A stretch of 53,500 bases of DNA from Candidatus Saccharimonadota bacterium (GTDB lineage Bacteria > Patescibacteriota > Saccharimonadia > Saccharimonadales > Saccharimonadaceae). Both the position numbers and the translations under genes were made by a program. The notes under the pieces are model-generated. The model saw nothing but the letters and a program-made list of their open reading frames with translations, was not told where the DNA came from and did no database searches. This document shows, in pieces, positions 1 through 53,500 of the stretch. Each line of letters opens with the position of its first letter. The first letter of the stretch is position 1. The stretch spans positions 109,453 through 162,952 of the forward strand of contig JAFRBH010000011.1 in the NCBI GenBank assembly GCA_017404955.1, in the 5' to 3' direction.

Positions 1-2661
1 TCTGTTGATGAGGTCTGGTTCTCACTTTCCGCCACTCAGAACGAAAAGTATCTCTTTGGCGAAAACGAGCAAGTAATTTCTGGTGGTACTAATGATTTGA
101 AACGTATTTTATCCAATCCACATCAACAAACTATCGGCGCTACCGGTGTAGGTTTTTCTGATAGCAATGTCGATAAAACTGGCGACTATGCCTTTACTGT
201 GCTTTCTCCAGGCCAAAAAGATGGCGGCAAGTATGCTTGTACTATCTACGATTTCACTCCGTACTACACTAGCCCAGGTTACCAAATCCCAGGTATCGCT
301 GAAGGTTCTTGTCCAGCTATCGCTAATAACGGTGGTGTCATGTCGGATGTGTCCAATAACTACGGAATCATTTCCCAAACCATTAAGTATAACAGGGCTA
401 CTGCTTGGCAAATGTGGCGACATAATGAAACTGGCGATTGTAAAAATTGTACCCAAAATCCAGAAACAGCCACACCTTATAAAGCAAGCAAAGACAAAGA
501 AAGCTCGCCATATCCATCATACAACTTCTTAACAGAGAATAACGTTAATGTTAGGAGTAACCCGTTCCAATCCCTAGACGCGGCGGTTGGTGCAGGAGCA
601 AATAGTTGGGGGCTTATCACTAACCATACCGGTGATATGGGTTCAAATCAAGAAAGTACTACAGCTACGTTTGAAAGAGACTGTGACCGAACAGGCTGTG
701 GTTGTGCTAGCTGGAGGCAAACACTATATAAGCATTGCTATGATTGTAAAGATTGGGAAGAATATGATATTCCAGGTGGTGGACATGGTAAAACATGCGT
801 AGATGACGATCCATGGGTAGATTGTGACATTAACTGTACAGATATTGGTCCGCAAAGTGGACGAGGAGGACAGAGCTCCTGTGATTGCACTGGCCCAAGC
901 GGTCCAAGCTTCTTCAAGCCAACTATCGACTACTCCACTGGTATGAAAGATGAAGGCGAGCAATCTTCTACCGCCAAAGTCAACGTTCCGTACAACTATT
1001 ACACTTCCACCAAGTCTGGCCTCAACGAGGATGACAGAATCTATCTTGGCGAAGAAGTTACCTCCAACTTTGTCGTTTCTATTCTCCCTCGTAGCAACAC
1101 CAGCGTCCATAATGGCGAACCATACGCTACTCTCCACGATGGTAGAATTCAAGCTGTAGAATTCATTGTTAGCGCGGAAGACAATATTGATGCCGTTGGT
1201 GGCAGCGAAAATACTCCGCAAGATCCGTGTGCTTATTATCAGAGCAACCTAAGAGTTATTAGTGGCTGTAATACTATTTGGAGTGTTGACCCGATGCTCA
1301 ACCCTCAAGGTCGCTATGGTGGTTGGACCTATACTCAGGTGGTAGATCGCGTGGTACCAGATAATCCAAATGCCTTCTCTGAAGACTTGGTTGGCGCTAG
1401 GTATTGTGTGGCTGTTGGCATTTCTCACTCCGACTCTCACGGTCAACCAGGCGGTGGCACTGTTTCCGGTATGAGCAATCCTTCAGATTGGCGTGTCTCT
1501 GGTGCATCTTGTCGCACCATTGCCAAGAAACCAAACTTCCAAGTTTGGAACGGCAATATGTACACTAACGGTAGCATCATTACCAGTCAGACTAGAAAGC
1601 ACGTTAATGCTAACCTTGGCGATAGTGCCGATCCAACTGGCCTCTTTGGCTCATGGGATGAATATTACGTTATGGCCGCTGACGAAGTTACTGGCTTCTC
1701 TTCTGGCGCTGGTCTTGGTTACTATGGCAAAGAGAGAAATACTTCACTTGGCCTTCAGGGTGGCAATAATCCAAATACTGACCAATGCGATCTCTCTAAG
1801 ATGACTATCGCTAATGAATCTTGCTACAGTTCCGATGTTGGTTCAACAGGGTATTCTAATCTTAGGAAAAACATGGATGCCGTTATCGAACGTCTCTACT
1901 CCCGCTATACCAATCCGTCTTCCGCTAATGGTGTTTCTGTGCTTGCAAACGGAGCTACTTATGTTAACTATAATGGTGATATCGCAACTAGCCAAATCCA
2001 AAATCTCAGCGGTGCAAACTCTACTCTTCTCGTCAATACTGAGTTCGGCCCAAGTTATATCAGACAAACCAAGAGCTCGGTCAATTCTGAATCCGAGCAA
2101 ACCACCTCAAATTATGCTAGTAACACACTTGTAATTTATACTACCGGTAAACTTACTATTGATACTAACATCTGTACTGGCTCTGGCGATTGTAGCATTG
2201 GCAACAATGGTGATTACCTCACGCTTCAAGGCAGAAATAGCGATTGGTACAACAATATTTACAGTATCCCACAGGTGCTTATCATCGCTAAGAAGGGAAT
2301 TGACGTTAAAGAAAATGTCAACCAAATTGATGCTTGGTTAGTCACCGATGGTAACGTTAATACTTGTACCGAATTTACAATTGGCAGTGGCTCATCTGAA
2401 CAATGTACCAACCCACTTATCATTAATGGGCCAGTAGTTGCAAAGTCTCTATCACTTAACCGTACTGCTGGCGCTAATCCAGGCAGCGGTGCTGAAGACA
2501 CTAGCAACGTACTCTATAAAAATCTTGCTAATGATGGTTCTGTCACTCCAGGAGAAATCTTCAATCTCCGTCCGGATACGCTTTACTGGGCTTATGGTCA
2601 ATCACAACGTTTCAGCCAAGCTAATGTAACTTATACCCGCGAACTCGCGCCTAGGTATTAG
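1..2661 (+). CDS. Large Cys-containing surface protein, 5' end outside window
   Basis: The reading frame is open from base 1, so the true start lies upstream; the TTG at 97 is only an internal codon. About 886 residues are visible. The protein is rich in Asn, Ser, Thr, Gly and Tyr, as secreted proteins are. It has a Cys-rich stretch at about 660-900 bases (motifs CGCASW, CYDCKDW, DCDINC) and no membrane segment near its C-terminus, which ends in TRELAPRY. Four pilin-like genes follow with 10-bp spacing or overlaps, so it is probably co-transcribed with them. By analogy with PilY1, encoded beside minor pilins in other type IV pilus systems, it could be a pilus-tip adhesin. That is inference from context; I recognise no PilY1 domain. 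Confidence 0.7.
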   Translation, partial: SVDEVWFSLSATQNEKYLFGENEQVISGGTNDLKRILSNPHQQTIGATGVGFSDSNVDKTGDYAFTVLSPGQKDGGKYACTIYDFTPYYTSPGYQIPGIAEGSCPAIANNGGVMSDVSNNYGIISQTIKYNRATAWQMWRHNETGDCKNCTQNPETATPYKASKDKESSPYPSYNFLTENNVNVRSNPFQSLDAAVGAGANSWGLITNHTGDMGSNQESTTATFERDCDRTGCGCASWRQTLYKHCYDCKDWEEYDIPGGGHGKTCVDDDPWVDCDINCTDIGPQSGRGGQSSCDCTGPSGPSFFKPTIDYSTGMKDEGEQSSTAKVNVPYNYYTSTKSGLNEDDRIYLGEEVTSNFVVSILPRSNTSVHNGEPYATLHDGRIQAVEFIVSAEDNIDAVGGSENTPQDPCAYYQSNLRVISGCNTIWSVDPMLNPQGRYGGWTYTQVVDRVVPDNPNAFSEDLVGARYCVAVGISHSDSHGQPGGGTVSGMSNPSDWRVSGASCRTIAKKPNFQVWNGNMYTNGSIITSQTRKHVNANLGDSADPTGLFGSWDEYYVMAADEVTGFSSGAGLGYYGKERNTSLGLQGGNNPNTDQCDLSKMTIANESCYSSDVGSTGYSNLRKNMDAVIERLYSRYTNPSSANGVSVLANGATYVNYNGDIATSQIQNLSGANSTLLVNTEFGPSYIRQTKSSVNSESEQTTSNYASNTLVIYTTGKLTIDTNICTGSGDCSIGNNGDYLTLQGRNSDWYNNIYSIPQVLIIAKKGIDVKENVNQIDAWLVTDGNVNTCTEFTIGSGSSEQCTNPLIINGPVVAKSLSLNRTAGANPGSGAEDTSNVLYKNLANDGSVTPGEIFNLRPDTLYWAYGQSQRFSQANVTYTRELAPRY

Positions 2662-2671
2662 GAGTCAAAAG

Positions 2672-3664
2672 GTGGCAACAGTGAACAAAAATCTCAACAA
2701 GCGAGCCTTTACTTTGGTAGAGGCCGCTATTGTGATTTCTATTTCCAGTTTGATGATGATCGCTTTTATTGCCACCATCGGTTCCCGCATTAGTGTCCAA
2801 CGTTATAAAGACTCAACTATCAATTTTGCAGATTTTATTCGCACAGTATATTCTGACGTTATCAATGTCGAGAACTCTCGCATGGGTCAGATTGAATCGC
2901 AAAATGATTATTGCACTCTTGTTGGTCAAGCTACTACATTAGATAGTAGTAGCGGTACTAATGCTAATCCTAATCCTAATCCAGAAGAAAGCTATCCAGG
3001 TCGTTCTGGCTGTGCTATTTATGGTAAACTAATTTCTCTTGGTGAAAAAAACGAAAAGACAGTTTATGTCTATGATGTGATTGGTCGAGCTTCCGACTTT
3101 ACTAATCCAATCGTTGGTGCAACCTCTACTATTGATGAACTTAGAATCGTCAATTCTGATGTCTTAGCTTTAGTTCCAAATCAAAACAACGCTAACCAAG
3201 TATCGCTCTCTACCGCCGCACAATATACGGAATACAATTTACAGTGGGGTGCATGGGCTGAAGACATTGACGGCGATTTGTTCCATGGCTCTATCATGAT
3301 TGTGCGTGCTCCTTCGTCAGGTGCTGTTAGGACTTACTTCCTAAAGCGTACTCTACCTATTCAGGAACTAATTGACAACTATGATTATAAAAACCTAAAT
3401 AACAACACCAGCAATTTGCAACTAGTTGTCAATGCAGTTGATAATAAAAGTGCTGATATCTCAGAATACCTCAAAGCTGGTGATGATTCTAGCACCGCAT
3501 TTATTTTCGAAGAAATTGATTTGTGTATAGATTCTGATGACTTATTCACTAGCTTTGCTGCTCGCAATGATATCCGTATCAAAGCTGATGGTCATAATTC
3601 TACAGCTGTAGAATTTGTCGAATCAGATAAACCAGGTGATGAAGGAGGGAACCGATGTCGTTAA
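2672..3664 (+). CDS. Type IV pilin-like protein (minor pilin/pseudopilin)
   Basis: 330 residues. The N-terminus has a short basic leader, then AFTLVEAAIVISISSLMM, the class III signal/transmembrane helix of type IV pilins with the Glu at mature position 5. The residue before the cleavage site is Ala instead of the usual Gly, so processing by prepilin peptidase may be weak. The rest is a variable extracellular domain. The GTG start at 2672 follows AGGAG (2660-2664), which overlaps the stop of the upstream gene. It overlaps the next gene by 10 bases. Likely a minor pilin at the pilus tip or a priming subunit; the family is clear, the exact role is inferred. Confidence 0.8.
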   Translation: MATVNKNLNKRAFTLVEAAIVISISSLMMIAFIATIGSRISVQRYKDSTINFADFIRTVYSDVINVENSRMGQIESQNDYCTLVGQATTLDSSSGTNANPNPNPEESYPGRSGCAIYGKLISLGEKNEKTVYVYDVIGRASDFTNPIVGATSTIDELRIVNSDVLALVPNQNNANQVSLSTAAQYTEYNLQWGAWAEDIDGDLFHGSIMIVRAPSSGAVRTYFLKRTLPIQELIDNYDYKNLNNNTSNLQLVVNAVDNKSADISEYLKAGDDSSTAFIFEEIDLCIDSDDLFTSFAARNDIRIKADGHNSTAVEFVESDKPGDEGGNRCR

Positions 3665-4473
3665 ATTTTAAGAAAGGCGATACTTTAGTTGAGGTTGCAT
3701 TTGCAATTGCTATTTTTGCACTTGTATCATTAATATGTATCAATGTCATGAATGCTGGTTTGAACTCTGCTCAAAACTCTCTTGAAGCAAGTATGGCTAG
3801 AAATGAAATTGATGCTCAAGCCGAAGCTATTCGTTTCGTTCATAACGCCTTTACTCTGGAGCGTGAGGAGGTAATCGAAAACCAGCAATATCGCGATTTG
3901 TGGGACAAATTGAGTCGCGATAGTAATAGTGGCGTTAGCGGTGGTATGGCCAACGAAGCAACTAGCTTGCCAGAACTATCTGTTTCTGCTTGTTCTGAAA
4001 TTTATGATAAGAATAGCCCGAAAAGTATTTTTAAAAATGATTTGACAGCCTTCGTTATGAATACTCGTATGATTGATCCAGAAGATCAAACTTTCAATAA
4101 TGGGGTAAAAGATCTCAATAAAATTATTGTCTCTACTAGAAATCTCGATGCGGACAATATCTTCACCGAAACCCCGCTTTACCCACGCCTACTATTTGCT
4201 GATAATGTTAGTGGCAGCAATATTAGCGATACTAACTCCGATGCTGAATTAGCCGAATCTTCCGAATATCGCTATTTGGCCCGTGCCGAAGGCATCTGGG
4301 TCATTGCTATCAAAGACGAAACGAAGAGCAGTCAAAATGGTGGCCAACTTATTCCAGAATTTTTCGATTTCCATATTAGGACTTGTTGGTATGGTCCAGG
4401 TGGTACCAGACCTAACACTATTGGCACGATCGTTCGCCTGTATAACCCAGAATTAATTGAAAGGATTAAATAA
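3655..4473 (+). CDS. Type IV pilin-like protein (PilV/GspI-like)
   Basis: 272 residues starting at ATG 3655 with GGAGGG about 5 bases upstream, inside the previous gene. The N-terminus reads KKGDTLVEVAFAIAIFALV: Gly at the cleavage site, Asp instead of Phe/Met at +1, Glu at +5 and a hydrophobic helix of about 20 residues. The remaining domain has no recognisable motif. Its position between two other pilin-like genes supports a minor pilin role. Confidence 0.8.
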   Translation: MSLNFKKGDTLVEVAFAIAIFALVSLICINVMNAGLNSAQNSLEASMARNEIDAQAEAIRFVHNAFTLEREEVIENQQYRDLWDKLSRDSNSGVSGGMANEATSLPELSVSACSEIYDKNSPKSIFKNDLTAFVMNTRMIDPEDQTFNNGVKDLNKIIVSTRNLDADNIFTETPLYPRLLFADNVSGSNISDTNSDAELAESSEYRYLARAEGIWVIAIKDETKSSQNGGQLIPEFFDFHIRTCWYGPGGTRPNTIGTIVRLYNPELIERIK

Positions 4474-5336
4474 TGAGAAGACGTGGTTTTACAATGGTTG
4501 AGTTAAGCTTCTCGATTGTTTTTGTATCTGGGTTACTTTTGCTTCTCACTTTCATTATTTTGCAAGTTACCTCTATCTATCAGAAAACTATGTCCGTTAA
4601 GGCTATTAACGAAACTGGCCGTGAATTAATTGACCAATTCTCGCGTTCTATTTCCGCATCAACGCTTGTCAGCACCAACTCGCGTTGTGCTAGTGTGGAT
4701 GAAGGCCATCGCGATGCCTGTATTAAAGATAATGCCTTTCGTTTTATTTATCATCAATATGAATCTGACAATTTTAGGGTTTCTGGTAGAAATCTCGACG
4801 AACCGGTCCCAACTAGTGGTGCTTTCTGTACTGGTTTGTATAGCTACATTTGGAATACCGGCTATGTCTTGAATAGTAGCAATGTCGGCGCCGATGTCTA
4901 CCGCGCTACAGTTAAATACGAAATTGATGATACGGATATTGAACGTAATGATTTTAGACTATTACGCGTTTACGACCCAGTAGGCAAGCTCTGTAAAAAT
5001 AATGTCAATGGCTCTACTTACAGTTTTCGTACAGAAGCTAATAATGTTGTCTACGAACTTCCGGTTGGAGAAGAGCCGACCGAACTTCTTGATTCTTCTG
5101 AGGCTGATCTCGCGCTTTACGATTTGCGCCTTTTCCATCCAGCGAGACATGTCTATTCTGGCCAAGCCTATTATTCCGGGACCTTCGTTCTTGGCACTTT
5201 GCAAGGGCAAATTGATATCTATGCAAACGGCGATTACTGCAAAGCTCCGCCGTCAAATGATTTAGGGGAATTCACATATTGTGCAATTAATAAATTTAAT
5301 TTCGCCTCACAGGCAACAGGAGAATCCGATGATTAA
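4473..5336 (+). CDS. Type IV pilin-like protein (PilW-like)
   Basis: 287 residues. It starts at ATG 4473 inside the TAATG junction with the previous stop, so translation is probably coupled. The leader RRRG is followed by FTMVELSFSIVFVSGLLLLL, the best pilin signal of the set, with Gly at -1 and Glu at +5. The C-terminal domain has several Cys residues that could form disulfides outside the cell. Size and place in the operon match PilW-type minor pilins, but I assign only the pilin class with confidence. Confidence 0.82.
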   Translation: MRRRGFTMVELSFSIVFVSGLLLLLTFIILQVTSIYQKTMSVKAINETGRELIDQFSRSISASTLVSTNSRCASVDEGHRDACIKDNAFRFIYHQYESDNFRVSGRNLDEPVPTSGAFCTGLYSYIWNTGYVLNSSNVGADVYRATVKYEIDDTDIERNDFRLLRVYDPVGKLCKNNVNGSTYSFRTEANNVVYELPVGEEPTELLDSSEADLALYDLRLFHPARHVYSGQAYYSGTFVLGTLQGQIDIYANGDYCKAPPSNDLGEFTYCAINKFNFASQATGESDD

Positions 5337-6645
5337 CAAGAAAACAAAATTCAAATCCGGCGCAGTATCATTCTATATTGTCGTTTTTCTTACTCTCGTT
5401 TTTGGAATTATCACCCTCAGCTTCATCCGCATTGTTCTAAACGAAGCCAAAGAAGCCTCCAATACTGATCTCTATAATTCCGCTTACGATTCCGCCCTCG
5501 CTGGTATCGAAGATGCCAAAATCGCACTTATCAAATATCACGATTGTCTCTCTCAGGGCGCAATTGCTAATGCTGCTGCTGCCGACAATACCTGCCCTCG
5601 TATTGTGTATGAAATGGAAGATAGCATCAAAAAACAATCTTGCGACGTAGTTCAACGTGTACTTGGTCGCGACCGGGAGGGTGTAGACGATGCTGATGCT
5701 AATCCAGAAGGTCAACGTGATGTGATTGTCCAGGAAACCCAGAGCATTACCGATGATGGTAGCGCTGTCGATATGGAACAAGCCTACACCTGCGTCAAAA
5801 TCACTGAAGAAAACGATGATTATCTCACTGCGCTTGGCTCAACAGACGACACCAGAATCATTCCTCTTCGTTCTGCCGATCTTCAAGATGCTACAGCCAT
5901 AGAACTTAGCTGGTATTCTACTGCTAACGGTACTAATTATAAATATATGGGTAATATGTTTAAGCGTGCCACTAGTGATGCTTACACTCCTCCGGTGCTA
6001 GCAGTCGATATTTTCCAAACTGATACCAATGGTGGTGGCCAAAACTGTGGTGGTGACAACTTAACGCCATGTTTTTCAATTGGTGAGCTAAGCGCTAACA
6101 ACAGCGATAGCTCTGGCACCGATCATGCAGAATTAGTTTTTCGTCCAGAATCTGGTAATGAGAAAAACTTTATTAGCGCCAGTACTGTTTTAGATAAATC
6201 TGACAAACACGATAACTCTCCGATTACCGTAAAATGTAATTCTAACGGCACCTATGCTTGTACTGCCACTATTGAGATTCCACCAACTTTCCGTAAGACC
6301 GACCCTGCTACCGCCACCACCTTCCTTAAAGTTAATTTACCATATGGTCGTCCAACCACCGATATCTCGGCTAGGCTTTGTACTGGTGTTGATGCGGACG
6401 CTTGCAATGGCTATACTAAATTAACCGGCGTTCAAGCAGCAATCGATTCTACTGGTCGTGCCAATGATCTTTATCGCCGCGTGGAAGTTCGCGTAGAATT
6501 AGTCGATCTTTATTATCCATATCCGGAAGCGGCTATTTTCTTAAATGGGGAAGACCCAACCGACAAAAATTTCTTTGTGACTAGAAGATGCCGTAAGGCT
6601 GAAGACGGCAGTCCAAGTAGCTGTGCCAATAGTGGCGAAGTTTAA
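5329..6645 (+). CDS. PilX-like pilus assembly protein
   Basis: 438 residues from ATG 5329. This start is chosen over GTG 5281 because AGGAGA lies 6-7 bases before it and it gives an 8-base coupling overlap with the previous gene. The N-terminus KSGAVSFYIVVFLTLVFGIITLS is a pilin-like helix without the Glu5, as in PilX-type proteins. It is followed by NSAYDSALAGIEDAKIALI, the amphipathic helix often seen after PilX N-termini. The long C-terminal part is secreted and has scattered Cys residues. It ends the operon; tRNA-fMet follows after its own promoter. Confidence 0.7.
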   Translation: MINKKTKFKSGAVSFYIVVFLTLVFGIITLSFIRIVLNEAKEASNTDLYNSAYDSALAGIEDAKIALIKYHDCLSQGAIANAAAADNTCPRIVYEMEDSIKKQSCDVVQRVLGRDREGVDDADANPEGQRDVIVQETQSITDDGSAVDMEQAYTCVKITEENDDYLTALGSTDDTRIIPLRSADLQDATAIELSWYSTANGTNYKYMGNMFKRATSDAYTPPVLAVDIFQTDTNGGGQNCGGDNLTPCFSIGELSANNSDSSGTDHAELVFRPESGNEKNFISASTVLDKSDKHDNSPITVKCNSNGTYACTATIEIPPTFRKTDPATATTFLKVNLPYGRPTTDISARLCTGVDADACNGYTKLTGVQAAIDSTGRANDLYRRVEVRVELVDLYYPYPEAAIFLNGEDPTDKNFFVTRRCRKAEDGSPSSCANSGEV

Positions 6646-6655
6646 AAATTCAGAC

Positions 6656-6683
6656 TTGACTTTTTCCGCGATATATATATAAT
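6656..6683 (+). promoter_or_regulatory. Promoter of tRNA-fMet transcript
   Basis: TTGACT at 6656-6661 and a perfect TATAAT at 6678-6683 with a 16-base spacer. Transcription should start near 6690, almost exactly at the first base of the 30-bp repeat described next. Confidence 0.8.
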
Positions 6684-6691
6684 ATATATGT

Positions 6692-6721
6692 ATATCGCGG
6701 GGTAGAGCAGCCTGGTAGCTC
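6692..6721 (+). repeat. Upstream copy of the 5' end of tRNA-fMet
   Basis: The 30 bases at 6692-6721 are identical to 6770-6799, which hold the last 4 bases before tRNA-fMet plus its acceptor strand and D arm. The copy stops after the D stem. It then reads CCCG plus TTTT, giving a G+C-rich hairpin followed by four T. It lies within the tRNA leader, directly after the predicted start of transcription. Confidence 0.9.
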
Positions 6722-6773
6722 CCCGTTTTGACAGCTCATGGGCCAAACGAGCTCATGAATTAATAGAACATAT

Positions 6774-6850
6774 CGCGGGGTAGAGCAGCCTGGTAGCTCG
6801 TTTGGCTCATAACCAAAAGGTCGCTAGTTCAAATCTAGCCCCCGCCACCA
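6774..6850 (+). tRNA. tRNA-fMet (CAT), initiator
   Basis: 77 bases with CCA encoded. The acceptor strand CGCGGGG faces CCCCGCC, leaving a C1-C72 mismatch. The D stem is GAGC/GCTC with the A11-T24 pair. The anticodon loop CTCATAA carries CAT, and the T arm reads GCTAG-TTCAAAT-CTAGC. The unpaired position 1-72 and A11-T24 mark it as an initiator. The anticodon stem is TTTGG/CCAAA, so only two of the three G-C pairs usual in initiators are present. Confidence 0.95.
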
Positions 6851-6883
6851 AGTTGCAGAATCAAGAACTTGAAGTTCGTGATC

Positions 6884-6926
6884 AAAAATGGCACCATGCA
6901 TTCCCCCCAATCATGGTGCCATTTTT
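6884..6926. terminator. Two-way terminator after tRNA-fMet
   Basis: A 15-bp stem (6884-6898 with 6912-6926) starts with A5 and ends with T5. It can end transcription both from the tRNA side and from the opposing oxidoreductase operon, whose stop is at 6940. Confidence 0.9.
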
Positions 6927-6939
6927 GTTTGATTGCAAT

Positions 6940-8307
6940 CTATTTACTTAATAATTGCTTTGCGCCTATTTTTAAGAGTTCCGTCCAGGAACCAGTTGGG
7001 TGCGGAGTACTTGCGATCTGTGTGAGTGGCAATTTGTGACGAATTAATAATGCTGCCTCCTGTAGAACTTCTTCTGCATTTGGACAAACTGCTGTTGCGC
7101 TAATTAATTTCCCTTGGTTGTCGGCAATAAGTTTTAGGAAGCCAATTCTAAAATTAGAAGTTATTGATGCTTGAACGGCAGAGAGGGGAACTAAAACTTT
7201 TTTATATTTCTTAGTTTTCTTGGCAATTTCTTTTTCTGTCATACCAACGCTTACTATCTGAGGATTAGTATCGGTTACCCTCATAAATCCATCAAAATTA
7301 ATATAGGTTTTATTTCTCTCTAGCATATTCATAGTGGCAATTTCAGCAGTATAGATCGCTCTTTCCGTGGAGCTATTACCGCCAATTACGTCGCCAATTG
7401 CAAAGATGTTTCTAGCCGAAGTTTGTAAGGTGCGATCAACTGCAACTCCAGTTTTATCGAAACTGACTTTGGCGTTAGGCAAGCCCAAATCAGTTGCTGG
7501 TTTCGAACCAGTTGCCAGCACAATAGTCTCTACGCGTACGGCCCTCTCGCTACCGTTCCTAGAGAATACTACTTTAGAACTATGCTTATCTTTTTCTAAT
7601 GCTAACACCTTAGTTTTCGTAAATACTTTAATACCGAGCTTCTTATCAAAGTATTGCTCAATTAATTCAGAAACTTCCGCATCTTCTCTTGGTAAAAGTT
7701 TGCTTCTCATTTCAACAATGACTACTTTAGCTCCAAGCTCGGCATAATACTCAGCAATTTCACAACCGGAAGCACCACCGCCGACAATAAGGACTGCTTT
7801 TGGCGGACGTTCAATAGTTAGCGCAGTTTCTGGAGTCAAATGTGGCACTGAATCCAATCCAGAAATACCATTTTCTGCCATTTCGGCACCGGTTGCTATA
7901 ATAAATTTATTTGCGGATATCTGTCCATCACCAACGGCCACATCGTTAGGCCCAACAAAGTGAGCTTTGCCTTTCAGGCAAACTATACCTGCCTCTTCCA
8001 AATCCTTTTTCTTTGGGGTTGATTTGGCAATTGCCGAGTCGCGCCAATGTGTTACACTGGGATAATTATATCTTAAATTTGTAGAAGATATGCCAAACTT
8101 ACTACCTGAAATTGCGCTGGCATATAAATGAGAAAAATTAAAAAGCGCTTTCTGCGGGACATCTCTAGAATTTATACTGGTACCGCCCCATTTATTTTGT
8201 TCTATAAGAGCTACTTTTCTCTTTGCTTTAGCAAGTTTCATGGCTGCTGCGATTCCTGCCACGCCTCCACCGATAACTATGTATTCAAAGTCAAATCTTT
8301 TTCCCAT
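6940..8307 (-). CDS. FAD/NAD(P)-disulfide oxidoreductase-like protein without redox cysteines
   Basis: 455 residues, the normal length for the dihydrolipoamide dehydrogenase/mercuric reductase family. Residues 10-18 hold the FAD-binding GGGVAG, a second Rossmann motif GGGASGCEIAE lies near 176-186, and FAIGD near 300 binds FAD. The C-terminal dimer domain keeps the HPT motif. The redox site, normally GGTCxxxxC, reads GGTSINSRD (residues 41-49): both cysteines are replaced, by Ser44 and Asp49. It therefore cannot use the standard dithiol mechanism. It may be an FAD-dependent NAD(P)H oxidase or dehydrogenase. AAAGGA lies upstream of ATG. Last gene of a three-gene minus-strand unit. Confidence 0.85.
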   Translation of the reverse strand: MGKRFDFEYIVIGGGVAGIAAAMKLAKAKRKVALIEQNKWGGTSINSRDVPQKALFNFSHLYASAISGSKFGISSTNLRYNYPSVTHWRDSAIAKSTPKKKDLEEAGIVCLKGKAHFVGPNDVAVGDGQISANKFIIATGAEMAENGISGLDSVPHLTPETALTIERPPKAVLIVGGGASGCEIAEYYAELGAKVVIVEMRSKLLPREDAEVSELIEQYFDKKLGIKVFTKTKVLALEKDKHSSKVVFSRNGSERAVRVETIVLATGSKPATDLGLPNAKVSFDKTGVAVDRTLQTSARNIFAIGDVIGGNSSTERAIYTAEIATMNMLERNKTYINFDGFMRVTDTNPQIVSVGMTEKEIAKKTKKYKKVLVPLSAVQASITSNFRIGFLKLIADNQGKLISATAVCPNAEEVLQEAALLIRHKLPLTQIASTPHPTGSWTELLKIGAKQLLSK

Positions 8308-8342
8308 TTTTCCTTTACCTCTCGTACTATTTTTTGCTCGTC

Positions 8343-8750
8343 TTAGATTATTTTCCCTTTATTCTCATAGATAAAAGCTAAATCTTTGTTATATTTTTTG
8401 ATTTCTTTTGCTACCTGTACATCTATATCTGGTTGCGTGACAGTAGCTCTTTTACTCACCCAGGCAGCTACTCTACCTGATACAATCTTAGCATATTTTC
8501 CAGCAGTTTCATTAGAAATCTTTAGAACTTTTGCCTCTTTTAGGATGTCTCTTTTAAGTGCTTCTTCTGAAAATTTTACCGCTTGTGGTTTTCTTCTTTT
8601 TGTTTTTGCTAAAATTTTTTTCGGTTCTGCTTTTATTTTTTTCGCTTTTGCTTTTTTAAGTTCCGCTTCTGCTTTTGTTAATTTCGGTTCTGCTTTTTTT
8701 GAAATGGCTTTTGCTTTTTTATTGGCAGTAGCTTTCTTTTTCCTAAACAT
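8343..8750 (-). CDS. Lys/Ala-rich protein with possible ATP-cone-like C-terminus
   Basis: 135 residues. The first 55 or so are almost only Lys, Ala, Glu and Pro, like histone H1-type bacterial nucleoid proteins. The C-terminal 75 residues (ALKRDILKEAKVLKIS to FIYENKGK) have the helix pattern and the final Tyr/basic ending seen in ATP-cone domains. That match is weak. The start follows the stop of the upstream membrane protein by 1 base, so translation is probably coupled. Function unknown; nucleic-acid binding is a guess from charge. Confidence 0.6.
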   Translation of the reverse strand: MFRKKKATANKKAKAISKKAEPKLTKAEAELKKAKAKKIKAEPKKILAKTKRRKPQAVKFSEEALKRDILKEAKVLKISNETAGKYAKIVSGRVAAWVSKRATVTQPDIDVQVAKEIKKYNKDLAFIYENKGKII

Positions 8751-8751
8751 T

Positions 8752-9447
8752 TTAAATAGCCCCGATTACCTTAAATGCCAACAAGAATAGTGCCAGGATG
8801 AAAAAACCAATCCCAGAGACTATGCGTAGAAACTTTTTATTTCTTAGGCGCCATTTTTGAATGTCAACTACGGTCTCGCCTTTTCTGACGGCAACCCTTA
8901 AGATTAGTAGTGGCAGAATAGATAGAATTACATAGACAAAAATCATCAAAATTTGCAGTTCTAAAGGCAATGCCACCACACTATTAGCAGACACGATAAT
9001 CAGCATAAAAGTGAAGGGGGCTTCCGCAAAGCAAGCCAACATTCCAAGTGAAAAAGCTTCAGTTTTACTTTCAGTAATCTGTGCTCGGCTGTTGATAAAT
9101 TTTGCAATAGATTTTGGTAACCAAAGTTCGGTACTTTTACCAAAGCGGTAATAAAATGCCCATACGGAAATTGCCAAAGCTACTAAGACGCCTACAGCAA
9201 TAGTCAGCATCCCGGCATTCATCTGCCCCTGGAAAATCACTCCTATAAAGAATGCAACTGCTGGCAGAGCGACCAGCGTCAAAAAGGCGTTTCCAAGAAT
9301 ATAATTAGTAACTAGCTCTCTAGTTTTGCGACGTACATGTTTGCCAAGACTAGCATGATATAGCAGAAGTAATGTCCCAACACCAAGTTGTAAGGTAGCA
9401 TGAATAATCCCCGCAAGCAAGATGATGAACAAATCCGAATTAGCCAT
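8752..9447 (-). CDS. Polytopic membrane protein of unknown function
   Basis: 231 residues from ATG 9447; the alternative GTG at 9453 lies directly after the -10 box and is unlikely. About six hydrophobic helices are visible in two sets of three, with a basic loop in between (KSTELWLPKSIAKF). The repeat-like starts GIIHATLQLGVGTLLLLYHA and LGMLACFAEAPFTFMLII recall the two-fold layout of LysE/CcdA-type proteins, but no key motif is present. First gene of the minus-strand unit with the Lys-rich protein and the cysteine-less oxidoreductase. Confidence 0.6.
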   Translation of the reverse strand: MANSDLFIILLAGIIHATLQLGVGTLLLLYHASLGKHVRRKTRELVTNYILGNAFLTLVALPAVAFFIGVIFQGQMNAGMLTIAVGVLVALAISVWAFYYRFGKSTELWLPKSIAKFINSRAQITESKTEAFSLGMLACFAEAPFTFMLIIVSANSVVALPLELQILMIFVYVILSILPLLILRVAVRKGETVVDIQKWRLRNKKFLRIVSGIGFFILALFLLAFKVIGAI

Positions 9448-9453
9448 AAACAC

Positions 9454-9482
9454 ATTATATCACGCTTATGCTAAGGGGTCAA
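9454..9482 (-). promoter_or_regulatory. Promoter of the minus-strand oxidoreductase unit
   Basis: Reading the minus strand: TTGACC (9482-9477), a 17-base spacer, TATAAT (9459-9454), and ATG 6 bases after it. The predicted mRNA has no leader. Confidence 0.75.
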
Positions 9483-9484
9483 TT

Positions 9485-9501
9485 GTTGTAAATTTTACAA
9501 C
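9485..9501. promoter_or_regulatory. Operator-like palindrome
   Basis: A perfect 8+1+8 dyad, GTTGTAAA-T-TTTACAAC, directly upstream of the -35 box of the minus-strand unit and between two divergent genes. It looks like a binding site for a dimeric regulator; the regulator is not identified. Confidence 0.45.
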
Positions 9502-9593
9502 GATAGAAATTTCATCTGTTTTTCGTGCCAAAAATACTTCAAAACAACACGCTTATGCTTGCGCGAAAGGACCTGATTCTATAGGCTGAAATT

Positions 9594-11309
9594 ATGAGCA
9601 ACTTAAAAATATTTTCCGCAAAGTTAGTCATTTTCGTGACTATTACGGCAATATTCTTCCAACTTCTCGTATTGCTCTACGACTTAGTGAACAATGTTCC
9701 TAAATCAATTTCAATGTCGGTATTTACACCGATTCCAACTTCTCAATTAGATTATAATTTATCGCTTCCAAATTTGAGTACAGATTTAGCGTCGCCGACA
9801 AACGAGCCTCCAAATGACGAATTAGGCTCTGTCATTATGACATCCGATATCGTCATTAACGCTGTCAATCCAGGTTACAATACCGAATCTGGTAAAAATT
9901 CTGGCGAGCTCATTGAACTCAAAAATCTTTCCGACGAAGAAATTTCGCTAGATAATATTGCAATTATTTATACTGCTAAACCAACTAGTGCTTCACCCAA
10001 TGGAAAATCAACTATTTTATATCAGTTCCCAGTGGGCAGTAAATTTATTGGTAAGACAATCCTTCTACGTTATGAATTATCGCCAGAGGCTACGGATGGG
10101 AATCAGGATCTTACATATAGCACTTCTATTGCTATGGCTGGCTCACTTGCATTGGTCCGGCTGAATGATATTCCAAATCTCGAGGCCCTACTTTCCACTA
10201 CTAGCGATCTTTCCAATTTTGGTGAGGTGGGAAGCTCCGTTTGTTGGCTCGGTGGAGAAGATTGCCTACAAACGTTCTCTACTACCGTCAAATCTCGCTC
10301 ATACACTACGATTGCTAGAAACCCTGACTCTGGTGAATACGAGCACGTTACAGAATACATCTCAAATTATGACGCCGCATCCCCTGGGCTTTATCTTCCG
10401 CCGGAGGAGACGGCCACTGCAGAGGAGCCAACTTCAGATATGCTTGCTGTTAAGCCTTCCACTAAAGCAACTTCTACTGATGTCTTTGATTTTGCCAAAG
10501 ATGCTCAGTGCCAAGGCCTTATTTTTTCGGAAATTCTGAGTTATTATGACGAGAACGCCGAGGAACAGTTTATTGAATTTTATAATTCTACAAATTCTAC
10601 TATCGAGATTGGTGGCTGCAAAGTTAGATATAAAAATAAATTTTACGACCTTTTGCCAAAAGATTCTAATGAGCATATTGTCGCGGCTTCTGATTATTAT
10701 GTTCTACATCCAGAATTTAAGATGACTAAAAACCCAAACACGGAGAGCACCATAGAATTATACGATATCAATGGCACGCTACTTGATGCGCTTGTTTATC
10801 CGCACGGTCAAAAGAAAACTGCCTCTTATGCGCTCATTAATTACAATGGCGATGGCACCGCAAATTGGCAAATTACCTACGCTATCACTCCAGGCGAGTC
10901 AAACGTTTACCAGCAATATAAGACTTGTCCAGCTGGCAAGGTAATTAACGAAACCACCGGTAACTGCGTCAAAGCCGCTACCATATCCAGTGCTATCGCT
11001 GATTGCCCGGCAGGGAAATATAGAAATCCTACCACTGGTCGTTGTAAAAATATAGAAGACAATACCAGCTCTTCCGAATGTAAGGAAGGATACGAGAAAA
11101 ACCCAGAGACTGGTCGCTGCCGCAAGATCAAGGATAACAAAGGTGCTAAATATCCCGTAGTCCCTACTACTGGCGTTGTTGAGCAATCAGTATTTATCGG
11201 ATTGCTGGCCATCCTTGGCGTAGTAATAGCTGGCTCTATTTACGTCATTTTTCAATTTCGCCATGAAATTGCCCATTTTTTCCGCAAAATTTTGACAAAA
11301 AATAAGTAA
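9594..11309 (+). CDS. Surface protein with lamin-tail domains and Cys repeats
   Basis: 571 residues. An N-terminal membrane anchor (about 8-31) is followed by a lamin-tail-like domain near 80-190 (INAVNPGY...GELIELKN) and a second near 305-425 (LIFSEIL...EQFIEFYNST). Three short Cys repeats follow at about 440-515, of the form CPAGK-N-TG-C, ending in GRCRKIK. The protein closes with a second membrane helix (about 532-553) and a basic tail. Lamin-tail domains occur in bacterial cell-surface proteins and nucleases. With anchors at both ends, the central part should face outwards. It is alone between divergent and dnaK promoters. Confidence 0.75.
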   Translation: MSNLKIFSAKLVIFVTITAIFFQLLVLLYDLVNNVPKSISMSVFTPIPTSQLDYNLSLPNLSTDLASPTNEPPNDELGSVIMTSDIVINAVNPGYNTESGKNSGELIELKNLSDEEISLDNIAIIYTAKPTSASPNGKSTILYQFPVGSKFIGKTILLRYELSPEATDGNQDLTYSTSIAMAGSLALVRLNDIPNLEALLSTTSDLSNFGEVGSSVCWLGGEDCLQTFSTTVKSRSYTTIARNPDSGEYEHVTEYISNYDAASPGLYLPPEETATAEEPTSDMLAVKPSTKATSTDVFDFAKDAQCQGLIFSEILSYYDENAEEQFIEFYNSTNSTIEIGGCKVRYKNKFYDLLPKDSNEHIVAASDYYVLHPEFKMTKNPNTESTIELYDINGTLLDALVYPHGQKKTASYALINYNGDGTANWQITYAITPGESNVYQQYKTCPAGKVINETTGNCVKAATISSAIADCPAGKYRNPTTGRCKNIEDNTSSSECKEGYEKNPETGRCRKIKDNKGAKYPVVPTTGVVEQSVFIGLLAILGVVIAGSIYVIFQFRHEIAHFFRKILTKNK

Positions 11310-11331
11310 TAAATTAGCTTTCACCCCTGTA

Positions 11332-11369
11332 TTAGCACTCTTGACATGAGAGTGCTAATTTGCTACAAT
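11332..11369 (+). promoter_or_regulatory. CIRCE operator with embedded dnaK promoter
   Basis: TTAGCACTC-N9-GAGTGCTAA at 11332-11358 is a perfect CIRCE element, the binding site of the heat-shock repressor HrcA. The 9-base spacer begins with TTGACA (11341-11346), which pairs with TACAAT (11364-11369) at 17 bases. Bound HrcA would cover the -35 box. Confidence 0.95.
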
Positions 11370-11381
11370 AGAGGTATAAAA

Positions 11382-11442
11382 TTAGCAGTCAAGCGCAGTG
11401 AGTGCTAGAAAAAGGAGCTAGCAAAAGCGAAAAAACTGCTAA
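11382..11442 (+). other. Structured dnaK mRNA leader
   Basis: TTAGCAGT (11382-11389) can pair with ACTGCTAA (11435-11442). Inside, GCTAG (11404-11408) pairs with CTAGC (11418-11422), with an AAGGAG sequence in or beside the loop that precedes no start codon. It lies in the roughly 100-base leader between the CIRCE promoter and dnaK. Confidence 0.4.
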
Positions 11443-11478
11443 AAACAGAAGAAGATTTTAAAGAAAGTGAGGAAAAAA

Positions 11479-13380
11479 ATGAGTAAAATTATTGGTATCG
11501 ACCTCGGTACAACCAACTCCGCCTTTGCTTACATGGTAGCTGGAAAACCAGAGGTAATTACTAACGCTGAAGGTGACCGCACTACTCCATCTGTAGTCGC
11601 TGTCACTAAAAAAGGCGAACGCCTAGTTGGTAAAGTTGCTCAACGTCAGCGTGTTACCAATCCTAAAAACACCATTTATGGCATTAAGCGTTTGATTGGC
11701 CGCAAATACGATGATAAAGAAGTCCAGCGCGATCTTGACATTATGCCATACAAGATTGTCAAAAAGGGGAATAGTGTTGCGGTAGAAATGGATGACAAGA
11801 AATACACCCCAGAAGAAATCTCTGCTATGGTGCTTTCTAAAATTAAAGCTGATGCTGAAGCTTTCCTTGGCGAAAAGGTTACTGAGGCTATTATTACCGT
11901 CCCAGCTTATTTCGATGATTCTCTACGTCAGGCTACTAAAGATGAAGGCAAAATTGCCGGCCTTGAAGTCAAGCGTATCATTAACGAACCTACCGCTGCC
12001 GCACTGGCATATGGTCTAGAAAATAAGAAGGATGAGCAAATTGCAGTCTTTGACCTTGGTGGTGGTACTTTCGATGTCTCTATTCTTGAACTTGGTGATG
12101 GAGTTTTCGAAGTCAAATCCACTAATGGTGATACTCATCTAGGTGGTGAAGATTTCGATAACCTAATCGTAAACTACCTACTTGATGAGTTCAAGAAAGA
12201 ATCCGGCATCGACATTAAAGATGATGCTGCAGCTATGCAACGTATTAAAGATGAGGCAGAAAAAGCTAAGAAGGAATTATCAAGTGCTACTAGCACCGAT
12301 ATTAATCTTCCATTCTTGACTGCTGATGCTGAAGGTCCAAAGCACTTTGAACATACCTTGACTAGAGCAAAACTAGAAGAATTAGTAGCACCACTAATTG
12401 AACGCCTAGAAGGCCCAGTAGAGAAGGCTTTGAAAGACGCCAAACTTAAAGCTTCCGACATTGACGAAGTTGTGATGGTTGGTGGTATGACGAGGATGCC
12501 GGCTGTTGTAGAGAAAGTGAAGAAAATCTTTGGCAAAGACCCAATGCAAGGCGTTAACCCAGATGAAGTTGTAGCTGTAGGTGCTGCCATCCAAGGTGGC
12601 GTGCTTCAGGGCGATGTTAAAGATGTTCTACTTCTTGACGTCACTCCACTTACACTCGGTATCGAAACTATGGGTGGTGTCCGTACTCCACTTATTGATC
12701 GCAATACCACTATCCCAACTAGCAAATCTGAAGTTTTCTCCACTGCCGCCGATAACCAGCCACAAGTAGAGATCCATGTCCTTCAAGGCGAACGTGAAAT
12801 GGCTGCCGACAACAAATCACTCGGCCGTTTCATTCTCGATGGTATTGCGCCGGCTCCACGCGGTATTCCACAAATTGAAGTTACTTTCAATCTCGATGCA
12901 AATGGTATTCTAAATGTTACTGCTAAAGATAAAGGCACTGGCAAAGAACAGTCCATCACTATCCAAAACTCTGGCAACATGAGTAAGGAAGACATCGAGA
13001 AAGCTGCTAAAGAAGCTGAAGAGCACTCAGAGGAAGATAAGAAAAAGCGTGAAGCTATCGATGCCAGGAACCAACTAGAAAATGCTGTTTATCAGGCAGA
13101 AAAAATGCCAGATGAATACAAAGATAAGATTTCTGAAGATGATGCTAAAACCATCAAAGAGGCTGTTGAAGAAGCTAAGAAAGTCTTGAACGATCAAGAT
13201 TCTGACAAAGATGCTTTGGAAGAAGCCGCTAAGGAACTTTCTAACAAAATCATGCCAATTGGCGCAAAGATGTACCAGAATGGTGATGACAAGAAAGACA
13301 AAAAGTCCGACAACGAAGAAAAAGATGACAAAAAAGATGATGGCGATGAACCAGTCGAAGGCGAAGTCGTAGATAAATAA
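11479..13380 (+). CDS. dnaK: Chaperone DnaK (Hsp70)
   Basis: 633 residues from ATG 11479, with GAGG 6 bases upstream; GTG 11467 is rejected because family members begin with [13 protein letters not shown]. The ATPase domain has GIDLGTTNS, the phosphate-2 loop [10 protein letters not shown] and a conserved interdomain linker region. The substrate domain and helical lid follow, and the tail is long, acidic and lysine-rich, ending in EGEVVDK. It folds nascent and damaged proteins with DnaJ and GrpE, which are not next to it here. HrcA control is shown by the CIRCE element. A two-way terminator follows. Confidence 0.97.
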
Positions 13381-13394
13381 TTAAAAAGTCATCA

Positions 13395-13425
13395 AAAAAG
13401 TTCCCGCTACTCGCGGGAACTTTTT
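13395..13425. terminator. Two-way terminator between dnaK and the DUF2238 gene
   Basis: A 13-bp stem (13395-13407 with 13413-13425) with a 5-base loop, A5 on one side and T5 on the other. It serves both converging transcripts. Confidence 0.92.
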
Positions 13426-14002
13426 ATTTACGTTTTCTTTTTACTGGGAATGCTAATATTGTTCCAACCATACCGCCAAGAAGTGCTACGATAATATCCC
13501 ACATCGTATCTTGAAGCCCAGTTCCAGGAGCGATGAGCTCTTGCATGTTTTGACCGAGTAATTGGTCGCAAGAAAATTCAAAGCATTCCCAAAGCGCTGC
13601 AGTAAGAGCAACAAAAGAAATAGCGAACAACGCCTTAAACCACATTGCATCAGGCTTACCAGATGCCTGATCAATAATCTCGCGTGCACCAAAAGCAGCT
13701 AATACGCCACTTGCGCTATGTACAATTTTGTCGAATGGTAAAATCACTTTATAGATATCGAAATCAATTCCAAGTACCATTGCTGGAATGACAAATACTA
13801 AATATGCAATTTCAAATCGATCAGAAATTTTGATACCAAAAAATCTTAAAATATCCATCGCAAAGGGAAGAGCCATTGTAGCAACATAGCTCCATATTTT
13901 ATGAAATTCAGTTCCAGGAATAAAATAAATAATTGCTAGCACGGCACCAGTTGCAAAAATGCCCCACTTTAAAATTAATTTGATTAGTTTTTGAGTTTTC
14001 AT
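13424..14002 (-). CDS. DUF2238/YjdF-like inner membrane protein
   Basis: 192 residues from ATG 14002; the in-frame TTG at 14029 lies inside the clpC-like gene and has no ribosome site. About six membrane helices. The family signature is visible: FDKIVHSASG, then ALWECFEFSCD, then DTMWDIIVALLGG. The function of DUF2238 is not known. It starts 13 bases after the stop of the ClpC-like ATPase, so the two are probably one transcript, ending at the two-way terminator. Confidence 0.8.
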   Translation of the reverse strand: MKTQKLIKLILKWGIFATGAVLAIIYFIPGTEFHKIWSYVATMALPFAMDILRFFGIKISDRFEIAYLVFVIPAMVLGIDFDIYKVILPFDKIVHSASGVLAAFGAREIIDQASGKPDAMWFKALFAISFVALTAALWECFEFSCDQLLGQNMQELIAPGTGLQDTMWDIIVALLGGMVGTILAFPVKRKRK

Positions 14003-14015
14003 AATTATAATTCTA

Positions 14016-16427
14016 TCACATTGTGGCAAGTTCTGCTGCTACCATTTCGCGTGTTATTTTTATTTCTGCACCAGCACTAGCCTGTCCAGATAGAACATTT
14101 TTTGCTACGATATTTTCTACAGTTTTCTGGACAATACGCTTCATCGGCCTGGCACCAAGTTGAGGGTCATAACCTTTTTCTACCAGTAATTTTTTCGCAT
14201 CATCATCAAGCACTACGGAAATTTTTTGTGCGGCCAAAGTTTTGTTCGTGCTAGCAATATTGAGATCCAAAATCTTCAAACAATCTGCAGGCGAAAGTGG
14301 CTTGAACATACACACTTCATCAAAACGGTTCAGAAATTCTGGCCTAAACTCGTTACGAGAAAGCAAATAATTCATAAAATCATCTTTTACAGAAATGAGG
14401 TTCACTCCATTTGCCACATACTCGCGGATTTTCTCTGCACCTGCGTTGCTTGTCGCTACGACAATTGTGTCCCTAAAAGAGACTTCTTTATTGTTCACAT
14501 CACGTAAAATACCTTCATCAAGCATTTGAAGCAGGGTAGTCAAAACTTGCGGATGGGCCTTCTCAATCTCATCTAGAAGTACTACAGAAAATGGTTGTTT
14601 CATCACTTGTGCAGTTAGGCTTTGTGGATCAGAAGTTGCATCAGCAATTAAACGAGATACATCTTTTGCTTCTACGAATTCGTTCAAATCTACGCGTACA
14701 ATTTTATCTTCGCCGTTGAAATAAACTTGTGATAAAGCCTTAGCTAGCTCAGTTTTACCCACACCAGTAGGACCCAAGAATAGGAAGGTGCCAATTGGGC
14801 GATTCTGGTTTCTTACTCCAGCCGCGGCCCGTCTTAAAGCGTCGGAAACAGTTTTTACTGCCGCTTCTTGGTCAATCATACGTTCGTGGATAAGATTTTC
14901 CATATTAAGGAGTTTGTCCTTTTCATCAGAACTTTCTGCTACCTGGACTTTCACGCCTTCAGTTTTTTCTACCGCTCTTTGGACGCTCTCAGCAGTGACC
15001 AATTTATTTTCCGCGTAGCTACCAGCCATGTCAAGCAACGTTACCGCTTGACCTGGCATTTCCAGATTATGAATATAGCGTGAGCTGAGCCTATAAGCTT
15101 CTTTGAGTGCCCAAATCGTATAAGATACCTTATGCTGATATTCTAAGAATGGCACTTGGTCTTGCATCACTTTCATAGTTTCTTGCTCATTTGCTGGTGT
15201 CACCATAATCTTATTGAGAGCATTAGCAAGCGTAGATTTCCTAGCAGATATTTCTAAGAACTTTTGTTTATCCAAAGTTAGAATCATGCGTAGATTGCCC
15301 GCTTCCAAAATTGGCAAAAGTAAGTTGGTAATATCTACAGAGCCAGTTCCATCTTCGAAAAACAGCTCAGCATTTTCCAACCAAATGATGATGTTTTTTG
15401 CTGAGTATGCTTCCGATAGAATATGATTCACTAAGCTCTCAATTTGCCCACGTTCGCTAGTAGCACTAACGAGTGCTGCAGCATCAAGTTTAAATATCTG
15501 GCGGAACTTTAAATCGTTCGGCAGTTTACTATCAGCGTCCATTAGTTTTTCGGCAAATGCGGTTACAATTGTTGCGCGACCACTTCCTTCTGGTCCAATC
15601 AAAGCCACATTTTGCTTACCGCCGCTTGTAAAGATTTGTGTCATTTTTTCGATAATTTCTTTTTGCGCAGCTTGTTGTATTTGTGTCTTCATTTCGCCTT
15701 CGCATTGCTTAGAAATATTCACCCCAAATTTTTGCAATACTGGAATATAACCAAACGAAAGATCTCTCGCAATACCGCCACTATGACGTTTTTCACCAAT
15801 ACTACTAACCAGACCATTCAGATAATTAAACCAAACAATACCATCTAAGAGATCTTTAAGATCAAGTTTCATTTGTTTCAAAATCATTTCATTGTTTGGG
15901 TGATTTGCAATTAAGGAAACTGCCATTACTGCACCATGAATCTCTTCCGAATCGGTGCCTTTTTGTATCTTCAGTGCAGTTTGAAAAATTGACGCAGGAT
16001 TTTCCGGTAAATCTTTAGCAATTCCTTCCAAAAAGCTAGGAGTAATTCCATAACGCACGGCTAAGAATACACCGCTATTAGTTTTCTGAACCATATGTGC
16101 GATATCAAGTGTAGTAGGATTTTTAGGAAGTCCCGCCATTACATCATTGGACAGCAAGTCATTTAATTTTTCAGTCTTAAGAGCCGGTACAGGTATCAAT
16201 TCTTTCTTAGTCCAGAACATAATCATCACCAAGAGTATTGCGACTGAAAAGAGCGTAAATCCCCAAGAAACCTTCGTGATTAGAAGATAAGCTCCGCCAG
16301 CTAGACATAATATAATCAAGAAAATCAAAAATATTTGGACAAATTTTTTGCCGAGTTTTTTACCTAATCTTGCCTCGCGTGCGCGTAGGGAATTATAATC
16401 GAAACTTTCAACTACATTGTCTATCAT
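14016..16427 (-). CDS. Membrane-anchored ClpC-like AAA+ ATPase with degenerate D1
   Basis: 803 residues. Two membrane helices at about 29-50 and 54-72 replace a soluble N-terminus. The Clp-N-like helical domain is at about 90-200. D1 has a broken P-loop, GPEGSGRAT (278-286, Lys to Arg), and its Walker B reads IIIWLENAE, lacking Asp-Glu. D2 is intact: GPTGVGKTE (552-560), LLDEIEKAH (617-625), NRFDEV and the C-terminal GARPMKR sensor 2. I do not see the IGF/LGF ClpP-docking loop expected in D2. It may act as a membrane-bound unfoldase that hydrolyses ATP only in ring 2. It overlaps its upstream partner by 4 bases. Confidence 0.85.
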   Translation of the reverse strand: MIDNVVESFDYNSLRAREARLGKKLGKKFVQIFLIFLIILCLAGGAYLLITKVSWGFTLFSVAILLVMIMFWTKKELIPVPALKTEKLNDLLSNDVMAGLPKNPTTLDIAHMVQKTNSGVFLAVRYGITPSFLEGIAKDLPENPASIFQTALKIQKGTDSEEIHGAVMAVSLIANHPNNEMILKQMKLDLKDLLDGIVWFNYLNGLVSSIGEKRHSGGIARDLSFGYIPVLQKFGVNISKQCEGEMKTQIQQAAQKEIIEKMTQIFTSGGKQNVALIGPEGSGRATIVTAFAEKLMDADSKLPNDLKFRQIFKLDAAALVSATSERGQIESLVNHILSEAYSAKNIIIWLENAELFFEDGTGSVDITNLLLPILEAGNLRMILTLDKQKFLEISARKSTLANALNKIMVTPANEQETMKVMQDQVPFLEYQHKVSYTIWALKEAYRLSSRYIHNLEMPGQAVTLLDMAGSYAENKLVTAESVQRAVEKTEGVKVQVAESSDEKDKLLNMENLIHERMIDQEAAVKTVSDALRRAAAGVRNQNRPIGTFLFLGPTGVGKTELAKALSQVYFNGEDKIVRVDLNEFVEAKDVSRLIADATSDPQSLTAQVMKQPFSVVLLDEIEKAHPQVLTTLLQMLDEGILRDVNNKEVSFRDTIVVATSNAGAEKIREYVANGVNLISVKDDFMNYLLSRNEFRPEFLNRFDEVCMFKPLSPADCLKILDLNIASTNKTLAAQKISVVLDDDAKKLLVEKGYDPQLGARPMKRIVQKTVENIVAKNVLSGQASAGAEIKITREMVAAELATM

Positions 16428-16798
16428 AATGTTACCCCCACTACGCTAAGTACTACCCCGACTACAACGAGCGCTGGCATTGCTGGCCAAAGAATAATTA
16501 GTACCGTGCCAATAACCAATTCAAGTAACATTGCAATTGAGCCAAAAATAATGATAAATAGTCTGGTGAAAAATCCCACAATTCTAGAGACTAGTCTATC
16601 AAAGAAAGCATTCATTACTGTACCAGAAGTCTCTTGATTGGCATTGGCAGAGATTTGGCGATAAGGCATAAAAAGAGTTCTAAGTAGTTGGCCAATTGAG
16701 AAGAAATCAGCAGTGTCGCCTAATTTCTTTCGAAAATCATCAATAAAAATGCCCCATCCCTTAGCGTACCACCATCTAACTAGGTCAATCATGAACAT
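16424..16798 (-). CDS. Small membrane protein coupled to the ClpC-like ATPase
   Basis: 124 residues (or 122 if ATG 16792 is used). A Trp-rich N-terminus (LVRWWYAKGWGIFIDDF) is followed by SIGQLLRTLFMPYRQI and two or three strongly hydrophobic helices at about 70-122. The stop overlaps the ClpC-like start as ATGA, so the two are made together and probably act together in the membrane. -10-like boxes lie directly upstream. I know no named family. Confidence 0.65.
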   Translation of the reverse strand: MFMIDLVRWWYAKGWGIFIDDFRKKLGDTADFFSIGQLLRTLFMPYRQISANANQETSGTVMNAFFDRLVSRIVGFFTRLFIIIFGSIAMLLELVIGTVLIILWPAMPALVVVGVVLSVVGVTL

Positions 16799-16827
16799 AT
16801 AATATATATTATATCACAATGCTTATG

Positions 16828-17160
16828 CTATTTTCTAGGTTTTGAGATGTTGGCCTCACGTCCGTAATCAGGAACAATCACCGGTACTTTTTTGCCATGA
16901 TGATCATAAAGCGGTACTTCTAATTGGTCAGCCAAGGTATTTACTACGGCCGCGCCAATACGAAGTCCTGTGAAACTGCCAGGGCCAGACATAAAGGTGA
17001 TTTCGGAGATATCTTTCCAATCAGCTTTTTTTTCTTTTAGTTTAGAATGAATAAAATCAAAAAGTTTCTCTGCCGTATCGCGGCCAAGTGGTTCAACATA
17101 TAATTTCTCATCCAATTTTAGAACAGTATCTGGATTTGAAGTATCTAAATAAAGTCTCAT
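16828..17160 (-). CDS. tsaB: TsaB-like protein, short form
   Basis: 110 residues, about half the usual length of TsaB. The N-terminal ASKHA fold is present: LYLDTSNPD at the start and the family signature GPGSFTGLRIGAA near residues 60-72. The C-terminal half is missing and no continuation is seen downstream in any frame, so this is a short gene and not a visible frameshift. TsaB scaffolds TsaD and TsaE in making the t6A modification of tRNAs that read ANN codons. It overlaps tsaE by 4 bases. Confidence 0.85.
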   Translation of the reverse strand: MRLYLDTSNPDTVLKLDEKLYVEPLGRDTAEKLFDFIHSKLKEKKADWKDISEITFMSGPGSFTGLRIGAAVVNTLADQLEVPLYDHHGKKVPVIVPDYGREANISKPRK

Positions 17161-17585
17161 ACATTCTCCTCTAGTATATGTGAACCATCTTCACTTAAAG
17201 AAAGTTTGTAAATAGTATGGTTTTCGGGTAAGATATCGGCAACCGATTCTCCCCACTCAATCACTACTACCGTATTTTTACTATGTATCACGTCAGCCAA
17301 ATCATCAGCCATTAGCCCTGGATCTAAGAGACGATAAAAATCGTAATGGACTAGCTCCCCACCAGGGAAGGTGTAGTGTTTAGAAATTGTAAAACTAGGC
17401 GAGGTGACAGATTCTTTTACTCCCAAACCTTCAGCGATACCACGAGTTAATGTAGTTTTCCCAGTTCCGACATCACCAACAAGCTCGATTACTACAGGCT
17501 TAGAATCTTTCAAAAAACCATTCTTGATTTTTTCACCAAGAGTTTTACCAAAAGAAATCATCTCTGTTTCAGAACGAAATTTCAT
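17157..17585 (-). CDS. tsaE: tRNA t6A biosynthesis ATPase TsaE
   Basis: 142 residues, normal length. P-loop GDVGTGKTT near 38-46, then SVTSPSFTI, HYDFYRL and VIEWGE, all TsaE signatures. It supplies ATP hydrolysis to the TsaB-TsaD complex. ATG 17585 is preceded by TATAAT with 7 bases between, so the mRNA is probably leaderless. The tsaE-tsaB pair shares an ATGA overlap. Confidence 0.95.
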   Translation of the reverse strand: MKFRSETEMISFGKTLGEKIKNGFLKDSKPVVIELVGDVGTGKTTLTRGIAEGLGVKESVTSPSFTISKHYTFPGGELVHYDFYRLLDPGLMADDLADVIHSKNTVVVIEWGESVADILPENHTIYKLSLSEDGSHILEENV

Positions 17586-17617
17586 ACTGTATATTATAAC
17601 ACAAAATCGAGATAAAA

Positions 17618-19246
17618 CTAGATGACGCGGGAGACTTCCTCAAGGGTGGTTTCGCCACGTAGCGCGGCAATTAAGCCCTTTTGCTCTAGGGTCAGCATAC
17701 CATTCTTCTTGGCTGCATTTTCGATTGCAGTTGTATTGATGTCCTGGACATCGCCACGAATGAACGATTGAATATCTTCGGATACCACCAGTTGCTCCAT
17801 GATCACGGTGCGCCCTTTATAACCAAACGGTACTTCTTCAGATGGAACTGGTTTATAAAGTGTAATATTATCAAGGTCTACTCCGCGCTTCTTAAGTTCT
17901 TCACGCGGCACGCCTTCAAATACGCGGTGAATATATTTAAGAGTTGCCTCATCCGGTTTAAACGCCTCTTTATTATCGGCCAATTTCCTTACCAATCTCT
18001 GAGCGATTACTAAACGTACGGAGCTTGAGAAAATTGGGTTAGTACCAATCATATCAATCATACGTGAAAATGCCGCTGAAGTGGAATTCGCGTGGAAAGA
18101 GCTAAGCACTAAGTGACCAGTGATAGAAGCCTGGATTGCGGTACGTGCAGTATCGGCATCACGAATCTCGCCGACCATCACTACATCAGGATCGAGACGA
18201 AGCACTGAACGAAGACCATCGGCAAATGAACCACCCTCGGTAGTATTAATAGGAATCTGAGAAATACCAGTGATACCATATTCAATTGGATCCTCAAGTG
18301 TAATAATCTTTCTATCAGTCGTATTTAGAGCATTGATAATCGAATAAAGCGTAGTAGATTTACCTGAGCCAGTAGGACCGACCATCAGGACTAATCCGCG
18401 TGGGTGAGAAATTACTTCATTGATTTCAGCCCTTTCTTCGTCACCAAGGCCGAGGAGATCTAGATTAAGCAAAGTTTCATCGAAGTTAAAGAGACGAAGT
18501 ACTGCATCTTGTCCATACAAGGTTGGGATAATCTCTACACGAATGTTAAGTAGGTGAGAGCTACCATTGACGTATACATCCTTTTGCATGTGTCCAGATT
18601 GTGGAGTGGTTGCCGCAGTAGATGTCCCGGCGCGAGAAGAAAGCTCGCCCATAAAAATGCGATATCTATCACGTGAAATTGTTGCAACTGGGTGGAGTAG
18701 ACCATCTACACGCATACGAATGCGGATTTCATTACGAAGGTTCTCGATGTGAATATCGGAAGCGCCTAACTTATCTGCCTGGTCTAGTAGATAATCGAAG
18801 ACTTTGTCGGTAGAAACCTCATTTAGGACCTTGGAAACTGAGGCCAGAGTTTCAGAATCGCCTTCGCCAGCAATCGTAATGTCATCATATTCAGTTTCTT
18901 GTGGTGGATCATAACGTAAAATGAAAACTTTATAAGCGGAGTCAGTAATTAGGAAGAAATCAGTACGCTCGCCCTTATCTAGGTATTCCTGACGGATTTG
19001 GTCGATCACTTTTCTTGGAGTTTGGCTGGTTACCATGAATTGATAATGCTTGCCTTCGCCACCTCGTTGAAGCGGGAGAATGAAATCTTCATGCATTTGT
19101 GATTTGTCAAGCAAGCCTTTGACTAAAGGAATATCATTCTCAAATTTGCGGGTATCAAGATAGGGCAAGCCCAAAATACGAGCACGCGATGCAGCGGCTT
19201 TTTCTTCATTTTCACGGCGCTTTTGTTGTATTTCTTGTTCGTCCAT
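17618..19246 (-). CDS. pilB: Type IV pilus extension ATPase PilB/GspE family
   Basis: 542 residues. An N-terminal MshEN-like domain is followed by the secretion ATPase core: Walker A GPTGSGKST, the Asp box LEDPIEY, Walker B DPDVVMVGEIRD and the His box TGHLVLSSFHAN. After RLVRKL, where PilB usually has a four-Cys zinc site, this protein has no Cys at all (LADNKEAFKPDEATLKY). It powers pilus assembly at the inner membrane and so links to the pilin genes at 2672-6645. AAAGGG lies before ATG 19246. It could also be a secretion ATPase of a related system. Confidence 0.92.
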   Translation of the reverse strand: MDEQEIQQKRRENEEKAAASRARILGLPYLDTRKFENDIPLVKGLLDKSQMHEDFILPLQRGGEGKHYQFMVTSQTPRKVIDQIRQEYLDKGERTDFFLITDSAYKVFILRYDPPQETEYDDITIAGEGDSETLASVSKVLNEVSTDKVFDYLLDQADKLGASDIHIENLRNEIRIRMRVDGLLHPVATISRDRYRIFMGELSSRAGTSTAATTPQSGHMQKDVYVNGSSHLLNIRVEIIPTLYGQDAVLRLFNFDETLLNLDLLGLGDEERAEINEVISHPRGLVLMVGPTGSGKSTTLYSIINALNTTDRKIITLEDPIEYGITGISQIPINTTEGGSFADGLRSVLRLDPDVVMVGEIRDADTARTAIQASITGHLVLSSFHANSTSAAFSRMIDMIGTNPIFSSSVRLVIAQRLVRKLADNKEAFKPDEATLKYIHRVFEGVPREELKKRGVDLDNITLYKPVPSEEVPFGYKGRTVIMEQLVVSEDIQSFIRGDVQDINTTAIENAAKKNGMLTLEQKGLIAALRGETTLEEVSRVI

Positions 19247-19409
19247 TGATGCCCTTTACGCTAGACTTTATTTCGTTTAAGCTAGATTCCAAAATTTTTA
19301 TACTAAATCTCAGAATGCTTATACTAAAATCTATACTTCTTATGATTAATTATAACACAAACATTTACCAAAGAAAACCAACAAAGTGCCATGCTATACT
19401 AAAACTATT

Positions 19410-19991
19410 ATGCCAAAACCACGAGTTAAAAATAAAAATGACCCTAGGTATATTAACATCCAAAAGAATATTGACAGAGTCTTAGGGAGATTTGTTAAAC
19501 ATGGTCACATTGCCAACCTCAAAGTATCAGAGGTAACTAGTGATGCTGATATTTTTATTTCTACGTTCTACGATCATCATAAAAATCTCGATGCCGCAAT
19601 AAAACATCTTAATGAGAAAATGAAAAATGAGCTAAGCGAGCTTGCTAAAGAGACACTAGAAATGCATTGCAAATTAGAAGTCTACTACCCGAAGCTGCTG
19701 CATTTTATTAATAAAAACAAAAATTACTATGATATATCTATCAAAACAGGGAATGTCAGTATTATTATGATGGCAATCAACTCCGCCAGGCCATTCGTGA
19801 TGGATAAATGGCCAGGCAGAACCAGCGAAGAGAAAATTTATAAATTTTATATTCTGTCTTGGCGAGTTTGTACAGAAATATGGTGGTGGGGAGAAAAGTA
19901 CAAATTTGGCGAAGAGAAAATCGACAAATTGACTCAAAAGTTGCTCAGCCATACTACAGAAATTGGCAAAACCTACCTGAAGGAATTGTAA
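19410..19991 (+). CDS. TetR-like transcription regulator
   Basis: 193 residues from ATG 19410; the upstream ATG 19386 lies before the -10 box TATACT and is rejected. The N-terminal 60 residues match the TetR helix-turn-helix pattern: INIQKNIDRVLGRFVKHGHI, then SEVTSDADIFISTFYDHHKNLDAAI, where STFYDHH corresponds to the usual GTFYHHF. The rest is helical and binds an unknown ligand. It is next to pilB (divergent) and upstream of a membrane protein; target genes are not known. Confidence 0.65.
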   Translation: MPKPRVKNKNDPRYINIQKNIDRVLGRFVKHGHIANLKVSEVTSDADIFISTFYDHHKNLDAAIKHLNEKMKNELSELAKETLEMHCKLEVYYPKLLHFINKNKNYYDISIKTGNVSIIMMAINSARPFVMDKWPGRTSEEKIYKFYILSWRVCTEIWWWGEKYKFGEEKIDKLTQKLLSHTTEIGKTYLKEL

Positions 19992-20085
19992 TCGTGCGAT
20001 GTAGTGTAGAAATCTTATAAAAATATCATTTTCCCAAAATTCAAAATTCTTATGCTATAATATATACATAATAAAGGACTTTTTA

Positions 20086-21042
20086 ATGGACAATAATATG
20101 CAACCTTTTGCTCCACAACCGAGCAGCCGTCCAGATCAGGGTGGTAATTCAAATTCAGACCAAAACTTTCAAGACCAAAATGCGCAATCTCAAATTGATT
20201 CGCAACTTCCTCCTGCTATGGATCAAAATCAGAGTAGTCAGAACCCGTTCCAGCAGAGCCCAACATCTAATGTAGAAAATCCTACTGGTCCAACAATCCA
20301 TAACACTGGTGTCCAGCTTGAATCACCAGTACTTGGCCCGACTCATTTTGATAGCATCAAAGACCCAAACATCCAAGGGCAAACTATGATTTCTTCTGGC
20401 AATCAGAGAATGAATCAGCCAATGGATGAGAAAAAATTATTCAAGACTTTAAGTATTGTCTTTGGCGCGCTAGCCTTTATTGGTATTATTCTAGGCATCT
20501 GGAGCCTTGTTTCCAATATTAGTACTTCTAATAAACTTGCCGCCGCACAGGCAGAACTCAAAAATAAGAATGCTATTATTGCCAAAGTTGAGGCTGACAC
20601 TGGCGCAGTAATTACTTCACCTGACAACGTCCCAGCTTATACTGCAATCACCGATACTATTTACATTCCAGAATGGGGAATCAGCTTCAAGATTCCTGAC
20701 GACCTAGAAAATGTTTCTTACACAGTAGACCAAAAATATCGTCCACAAATTTGTTTCACTGCTCACAAAGCTGGCATCAAGTACTTCCCAGCCTTTGCTG
20801 ATATCGATCAGAATACTGCCACTCTCGGCTGTGTTACCCGCGTAGCTACCTATGAAGGCGACTCTGACAAAGATAGTGGTGCAACCTTCGGCCAAAAGAT
20901 CTACACCTATGGTGATTATAACTACTTCTACACCGCACCAACTACCCACTACTCTCAAGATGCTTCTGAACAGGGCCTAGAAGATACCGCTGTTCAAATC
21001 ATTAAGAATATGGTTTCGGGCAACATTTCTCACTATGAATAA
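20086..21042 (+). CDS. Membrane-anchored protein with disordered N-terminus
   Basis: 318 residues. Residues 1-115 are low-complexity, rich in Gln, Asn, Ser and Pro, with no positive charge. One membrane helix at about 119-141 is followed by a short coiled coil (SNKLAAAQAELKNKNAIIAKVEA) and an extracytoplasmic domain of about 140 residues with two Cys (QICFTAH and TLGCVTR). A promoter (TATAAT in TTATGCTATAAT) and AAAGGA precede ATG 20086. No family recognised. Confidence 0.7.
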   Translation: MDNNMQPFAPQPSSRPDQGGNSNSDQNFQDQNAQSQIDSQLPPAMDQNQSSQNPFQQSPTSNVENPTGPTIHNTGVQLESPVLGPTHFDSIKDPNIQGQTMISSGNQRMNQPMDEKKLFKTLSIVFGALAFIGIILGIWSLVSNISTSNKLAAAQAELKNKNAIIAKVEADTGAVITSPDNVPAYTAITDTIYIPEWGISFKIPDDLENVSYTVDQKYRPQICFTAHKAGIKYFPAFADIDQNTATLGCVTRVATYEGDSDKDSGATFGQKIYTYGDYNYFYTAPTTHYSQDASEQGLEDTAVQIIKNMVSGNISHYE

Positions 21043-21047
21043 TTAGC

Positions 21048-21143
21048 CTTTTGTGCTATAATTAGAGTGGAAATTTATTAATTTATAATTATTTGTTAAT
21101 CCGTTGATATCAGGAAAATATCGACAAATTAGAAAGGTGTTTT
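21048..21143 (+). promoter_or_regulatory. RNase Y promoter and structured leader
   Basis: The extended -10 TGTGCTATAAT lies near 21052-21062, followed by a leader of about 75 bases. GTTGATAT and ATATCGAC at about 21103-21125 form an 8-bp hairpin with one G-T pair, just before the ribosome site AAAGGTG. RNase Y could act on its own leader, but that is only a suggestion. Confidence 0.5.
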
Positions 21144-22661
21144 ATGGAAGTAGCCATAATTGTAATTGCCGCCATTTTAGGTTTGGGTGCCGGTGCTGGT
21201 GGGGTTTTTGCATACAATAAAAAGAATGAAAAAGGCGGAAAAAATAAAGCCGATGATTTAGTCAGAAAGGCCAAAAACGAAGCTTCAGATATTGTTTCTA
21301 AAGCTCGCAAGGAGGCCGCTGATATTGCTGAAAAATCTAAGAACGAAGAAAGCGAACGTAGAAAAGAATGGAAGAAAACTGAAAACCGTCTTGCCGAACG
21401 CGAAACCACTCTCGACAGCAAATTAGACCAAATTGAGAAGAAAACCGAAAATCTCATCAAGCAGGAAAAAGAAATTGAAAGCTTGAAAGGTGAGATTCGT
21501 GATATTCGTACCAAACAGCACGAAAAACTCGAAAAAATTGCCGGTCTTTCTAAAGCTGATGCTAAAGAAAAATTAATGAAGATGACCGAAAACGACATCA
21601 AACAAGATTTGATGAACCTTGTTGCTAAAGAGCAGAAGGAAATTAAACACGATATTGATGAAACTGCACAGTCAATTCTTCTCACCGCAATGGAACGTAT
21701 GTCCTCGGAAGTTACCGCTGATCGTACAATTACTGCACTTAAACTTCCTGATGATGAAATGAAAGGCCGTATTATTGGTAAAGAGGGTAGAAACATCCAA
21801 GCGCTTCAGCGTGCTACTGGTGTCGATATCATGGTTGATGACACTCCAGGAATGGTTGTCCTATCAAGCTTTGATCCAATTCGCCGTCAAGTCGCAAGAT
21901 ATGCTTTGGAACGTTTAATGAAAGATGGTCGTATTAATCCATCCAGTATTGAAGAAGCAGTCACTAAGGCTGAAAAGGAAATTGAAAAAGAAGTTGTCCG
22001 TGCTGGCGAAGATGCCGTACGTGAAGTTGGTCTCGTTGGTATTCCACGTGAGCTAGTTCATCTTATTGGTGAACTTAAATTCCGTACATCCTATGGCCAG
22101 AATGTTTTGCTTCATTCGATTGAAATGGCCCATATTGCTGGTATGATTGCTGAAGAAATTGGCGCCGACAAGCGTGTAACCAAGACCGCTGCCCTTATGC
22201 ACGATATGGGTAAAGCTGTTACCCACAAGATTGAGGGTAAGCACGCCGACATCGGTGCAGAGCTTGCTAAGAAATATGGCATGCCTGATGAGGTTGTCCA
22301 TGCAATTGCTGCTCATCACGATGATATCGAACCTACTACTCCAGAAGCAGTTATTATTAAGATCTGTGACGCCATTTCCGCTGCTCGCCCAGGTGCTAGA
22401 AACATCTCCGCTGAGAACTTTGCCGAACGTATGAAGGATCTGGAAAACATTGCCACTAGCTTCCCAGGCATTGACAAGGCCTATGCCATTTCCGCTGGTC
22501 GTGAAGTTCGTGTCATTGTTGAGCCAAAGCAAATTGATGATCTTACCGCCTTAAAACTTGCCCGCGATATCGCTGATAAAATTGAAGCGACTATGAGCTA
22601 CCCAGGCGTTATCAAGGTCAACGTCATTCGTGAGACTCGTGCTATTGAATACGCTAAATAA
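21144..22661 (+). CDS. rny: Ribonuclease Y
   Basis: 505 residues, normal for the family. An N-terminal membrane anchor (3-22) is followed by a long charged coiled coil (about 30-190), a KH domain with RIIGKEGRNIQALQ and an HD domain whose metal site is LMHDMGKA, plus AHHDDIEP. It starts mRNA decay by endonucleolytic cuts at the membrane. It is transcribed from its own promoter and ends at a strong terminator. Confidence 0.97.
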   Translation: MEVAIIVIAAILGLGAGAGGVFAYNKKNEKGGKNKADDLVRKAKNEASDIVSKARKEAADIAEKSKNEESERRKEWKKTENRLAERETTLDSKLDQIEKKTENLIKQEKEIESLKGEIRDIRTKQHEKLEKIAGLSKADAKEKLMKMTENDIKQDLMNLVAKEQKEIKHDIDETAQSILLTAMERMSSEVTADRTITALKLPDDEMKGRIIGKEGRNIQALQRATGVDIMVDDTPGMVVLSSFDPIRRQVARYALERLMKDGRINPSSIEEAVTKAEKEIEKEVVRAGEDAVREVGLVGIPRELVHLIGELKFRTSYGQNVLLHSIEMAHIAGMIAEEIGADKRVTKTAALMHDMGKAVTHKIEGKHADIGAELAKKYGMPDEVVHAIAAHHDDIEPTTPEAVIIKICDAISAARPGARNISAENFAERMKDLENIATSFPGIDKAYAISAGREVRVIVEPKQIDDLTALKLARDIADKIEATMSYPGVIKVNVIRETRAIEYAK

Positions 22662-22663
22662 CA

Positions 22664-22693
22664 AAAAAGCCCCCAACACTTGAGGGGCTTTTT
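22664..22693. terminator. Two-way terminator between rny and yebC
   Basis: The 10-bp stem AAAAAGCCCC/GGGGCTTTTT with a 10-base loop lies between two converging genes and has a T-run in each direction. Confidence 0.92.
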
Positions 22694-22704
22694 GTTATTT
22701 AATT

Positions 22705-23406
22705 TTATGCTAAGTTTGTATGTACCGCGGTTACATCATCTAAATCATCAACTGCATTAAGCAAACTTTCTGCTTTCTCTAAATCTTCACCATCCAGTTC
22801 AATCTTATTGGTGGCTACATATTTTAATTCTGCAGAAGTAATATTCATACCGGCATCAACTAAGGCCTGGCGAACTTTGGCGAGGTCAGTTGGAGCAGTA
22901 GTGATTTCTGTCCCATCGTCCTCTTCAGTTACGTCTTCAGCGCCAGCATCGAGCGCGATCATCATTGGATCATCACCTTTATCAGTAATAAAGATTACAC
23001 CTTTTCTTTCAAATTGGAACATCACGCTTCCCGGATCAGCCATTCTACCACCAGCTTTGTTTAAGGCATTTTTTACCTCTGGCATAGTACGATTTTTATT
23101 ATCAGTCGCAACCTCAATAATAATGCCAATGCCGCCAGGACCATAAGCTTCATAAGTCTCCTCAATCAATGCAGCAGAAGACTTATCTGCGGCTCTGGCA
23201 ATTGCGCGTTCGATATTGGCTTTTGGCATATTAGCATGCCTAGCTTTTTCTAGAACCATTGCAAGGCTAGGGTTCATGTTCGGGTCAGTACCACTACGCG
23301 CGGCAATTGCAATTTGGTTACCAATTTTAGTAAAAAGCGCACCACGCTTAGCATCTACTACTGCTTTCTGGCGTTTAGTCGTTTCCCACTTACTATGTCC
23401 TGACAT
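22705..23406 (-). CDS. yebC: YebC/PmpR (TACO1) family protein
   Basis: 233 residues. The signature start MSGHSKWETTKRQKAVVDAKRG matches the family's GHSKW motif, and GPGGIGIIIEV in the middle is also typical. Members act as translation factors that relieve stalling at difficult sequences and have been called transcription regulators. AAGGAGC lies upstream of ATG 23406. Confidence 0.95.
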   Translation of the reverse strand: MSGHSKWETTKRQKAVVDAKRGALFTKIGNQIAIAARSGTDPNMNPSLAMVLEKARHANMPKANIERAIARAADKSSAALIEETYEAYGPGGIGIIIEVATDNKNRTMPEVKNALNKAGGRMADPGSVMFQFERKGVIFITDKGDDPMMIALDAGAEDVTEEDDGTEITTAPTDLAKVRQALVDAGMNITSAELKYVATNKIELDGEDLEKAESLLNAVDDLDDVTAVHTNLA

Positions 23407-23480
23407 ATTAGCTCCTTAAAAATAATTTAAATTAAAATCTTGTCCCAATTATACCAGATACCACTTAGAACAGCAAACGC

Positions 23481-24284
23481 CTATGCGATAGTTAAAACTG
23501 TTATAACAACTACGGCAATAAAAACACGATAAAAACCAAAAGCCCTTAATGAATTAGATTTTTTCAAATACTTAAGTACAAAAGTAATGGCAAATAAGCC
23601 AGAAATGAAAGCGACGAGGTTAGAAAGTGCTAGTGGACCAAGGTTAGACACGAGATATTCACGAGTGGAAGATGACAACAAAGTTTTGCCACACACCGCT
23701 AACATCAATGGAATAGAGACCAAAAATGAATAATCAGCAGACGACTCAGAATCTAATCCCATTAAACGACCAGCAACGATAGTAGAACCAGAACGAGAGA
23801 CGCCCGGAATTAAGGCAAAGGTCTGGGCCAAACCAATGACGAATGCGCGAGACTTAGTGAGCTCATTTTCTGATTTTAATTTAGATTTATGTGGCAACTT
23901 GTCAATAGTAATCATTAGAAGACCAACTACGCCCATTGCAATTGCAACGGTATAAAGTGAAGAAAAAAACGGGGTGTCTTCTATAAAATGACTGAGAAGC
24001 AATCCGGCAAGCCCAGCCGGGATACAGGTGATGATGATATTTATTGCTAGCTTATAGTTGTGCTCCTTAAAAATATCCTTCAAAATTTTAATAATACGTT
24101 TTCTATAATAAATAAGTAATGCTAAAAGCGTGCCAAAATTAATTAGCTCCAAAAAGTAATGAAAATCTTCTGGACGGGGGCCCATTAGCTGTTGGACAAT
24201 TTCCAAATGTCCAGATGAAGAAACCGGTATAAATTCTGTTAAGCCTTGAACTAAACCTAAAATGGTGATTATTAGAATACTCAT
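23481..24284 (-). CDS. uppP: Undecaprenyl-diphosphatase
   Basis: 267 residues, a BacA/UppP integral membrane protein. Both family motifs are present: QGLTEFIPVSSSGH near residues 14-27 and PGVSRSGSTI near 158-167. It recycles the lipid carrier for peptidoglycan and other wall polymers. ATG 24284 follows TACAAT by 6 bases, so the mRNA is probably leaderless. Confidence 0.96.
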   Translation of the reverse strand: MSILIITILGLVQGLTEFIPVSSSGHLEIVQQLMGPRPEDFHYFLELINFGTLLALLIYYRKRIIKILKDIFKEHNYKLAINIIITCIPAGLAGLLLSHFIEDTPFFSSLYTVAIAMGVVGLLMITIDKLPHKSKLKSENELTKSRAFVIGLAQTFALIPGVSRSGSTIVAGRLMGLDSESSADYSFLVSIPLMLAVCGKTLLSSSTREYLVSNLGPLALSNLVAFISGLFAITFVLKYLKKSNSLRAFGFYRVFIAVVVITVLTIA

Positions 24285-24316
24285 ACCTATATTGTAGCAT
24301 ACGAAAAAGCTTATGC

Positions 24317-24345
24317 TTGCAATAAAAAAATGACTTTGTTATTAT
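24317..24345 (+). promoter_or_regulatory. Promoter of the candidate RNA gene
   Basis: TTGCAA (24317-24322), a 17-base spacer and TATTAT (24340-24345). The predicted transcription start is near 24352. Confidence 0.55.
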
Positions 24346-24435
24346 AGCTAGGTCGCTCTTAAAAGGATAACAGCAAATCCGTTAGTGGGTTGGTCGTGTG
24401 AGCGATATAATTAAACGGGAGCATAACCACAAAAT

Positions 24436-24528
24436 ATGCGTATCGGACTGAAACGTGATTATTCACGTAAGAAGTCGCAGATTCCTCCTGCCCCATGGCA
24501 AGAGTTCATCGAAACGAAAATTAAGTAA
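24436..24528 (+). CDS. Possible 30-codon reading frame inside the candidate RNA
   Basis: ATG 24436 to TAA 24526 encodes 30 residues with a basic N-terminus (MRIGLKRDYSRKK) and then PPAPWQEF. Only a GGAG about 13 bases upstream could serve as a ribosome site, which is far. It may be chance or a short peptide of a dual-function RNA. Confidence 0.2.
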   Translation: MRIGLKRDYSRKKSQIPPAPWQEFIETKIK

Positions 24529-24590
24529 CCGGAGGTGGTAAGTATAAAGCTTACCGAGTGAAAAATATAAGTTTCGATGATAAAACGCGC

Positions 24591-24620
24591 AAGCCTCTGA
24601 CTAGGTGCCAGAGGCTTTTT
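24591..24620 (+). terminator. Terminator of the candidate RNA
   Basis: AAGCCTCTG (24591-24599) pairs with CAGAGGCTT (24609-24617), followed by a T-run to 24620. Confidence 0.85.
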
Positions 24621-24639
24621 AGTGCGGAATAGTTAATAG

Positions 24640-25353
24640 CTATTTGTTTAATTTGGCATCAATCTTTTCGCGGAAGATTTTATAATAATCTTCTGCATTC
24701 TTAGCACCTGAGAAATCAATTCTCTCACCATCAAGGAAGAATGCTGGTGTGCCAGGAATATCAATTTTTTCAGAAATGCCAGAATCGAAATTCAATTTTT
24801 TCTTCACATTTTCACTTTTCATATCAGCGACAAATTTAGCTTCGTCACCAGCACCATTAGTGACTGAGCGGAATAAGTCTAAGAATATATCAGTTCTCGA
24901 ATCGCCGGAAGCGTTAGCCCAGACAGACTGGTTGGTGAATAATTTATCAGCATATTCTTTCCAATAACCTTGAAGACCTGCTGCCTCAGCTGCGCTTGCA
25001 GCTGCAGTGCCATTTTGGTGATAAGAAAGTAGGAAATTACGATAAACAATTGCGAGTTTGTCTCCATATTCTTCAAGAATTTTATTTACACGCGGGTTAA
25101 CAGTTGCACAAGCAGAACATTGGTAGTCAGCATATTCAAAAATCTTCACTGGGGCATCAGGGTTACCTTTGACATGATCACCAATATTTCCGTTATCATC
25201 ATTGGCAGCAATTACGGTGTTCACATCGTAGTTACTGTAATCGACTTTACTAGCATTTTTGACAACGGCAATCCAAATCATCCCGCCAACCACTGCGACA
25301 ATCCCCAAAACTACTAATATTGTCGCCACCACATTAGACATTCCTTTTTTCAT
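24640..25353 (-). CDS. DsbA-like thiol oxidoreductase, membrane-anchored
   Basis: About 237 residues. The start is set at ATG 25353, or 25356, 1-4 bases after AAGGAGG; the upstream in-frame start at 25377 precedes this site. A membrane anchor (about 7-30) is followed by a thioredoxin-fold DsbA domain with the active site CSAC in FEYADYQCSACATVNP and the cis-Pro in DIPGTPAFFLDG. It should form disulfides in exported proteins, which fits the many Cys-bearing surface proteins in this window. Confidence 0.92.
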   Translation of the reverse strand: MKKGMSNVVATILVVLGIVAVVGGMIWIAVVKNASKVDYSNYDVNTVIAANDDNGNIGDHVKGNPDAPVKIFEYADYQCSACATVNPRVNKILEEYGDKLAIVYRNFLLSYHQNGTAAASAAEAAGLQGYWKEYADKLFTNQSVWANASGDSRTDIFLDLFRSVTNGAGDEAKFVADMKSENVKKKLNFDSGISEKIDIPGTPAFFLDGERIDFSGAKNAEDYYKIFREKIDAKLNK

Positions 25354-25388
25354 CATTCCTCCTTGAATGTGTAGCAAAAACTCAGTTT

Positions 25389-25416
25389 ATATGATATAAT
25401 ATATATAATATCATAT
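25389..25416. promoter_or_regulatory. Divergent promoter with dyad symmetry
   Basis: ATATGATAT (25389-25397) and ATATCATAT (25408-25416) form an inverted repeat around an A/T core that contains -10-like TATAAT boxes. It lies between the DsbA-like gene (minus) and the CBS protein (plus), so one factor could control both. Confidence 0.4.
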
Positions 25417-25437
25417 CATAAAATTAGAGTAGTTGCT

Positions 25438-26139
25438 ATGGGAAAATTTATGAAATCTTTTGTAGGTTGGCTCGATCCAAAACTAGAACGTTTTCGTGAG
25501 AAAGTGGAGCCGGAAGAATTGCCGCCATATGTTCCGGAGACTTTGGAAGATTTTATTAGCGTGATCAAACGCGCTCCAAAAGATGTCATCTCCAATAAGC
25601 AGCGTGCAACCATCGCGAGCGCTATGAGCTTTGCCGATCGTAAAGTTTCCGATATTATGATGCCACGTTCAGAGATTACCTTTGTCTACGAGCATGATTT
25701 CCTTGGCCCTCTTATGTTAGACAAACTTTACCAATCTGGCTCATCACATTTTCCGGTTTTATCTTCTGATGGTCGCCAGGTTATTGGCGTGATTAATACC
25801 AATAAACTCAATAGTTTAGAAATTAAAAATACTGATCGCGCTACTCAATATCTTGACAAAAAAGTCTATTACATTAGAGATGACTACACTTTAGATCAAG
25901 CTATGTCAGCATTCCTTCGCACTAACTGCTTCTTCTTTGTGGTAATTGATGCAACTGGTCAAGTTGTCGGACTTTTGACGTACAAAATGCTAGTTGGCTT
26001 TCTTCTTGGTTACATCCCACACGATGATTTCTTTGAAGATAGCTCTATTTCTGCCGTTATGAAACGTAGTGCAAATCATGCACCAAAAAATTTAGAGCAC
26101 AAACCAGCAGAGCCAGAAGCTCCAAATACTAGCGACTAA
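25438..26139 (+). CDS. CBS-domain protein (CorC-like)
   Basis: 233 residues. A basic, amphipathic start is followed by two CBS domains at about 65-190; the first begins VSDIMMPRSEITFV, like the VMVPR motif of CorC/HlyC proteins. The membrane domain and C-terminal CorC domain of those proteins are missing, so this is a short soluble form with an acidic tail. CBS pairs bind adenine nucleotides. Its partner protein is unknown. Confidence 0.85.
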   Translation: MGKFMKSFVGWLDPKLERFREKVEPEELPPYVPETLEDFISVIKRAPKDVISNKQRATIASAMSFADRKVSDIMMPRSEITFVYEHDFLGPLMLDKLYQSGSSHFPVLSSDGRQVIGVINTNKLNSLEIKNTDRATQYLDKKVYYIRDDYTLDQAMSAFLRTNCFFFVVIDATGQVVGLLTYKMLVGFLLGYIPHDDFFEDSSISAVMKRSANHAPKNLEHKPAEPEAPNTSD

Positions 26140-26166
26140 CACCCTGTTGTGCTATAATTATAAGTT

Positions 26167-27975
26167 ATGAGATTATTGTCACAAGAACTAGAAAACTATT
26201 TGGGAAAAACCGTTACTGTTGCTGGCTGGGTCAATTCTCGCCGCGATCACGGTGGTCTAATTTTTATTGATCTTCGCGATCATGGTGGCATTATCCAACT
26301 TGTTGTCACGCCAGAAACCAAGGACGCTTTTAAACTTGCCGAAACTCTTCGTGATGAATTCGTCATTACGGCTACTGGTACTATGCGTGAGCGCGCGCCA
26401 GAACTCAAAAACCCAAATATTCCTACTGGCAACATTGAGCTTGTTGTGGAAACCTTAAAACTCCTCAACCGCTCCGAGCCGCTCCCAGTCAATACTCATG
26501 ATGATGGCCCAGAAACTGGAGAAGATTTAAGGCTTAAGTATCGTTATCTTGATCTTCGCCGTCCTTCCATGCAGAATCTTATTCGCCGTCGCTCAGAATA
26601 CTATCAGATTTTGAGAAAATACATGATCGAACATGACTTTATTGAAGTTACCACGCCAATTCTAGCTAACTCATCTCCAGAAGGCGCACGTGATTTTCTC
26701 GTCCCATCGAGATTACATCCAGGAAAATTTTACGCTTTGCCTCAGGCGCCACAGCAATTTAAGCAGCTTTTGATGGTTGGTGGTGTGCCACGTTATTTCC
26801 AAATCGCTCCATGTTTCCGTGATGAGGACCCACGTGCTGATCGCCTCTACGGTGATTTCTATCAGCTAGACTGCGAGATGTCATTTGTTGATAATGGGGA
26901 AGAAGTCCGCCAAACTGTCGAGCCACTCATTAAGAATCTTGCTACCAAATTCGCTGGCAAAAAACTAGAAATTCGTTCTGAATATGCCAAGAAATTTATT
27001 CCAAAAGATGGTACTGTTCCACGTATTCCATTTGAGGAATCGATAAACGTTTATGGCGTCGATAAGCCAGATCTCCGTTATGGCATGGAAATGATCGACC
27101 TGACTGAAGCTCTAAGAGGCACCGAATTCAAAGTTTTTCAGTCACCTTGTGTTAAAGCACTTTGCGTAAAGGATGGCGCTTCACTCACGCGTTCCCAGAT
27201 TGACAACTTCACCGATCAAGCCAAAAAACTTGGCGCGGGTGGCTTAGCTTACATCATTTATGAAAACGGTTCAGAAAAATCACCAATTGCTAAGTTTTTG
27301 AAACCAGAAGAACTTAAGAAAATCAAAGAGCTCACCGGCGCAAAAGATGGCGATGCGGTATTCTTTGGCGCGGACGAGAAAGAAAAAGTCAACAAAGTTC
27401 TAGGTCAGCTTCGCATCGCTTTTGCCGAGCATTTCGAACTAGCCGATCCAAACATCGTCGCACTTTGTTGGATTACAGATTTCCCATTTTATGAGTGGAA
27501 CGATGGTGAAGAAAAACTGGACTTTGGGCACAACCCATTCTCTATGCCAAAAGGAGGATTGGAGGCACTAGAAAATGCCAAAACTGATGCTGAAAAATTG
27601 AAAATTGTTGCTGACCAATACGATATGGTGATGAATGGTCTGGAAATTTGCTCTGGCGCAGTTAGAAATTATAATCCAGAAATTATGTATAAGGCATTTG
27701 GTTTGCTTGGTTACGACGAAAAATACGTTGAAGAACGTTTTGGTGGAATGCTTTCTGCCTTCAAATTTGGTGCTCCTCCACATGCAGGCTGTGCTTTTGG
27801 TATTGACCGTATTTTCATGGAGCTAATGGGCGCAAAAAACATCCGAGATATTATTGCCTTCCCAAAGAATGGCTCTGGCATTGATCTCATGATGGGCTCA
27901 CCATCAGTAGTAGACGAAGACCAGCTAAAAGATGCTCACGTCGCTGTTATCGAAGACGATGACGATGAAGATTAA
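26167..27975 (+). CDS. aspS: Aspartyl-tRNA synthetase, bacterial type
   Basis: 602 residues, full length. N-terminal anticodon-binding OB fold (GWVNSRRDHGGLIFIDLRD), class II motif 2 FRDEDPRADR, the bacterial GAD insertion at about 300-410 and motif 3 GIDRIFMELMGA near the end. It charges tRNA-Asp, and possibly also tRNA-Asn. ATG 26167 lies 8 bases after TATAAT in TGTGCTATAAT, with no ribosome site. Confidence 0.98.
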   Translation: MRLLSQELENYLGKTVTVAGWVNSRRDHGGLIFIDLRDHGGIIQLVVTPETKDAFKLAETLRDEFVITATGTMRERAPELKNPNIPTGNIELVVETLKLLNRSEPLPVNTHDDGPETGEDLRLKYRYLDLRRPSMQNLIRRRSEYYQILRKYMIEHDFIEVTTPILANSSPEGARDFLVPSRLHPGKFYALPQAPQQFKQLLMVGGVPRYFQIAPCFRDEDPRADRLYGDFYQLDCEMSFVDNGEEVRQTVEPLIKNLATKFAGKKLEIRSEYAKKFIPKDGTVPRIPFEESINVYGVDKPDLRYGMEMIDLTEALRGTEFKVFQSPCVKALCVKDGASLTRSQIDNFTDQAKKLGAGGLAYIIYENGSEKSPIAKFLKPEELKKIKELTGAKDGDAVFFGADEKEKVNKVLGQLRIAFAEHFELADPNIVALCWITDFPFYEWNDGEEKLDFGHNPFSMPKGGLEALENAKTDAEKLKIVADQYDMVMNGLEICSGAVRNYNPEIMYKAFGLLGYDEKYVEERFGGMLSAFKFGAPPHAGCAFGIDRIFMELMGAKNIRDIIAFPKNGSGIDLMMGSPSVVDEDQLKDAHVAVIEDDDDED

Positions 27976-28015
27976 CTTTTAAGTTTTCTTTAAGCTTTTA
28001 CGATATAATAAAAGC

Positions 28016-28756
28016 ATGGCAACACAAGTTTTTAGAAGAACAGAAATTAAGTATATCATCACAGAAAATCAGTTCGATAAACTGATGGACTTGATTGAAC
28101 CATACCTCAAAAAGGATAAATATTTCAAGGGTACAAACATGAGTATCTATTTTGATGACGAGAATCGTTATCTAGCCATTCACTCATTAGAAAAACCGCT
28201 CTATAAAGAAAAAATCCGTTTAAGAAGCTACGGCGTACCAACTTTAAATGACACAGTCTTTCTAGAAATCAAGAAAAAATTTAAAGGCGTTGGCAGTAAG
28301 CGACGCATACCAGTTGTCCTAAAAGATTTTTATAATTATGAAAAGACTGGCAAGTTAGAAACTAATAATGAAAATATTAAACAAGAATTAGACGAATGTT
28401 TTGGCCGCTATAATTTGAAACCGACGATGTTTCTAGCTTATGATCGCACGTCTTATTGCGATAAAGATGACCCAACTTTTCGTGTTACTTTCGACCGCAA
28501 TGTTAGAAGTAGGAATGACGAGTTGAAACTCGAAAAGGGCGATCATGGAAAAAAGTTTTTTGAGCATGGTGAAATTGTTATGGAAGTAAAATCGGTGCGA
28601 GCGTACCCATTTTACTTTGTCCGTGCTTTATCTAAGCTCAAAATTTACCCAGCTTCTTTTTCTAAATATGGTCGTGTTACGGAAAAAGTAATCTATCAAA
28701 ATCATGCGTTATCTCGCAAAAGTCGAAGCGAGCAGCACGAAAATGTTGTAAAATAA
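28016..28756 (+). CDS. VTC-domain polyphosphate polymerase
   Basis: 246 residues, the core size of VTC domains. The tunnel-fold basic and acidic residues are visible: RRTEIKY at the N-terminus, KIRLRSYG near 64-71, FLEIKKKFKG near 82-91, FRVTFDRNVRSR near 160-171 and EIVMEVK near 190. The yeast VTC4 catalytic domain makes polyphosphate from ATP. It is followed after 18 bases by a DUF4956 membrane protein and then a carbohydrate-binding-domain protein, a known bacterial gene trio. ATG is 6 bases after TATAAT (leaderless). Confidence 0.88.
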   Translation: MATQVFRRTEIKYIITENQFDKLMDLIEPYLKKDKYFKGTNMSIYFDDENRYLAIHSLEKPLYKEKIRLRSYGVPTLNDTVFLEIKKKFKGVGSKRRIPVVLKDFYNYEKTGKLETNNENIKQELDECFGRYNLKPTMFLAYDRTSYCDKDDPTFRVTFDRNVRSRNDELKLEKGDHGKKFFEHGEIVMEVKSVRAYPFYFVRALSKLKIYPASFSKYGRVTEKVIYQNHALSRKSRSEQHENVVK

Positions 28757-28774
28757 TAAGCATAAGGAGAATAT

Positions 28775-29437
28775 ATGTTCAATAGTATTTTAGGTTCAGA
28801 ATTAACCCCAGTGCACTTTTTAATTTGCATAGGAGTAGCATTTGTACTAGGTTTGATCGTCGCACTTACACATCAAAAAACCAGTCGCACTACGGCAAAC
28901 TTTGTAACCACGCTCGCAATTTTGCCGGCACTTGTAGCGATGGCAATCATGCTCGTTAACGGCAACCTCGGTGCAGGCGTAGCCACCGTCGGCGTCTTTT
29001 CACTTGTTCGCTTCCGCTCCATTGCTGGTAATTCCAAGAGTATCTTATCCGTATTCTTTGCGATGGCTATTGGCCTTGCTGTCGGTACTGGTTATGTCAT
29101 CTTCGCGGCAATGTTCACCGTTATCGTTTCTCTCCTGATCTGCTTTCTCAAATTCATCAATTTTGGCGAAAGCAAAACTGCTGAGAAAAAGTTAATTATT
29201 CTTGTTCCAGAGGATTTGGACTATACTGAAATTTTCGATGACGTGTTCAAAAGTTACACCAACTCCCACATTTTGGAAAAATCCAAAACTACTAATATGG
29301 GTAGCCTCTTTGAGCTAACGTATCGTGTAAATTTGAAACGCAATGTGAATGAGAAAGAATTTATTGACAAACTACGTGTTAAAAACGGCAATCTTAAAGT
29401 GTCATTGTCTCACCCAATTGCCGACGAGGAGTTATAA
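28775..29437 (+). CDS. DUF4956 membrane protein
   Basis: 220 residues. Four membrane helices in the first 130 residues, with the family's conserved segment GVATVGVFSLVRFRSIAGNSKSI between helices 2 and 3 split below: GVFSLVRFRS and GNSKSI. A soluble C-terminal domain of about 80 residues follows. DUF4956 proteins are regularly encoded next to VTC polymerases and may form their membrane partner or a polyphosphate channel; that role is inferred. AAGGAG lies before ATG. Confidence 0.85.
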   Translation: MFNSILGSELTPVHFLICIGVAFVLGLIVALTHQKTSRTTANFVTTLAILPALVAMAIMLVNGNLGAGVATVGVFSLVRFRSIAGNSKSILSVFFAMAIGLAVGTGYVIFAAMFTVIVSLLICFLKFINFGESKTAEKKLIILVPEDLDYTEIFDDVFKSYTNSHILEKSKTTNMGSLFELTYRVNLKRNVNEKEFIDKLRVKNGNLKVSLSHPIADEEL

Positions 29438-29439
29438 AT

Positions 29440-30789
29440 ATGGAAAAAGAATCATCAAATAATATTCCAGAAAATGTTATGAATGACAAGCCAAAAAAGA
29501 ACGTTGGCAAAACTGTTGCTATCATCGCCGGTGCACTAGTACTTGTTGGTGGTCTGGCAGCTGGCGGTATATATTTAGCCACTCATCAAACTCCAACTAC
29601 AATTATCGATTCTGACACTTCCGGTAGTATCGCACTGAAAGATGGAGAAAACAAGATTAAAGCTGGTGGCACCTACACTTTCACGGGTAGCACTGCAAAC
29701 GGCAAAATAGAAATTGACACTACCGAAGCAGTAAAAATTATCTTAAACAATGTTAGTATTACTAACCCTTCTGGTGCCGCCATTAAATCTAAAGGCACAA
29801 CTGGTAGAGTTACTATTGAGTTGGTTGGTGACAATAAACTTGTCTCTACTGATACTAACGCTGAAGATCCTGCAGCTGCAGTTTCTGGTGACTCTGAACT
29901 AGAAATTACTGGTTCTGGCTCCGTTACCATTGAGTCAAACGGTAAAGGCATCAAAGCAGACAATGGACTTGGGCTTAGCGGAAGCGGTACATATACTATT
30001 ACAGCAAAAGACGATACTTTGCATTCTAATGGCAATATTACCATTACAAGTGGTACATACGTTTTGAATACTGGCGATGATGCAATTCACGCCGATGGTA
30101 CTTTGAAGATCGCTAGTGGTAAGGTAGTCATTGAAAAATCCCATGAGGGACTAGAAGCAAACATCGTAGAAATATCCGGGGGCGATGTTAGTGTCACTGC
30201 GTCTGACGATGGTATTAACGCTCAAAATTCCGACGGCACATCTCGTGTTGGTGTGGTTGGTGATGGTAAATTAGCTATCTCAGGCGGCAAGGTTTACGTC
30301 AATTCAGGTGGCGATGGGCTAGATAGTAATGGCGCAATTGCCATTTCCGGTGGAGAAACTTATGTTGACGGTCCACTAAATGACGGCAATGGCGCAATTG
30401 ATTGTGATGGTGAAATTAGTATCACCGGTGGTACACTTATTGCTGTAGGCTCTTCCGGTATGGCTCAGAACGCTACGAATGCTACTCAGCCTTCCGTCTT
30501 GATAAACCTAAACCAGAGTTACGGTGGCAACATCATCTTTGGTAGTATTAGCTATGAACCATCAAAGAAGTTCCAATCAGTGTTAATATCTTCCGATAAA
30601 CTCAAAGTTGGCGAGACTTATCAACTCTCCATCGGTGGCAGTCAGGTCCAATCCGTTACGATTTCCCAGAATATCACTGGGCAGGGAAACGGTATGATGG
30701 GCGGTGGTATGCCAGGTGGCGGTATGGGTGGCCAAGGTCAACAAGCTCAGCAAGGCCAACAGCCTCAGATGACGCAAAGAACCAGATAA
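29440..30789 (+). CDS. Surface-anchored carbohydrate-binding (DUF4353-like) protein
   Basis: 449 residues. A cytoplasmic tail, a membrane anchor (about 25-47) and a long right-handed beta-helix made of short Gly/Asp-rich turns (repeats such as GDDAIHADG, GDGLDSNG, DDGINAQ). It ends with a Gly/Met/Gln-rich low-complexity tail. This domain type is usually named carbohydrate-binding and accompanies VTC/DUF4956/CotH gene sets. No CotH kinase is present here. GAGGAG 8-10 bases upstream overlaps the end of the DUF4956 gene. Confidence 0.82.
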   Translation: MEKESSNNIPENVMNDKPKKNVGKTVAIIAGALVLVGGLAAGGIYLATHQTPTTIIDSDTSGSIALKDGENKIKAGGTYTFTGSTANGKIEIDTTEAVKIILNNVSITNPSGAAIKSKGTTGRVTIELVGDNKLVSTDTNAEDPAAAVSGDSELEITGSGSVTIESNGKGIKADNGLGLSGSGTYTITAKDDTLHSNGNITITSGTYVLNTGDDAIHADGTLKIASGKVVIEKSHEGLEANIVEISGGDVSVTASDDGINAQNSDGTSRVGVVGDGKLAISGGKVYVNSGGDGLDSNGAIAISGGETYVDGPLNDGNGAIDCDGEISITGGTLIAVGSSGMAQNATNATQPSVLINLNQSYGGNIIFGSISYEPSKKFQSVLISSDKLKVGETYQLSIGGSQVQSVTISQNITGQGNGMMGGGMPGGGMGGQGQQAQQGQQPQMTQRTR

Positions 30790-30817
30790 ATCATCGTTTT
30801 TCTGTTATAATATAAGA

Positions 30818-33145
30818 ATGAATGGTTTATCCGAACAAGAGGTTGCAGAGCGCATACGCGCAGGTCAAAGTAATGCACCAGTCGAAGCTCCATTTAAATC
30901 TACATGGCAGATAATTAAAACTAACACGTTTACTTATTTTAACGCAGTATTTTTGGGCCTTGCTATTATTCTACTTGCAGTAGGCTCTTTTCGAGATATA
31001 ACTTTTCTTCCGCTTATTATCATCAACACATTGATTGGTATCGTTCAAGAATTTCGTGCCAAGTCTGTTTTGGAAAAACTAACAGTTTTGAATGCTCAAC
31101 AGGTTTTGGTTTGGCGAGACAAGAAGAAGCAAACTATTCCTACAACTGACCTAGTAATCGATGACATCGCAATTTTTAGAGCAGGGGATCAAATATCTGC
31201 AGATGCAACAGTACTCGATGGCTCAGCATACGTTAACGAATCGTTGCTTACTGGCGAACCGGACGAGATTGAAAAAACGACGGATAGTAATTTATTGTCG
31301 GGCTCTTTTGTTGTGTCCGGTGAATGTACCGCCAGAATTACTAAAGTAGGCGCAGAATCCTACGCGGCTAAATTAACGTTACAAGCAAAAGCCATCAAAA
31401 CCGGTGAGCAGTCAGAAATTATTCGCTCGCTTAACAAAATCGTTAAAATGGCCGGTATTGCTATTATTCCAATCGGTGCGTTGCTATTTGGTAGACAATT
31501 TTTCCTCCACGGCGCCTCAGTACAAGCATCAGTTCAAGGCATGGCAGCCGCTGTCATTGGTATGATCCCAGAAGGACTTTTCTTACTTGCCAGCGTTTCA
31601 TTAGCGATTTCTGCAATTAAAATGGCGCGCCAAGAAGTACTCATCCACGAAATGAAATCCGTAGAAACACTTGCACATGTTGATGTCTTTTGTGTCGATA
31701 AAACAGGCACTATTACTAGCCCAGAAATGAATGTCAGAGAAATAGTCTCACCAGACAAGGGAACAATTGATCCAAATATATCTAGGATTATATCCATTTT
31801 TGCCTATTCATCCGTTACTACCAACGCCACTTCTGAAGCAATTCAAAAATACTGTACAAAAGAAAAAGGAAAAGCTACAAAGTTTATTGAATTCTCTTCC
31901 AAATATAAATATAGCGCTGCGGAAATTGACGGAAAGAAATATGTGCTCGGGGCTCCGGAATTCGTTGCGAAAGACGATTATGATGAGATCAAAGCAAAGG
32001 TAGAGAGCTACTCAGAAAAAGGCTATCGTGTACTTGCTTTTGGCGAGTATCACGGCAAACTAACTGGAAAAGAACTAACGGCAACATTTACTCCACTGGC
32101 ATTTATCATTTTGGAAAATCCTGTCCGCGAAACTGCACCAGAGACATTCAAATATTTTGAAGAACAAGGAGTCAGAATTGTTGTTATTTCCGGAGATAAT
32201 CCAGTGACTGTTTCCGAAGTAGCACGGGCAGCTCAAATATCTGGAGCAGAGAATTACATTGATGCCACTACACTCGAAACTGACAAAGACTATAAGGAGG
32301 CTGTAAAAAAATACACCGTATTCGGTCGTGTTCTTCCAGAACAGAAAAGAAAGCTGGTCCAAGCGTTGCAGGCGCAAAAGCATACTGTTGCTATGACTGG
32401 TGATGGTGTAAATGATGTGCTTGCTCTAAAGGATGCTGACTGTAGTATTGCCATGTCGTCTGGCGCAGATGCTGCTGTGCAGGCTGCCCAGCTTGTTCTA
32501 CTTGATTCTGATTTTTCTCATATGCCGAGTGTCGTGCGTGAAGGTCGCAGAGTGGTTAACAACCTTGAGCGCTCGGGCAGCCTTTTCATTGTCAAGAATA
32601 TATTCAGCGCTATTGCTGCCGTCCTCTCAATTATTATCGGTTTTAGTTATCCACTTTTACCTGCTCAGGTTTCTTTTGTCACAATGTGGGTTATTGGCGT
32701 GCCATCATTCCTTCTTTCTCAAATGCCAAACGAAGATTTAATCCATGGGCACTTTATCAATAATATTTTGAGAAAGGCAACGGCAGGTGGGCTTGCTAAT
32801 GTTATCTTAATTTTGGCTACCAATGGCTTCTTACATTTACTTAATGTCGAAGCTGATTATATACCTACAATTTGCACAATCGTTTTTGCAACGGTTGGAA
32901 TTATATATCTTCTCCGTATCTGCTTACCATTTGATGCTTATCGCTTGATTGTTTGGACAACGTGTATCGCTGGGCTAGCAGCATGCTTCATTGTATTACC
33001 ATGGTTTTTCTACTTGCGTTCTGATCTTCCGTTCGAGTTTATAGAATTGAGTATTATAATAGGCTCGCTGTCATTCCCGCTCATGATTATGCTGGATAAG
33101 GTCGCAGCAAAATTTTGGGATAAACATCAATTTAAATTGGATTAA
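30818..33145 (+). CDS. P-type cation-transporting ATPase, CtpE-like
   Basis: 775 residues. The actuator motif SLLTGEPDEI, phosphorylation site DKTGTIT, the HAD hinge TGDGVNDVLALKDAD and about ten membrane helices are present. The M4 motif is PEGLF, close to PEGL of P2-type and CtpE-like calcium pumps and unlike CPC of heavy-metal pumps. Calcium is the likely substrate by this analogy but is not proven. TATAAT lies 6 bases before ATG. The next gene starts directly at its stop codon. Confidence 0.85.
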   Translation: MNGLSEQEVAERIRAGQSNAPVEAPFKSTWQIIKTNTFTYFNAVFLGLAIILLAVGSFRDITFLPLIIINTLIGIVQEFRAKSVLEKLTVLNAQQVLVWRDKKKQTIPTTDLVIDDIAIFRAGDQISADATVLDGSAYVNESLLTGEPDEIEKTTDSNLLSGSFVVSGECTARITKVGAESYAAKLTLQAKAIKTGEQSEIIRSLNKIVKMAGIAIIPIGALLFGRQFFLHGASVQASVQGMAAAVIGMIPEGLFLLASVSLAISAIKMARQEVLIHEMKSVETLAHVDVFCVDKTGTITSPEMNVREIVSPDKGTIDPNISRIISIFAYSSVTTNATSEAIQKYCTKEKGKATKFIEFSSKYKYSAAEIDGKKYVLGAPEFVAKDDYDEIKAKVESYSEKGYRVLAFGEYHGKLTGKELTATFTPLAFIILENPVRETAPETFKYFEEQGVRIVVISGDNPVTVSEVARAAQISGAENYIDATTLETDKDYKEAVKKYTVFGRVLPEQKRKLVQALQAQKHTVAMTGDGVNDVLALKDADCSIAMSSGADAAVQAAQLVLLDSDFSHMPSVVREGRRVVNNLERSGSLFIVKNIFSAIAAVLSIIIGFSYPLLPAQVSFVTMWVIGVPSFLLSQMPNEDLIHGHFINNILRKATAGGLANVILILATNGFLHLLNVEADYIPTICTIVFATVGIIYLLRICLPFDAYRLIVWTTCIAGLAACFIVLPWFFYLRSDLPFEFIELSIIIGSLSFPLMIMLDKVAAKFWDKHQFKLD

Positions 33146-33688
33146 ATGAAACTATATGTGATAAGACATGGGGAAACTCTTTCCAATCTTTCTGGAGTTG
33201 TTTCTGGACGTTCCGATGAGGGCCTAACAGAAAACGGCATCAAGCAAGCGCAAGAACTAAATAGAAAACTAGAAAAAATATCGTTTGATGCAGTCTATGT
33301 TTCACCAATGAAACGCACAATTGAAACAGCAAATATTATCGTACCGGAATATCAATACGTTATTGATGAACGAATCGCCGAACGAGATTTGGGTTCAATT
33401 AATAATCGCACTATTGATGAGCTATGGGAATTACCACTTTGGAATTCATTAACCGAAAAACGCACAGCAGAAGGCGCGGAAACATTTGCATCTGGTTTGG
33501 AGAGAGTTGAAGACTTTTTAGCATCACTAAAGAAACAGTTTTCGGACAAAAAAGATGCGAAAATTCTACTAATCACACATAGTTTTATTTCACGTTGCCT
33601 CTGGGCTATTAAGCATGGTATTAGCGAAGATTCGGACTATACAAAATTTCATCACAAGAATAACGAAATTGTAATATACGATCTATAA
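33146..33688 (+). CDS. Histidine phosphatase family protein
   Basis: 180 residues. The catalytic RHGET is at the N-terminus (8-12), the second motif SPMKRTIETA near 54-63 and the second catalytic His in LITHSFISR near 145-153. This is a phosphoglycerate-mutase-like phosphatase, substrate unknown. TAA of the P-type ATPase and its ATG abut (zero spacing), so translation is coupled. Confidence 0.88.
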   Translation: MKLYVIRHGETLSNLSGVVSGRSDEGLTENGIKQAQELNRKLEKISFDAVYVSPMKRTIETANIIVPEYQYVIDERIAERDLGSINNRTIDELWELPLWNSLTEKRTAEGAETFASGLERVEDFLASLKKQFSDKKDAKILLITHSFISRCLWAIKHGISEDSDYTKFHHKNNEIVIYDL

Positions 33689-33692
33689 AAAA

Positions 33693-33768
33693 TGGTCAGG
33701 GTGATGAGACTTGAACTCACGACCTCAGCGTCCCGAACGCTGCGCGCTACCAACTGCGCCACACCCTG
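33693..33768 (-). tRNA. tRNA-Pro (CGG)
   Basis: 76 bases on the minus strand with CCA encoded. Acceptor CAGGGTG/CACCCTG, anticodon stem CAGCG/CGCTG, loop TTCGGGA with anticodon CGG. TAAAAT lies about 10 bases upstream on the minus strand. A run of T follows the CCA end. Confidence 0.95.
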
Positions 33769-33808
33769 ATGTATTCCAATTTTATCAAAAAACTGGTAAA
33801 ATAGCCAT

Positions 33809-35326
33809 ATGACAAAAAGCCTATCACGCAACAAATCTATAGCGATTTGCATCTTAATTCCAGTCATCGCTTGTGCTATTTTTATGACCTTTTGCATGTT
33901 AAATATCACCGGCACGATTTGGTTTGACGAGTCCTACTCCGCCTATCTTGTTCGTGGAGATTTCGGCGACATTTGGAACATGACCAGTCTCGACGTCCAC
34001 CCGCCACTTTTTTATTTTCTACTTAAAATTTGGGCCAGCATTTTTGGCTATACTGATTTTTCCATGCGTTTTATGTCAGTATTCTTTGGCGCTATCGCCA
34101 TCATTTTCACTTTCCATTTGCTAAAGCGCTGGTTCAACATTAAGACTGCTAGTATTGCTACTCTGGCTCTTAGCCTTTCGCCTATGTTGATTCGTTACGG
34201 CCAAGAAATGCGTATGTACACGCTAGTTTTTGCTATTGTCATTGCTGCTACATATGTATTAGATTTAATGTTAGAAACTAAAAAACCCCGTTACTATATT
34301 TTATACGCAATCTTAATCGCACTTGGTATGTGGACGCACTATTTCGCGGCTATTGCCTGGATAGCGCATATTATATATTACACAATTTCAAAGCGCGGAA
34401 AACTATTTAGCAAACAAATGATTTTGACATATGCCTTGGCAGTAGTGCTCTTTATCCCCTGGGTACCATCATTATTTAGACAAATTGTGGAGGTCCAAAG
34501 CGGATTTTGGATCCCATCTATCAGCATGGCTACGCCGGCAAATTATCTTTCTCAATCACTGATATTCTCTGAGGCTGCTTATGCCACTGGTTGGTTAGTT
34601 TTATTGGCGATTATCACTATCGTTCTAACAGTTTTCTTCCTGAAGAAAGCCTATAGTAAATACTCCAAGACTGAAAAATCAAAGTTTTGGCTGCTAATAA
34701 CACTAGTTGCTGTACCGCCAATAATCTTGGTAGCCTTGAGCCTTCCACCGCTCACCTCGATGTTTATTGATCGCTACATCCTCTATAGCGCCGCTCTAAT
34801 CTGGGTGTTAATTGGCATGGCACTTACGTTTGCGTTTAGTGGGGAGAATCTCACAAAAAAGAATTTTAGTAAAGTGTTGGCGCCAATAATCTTACTAATA
34901 GCCGCTATTGGTTGCGCTATCACGGGCTTGGTCAATGTGGAGAATCGTACGCCAGAAGGCTTTATTAAGGATACGATATTAGCGACCCAATTAGTCTCCA
35001 AACCAAATGTCCCAATTCTGGCCAATAATGAGTGGAATTATTATGATGCAATATTTTATTCATCAGAAGAGCATCCGATTTACGGTGTGGATGAATGGAT
35101 AAATTACCAGTATGGCTCGATTTTCCCGATCAAGCACATTGGCTACAATTTGATTACTAATTTAGATGATTTTCTCAAAGACCAAGACACAATTTGGTAC
35201 ATTACAGATTTAAATGACACTACTCGTTCTGGGAATTTAGACAGGGAAGTCTTGGCGGACAAATATAGAGTTGTTACCACTATTGCCAATGACCGCTGCG
35301 TCGCTTTTGAACTAGCGAAAAAGTAA
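33809..35326 (+). CDS. GT39-like membrane glycosyltransferase
   Basis: 505 residues with about 11 membrane helices. The first outer loop has WFDESYSA (catalytic Asp-Glu) and HPPLFYFLL, and the second has YGQEMRMYTL, all typical of the ArnT/PMT-like GT39/GT-C group using lipid-linked sugars. The C-terminus is a small outer domain. It should add a sugar to a lipid or protein outside the membrane. TAAAAT lies 6 bases before ATG (leaderless). Confidence 0.85.
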   Translation: MTKSLSRNKSIAICILIPVIACAIFMTFCMLNITGTIWFDESYSAYLVRGDFGDIWNMTSLDVHPPLFYFLLKIWASIFGYTDFSMRFMSVFFGAIAIIFTFHLLKRWFNIKTASIATLALSLSPMLIRYGQEMRMYTLVFAIVIAATYVLDLMLETKKPRYYILYAILIALGMWTHYFAAIAWIAHIIYYTISKRGKLFSKQMILTYALAVVLFIPWVPSLFRQIVEVQSGFWIPSISMATPANYLSQSLIFSEAAYATGWLVLLAIITIVLTVFFLKKAYSKYSKTEKSKFWLLITLVAVPPIILVALSLPPLTSMFIDRYILYSAALIWVLIGMALTFAFSGENLTKKNFSKVLAPIILLIAAIGCAITGLVNVENRTPEGFIKDTILATQLVSKPNVPILANNEWNYYDAIFYSSEEHPIYGVDEWINYQYGSIFPIKHIGYNLITNLDDFLKDQDTIWYITDLNDTTRSGNLDREVLADKYRVVTTIANDRCVAFELAKK

Positions 35327-35335
35327 AATCTGTGG

Positions 35336-35341
35336 TATAAT
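35336..35341 (+). promoter_or_regulatory. -10 box of tRNA-Pro (TGG)
   Basis: TGTGGTATAAT, an extended -10, lies 10 bases before the first base of the tRNA, directly after the stop of the glycosyltransferase gene. The tRNA leader would be only about 4 bases. Confidence 0.65.
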
Positions 35342-35351
35342 GATAAGAACT

Positions 35352-35427
35352 CGGGGCGTAGCACAGTTGGTAGCGCACGCGGTTTGGGACCGTGAGGTCG
35401 CAGGTTCGAGTCCTGTCGCCCCGACCA
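35352..35427 (+). tRNA. tRNA-Pro (TGG)
   Basis: 76 bases with CCA. Acceptor CGGGGCG/CGCCCCG, anticodon loop TTTGGGA with anticodon TGG. The C1-G72 pair is usual for proline tRNAs. Confidence 0.95.
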
Positions 35428-35433
35428 AGACAA

Positions 35434-35455
35434 CGGCTTGTGAAAGCCGCTTTTT
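35434..35455 (+). terminator. Terminator after tRNA-Pro (TGG)
   Basis: CGGCTT/AAGCCG hairpin followed by C and T5. The T-run runs straight into TGTGGTATAAT, the -10 of the next gene. Confidence 0.8.
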
Positions 35456-35512
35456 GTGGTATAATAAAATATACAACGGGAGTTAGTTCTTTTATGCGAA
35501 GGGGGTGAAAAT

Positions 35513-35941
35513 GTGAAGAGGAAGCGTTGGATGGCGCTCTTGATATGGCTAATAATGACTTGCTATTTATGTATCCAAGCGGGAGAAAAGTCTAAGATGC
35601 TTTCAGGATTTTTAGCACAAGGCCTGTATCCAATTATCCTGTCCTTATCGAGCATAATAAGTTATGAATCAGCGCATTATTTTATAAGAAAAATCGCGCA
35701 TTTTGTAATGCATTTTGTTCTGGGGACACTTATCTACCGTGCCCTCGAGACGGTAGATCGGGATAAAACCATAATCTTAGTAAAGTCATTAACCACCGCA
35801 ATACTAATTGCTGTTTCTAACGAATTAATACAAAATGTTGCAATCTCTCGAGGCCCAATGCCAAGCGATGCTTTTATAAATATTGCAGGCGTTATCTTTG
35901 GAACCCATATCTGTTATATTCTTCACGCTCTCAAAGAGTGA
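35513..35941 (+). CDS. VanZ-like membrane protein
   Basis: 142 residues, four membrane helices. The VanZ signature is clear: FIRKIAHFVMHFVLGTL, then SNELIQ and RGPMPSDAFINIAGVIFG. GTG 35513 is chosen because AAGGGGG lies about 7-10 bases upstream and the overlapping ATG at 35511 is closed at once by TGA. VanZ proteins affect teicoplanin sensitivity in enterococci; here a role at the cell envelope is all that can be said. Confidence 0.85.
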   Translation: MKRKRWMALLIWLIMTCYLCIQAGEKSKMLSGFLAQGLYPIILSLSSIISYESAHYFIRKIAHFVMHFVLGTLIYRALETVDRDKTIILVKSLTTAILIAVSNELIQNVAISRGPMPSDAFINIAGVIFGTHICYILHALKE

Positions 35942-35972
35942 CCATAAGTATTTTCGGGTCGCTCTTTCTTTT
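35936..35972 (+). terminator. Terminator overlapping the VanZ stop codon
   Basis: GAGTGACC (35936-35943) pairs with GGTCGCTC (35957-35964, one G-T pair), followed by TTTCTTTT. The TGA stop is inside the stem. Confidence 0.75.
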
Positions 35973-35994
35973 GTTGTGGTATAATATAAATACG

Positions 35995-37083
35995 ATGAAT
36001 CCTGACAGAAAAAAACAGAATATAGATGCAATCGATTTTGACGGGAGAAAGCAACAGAATATCCAGAAGACATTCAAGCGTGTGTTTGTTGACGTCCTAA
36101 TCTTCTTATTGCTAATTATTGCCACTTTTCTTCTTGTATTCAAAGATCAAGATCTCGGTGAAGCTCTGAACGCTTTCTATAGTGCCAAATTTGGGTTTGT
36201 ATTTTTGGGGATTTTACTTATGGTCGGGTACTTTGCAATAGAGGCTTGGAACATTTATAGTATTCTGAAATCTTTTGGTGAAAAATTAACCTACGCTCAG
36301 GCTTTCAAATTCACACTAATAGGCTTTTTCTTTTGCTCAGTCACCCCGGGAGCTTCCGGCGGTCAGCCAATAGAAATTTACTACATGAGCAAAGAAAAAA
36401 TCTCTGGCGCTCATGCCACTTTGGCACTTCTAATCCAGCTTTGCGGCGTACAGATTAGTGTGATAGCATTGGGCGTTATAGGTATAATATTCTCATTAAG
36501 CTACATGGAAACCAGTGTTATCTGGCTAACTTTGTTAGGACTTCTCATCAATGGTGTTGCGCTCGCGATACTGCTGATCTGTATTTTTTCCAAAAAGCTC
36601 ACTCAGCGCATAGTAGATTTTGGTATTGCTGTTCTAAAACTTTTTGGATATAAGAAAATTGAGCAAAAAAGAAAATCTATCAATAAATCCCTTGAACAAT
36701 ATAGCAATGGCGCAGTTTATATCAAAAGCCATCGTAAAGAATTCTGGATTTGTATCGGTCGCACGACTCTCCAGATGGTTTTCTATTTCTTAATACCATT
36801 TTGTGTCTACAAAGCGCTAAATCTTTCTGGCACTAGTTTCATCCAGCTATTTTTCTTCCAGGCAGTACTATTTATGGCTACATCTGGATTGCCACTCCCA
36901 GGTGCAATTGGCGCTTCCGAAGCGGTGTTCCTAAGTCTCTTTGGTGCCGCTTTTGGCGAAGAAATGCTTGGTGGCGCAATGCTTCTCAATCGTAGCATTA
37001 GCTTCTACTGGTTTGTTCTTATCACAATGGTAGTAGTTTTTATCAATATTGTAAGAATAAAAGCCGCAAAAGAAGAAAAATAA
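35995..37083 (+). CDS. Flippase-like (YbhN/AglD/MprF-type) membrane protein
   Basis: 362 residues from ATG 35995. The upstream in-frame GTG 35938 lies before the promoter and is rejected; TATAAT is 9 bases before the ATG. About eight helices. The lysylphosphatidylglycerol synthetase-like flippase core is visible: FFCSVTPGASGGQPIEIYYM near the first third and TSGLPLPGAIGASEAVFL near the end, each quoted here in part. It probably moves a lipid or glycolipid across the membrane, which would suit the nearby GT39-like enzyme. Confidence 0.82.
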   Translation: MNPDRKKQNIDAIDFDGRKQQNIQKTFKRVFVDVLIFLLLIIATFLLVFKDQDLGEALNAFYSAKFGFVFLGILLMVGYFAIEAWNIYSILKSFGEKLTYAQAFKFTLIGFFFCSVTPGASGGQPIEIYYMSKEKISGAHATLALLIQLCGVQISVIALGVIGIIFSLSYMETSVIWLTLLGLLINGVALAILLICIFSKKLTQRIVDFGIAVLKLFGYKKIEQKRKSINKSLEQYSNGAVYIKSHRKEFWICIGRTTLQMVFYFLIPFCVYKALNLSGTSFIQLFFFQAVLFMATSGLPLPGAIGASEAVFLSLFGAAFGEEMLGGAMLLNRSISFYWFVLITMVVVFINIVRIKAAKEEK

Positions 37084-37098
37084 CTTACCATAAAAATA

Positions 37099-37120
37099 GG
37101 GCCGTGTATCTACACGGCCC
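37099..37120 (-). terminator. Terminator of the uracil permease gene
   Basis: A 10-bp inverted repeat, GGGCCGTGTA/TACACGGCCC, is followed on the minus strand by TATTTTTA. The plus-strand side has no T-run. Confidence 0.8.
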
Positions 37121-37137
37121 AAAGTTTGATGAAAAGA

Positions 37138-38484
37138 TTACATTGCATCCTCATCGGCTCCGATTGCGAGTCCGCGATTTGCATCCCCTCTCGGATCTTT
37201 GCCAAACTCGTAATCATTGCCAGGGAGAATTGCATTCAGGATAATACCTACGATTGATGCTATTGCCAGGCCCGTCAGAGTGATGGGTGTTCCAGCCACA
37301 GTAAAGGTGATACCATCGCTCATTCCCAGACCGCAGACCAAGATAACGCTGACGATCATCAGGTTCCGGCTTTTTGCCAGGGAAGCACGGTTTTCGTACA
37401 TATTTCTGATGCCGATTGCGGATATCATACCATACAATATGAATGATATTCCACCGATAATAGCAGCCGGCATAGTGTTGATTACTGCTGCTACCTTGGG
37501 AAGGCACCCCAAGATGATGGCGATCACTGCAGCACACCTAATTAAGAACGGATCATGTACGCCGGTCAATGCCAACACTCCAGTATTTTCTCCATAGGTC
37601 GTGTTGGGCGGCCCACCAAAGAAACCGGCCATTGCAGTTGCCAGACCATCACCAACCAAGGTGCGGTGCAGTCCAGGATCTTCAATGAAATTATTCTTAG
37701 TGGTTGCAGAAATAGCCGAAATATCTCCTACATGTTCCATCTGGGTAGCCATTGCAATCGGCGCCATCGTCAAGATTGCCGACAGCTCAAACCTTGCCAG
37801 CATAAAAGGCGGCAGGCCAACGATTGTGGCCTCGCGTATTGGTGTGAAGTCTATTTCCATCAATCCGCAAGCATTCATGATCAACGCCACTATGTATGAT
37901 ACCACTACGCTCATCAGTATCGGGATGATCTTGAGCATTCCTTTACACCAGACATTACAAATGATGATAACGACAATTGCAACTATTGCCAGAAACCAGT
38001 TAGTGCTGGCATTACCTATCGCTGACGGTGCCAGTGAAAGTCCAATACAGATGATCACCGGACCAGTTACAACCGGCGGCAAGAAATACATCACGAGCTT
38101 TACGCCGATGATCTTGATAATCAGAGCAAGTACCAAGTAGAGTAAGCCTGCTATGACCACGCCGCCATTTGCCAATGCCAACCTTTCAACATCGCTTAGT
38201 CCAGCGTAATGGGGATTGGCTGCGATTGTAGCGTATCCGCCCAAGAACGCGAATGACGAACCAAGAAACGCCGGCACTTTGAACTTCGTGAATACGTGGA
38301 ATAACAATGTTCCAGCTCCCGCAAAGAAAAGTGCGGTTTGCACCGGCAAGCCGGTAAGCATCGGTACAAGTACTGTTGCTCCAAAGAACGCAAACACATG
38401 CTGAAATGACAGAATAATAATTCTGCCCCAGGAAAGTTGCGCTCTAGCATTAGTGATAATACCAGGATTTGCAGTATTTTCCAT
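37138..38484 (-). CDS. uraA: Uracil/xanthine permease (NCS2 family)
   Basis: 448 residues with about 14 membrane helices. FQHVFAFFGATVLVPMLTG at the start, EHVGDISAIS in the middle and NTTYGENTGVLALTGV near residues 290-305 are NCS2 signatures with the substrate-binding Glu residues. It imports uracil (or another nucleobase) by proton symport. A very strong AAGGAGG precedes ATG. Its base use differs from neighbours: on line 38041 29 of 60 bases are G or C, and codons such as CTG, GGC and ATC are common. This suggests acquisition from another bacterium. No gene of pyrimidine salvage lies beside it. Confidence 0.93.
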   Translation of the reverse strand: MENTANPGIITNARAQLSWGRIIILSFQHVFAFFGATVLVPMLTGLPVQTALFFAGAGTLLFHVFTKFKVPAFLGSSFAFLGGYATIAANPHYAGLSDVERLALANGGVVIAGLLYLVLALIIKIIGVKLVMYFLPPVVTGPVIICIGLSLAPSAIGNASTNWFLAIVAIVVIIICNVWCKGMLKIIPILMSVVVSYIVALIMNACGLMEIDFTPIREATIVGLPPFMLARFELSAILTMAPIAMATQMEHVGDISAISATTKNNFIEDPGLHRTLVGDGLATAMAGFFGGPPNTTYGENTGVLALTGVHDPFLIRCAAVIAIILGCLPKVAAVINTMPAAIIGGISFILYGMISAIGIRNMYENRASLAKSRNLMIVSVILVCGLGMSDGITFTVAGTPITLTGLAIASIVGIILNAILPGNDYEFGKDPRGDANRGLAIGADEDAM

Positions 38485-38635
38485 TTTTCATCCTCCTTAT
38501 TATAAAAGTACGTTGAGAAAGTTATCAGTCGCCAAAATCAATACTCTTCACCAAACTATATCTAATGTACCATAGAAAATAAAAAATCCAAAGCATAAGA
38601 ATTTTTAGCTATAAAAAATGGTGTATAATATATGT

Positions 38636-39178
38636 ATGTTAAGAAAAGCAACCCTTCTATCAGCAATTACTGCTACCGTAGCTTTTGTACTGCTTCTTGG
38701 CGTAGTTCCTGTTTCTGCTGATAGTACAATTCTTGACAATGATCAAATTGGTGCCATCTCGCAAAATTGTGCCACTATCAAGCAATCACTGCGCGCTTTA
38801 CAGCGTACCGATGCGCGCACACGTTCATATCTTGGCTCCGCCTACGAACGAATGCTATCTGATTTTATTACCCCAATGGACTTACGCTTGATTAATGTTA
38901 ATCAGCCAAACGCTACTCTTACCACGATTCACTCTGACATCATTGAAGCTCGCCAACAATTTGTACACGACTACACTGTCTACAGCCAGAAACTAGAAGA
39001 GCTGATTACTCACGATTGTCAGAATGATCCACAAAATTTCTATCACACGCTAGAAGACACTAGGGCAAAACGTGCCACTTTGGAAAAATCTACAGAAAAT
39101 ATTCGCCGCTTGCTTGCCGATCACCTCGCAGTCGTTAAGAAGCTCGAACAAAACACAGGGGGTGCCAATGCCAACTAA
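38636..39178 (+). CDS. Secreted helical protein of unknown function
   Basis: 180 residues from ATG 38636, 6 bases after TATAAT; the earlier in-frame ATG 38618 lies upstream of that box. A signal peptide (about 1-32, ending VPVSADS) is followed by an all-helical, coiled-coil-like region with two Cys (NCATIK and HDCQND). The next gene overlaps by 11 bases. No family recognised. Confidence 0.7.
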   Translation: MLRKATLLSAITATVAFVLLLGVVPVSADSTILDNDQIGAISQNCATIKQSLRALQRTDARTRSYLGSAYERMLSDFITPMDLRLINVNQPNATLTTIHSDIIEARQQFVHDYTVYSQKLEELITHDCQNDPQNFYHTLEDTRAKRATLEKSTENIRRLLADHLAVVKKLEQNTGGANAN

Positions 39179-39629
39179 CGAAAAGCTAGTCGCTAATCCA
39201 GACACTAAATCTGCAACTGACGAACTTGATGAAAAGCAAAAAGAAAGGCGTGGTAGCCGTAATCTCACCATCTTAGGAATTGTCTCCACTGGCATTGCTA
39301 TTTTGACGACTGCAGTTAGTCTTATCATCTATCATAATTCCGGAGACATCTATCTTGATCGCTCACGTCCAGGCTATCTTCCAGACAAATCAGAAGTGCA
39401 AGTTCAAGCAGAATCTTCTTATGAGTTTTCCGTTACCGGGCCACTGACTAAAGAGGTCTTAGATGAATACATCAAACACTTCGAAGAGGAGCTAAATGTT
39501 ATTGATGACCTTGAAAAGCCATTTTCTGAAGAGCCTTTGTCAGACAAATCTTTTGGCATTCCAGAGCCGAAAGCTGAAGAGCCGGCAGAATCCCCAGCCG
39601 AAGAACAGCCATACTATTGGTGGTATTAA
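39168..39629 (+). CDS. Single-pass membrane protein of unknown function
   Basis: 153 residues from ATG 39168, with AGGGGGTG just upstream and an 11-base overlap with the previous gene. A charged cytoplasmic start, one membrane helix (about 32-54), then an outer domain and an acidic Glu/Pro-rich tail ending in YYWWY. Translation coupling suggests it works with the secreted helical protein before it, perhaps as its membrane anchor. Confidence 0.7.
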   Translation: MPTNEKLVANPDTKSATDELDEKQKERRGSRNLTILGIVSTGIAILTTAVSLIIYHNSGDIYLDRSRPGYLPDKSEVQVQAESSYEFSVTGPLTKEVLDEYIKHFEEELNVIDDLEKPFSEEPLSDKSFGIPEPKAEEPAESPAEEQPYYWWY

Positions 39630-39709
39630 CAATTTTTCATAATTCTAGACTCTAGCAATTTACTTTTCTTCCTCCACGATATACAATAAGGAAAAAGTGG
39701 AGGTATTAT

Positions 39710-39844
39710 ATGTCATTAGTCATTCGTGACTCTAGTGGTTGGGCTACGCATCGTATTGAGCCAGCAGCAAACGGCGTGGATTTGGTAGTTAGGAACCTAT
39801 CCACCGGGCTCGTAGAAGAACGCATCGTAGGCGGTGTTTTGTAG
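39710..39844 (+). CDS. 44-residue protein of unknown function
   Basis: ATG 39710 to TAG 39844. GGAGG at 39699-39703 is 6 bases before the ATG and TACAAT (39682-39687) gives a -10. The product starts MSLVIRDSSGWATHRIEP and contains VDLVVRNLSTG, an alternating pattern that looks like a small beta-sheet protein. A terminator hairpin follows. It is too short to assign, but the signals around it support a real gene. Confidence 0.55.
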   Translation: MSLVIRDSSGWATHRIEPAANGVDLVVRNLSTGLVEERIVGGVL

Positions 39845-39874
39845 TGTGAAAATTGTCCCGCTCGGAGCATAAGC

Positions 39875-39896
39875 CCCTTGACATAACAGGGGTTTT
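39875..39896 (+). terminator. Terminator whose loop holds the next promoter's -35 box
   Basis: CCCC/GGGG hairpin around TTGACATAACA, followed by TTTT. The loop's TTGACA stands 17 bases before TAAAAT, giving the promoter of the RimB-like gene. End of one unit and start of the next share the same bases. Confidence 0.65.
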
Positions 39897-39938
39897 GTGC
39901 TAAAATCTAAGTATACCAATTAAGTGGTTAAATTTTCT

Positions 39939-40451
39939 ATGAATGACAAAAAAATACCTACAATTGGATCAACCATGCTAGTTTCCATTGGCGGGCGCGA
40001 CAATATTCCTGCCAAGATTGATACTGGCGCCGATTCTTCATCCATCTGGGTAAGCCATCTTCGTGTGGACAAAGATGGAGTTTTGAAGTTTAGACTTTTT
40101 GGTGAGGATAGCCCATTTTACAATGGCAAAGTCATCAAAAGAAAAGAGTTCAAAGTTGCAGTCGTTCGTAGCGCCACCGGCGAAGAGCAGGTTCGTTATC
40201 GTACATACTTTACGTTAAAGATTTCTGGCAAGAAAATCAAAGTACTGTTCAATCTATCAGATCGCAGCAACAACAATTTCCCAGTACTAATCGGTAGACG
40301 TAGCATCTCGGGAAAATTCCTGGTAGATGTCTCCAAAGCTGAAGTCGAGCGACCACCTAAGAACCCTCGGACGGAACCACTGATGAAAGAGTTACAAGAA
40401 AATCCATACGAATTTTATAAGAAATATTCAAGGAAAGGAGCAAAACAATGA
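39939..40451 (+). CDS. RimB-like/ATP-dependent zinc protease family (PF05618-type)
   Basis: 170 residues from ATG 39939; GTG 39924 is possible. The retropepsin-like motif AKIDTGADSSSIWV near residues 23-36 and the end-of-domain segment FPVLIGRRSISGKFLVD are typical of the family that accompanies RimK. Related proteins cleave or remove glutamate tails added by RimK. It overlaps rimK by 4 bases. Confidence 0.85.
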   Translation: MNDKKIPTIGSTMLVSIGGRDNIPAKIDTGADSSSIWVSHLRVDKDGVLKFRLFGEDSPFYNGKVIKRKEFKVAVVRSATGEEQVRYRTYFTLKISGKKIKVLFNLSDRSNNNFPVLIGRRSISGKFLVDVSKAEVERPPKNPRTEPLMKELQENPYEFYKKYSRKGAKQ

Positions 40452-41356
40452 AAATCGCGATTCTATCAAACGGCAATGCTAATTATTCTACCAAGCGTCT
40501 TGTTGAAGAAGCTGAGGCTCGTGGCCACAAAGTAAAAGTTATTAAATATAAGAACTGCTACCTTTCACTTGATGAAAAACACCCAAATGTCTATTATAAA
40601 GGTAAAAAGGTTGAAGGTTACGATGCAATTATCCCACGTATTTCAAACGGTATGACTCGTTATGGTTGTGCAATCGTACGTCAATTCGAGATGCAGGGTA
40701 TCTGGACTGCATCAAGTTCTATTGCTATTACTCGTGCTCGTGACAAATTGCGTGCCGCACAGATTCTGACCAAAGCCGGTGTTGATACGCCAAAGACCTT
40801 GGTCTCCAGAAACAGTGCTGACATTGACGACCTTATTGAACAAATCGGTCTCCCAGTGATTATCAAGCTTGCTACTGGTACGCACGGAAATGGGGTAGTT
40901 CTAGCAGACACCAAGAAGGCTGCAAAATCTGCTCTTCAGGCTTTCTATCTTTATAATGAAGATGGCACAAATATTTTGCTTCAAGAATACATTGAGGAGT
41001 CCGCCGGTTCCGATATCCGTGCTTTTGTAGTTGGCTCTCGTGTAGTTGCTAGTATGAAACGTCAAAGTCTTGATGATGATTTCCGTTCCAACCTTCACAA
41101 AGGTGGAGAGGGAATCTCTATCAAACTTACCGACGAAGAAAAGAAGCTAGCTATAAAAGCAGCAAAGGCGATGGGCCTACACATTGCTGGTGTTGATCTA
41201 ATGCGTTCCAAGCGTGGACCATTGGTATTGGAAGTTAATGCTTCTCCAGGGTTTGGCATTGAAAAAATTACTGGCAGAAACGTTGCCGAAAAAATGATTG
41301 ACTATGTCGAGCAAAATGCTGCTCGCAAAAACTCCAAAGATAGAGTTGGAGCTTAG
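40448..41356 (+). CDS. rimK: RimK-type ATP-grasp ligase
   Basis: 302 residues, the normal RimK length. N-terminal pre-ATP-grasp domain, then PVIIKLATGTHGNGVVLA (the Gly-rich lid), LLQEYIEES, DIRAFVVG and VLEVNASPGFGIEK with the metal-binding Glu and Asn. RimK adds glutamate to the C-terminus of ribosomal protein S6 in E. coli. GGAGC precedes ATG and the start overlaps the protease gene as an ATGA-type junction. Confidence 0.9.
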   Translation: MKIAILSNGNANYSTKRLVEEAEARGHKVKVIKYKNCYLSLDEKHPNVYYKGKKVEGYDAIIPRISNGMTRYGCAIVRQFEMQGIWTASSSIAITRARDKLRAAQILTKAGVDTPKTLVSRNSADIDDLIEQIGLPVIIKLATGTHGNGVVLADTKKAAKSALQAFYLYNEDGTNILLQEYIEESAGSDIRAFVVGSRVVASMKRQSLDDDFRSNLHKGGEGISIKLTDEEKKLAIKAAKAMGLHIAGVDLMRSKRGPLVLEVNASPGFGIEKITGRNVAEKMIDYVEQNAARKNSKDRVGA

Positions 41357-41359
41357 AGG

Positions 41360-42322
41360 GTGTTCGAAGATTTTGACAATATTCCCGGGTCGGAAATTCC
41401 ACAAAGTCGAGCAGTATTAAGAAACATCCTAAAATCGCGCGGCTGGAAGAATATCAAAATCCTTTTTACTAATAAACTTTTTGTTGTGGCCACTCGCCCA
41501 GACGGCAGGGAAGTTCGTTTTTGTTCAGAAATCCCACCAACTACGAATTATAATGCTGCAGCTATTTCTGACGACAAGTATGCTACATATGCATTTTTAA
41601 AAAATTTTCCCAAGGTCAAACAACCCGAAACTATGCTTTTGAAAAATCAGAAGCAGGAACTAAAAATCTGTGAAGATTTAATCAAAAAGTATTCCAGGAT
41701 TGTTTTAAAGCCAGTCAATGGCTCGCACGGTAATGACGTCCATATGAATATTACAGATATTGAGTCTACTAAAAATGCCATCACTAAGATTAGAAACAAG
41801 GACAAAAATCTTCCAATAATTGCTCAACAACAATTAGATTCAAAATGCGACACTAGAGTAATTTGTATTAATTACCAATTTGTGGCAGCGTATTCACGTA
41901 CCCCTGCGGAGGTAACCGGCGACGGAAAGCATACCGTATCGGAATTAATTGACATTGAAAACAAGACCATTAGAACTACTGCCTACTTTTCTGATTTGTC
42001 AAAAATCAACAAAACAGCGGCCTTGGAATACCTAAAGCAGCAGAAAGATTATATTCCAAAATCAGGGGAAAAAGTTCAAGTTGTACCGGTCTGCAATACT
42101 GGCCAGGGCGGCACTATTAAAGAGATTACTAATGAATTTCCAGATAATCTAAAACGCCTTTCTGAAGAAATTGCAAAATATCTGGAACTGCCTTTGGTCG
42201 GTATAGACTTTCTGGATAATCAAGTTCTTGAAGTAAATAAATCGCCGGCACTTTATCACAAAAAGGATGGGCACGCAATTTGCTTAGAAAAACTAGTTGA
42301 GTATCTAGAAACTATTGTATAA
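41360..42322 (+). CDS. ATP-grasp ligase, glutathione synthetase/cyanophycin-synthetase-like
   Basis: 320 residues; GTG 41360 lies 3 bases after the rimK stop. The ATP-grasp core is visible: RIVLKPVNGSHGNDVHM near 113-129, IAQQQL, DTRVICIN, and VGIDFLDNQVLEVNKSP near the C-terminus. AEVTGDGKHTVSELID is the insert found in the cyanophycin-synthetase/GshAB-type branch. It probably ligates an amino acid or short peptide; substrate unknown. The -10 of the next gene overlaps its stop codon. Confidence 0.82.
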   Translation: MFEDFDNIPGSEIPQSRAVLRNILKSRGWKNIKILFTNKLFVVATRPDGREVRFCSEIPPTTNYNAAAISDDKYATYAFLKNFPKVKQPETMLLKNQKQELKICEDLIKKYSRIVLKPVNGSHGNDVHMNITDIESTKNAITKIRNKDKNLPIIAQQQLDSKCDTRVICINYQFVAAYSRTPAEVTGDGKHTVSELIDIENKTIRTTAYFSDLSKINKTAALEYLKQQKDYIPKSGEKVQVVPVCNTGQGGTIKEITNEFPDNLKRLSEEIAKYLELPLVGIDFLDNQVLEVNKSPALYHKKDGHAICLEKLVEYLETIV

Positions 42323-42329
42323 TATACTT

Positions 42330-42779
42330 ATGGTTATCATCATTACGCTTGTCGCCCTATTTGTACTGTTCTTCTTTATCCGTCATCATACTGGACCAGC
42401 TCATCTTGCGGTGCTTGCAGGACTATCCGTTTATGAGATGTTTGGTGTCCAATTTGCTGAATGGCTCCACAAACTTGTCAGCGGGATTACGCTCGACTTA
42501 GCTCAGACCTGTATCTATGTAGCATTAATATTGGTTTTTCCATTATTGCTTTATCTTCGCTCTTCACGCGGTGGAGTATTCGGGATTTTGCGTATTATAG
42601 AAGCCGCACTTTTTTCCATAATCTTAACATCGTTGCTCTCTGCTACGCTTGCCAAGTTTTTCCCATTTGATAGTCTTGCTACACAAATTTCTAGTTTCAT
42701 ATCTTCAATTGAAGGTACAGTGGTCCTTGTCGGTATCATCGCTGCATACTTAGATATCATGATTTATCACAAAAAATAA
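42330..42779 (+). CDS. Four-helix membrane protein of unknown function
   Basis: 149 residues from ATG 42330; the upstream ATG 42315 lies before the -10 TATAAT (42318-42323) and is rejected. Four hydrophobic helices at about 2-17, 50-75, 85-110 and 125-145, with few charged residues between. No motif recognised. It is leaderless and stands between the ATP-grasp gene and comEC. Confidence 0.6.
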   Translation: MVIIITLVALFVLFFFIRHHTGPAHLAVLAGLSVYEMFGVQFAEWLHKLVSGITLDLAQTCIYVALILVFPLLLYLRSSRGGVFGILRIIEAALFSIILTSLLSATLAKFFPFDSLATQISSFISSIEGTVVLVGIIAAYLDIMIYHKK

Positions 42780-42828
42780 TATTATACTTGTGCTTGAGTA
42801 GATTAGCGGCGTGTGCTAACTTCAGTTT

Positions 42829-44250
42829 ATGAGACTACACGCATCGTGGATAGTTGTATCTTACGCCATCGGGATAATTGTCGGTGATATCATTGCCATG
42901 ATTTTAAAACCGACATTTTTTGAAAATATAATTTGGGTCATTTTATCAATTTTAATTTTAGTTTTTGCAATTCTTATTTCAAAGCCAGCTACGGTTGCTG
43001 CAAGCTTATTTGCTGGTGTTTTGTTAATATTTAATCGTAGTGCGCCAATTTTTATTTCAGAAAATTACACTAAAACTTTGATTGGTGAGAATATCACGAT
43101 TACTGCACAAGTTATCAAGGATCCAGAAGAAAACGCAGGGAAGAAAAAGCTGACTCTAAAAAACGAAGCCTTGGGAAAACTTTCCGCCGAAGTCCCCAGG
43201 GCGGATATCAAACGTTCAGACTTTGTTACTATTTCTGGAAAATTGAATGAAGGCTCTGGTAGTTTTGCGGGGTATATTTACCAACCGAGTGTTGAAGAAA
43301 TTTCGCGCCCAGAACCTGGAGATCTATTTTTAAAATTTCGCGATTTTTTTGCTGATGGCATCAAAAAACATTTACCGACTAAGGAAGCAGGTCTTGGCAC
43401 AGGATATCTCTTGGGTCAAAAATCTGGCGTAGATAAATCATTCCAGGAATCATTACGCACGGTTGGGCTTACACATATTATCGTTGCATCCGGTGCGCAT
43501 CTTGGCGCGCTCATTGGTTTTGCTCGCAAAATCTTTGGCCGTTTTTCACGTCTTGCGAGTCTCCTTTCTGGTGGAATTTTCACGCTTCTTTTTATCGGCA
43601 TAACTGGACTTTCTGCCAGTATGTTGAGAGCCGGTTTAGTTACCGGGCTTTCACTTATAGCCTGGTATTTTGGGCGCAAAATCCATCCAGTTCGCGTGAT
43701 CTTGCTCGCTGCTGCCGCAACCTTGGTTGTTTCACCAGAATTTTTGCTAGATATGGCTTGGCAACTTTCTTTTGCTTCCTTTTCTGGAATCTTAGTCATT
43801 GCTCCAATATTTATTCGTATTTTTCATGGTAAGAATCAAAAACCAGGTTTTTTGTCCGGAACTTTAATTTCTTCTGCCGCTGCGGCACTACTCTGCACGC
43901 CAATTCTAATTTATGATTACGGTTCAGTTTCATTAATTTCTATCTTCGTAAATTTATTAGTTTTGCCAACGGTTTCTTTTGCAATGGGGCTAACTTTTTT
44001 GACTGGTTTTTCGGCAATCTTTATGCCATTCTTGGCCGATTTTATTAGTTTTGTTAATAAAATGCTTTTAGATTATCAAATCTGGATTGTTGAATTTTTC
44101 GGTAGTAAAAAAGAATTTTTATTGGAGCTTCCCAAAAATAATCCATTAGTCTTTCTGGCTTATGTCCCAATTATCGGCTTTACTGTTTTTTGGTTAATCA
44201 AAATTAGAAGGCAGGAAATAAAATTCTTATGCTTGCGGAACTTCGCTTAG
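42829..44250 (+). CDS. comEC: DNA uptake channel protein ComEC, short form
   Basis: 473 residues. An N-terminal helix pair and OB-like domain (DUF4131, about 60-165) are followed by the competence domain: LLGQKSGVDKSFQESLRTVGLTHIIVASG, quoted here in part as TVGLTHIIVASGAHLG, and MLRAGL in the membrane core. The C-terminal metallo-beta-lactamase-like nuclease domain of longer ComEC proteins is absent. It moves single-stranded DNA across the inner membrane. It lies just upstream of recA. The -10 TAACTT (TGTGCTAACTT) stands 6 bases before ATG. Confidence 0.92.
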   Translation: MRLHASWIVVSYAIGIIVGDIIAMILKPTFFENIIWVILSILILVFAILISKPATVAASLFAGVLLIFNRSAPIFISENYTKTLIGENITITAQVIKDPEENAGKKKLTLKNEALGKLSAEVPRADIKRSDFVTISGKLNEGSGSFAGYIYQPSVEEISRPEPGDLFLKFRDFFADGIKKHLPTKEAGLGTGYLLGQKSGVDKSFQESLRTVGLTHIIVASGAHLGALIGFARKIFGRFSRLASLLSGGIFTLLFIGITGLSASMLRAGLVTGLSLIAWYFGRKIHPVRVILLAAAATLVVSPEFLLDMAWQLSFASFSGILVIAPIFIRIFHGKNQKPGFLSGTLISSAAAALLCTPILIYDYGSVSLISIFVNLLVLPTVSFAMGLTFLTGFSAIFMPFLADFISFVNKMLLDYQIWIVEFFGSKKEFLLELPKNNPLVFLAYVPIIGFTVFWLIKIRRQEIKFLCLRNFA

Positions 44251-44340
44251 TTTGTTACGCTAACTTTAGGACTTCTATTTTCTCTCGTGATTTTGTTATA
44301 AGACGCTCAAAATAAGTTATAATATAACAAAGGAGGAAAA

Positions 44341-45384
44341 ATGGTAAAAAAATCAGAAAATACTGAGACTGGTGGGAAAAGCGAAGCTTTGAATTTAGCT
44401 ATCGCGCAAATCACCAAACAATTCGGTGATGGCTCTATCATGAAACTTGGCGAGGCCAAGAAAATTGACGTAGAACTTTTGCCTTCTGGCTCACTAAGCC
44501 TAGATTTAGCTCTTGGTGGTGGTTATCCAAAAGGCCGTATTATCGAGATTTATGGCCCAGAATCTTCTGGTAAAACTACTTTAGCTCTTCATGCAATTTC
44601 TGAAATTCAGAAACAAGGCGGCCAAGCGGCATTTATTGACGCTGAGCACGCTTTAGATCCGGCCTACGCTAAGAAAATTGGCGTTAATACTGAGGATCTT
44701 CTAATCTCTCAGCCAGATAATGGTGAGCAAGCTCTTGAAATTTGTGAAACTCTCGTTCGCTCTGGTGCTGTAGATTTGATTGTGGTAGATTCCGTTGCCG
44801 CGCTTGTTCCTCAAGCAGAAATTGATGGCGACATGGGTGATGCTCAGATGGGTCTTCAGGCAAGACTTATGTCTCAGGCCATGAGGAAATTAACTGGCAT
44901 CATCAGCAAGTCTAAAGCTACTGTAATCTTCATCAACCAGATTCGCATGAAGATTGGCGTGATGTTTGGCAACCCAGAAACCACTACTGGCGGTAACGCA
45001 CTTAAATTCTACGCATCCGTCCGTATTGATATTCGCCGCATTGGCCAGATCAAAGATGGCGATAAAATTGCTGGTAACCGTACCAAGATTAAAGTTGTGA
45101 AGAACAAAATTGCAGCACCATTTAGAACTGCCGAATTTGATATTATGTACAACGAAGGTATCTCCAAGACCGGTGACATTCTAGACCTCGGTGTGGAATA
45201 TGGTATTATCGAAAAATCTGGCGCCTTCCTCAAATACAATGGTGAAACCATTGGTCAGGGTCGCGAAGCCGCAAAGAAGCTCTTCAAAGAAAATCCAAAA
45301 TTGATGGCAGAGATTGAGCAAAAAGTTCGAAAAAAGGCTATGCCAGAAGAAGAGCCAAAATCTGCCAAAAAATCGGAGAAATAA
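44341..45384 (+). CDS. recA: Recombinase RecA
   Basis: 347 residues, full length. Walker [10 protein letters not shown], Walker [11 protein letters not shown], and the DNA-binding loop 2 region ([20 protein letters not shown], here in part) are intact; the tail is Lys/Glu-rich. It pairs homologous DNA in repair and after uptake by ComEC. TATAAT and AAAGGAGG lie upstream of ATG 44341. I see no LexA-type operator in the 90-base gap. Confidence 0.98.
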
Positions 45385-45488
45385 CTTACAGAACACTTAA
45401 ATAGGATACGCCACGTTAGTGGGTCGACTATTGTCTTCAGCCTGCTGAGGTAATTAATTTTGATGCAAGCACTTTAAAAAGGAGAAAT

Positions 45489-46367
45489 ATGAATTACTAT
45501 GAAGAAATTAAGAAAGAACTATTGGATAATGAAGTCAACAAAACGGTAAAAGATTGTAGTAAAAACGAGTATGAGATAAAGAAATATTGCGCTGTAGGAA
45601 AGCTTTTACTTGATGCCGGTAGTCAATATGGGGAGAGGATAATCAAAGAATATTCGGAGAGGTTAAAGAGAGAAATTGGCAGAAAATACAGCGTCAGATA
45701 TTTATTTGATATTAGAAGGCTCTATCTGTTCTCAAAAGTGCACCCAGTGGGTGCACAATTAACGATATCGCATTATAGATTACTTTTCCCGCTAGATGAC
45801 AGGGAAATAGACTACTATATGCAACAGGTAATAGAGAGAAATCTCTCAAAAAGAGATTTAGAGGCCATAATTAAGTCCAGAGAATACTCAAGGATACCAG
45901 CAGAGACTAAATGTAAATTAGCTGACAAAAAAAGATTAAGAGTAGAAGATTTTGTCAAGAATCCAATAAATATAAGAGACGATAGCAGTTATGAAGCCTT
46001 TTCCGAAAAGATACTACAGAAACTGATTCTTGAAGACATAGAATCATTCATGAAAGAATTAGGAAACTCATTTTGCTTTATTGGTAGTGAATATAAAATC
46101 AAAATTGGTGGCACGTATAATTATATTGATTTACTGCTATTCAATTATGAGTACGACTGCTTCGTAGTGATTGAACTAAAAGTTTCCGAACTAAAGAAGG
46201 AGCACATCGGCCAACTTCAAATTTATATGAACTATATAGATAGAAACTTGAAAAAACCTAGCCACGATAAAACTATAGGTATAATTATTTGCAGACAACA
46301 GAATAAGTATGTGATAAAATATTGCTCCGACAATCGCATCATCGCCAGAGAGTATAATCTAGTGTGA
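45489..46367 (+). CDS. DUF1016/YhcG-type PD-(D/E)XK nuclease
   Basis: 292 residues. The N-terminal half resembles the DUF1016 helical domain (KYCAVGKLLLDAGSQYGERI...SVRYLFDIRRLY, in part), and the C-terminal half has the PD-(D/E)XK core: YIDLLLFNYEYDCFVVIELK with Asp and Glu-Leu-Lys spaced correctly. Members are found near restriction systems and mobile DNA. Codon use is unlike neighbours (AGA, AGG, ATA frequent) and line 45661 has only 20 of 60 G/C. It sits alone between recA and recX. AAAAAGGAG precedes ATG. Confidence 0.82.
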   Translation: MNYYEEIKKELLDNEVNKTVKDCSKNEYEIKKYCAVGKLLLDAGSQYGERIIKEYSERLKREIGRKYSVRYLFDIRRLYLFSKVHPVGAQLTISHYRLLFPLDDREIDYYMQQVIERNLSKRDLEAIIKSREYSRIPAETKCKLADKKRLRVEDFVKNPINIRDDSSYEAFSEKILQKLILEDIESFMKELGNSFCFIGSEYKIKIGGTYNYIDLLLFNYEYDCFVVIELKVSELKKEHIGQLQIYMNYIDRNLKKPSHDKTIGIIICRQQNKYVIKYCSDNRIIAREYNLV

Positions 46368-46398
46368 TATAATGTACATAATTAAAGAGGCCAACGTA

Positions 46399-46938
46399 AT
46401 GCATAAAGAAGAACTCTGGCAAGAATATAATCAAGCGGGCGAGCCAATAAAAAATGGTGGTTGTCCAGCCCATACTGATTCTAGAAACAATCTTCGTCAC
46501 GGCGTTTCAAGAATTTGGTTGTTCAGAAAACACGGTAACACTTTTGAAGTTTTATTCCAAAAACGCTCACCTTATGTCCGCAATGCTAACAAATATGATG
46601 CTTCTGCCGGCGGACACGTTAATTACCAAGAGTCACCACAAGATGCTGCGGTTAGAGAATCCAGGGAAGAGATTGGCGCAGATTTGAAAAAGTCTGAGTT
46701 AAAGTTCTTTGAAACCAGCGTTAATAAATGGTCAATGTTTTTTGACTTCTTGTATGATTGGACTGGAAAGCCTGATGACTTTCATTTTGACGATCAAGAA
46801 GTATCCGAAGTCCGCTGGATAGAGTTTGATAATTTGGACGATTTCGTCAAAAAACATACTAAAGATACTATCGCATTAGAGCATCCTCAAGTTATTGAAC
46901 TTTTGAAAAGGGAAATCTTAACACATGGAGATAATTAG
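46399..46938 (+). CDS. NUDIX hydrolase
   Basis: 179 residues from ATG 46399, chosen for AAAGAGG about 8 bases upstream; the ATG at 46372 lies within the promoter region (TATAAT just before). The Nudix box reads GGHVNYQESPQDAAVRESREEIGA (residues about 64-87, here named by its G, E, RE and EE-G positions). The N-terminus (EELWQEYNQAGEP) is like isopentenyl-diphosphate-isomerase-type and YfcD-type NUDIX proteins. Substrate unknown. It overlaps recX by 14 bases. Confidence 0.88.
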   Translation: MHKEELWQEYNQAGEPIKNGGCPAHTDSRNNLRHGVSRIWLFRKHGNTFEVLFQKRSPYVRNANKYDASAGGHVNYQESPQDAAVRESREEIGADLKKSELKFFETSVNKWSMFFDFLYDWTGKPDDFHFDDQEVSEVRWIEFDNLDDFVKKHTKDTIALEHPQVIELLKREILTHGDN

Positions 46939-47722
46939 TTTAAAAGATAATGAAGCTGAGCAAAGTTATGATGCTTCGACAGAATACGACAATTTTGACA
47001 GCGGCAAAATTACTGTCACCGACATCAAGCCAGCAGTCAAAAACGAGAACCGTGTAAATATTTTTATTAATGACAAATATGATTTTTCTTTAGACATCGC
47101 GCAAGTTATTGATTATAAAATTAAAGTCGGAAAGAAACTAGAAGAAGCGGAGTTATCAAAACTTCGCCAGGCTTCAGAGTTTGGCAAGTTGTATCAACGC
47201 GCTTTAGAAAAAACTTTGTCTCGCCCGCATTCAGTTAAAGAGATTCGTGATTATTTAAAAACCAAACGCAAGAAACGTGAAGCAGAAAATAAAATGGCGG
47301 TAGAGAATCGCAAAAAAGACAAAGAGCTAATTAAAAAATATAAGCTAAAGACCAAAGAGCAGCCAATTTTTTCCGATGAAGACATTGAGAAAATTATTAG
47401 CATGTTGACAGAAAGAAATTATCTAAACGACCAAAAATTTGCTGAATATTTTGTGGAAAATCGCAACCAGAAAAAAGGTGAGAGCATTAAGAAATTAAAA
47501 CTCGAACTTACTAAAAAGGGAATCAATCAAGATATTATAGATCAAACTCTAGCGGACTCCGATAGGAATGACGAAGAAGAAATCAAAAAAATCATTGCCA
47601 AAAAAGCAAAAAGATATGATGCAGAAAAATTGATTAGTTATCTGACGCGTCAAGGGTTTGACTATCAGCTTTCGAAAGATCTGGTTCAGGAGCAAATGCT
47701 CCACCAGCACGAAACGGATTAA
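46925..47722 (+). CDS. recX: RecA regulator RecX
   Basis: 265 residues. The C-terminal part has RecX three-helix repeats: KALSRPHSVKEIRDYL-like at about 95-115 (actual EKTLSRPHSVKEIRDYL), YLNDQKFAEYFVENR near 165-180, LKLELTKKGI near 195 and LISYLTRQGF near 240. A long Lys/Glu-rich linker separates them. It controls RecA filaments. Its last 89 bases overlap the converging PRC-barrel gene. Confidence 0.9.
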   Translation: MEIISLKDNEAEQSYDASTEYDNFDSGKITVTDIKPAVKNENRVNIFINDKYDFSLDIAQVIDYKIKVGKKLEEAELSKLRQASEFGKLYQRALEKTLSRPHSVKEIRDYLKTKRKKREAENKMAVENRKKDKELIKKYKLKTKEQPIFSDEDIEKIISMLTERNYLNDQKFAEYFVENRNQKKGESIKKLKLELTKKGINQDIIDQTLADSDRNDEEEIKKIIAKKAKRYDAEKLISYLTRQGFDYQLSKDLVQEQMLHQHETD

Positions 47723-48257
47723 CGAAGTTTGGCACGAAATCTTCTTTTAGTGCGCGCTTTTTGATCTTATCTTCTTCGTCCTTAACTATAACTTTTTCAT
47801 CGGTTACCTTTACTACCTCGCTTCTGCCAATCAAAAGCTCTGGGTCTAGGAAAGCTTTCATCACTGGTCTTTGAACGACAAATTGCTGAACCATAAAATC
47901 TTCAGTATTAATCATAAATCCAGAAACTTTACCAATTTTTGAACCCTTTTTAGATTCGACCTTTTTGCCGATTAATTCAAAATTGAGATTTAAAACTTCA
48001 TCAAGTTTAATCACATCGCCAGGATTGACAAATTCGTCAATCGAGTCGACCACCATACCAATATTAGAAAACTCACGAATATCTTTTACCTGCAAAATTG
48101 TGCCGTTTTCACCACCAACTTCTGGGCCAATGAGGTTAAATCCAACAACCCTCAAATCGTTTGGATCGATAATCAAGGAAGTAGTCTTAGCAATCATACC
48201 ACCAACATGAAGACTCAAAATTGGGTAATCAAGCAACCTATTAGAATCGATTAGCAT
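47634..48257 (-). CDS. PRC-barrel domain protein
   Basis: 207 residues with two PRC-barrel-like halves (about 1-75 and 85-150): SLHVGGMIAKTTSLIIDP and LIGKKVESKKGSKIGKVSGF show the GKxVG-x-V pattern. PRC barrels occur in RimM and photosynthetic subunit H; this one is probably a small RNA- or membrane-associated adaptor, role unknown. The extended -10 TGTGCTATAAT is 6 bases before ATG 48257. The C-terminal 29 codons are antisense to recX. Confidence 0.8.
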   Translation of the reverse strand: MLIDSNRLLDYPILSLHVGGMIAKTTSLIIDPNDLRVVGFNLIGPEVGGENGTILQVKDIREFSNIGMVVDSIDEFVNPGDVIKLDEVLNLNFELIGKKVESKKGSKIGKVSGFMINTEDFMVQQFVVQRPVMKAFLDPELLIGRSEVVKVTDEKVIVKDEEDKIKKRALKEDFVPNFVNPFRAGGAFAPEPDLSKADSQTLDASDN

Positions 48258-48264
48258 AGTTTAA

Positions 48265-49098
48265 TTATAGCACAAAGTATGTCTTATGAAGCACAACCAT
48301 TTTCCCGCCAGGAAGATTAAATGATTTTTCAGGCGCGTAATTCCTAATTGCTGACAAAAAATCTAAAATTTGCGGACGTGTTGCCGAGACGCCGATCTGG
48401 GCCAAACCAGCACGCAAAATTTCCGCTGCAATATCATCATCAAGTTCAGCAAAATCACCTCTGTTGAATCGTCCATCGCTAGGCAAAATTGAACTAATTA
48501 TTTGTTCAATTTCTTGTCTCAAAATGGACTGTTTTTTGTAAAGCTCAAATACTATCAAAAGCTCATCGCGAGACATTAAACTAACTTTTTCACGAATACG
48601 ATTGCGCAAATATTTGTCTTCAACATTGGTTGGGTCTTGCCGAAACACTAAACTATAAATACTTGCATAGACATCAATGTCCGCGCGAGTTTTCGGCTCA
48701 GATTCTAAGAAAACTCTCACTACATTTTCATTTCCAAAAGGTGAAAGCCCGCGCCAGCCAGTCCCACGCATCATATTAATCGCGATAGTCTCTACCAAAT
48801 CATTAATATGGTGCGCAGTATAAATTTTTCCATCTACTTTCTTAGCAACTTGTGACAAAAAATCATAACGAGCTTTGCGCGCATCAGCTTCAGAAACATT
48901 AGCACCAAGTTTGGCCGAGCCTAAATAAAACGGCAAACCATAGTTATGAGCAGTACGTTCTACGAATTTCGCATCATCATCAGCCGATGGGCGCGTTCCG
49001 TGATTAAAATGCGCCACTACTGCATCATCATCACTGCCAAAAATATCTAACAGCGCCATTGAATCTACTCCGCCAGAAATTGCCAGAACCTTCTTCAT
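48265..49098 (-). CDS. tilS: tRNA(Ile)-lysidine synthetase, short form
   Basis: 277 residues. The PP-loop SGGVDSMALL is at 8-17, HFNHGTRPSADDD and the HHINDLVETI motif follow, then RGTGWRGLSPF. The C-terminal substrate-binding domains of longer TilS forms are reduced. It changes C34 of tRNA-Ile(CAT) to lysidine so that it reads ATA. Its promoter overlaps that of lepA in the 18-base gap between the two ATGs. Confidence 0.93.
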   Translation of the reverse strand: MKKVLAISGGVDSMALLDIFGSDDDAVVAHFNHGTRPSADDDAKFVERTAHNYGLPFYLGSAKLGANVSEADARKARYDFLSQVAKKVDGKIYTAHHINDLVETIAINMMRGTGWRGLSPFGNENVVRVFLESEPKTRADIDVYASIYSLVFRQDPTNVEDKYLRNRIREKVSLMSRDELLIVFELYKKQSILRQEIEQIISSILPSDGRFNRGDFAELDDDIAAEILRAGLAQIGVSATRPQILDFLSAIRNYAPEKSFNLPGGKMVVLHKTYFVL

Positions 49099-49116
49099 AT
49101 GTTATAATTTTACCAT
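49099..49116. promoter_or_regulatory. 18-base divergent promoter of tilS and lepA
   Basis: TATAAT (49103-49108, plus) and TAAAAT (49112-49107, minus) overlap by 2 bases, each 8 bases from its own ATG. Both mRNAs should be leaderless, and the -35 regions must lie inside the opposite gene. Confidence 0.65.
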
Positions 49117-50904
49117 ATGAACGCCGAAAAAATCAGAAATTTTTGTATTATCGCACACATTGACCACGGCAAGTCTACTTTAGCTGATCGCATGATGGAA
49201 ATAACTGGCACCGTTGAAAAGCGTCAAATGAAGCAACAGCTTCTAGACAGCATGGAGCTTGAGCGTGAAAAGGGCATCACCATCAAACTCACGCCGGTGC
49301 AAATGAACTACAAGGGCTACGAGCTAAATTTAATTGACACGCCGGGCCACGTTGATTTTTCTTATGAAGTTTCCCGTTCACTTCAAGCAGTGGAAACAGC
49401 AATTCTAGTTGTTGACGCTACTCAAGGAATTCAGGCGCAAACTTTGGCCAACGTTTATTTAGCTTTGGAACAAGATTTATATATTATCCCAGTTATTAAT
49501 AAAATTGACTTGCCGGCTGCTGATGTCAAAAAAGTTGAAGACCAATTAATTAATCTACTCGGTTGTAAACGCGAAGAAATTATTGGCGTCTCTGCCAAGA
49601 CTGGACTTAACGTAGAAAAAGTTTTGGATGAAATTATTGAAAAGGCTCCTGCACCAAAAACTCCAGCTGATCCAGAACATTTACGCGCATTAATTTTTGA
49701 TAGTTACTTTGATGATTATCGTGGCGTGGTCTTGTATGTTAGAATTTTTGAAGGCACATTGCCGAAGAATTCTGAAATCAGAATGATGGCTGCAGAAAAA
49801 ACTGGCCTCGCACTTGAAGTTGGAATTTTGAAGCCAGAAATGTCACCAAAGCCAGAATTGCAGGAAGGCGAAATTGGCTACATCGTCACGAACCTCAAAA
49901 CCACTCGTGATGCTAAAGTCGGTGACACAGTCACACTAGAAAAGGCCAAAGCAAAAATTCCACTTCCAGGTTATAAAAATGTTCAGCCATTTGTCTATGC
50001 TGGGTTTTTCCCAGTGTCTAATGAAGACTACAAAACTTTAAAAGAAGCTATTGAAAAACTTGCACTCTCCGATTCGGCTTTACAATACGAACCAGAAAAT
50101 TCTCCAGTCTTAGGCTTTGGCCTTAGAATTGGTTTCTTGGGACTTCTCCATATGGACATTATCAAAGAGCGTCTCGAGCGCGAGTTTGATCTCGATCTTG
50201 TAGTTACTAACCCATCTACCAATTACAAAGTAAAGTTAAATAATGGCGAAGAAATCGAAATCAAATCTGCCGCCGACCTTCCTGATATGTCAGAAATCTT
50301 GGAGATCAAAGAGCCGTGGGTGAGTGGGGAAATTATTGTACCAAAAGAAATGATCGGTAACGTCCTAAATCTCATTGTAGAAAAACGTGGACATCAGACT
50401 AATTTGAGCTATATTGAAGATCGTGCAATTATTGATTTTGAAGCGCCAATGGCAAATCTACTTACTGACTTTTACGATCAACTCAAATCTACTACTTCCG
50501 GCTATGCTAGCTTCAATTACGAGCTTAAAGACTATCGCGCCGAAGACTTGGTGTGCGTAGATGTTTTGGTTGCTGGCCAAAAAATGGATGCACTTTCTAT
50601 TATGTGCCATAAGTCCGAAGCAGATGCTATTGGCAGGGAAATTACCAAAAAATTAAAACAAGTTATCCCACGCCAAAACTATGAGGTGGCTCTGCAGGCT
50701 GCAATTGGTGCGCGCATTATCGCAAGGGAAACCATCGGTGCTTATAGAAAAGATGTTACTGTCAAAATTCATACTGGTGATCGCGATAGAAAAGCTAAGC
50801 TGCTAGAAAAACAGAAACGCGGCAAAGCTCGCATGAAACGTTTTGGCAAAATCGACATCCCGTCAGAGGCCTTCACTGTGATGCTAAAACGCGACGATAA
50901 CTAA
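49117..50904 (+). CDS. lepA: Elongation factor 4 (LepA)
   Basis: 595 residues, full length. GTPase motifs AHIDHGKST (14-22), DTPGHVDF and NKIDLP, then domain II, the EF-G-like domains III and V and the LepA-specific C-terminal domain ending FTVMLKRDD. It binds ribosomes and helps translocation or assembly. Transcribed from the divergent promoter shared with tilS. Confidence 0.98.
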   Translation: MNAEKIRNFCIIAHIDHGKSTLADRMMEITGTVEKRQMKQQLLDSMELEREKGITIKLTPVQMNYKGYELNLIDTPGHVDFSYEVSRSLQAVETAILVVDATQGIQAQTLANVYLALEQDLYIIPVINKIDLPAADVKKVEDQLINLLGCKREEIIGVSAKTGLNVEKVLDEIIEKAPAPKTPADPEHLRALIFDSYFDDYRGVVLYVRIFEGTLPKNSEIRMMAAEKTGLALEVGILKPEMSPKPELQEGEIGYIVTNLKTTRDAKVGDTVTLEKAKAKIPLPGYKNVQPFVYAGFFPVSNEDYKTLKEAIEKLALSDSALQYEPENSPVLGFGLRIGFLGLLHMDIIKERLEREFDLDLVVTNPSTNYKVKLNNGEEIEIKSAADLPDMSEILEIKEPWVSGEIIVPKEMIGNVLNLIVEKRGHQTNLSYIEDRAIIDFEAPMANLLTDFYDQLKSTTSGYASFNYELKDYRAEDLVCVDVLVAGQKMDALSIMCHKSEADAIGREITKKLKQVIPRQNYEVALQAAIGARIIARETIGAYRKDVTVKIHTGDRDRKAKLLEKQKRGKARMKRFGKIDIPSEAFTVMLKRDDN

Positions 50905-51008
50905 ACAATACTTTGTCGCATAGCAAGATGACAAATAACTAAACAACACTTTGTCGCATAGCAAGAGGATAAATAATTATGCAATACTTTATTGCATAGC
51001 AAGATAAA
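50902..51008 (+). repeat. Tandem repeat, 38-bp unit, 2.8 copies
   Basis: Copies start at 50902, 50940 and 50978; the first begins with the lepA stop codon. Copies 1 and 2 differ at a few bases. The third holds a perfect inverted repeat, TATGCAATA-CTT-TATTGCATA. It fills the whole gap between lepA and the converging kinase gene. Confidence 0.85.
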
Positions 51009-51653
51009 CTAATAGTTTTTCTTAGTTGCGAATTCGTAAAGCTTATCAATTAAAAGATTAAACACTTCATCACGAGTGCCGTCGGCTTGCACTGGTACCA
51101 ACATTCCCAGCTGTTGATAGTGCTGCAAAACTGGGATAGTTTTTTCGTTAAACTCACGGATGCGTTTTTCAAAAACCTCACGTTTTTTGTCATCCTCGCG
51201 CTGGGTGGTTTCTTCTCCCTCACGCACGCCGGCTTCGCGCACCGCATCCCAACGTACCATTACATCAGCTTCAGAAACATTCAGGACTACCGCGGCTTTA
51301 ATTGGATGGCCAGAAGAAGCAGCAGCTTTCATTACTTCGTCTTCTTCGCCAGCCCATCGACCAACAGAAGAAAGGATTAATGCTGATTCTCTTAAATCTT
51401 CACGCGAAAAATAGGGAAGCACCCAATCGTAAAAAACATCAGTTGGCGCCAAGTCGCCAGTATCAGTGTAGTGCTTATTCTGCTCGACTTCCATTGCCCT
51501 GATAATCATGCCGGATGATAAAAATCTCGCACCAAGAGTCTCCGCGAGTCTGATTCCCACAGTATCTTTACCGCTCATCGGCAAGCCAAATACATTAATG
51601 GAACTCTTGCCCAGCCATTCTTTCAAAAAGTTTATTTTTTCTTCTGTGTTCAT
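51009..51653 (-). CDS. Adenylate-kinase-like nucleoside monophosphate kinase
   Basis: 214 residues from ATG 51653; an in-frame start at 51818 would extend into the promoter region and is rejected. P-loop GLPMSGKDTVG near 19-29, then LSSGMIIRAM (NMP-binding site as in adenylate kinase), and VVLNVSEADVMVRW. It lacks the zinc-finger LID. TACAAT and TATAAT lie 4-9 bases before ATG. It could be a second adenylate kinase or a more distant NMP kinase. Confidence 0.85.
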   Translation of the reverse strand: MNTEEKINFLKEWLGKSSINVFGLPMSGKDTVGIRLAETLGARFLSSGMIIRAMEVEQNKHYTDTGDLAPTDVFYDWVLPYFSREDLRESALILSSVGRWAGEEDEVMKAAASSGHPIKAAVVLNVSEADVMVRWDAVREAGVREGEETTQREDDKKREVFEKRIREFNEKTIPVLQHYQQLGMLVPVQADGTRDEVFNLLIDKLYEFATKKNY

Positions 51654-51853
51654 ATATATTATATTGTAGCACAAAAATCTGTAGCAAATTAGCCAAAACC
51701 AATTTCCAACCTTAGCGCTTGCGCTTTTTCGAAAAGTAATGTAAAATAGCCATAAGAATAAACGTAACAGGGAGCGTTTGTCAGCCAAAGCTAGCAATTG
51801 GGCCGGCAAAATTGCCAAAAGTTGCGGAATAAATGCATTTATCGGAGGTCAAA
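51654..51853. other. Intergenic leader of the giant surface protein gene
   Basis: The minus-strand kinase promoter is at the left edge. TAAAAT at 51742-51747 is a weak -10 for the plus gene, giving a leader of about 100 bases. It contains GGCAA/TTGCC and CAATT/AATTG inverted repeats near 51791-51812 and GGAGGT just before the ATG. No reading frame with signals is seen in it. Confidence 0.4.
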
Positions 51854-53500
51854 ATGTCCAAATCAAAAATCAAAGTTTCAAGGAGCGCTATTCTCGCTTC
51901 AATCTTCGTCATGGGGGGGGGGTCACTTTTCCTAGCTCTTAGCAACCCCGGCAGCGTTTCAGCTGTTGACACCTCGGTTACTTCACCAGGCTCTCAAATC
52001 TCAGTCACCCTGCCAGACATCATCGCACTCAGGGTCATGAATAAACAAAACACACAAGAAATCACTAGTCTCGCTCTAGACTTGATGCCTACTCCAAACG
52101 GCGCTTTCACCAAAGACAGTATGCTAGCAGAGGTCTCCACCTCTAATGTCAGCGGTTACAAACTCTACGTTTCTACCATCGGACAAGATCACGAAGATAA
52201 TTATACCAACGCACTCATCAATCAAGATAGTAGTATCGCTCCAAGTGTTGGCACTATCCCAACTTTGCCACAAAACGTTTCCGTCACAGAGGCGGCTTAC
52301 AGAGCCTCGGGCTCTCCTTATCGTGGAACTTGGGGATACAGCACTAACGGCCTTACCATCACTCCAGGCAGTACTGAGGCTGACCCACCTACTATTACTG
52401 AAGTAACAGATACTAGTGCAATCACTTATAGCTTTTTCCCAGTTCAGGGCGATAGTGCTATGCTAAAATCTACAGCCGTGTCTGTATCTAAAGAGCTCAC
52501 TCCGGTTACTGTTGGTATCAACGCTACCAGCTCGGTCTCTGCCGGTACTTACGCCAATATCGTAGAATACACCGCCACTGCCAATCCAGCACCTACTGAT
52601 TACACTATCGATTTTGATGCCAATGTCACTATCGAAAACATGCCAAATAAGATTGTCATTTCTTCACTTTCTCCAACTCAAGATGTCGTTTTGCCATCTA
52701 CCGCACCGACTAGAGCTGGCTTTGCCTTCAAGGGCTGGAATACCAGTGCTGACGGCACCGGTACCATGTATCAGCCAGGTGATACCGTCCATCTCGAGGC
52801 TGATGACCAGGATCCTAGCGCTTCCAATATTACCCTCTATGCTATCTGGGGTAGCCCAGCCTTCTGGGGTATGACTTACATGCAAGAGATGCGAAGCGAC
52901 ACCTGCCAAGAACTCACCACCCCAGCAAGGACCGCCACCCAGTACGATGTGGACGGTTCTCACGAGGGCGATAATACCTACATCCCGCAGCGTACCCTTT
53001 ACGACTGGCGTGGCGCTAACGGTGCTGGAAACAGCAGCAACAAAGTAGCTCCAGATTCCGCTAACGCTAAAAGCTATACAGTAAGGAAACTTGCCGATGG
53101 CAACTGTTGGATGACAGAGAATTTACAGATTCCACTTTCTGCTGGTACTACCATTGAGGCTTCCTACAACTCCACCCCTGCTGCCTACTCCTTTACCCCG
53201 ACCTCTTGTGGTAGCAACGGTGCCTGTTCGATGAACGGCAATACTGTGGCTAGTGGCGCATACTACTACTCTTGGTACGCTGCTACCGCCGAGACTGGTA
53301 CCAGTAGCGATATCAATGTGGATACTTCTGCCTCTATCTGCCCAATTGGTTGGAGACTGCCAGCAAACTATACTATAGATTCCACCAAGTCTTATGGTTC
53401 ACTCACTAACGCCTATAACCTCACTTCCGGTGGTGCTAACAATTCCCAGAACCACGTCTCTGAACTAGAATCATCCCCACTTAATTTCGCGCGTTCCGGC
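51854..53500 (+). CDS. Giant surface protein with InlB-type repeat and FISUMP domain, 3' end outside window
   Basis: 549 codons are visible and the frame stays open to the window end. Signal peptide about 1-37 (MSKSKIKVSRSAILAS ... GSVSAVD). Residues about 250-335 match a Listeria-Bacteroides (InlB B) repeat (RAGFAFKGWNTSADGTG, then LYAIWG). From about 375 a FISUMP domain begins (YTVRKLADGNCWMTENLQ). Such proteins are exported adhesins. GGAGGT precedes ATG. Codons 20-23 contain ten consecutive G (51913-51922); this count keeps the frame open, and a change by one would stop translation early. Confidence 0.85.
   Translation, partial: MSKSKIKVSRSAILASIFVMGGGSLFLALSNPGSVSAVDTSVTSPGSQISVTLPDIIALRVMNKQNTQEITSLALDLMPTPNGAFTKDSMLAEVSTSNVSGYKLYVSTIGQDHEDNYTNALINQDSSIAPSVGTIPTLPQNVSVTEAAYRASGSPYRGTWGYSTNGLTITPGSTEADPPTITEVTDTSAITYSFFPVQGDSAMLKSTAVSVSKELTPVTVGINATSSVSAGTYANIVEYTATANPAPTDYTIDFDANVTIENMPNKIVISSLSPTQDVVLPSTAPTRAGFAFKGWNTSADGTGTMYQPGDTVHLEADDQDPSASNITLYAIWGSPAFWGMTYMQEMRSDTCQELTTPARTATQYDVDGSHEGDNTYIPQRTLYDWRGANGAGNSSNKVAPDSANAKSYTVRKLADGNCWMTENLQIPLSAGTTIEASYNSTPAAYSFTPTSCGSNGACSMNGNTVASGAYYYSWYAATAETGTSSDINVDTSASICPIGWRLPANYTIDSTKSYGSLTNAYNLTSGGANNSQNHVSELESSPLNFARSG

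Follow-up and report, generated by a model that had tools for sequence, protein, structure and literature searches.

The window, i.e., the whole stretch of 53,500 nucleotides that was analyzed, ends within a gene for a predicted surface protein that carries a run of ten G in its signal-peptide codons (Table 1). Direct reading and a pattern search both placed the run, with AT directly before it at positions 51911–51912, where the initial annotation had located it; the surrounding signal peptide was judged by inspection. ATG 51854, with GGAGG upstream, is the best start for the gene, and from there translation proceeds without a stop to the window end, which bears out the claimed frame of at least 549 codons. 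The tract forms the codons of MGGG, residues 20–23 of MSKSKIKVSRSAILASIFVMGGGSLFLALSNPGSVSA. It had also been claimed that nine or eleven G would break the frame, and in silico substitution with 8, 9, 11, or 12 G indeed gave a stop after 26–29 codons.

Table 1. Features of the window gene and the five long G tracts of the source genome. Positions without a contig name refer to the window, which ends with contig C5.
Feature	Position	Strand	Description
G10 tract (C5)	51913..51922	+	In signal-peptide codons of the window gene; in frame (ON) as assembled; direct reading, length substitution
Surface-protein gene, first 549 codons	51854..53500	+	Exits window and contig; InlB-type repeat and FISUMP-like domain
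Shine-Dalgarno GGAGG	51844..51848	+	5 nt upstream of ATG 51854; direct reading
Predicted signal peptide codons, MSKSKIKVSRSAILASIFVMGGGSLFLALSNPGSVSA	51854..51964	+	Translation judged by inspection
G9 tract	C12:438-446		Directly after MSKNSY; in frame; paralog, N-terminal part 56% identical to window protein
G10 tract	C6:83-92		Same start region as the C12 paralog; frame lost, with a stop after 15 codons
G12 tract	C4:38770-38781		In 21-nt spacer, TTGACA to TACACT; precedes gene of 459-aa secreted protein
C9 on coding strand	C8:17818-17826		In 18-nt spacer, TTGACA to TATTAT; precedes gene of 422-aa secreted protein

Domain searches upheld one part of the original description of the product as a FISUMP/InlB-repeat protein. 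The Listeria-Bacteroides (InlB-type) repeat exceeds the Pfam cut-off, with a concordant result in NCBIfam. In contrast, the Fib_succ_major match of the protein, whose gene is cut by the contig end, reaches 28.1 bits against a Pfam gathering cut-off of 33.9, and its FISUMP score in NCBIfam is 25.3 against 41.65 bits. Because both scores fall below the cut-offs, the protein is FISUMP-like rather than a member of the FISUMP (Fib_succ_major) family. The repeat, together with the signal peptide seen by inspection, suggests that the product is a surface molecule. Its relatives are found in ruminant-gut Candidatus Saccharibacteria, among them Ca. Nanosyncoccus alces, which bears out the initial annotation in taking the source for a Saccharibacterium. 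The G tract is absent from the closest homologs (46–48% identical), whose signal peptides cannot be aligned in this region; judging from these sequences, the tract is not conserved at the window locus across the closest homologs.

The source genome (G000) is assembled in 13 contigs totaling 718 kb. The last 141 nt of C5 are identical to the end of C1, and an overlap of exactly 141 nt is also present in two further pairs of contig ends. Such ends point to a short-read de Bruijn assembly with k = 141; the type of assembler is inferred. Joining C5 and C1 gives a protein of 606 amino acids with the C-terminus GFNVRCVAQ. Provided that the overlap reflects a genuine join, the gene would comprise about 606 codons. 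The earlier label of a “giant” adhesin is unsupported and probably wrong. Most contig breaks in this genome lie inside surface genes of the FISUMP/InlB type, i.e., at both ends of C1 and at ends of C2, C3, C5, C6, C7, C9, C11, C12, and C13. This family is multi-copy and mosaic in G000, and the assembly loses the ends of its genes.

Pattern searches of the whole genome returned only five G runs of eight or more, with lengths of 9, 9, 10, 10, and 12; the exact counts were 18 for G6, two for G7, none for G8, two for G9, two for G10, and one for G12. A dinucleotide model predicts 0.46 runs of at least nine G against the five observed (P about 1e-4), and extrapolating the decay of the genome’s own counts (G6 = 18, G7 = 2, G8 = 0) predicts about 0.03. 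The G10 tract is therefore beyond chance. The distribution of run lengths appears two-humped, as would be expected if long tracts are maintained. All five long runs occupy positions typical of contingency loci: three are in FISUMP-type surface genes, within the codons of the signal peptide or N-terminus, and two lie between the −35 and −10 hexamers of predicted promoters. Among the 20 G6 and G7 runs, promoter spacers account for none and signal peptides for about one. At L276 (G000:C2:13797-13804), a G6 run lies in what looks like a signal peptide (IVLAVLLGGGLMPKTSYA) and may represent a nascent or decayed switch.

The initial annotation had pointed to paralogous FISUMP genes as a place to look for further tracts. 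Two paralogs, on C12 and C6, carry one, a third holds an interrupted version, and the others have none. The shared start region of the C12 and C6 copies differs by a single G, with G9 in frame and G10 out of frame, so that this one genome seems to show both an ON and an OFF copy. In the third paralog, on C3, MSKSSYGGYLLKRF is encoded with GGGGGA; the tract is interrupted with Gly-Gly kept at the same place, and this is presumably a stable version. The promoters predicted upstream of the C4 and C8 genes, assigned from sequence alone, match the consensus as TTGACA-21-TACACT and TTGACA-18-TATTAT. By inspection, both encoded proteins have a C-terminal TPNSG or APDSG followed by a hydrophobic stretch and basic residues, a layout that resembles a sortase anchor. 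Homologs of the C4 protein were sought for a promoter comparison, but were weak in the genus (best 36% over part of the protein) and not useful.

Long G tracts recur across the genus. Runs of at least nine G were present in 82 of 147 genomes, and reading about 130 of them revealed the same two designs, i.e., coding tracts and promoter-spacer tracts. The pattern TTGAC-N(6-18)-GGGGGGG-TANAAT matched 35 sites in 25 of 174 genus genomes, compared to none for the reversed control pattern; in a phylum sample, it matched 14 sites in 12 of 380 genomes, and the mirror pattern again matched none. Spacers between −35 and −10 at the collected sites measured 13–21 nt, with up to 24 permitted, a range that fits what promoters would require. 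The tract directly adjoins the −10 hexamer at most genus sites, with the C8 promoter being an exception. Orthologous promoters differ in their tracts, with G8 and G9 at L201 and L202, and G11 and G14 at L226 and L205. A pattern for coding tracts, AATG-N3..33-G9, did not clearly outnumber its reversed control in the genus, since start codons lie behind promoter tracts and one long run can be counted several times; it served for locus finding only.

Further features were seen at individual loci. Tract promoters from different genomes (L068, L071, L093, L205, and L226) have a sequence in common, approximately AAGCATAAAGGTTATACA, which directly follows the −10 hexamer and precedes the start codon; it may be a conserved 5′ leader or a regulator site. 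The promoter-spacer design is sporadic in other families of the phylum (G332, G334, G411, G503, and G535; loci L261-L264 and L269-L271). At one contig end (G024:C6:13-58), interrupted runs of the G20 type probably reflect a sequencing artefact and call for caution with counts of long G runs.

Where domains are recognizable, the products behind the tracts are FISUMP, InlB-type repeat, DUF285, and LRR surface proteins, with some cytoplasmic exceptions; at least two promoter-tract genes code for non-secreted products, e.g., a GNAT acetyltransferase. Scoring of hydrophobic N-termini did not discriminate (23 of 41 promoter-tract genes compared to 23 of 45 window ORFs). Given this null result and the cytoplasmic products, we dropped the proposal that all targets are secreted. 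At L098 and L074 and at L094 and L196, the genes behind the spacer tracts belong to non-secreted families, one of GNAT acetyltransferases and one marked by the motif DPEMVQPNNYAFYF; such genes suggest switches beyond the surface.

We also compared frame states and lengths among copies. Of 23 clean coding tracts, i.e., those with a Shine-Dalgarno sequence, a start, and a hydrophobic N-terminus, eight were in frame (ON) and 15 out of frame (OFF), and the downstream frames of the OFF copies stay open for hundreds of codons. Tract length was unequal in nine of 13 near-identical pairs from different strains (at least 94% identity over at least 90 nt; the pairs are not all independent), with eight gap columns in 2345 nt of flanking sequence. 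In one ortholog pair, between G044 and Ca. N. alces, 613 aligned nucleotides contain 11 mismatches and a single gap, which lies in the tract (G9 compared to G8). About a dozen genes in G118, G147, and G128 (L215, L225, L239-L247, and L252) share the start, tract, and signal-peptide region ahead of different bodies. The 5′ switch region, from the Shine-Dalgarno sequence through the start and tract to the signal peptide, may be exchanged between paralogs as a cassette, although this is a weak suggestion; the sharing within G118 is suggestive, against a high baseline of shuffled identity.

Mismatch repair genes were sought with domain searches. None of 170 genomes of the genus had a match to MutS_V, and none of 60 had the MutL domain; each search was positive in 11 of 14 control genomes. 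Both proteins have been reported absent from Saccharibacteria (PMC8406219), and in N. meningitidis mutation of mutS raises porA switching (PMC3639595).

A contingency or phase-variable locus is defined by high-frequency reversible switching (PMC11868660). All of its sequence-level features appear to be present here: a tract of unstable length (G10, with lengths of 9–12 in the genome), a position where expression would be altered, copies that diverge in length beside conserved flanks, which is indirect evidence, and a predicted surface product. The G10 tract is thus very probably a slipped-strand phase-variation switch, as had been proposed at the outset; the four other tracts at switch positions in the same genome, the ON/OFF paralog pair, and the recurrence across the genus all support that reading, which withstood each check applied here. 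The absence of the tract from the closest homologs of the window protein and the non-secreted products of at least two promoter-tract genes count against it. During replication, the tract would frequently grow or shrink by one G, since a long G homopolymer is copied in a cell without MutS/MutL mismatch repair. Lengths equal to 1 modulo 3, such as G10, would hold the adhesin-type gene in frame, and the remaining lengths would truncate it inside the signal peptide and yield no surface protein. Three of the five switches in the genome would act on translation and two on transcription, with the tract setting the −35/−10 spacing. Each would govern a different secreted or surface protein, leaving the population mixed in surface types. 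We infer frequent slippage in living populations, expression that depends on frame and spacing, and a role of the tract-gene proteins in attachment to the host bacterium.

Several other explanations were weighed against a slipped-strand switch. Without mismatch repair, G runs could lengthen by mutation bias alone, with the OFF copies being decaying pseudogenes and no switch under selection. The absence of MutS and MutL is compatible with such a neutral hotspot, as are the nearest homologs without a tract and the 15 of 23 coding tracts out of frame, which equal the 1:2 ratio expected for random frames. However, mutation bias should leave long tracts as scattered as the G6 and G7 runs, whereas all five sit at signal-peptide or promoter-spacer sites; nor would it yield a promoter architecture found 35 times against zero for the reversed control. 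The downstream frames of the OFF copies also stay open over hundreds of codons, and we consider this explanation unlikely. Transcriptional or ribosomal frameshifting at the tract, giving a fixed product fraction whatever the DNA length, would suit a run so early in the gene, and long homopolymers can promote transcriptional slippage. A slippery site nevertheless leaves unexplained the promoter-spacer tracts, which lie upstream of the transcript, and the interrupted paralog on C3, and is accordingly quite improbable.

The initial annotation had named homopolymer sequencing error as the main alternative. Homopolymers are error-prone, several tracts lie close to contig ends, and draft genomes contain long G runs that are likely artefacts, such as the G20 runs of G024. 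Yet the 141-nt overlaps fit a short-read de Bruijn assembly, where the consensus is seldom wrong at G10, and sequencing or assembly error would not explain why runs exist at such sites and recur in many independent genomes. Given also that OFF copies make up two thirds of the clean coding tracts and that length differences recur across genomes, we regard error as very improbable. Signal peptides tolerate glycine and one paralog keeps Gly-Gly at the same place, as would suit a plain Gly-Gly-Gly that happens to use GGG codons; since only 7% of Gly codons in the window are GGG, runs of the same kind occur untranslated in promoters, and tracts of G10 and longer surpass codon needs, we give this explanation almost no credence.

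On/off switching by poly-G tracts is well known in Neisseria and Campylobacter, and the tract of the neisserial pilC gene likewise lies in the signal-peptide region. Like the coding tracts described here, pilC of N. gonorrhoeae and N. meningitidis has a long G tract in its reading frame (G 9–20 in a phasome survey; PMC5953494), where frameshifts turn an adhesion-related surface protein ON or OFF (PMC5320596); unlike pilC, the tract studied here lies in an unrelated FISUMP/InlB-repeat type of protein and in an organism without MutS/MutL. The predicted C4 and C8 promoters, and dozens in the genus, have the layout of neisserial porA and fetA, where the −35/−10 spacing changes with the length of an intervening G or C tract; porA with 11G, 10G, and 9G shows graded expression (PMC3639595). 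They differ from these genes in their unrelated target proteins and in that the tract adjoins the −10 hexamer at most genus sites. The small genome of C. jejuni likewise bears multiple poly-G/C tracts in genes linked to the surface, and NCTC11168 has 29 poly-G/C loci with tracts of at least seven (PMC4965091); the present genomes hold fewer tracts each, and their targets resemble adhesins, not glycan enzymes. Localized hypervariation in a Candidate Phyla Radiation genome has been described for a repeat gene of Gracilibacterium BD1-5, in a study that cites the phase-variation and slipped-strand literature (PMC6851277); in contrast to the present tracts, that gene has 9-mer coding repeats that alter the protein sequence and no homopolymer ON/OFF switch. 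This was the nearest report in the openly licensed literature, where we found none of such switches in Saccharibacteria or Patescibacteria, which leaves novelty unproven. The kind of switch is thus known, but apparently unreported in the phylum of the Saccharibacteria.

Taken together, these sequences suggest that this ruminant-gut genus probably owns a phasome, i.e., several poly-G switches in each genome that act independently and include both the frame and the promoter-spacer types, with adhesin-like targets and no mismatch repair. This would extend simple-sequence phase variation to the phylum and link it to the known absence of MutS and MutL. OFF copies in Saccharibacteria would be prone to mis-annotation as pseudogenes. 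Saccharibacteria live on the surface of other bacteria, and ON/OFF switches that can be recognized in sequence name candidate host-binding genes, which bears on how these episymbionts choose and retain a host; through the tracts, the question of host choice could be tested from existing metagenome reads. If the switch reading is true, each population would combine several surface types, and this mixture could determine the host bacterium to which cells bind.
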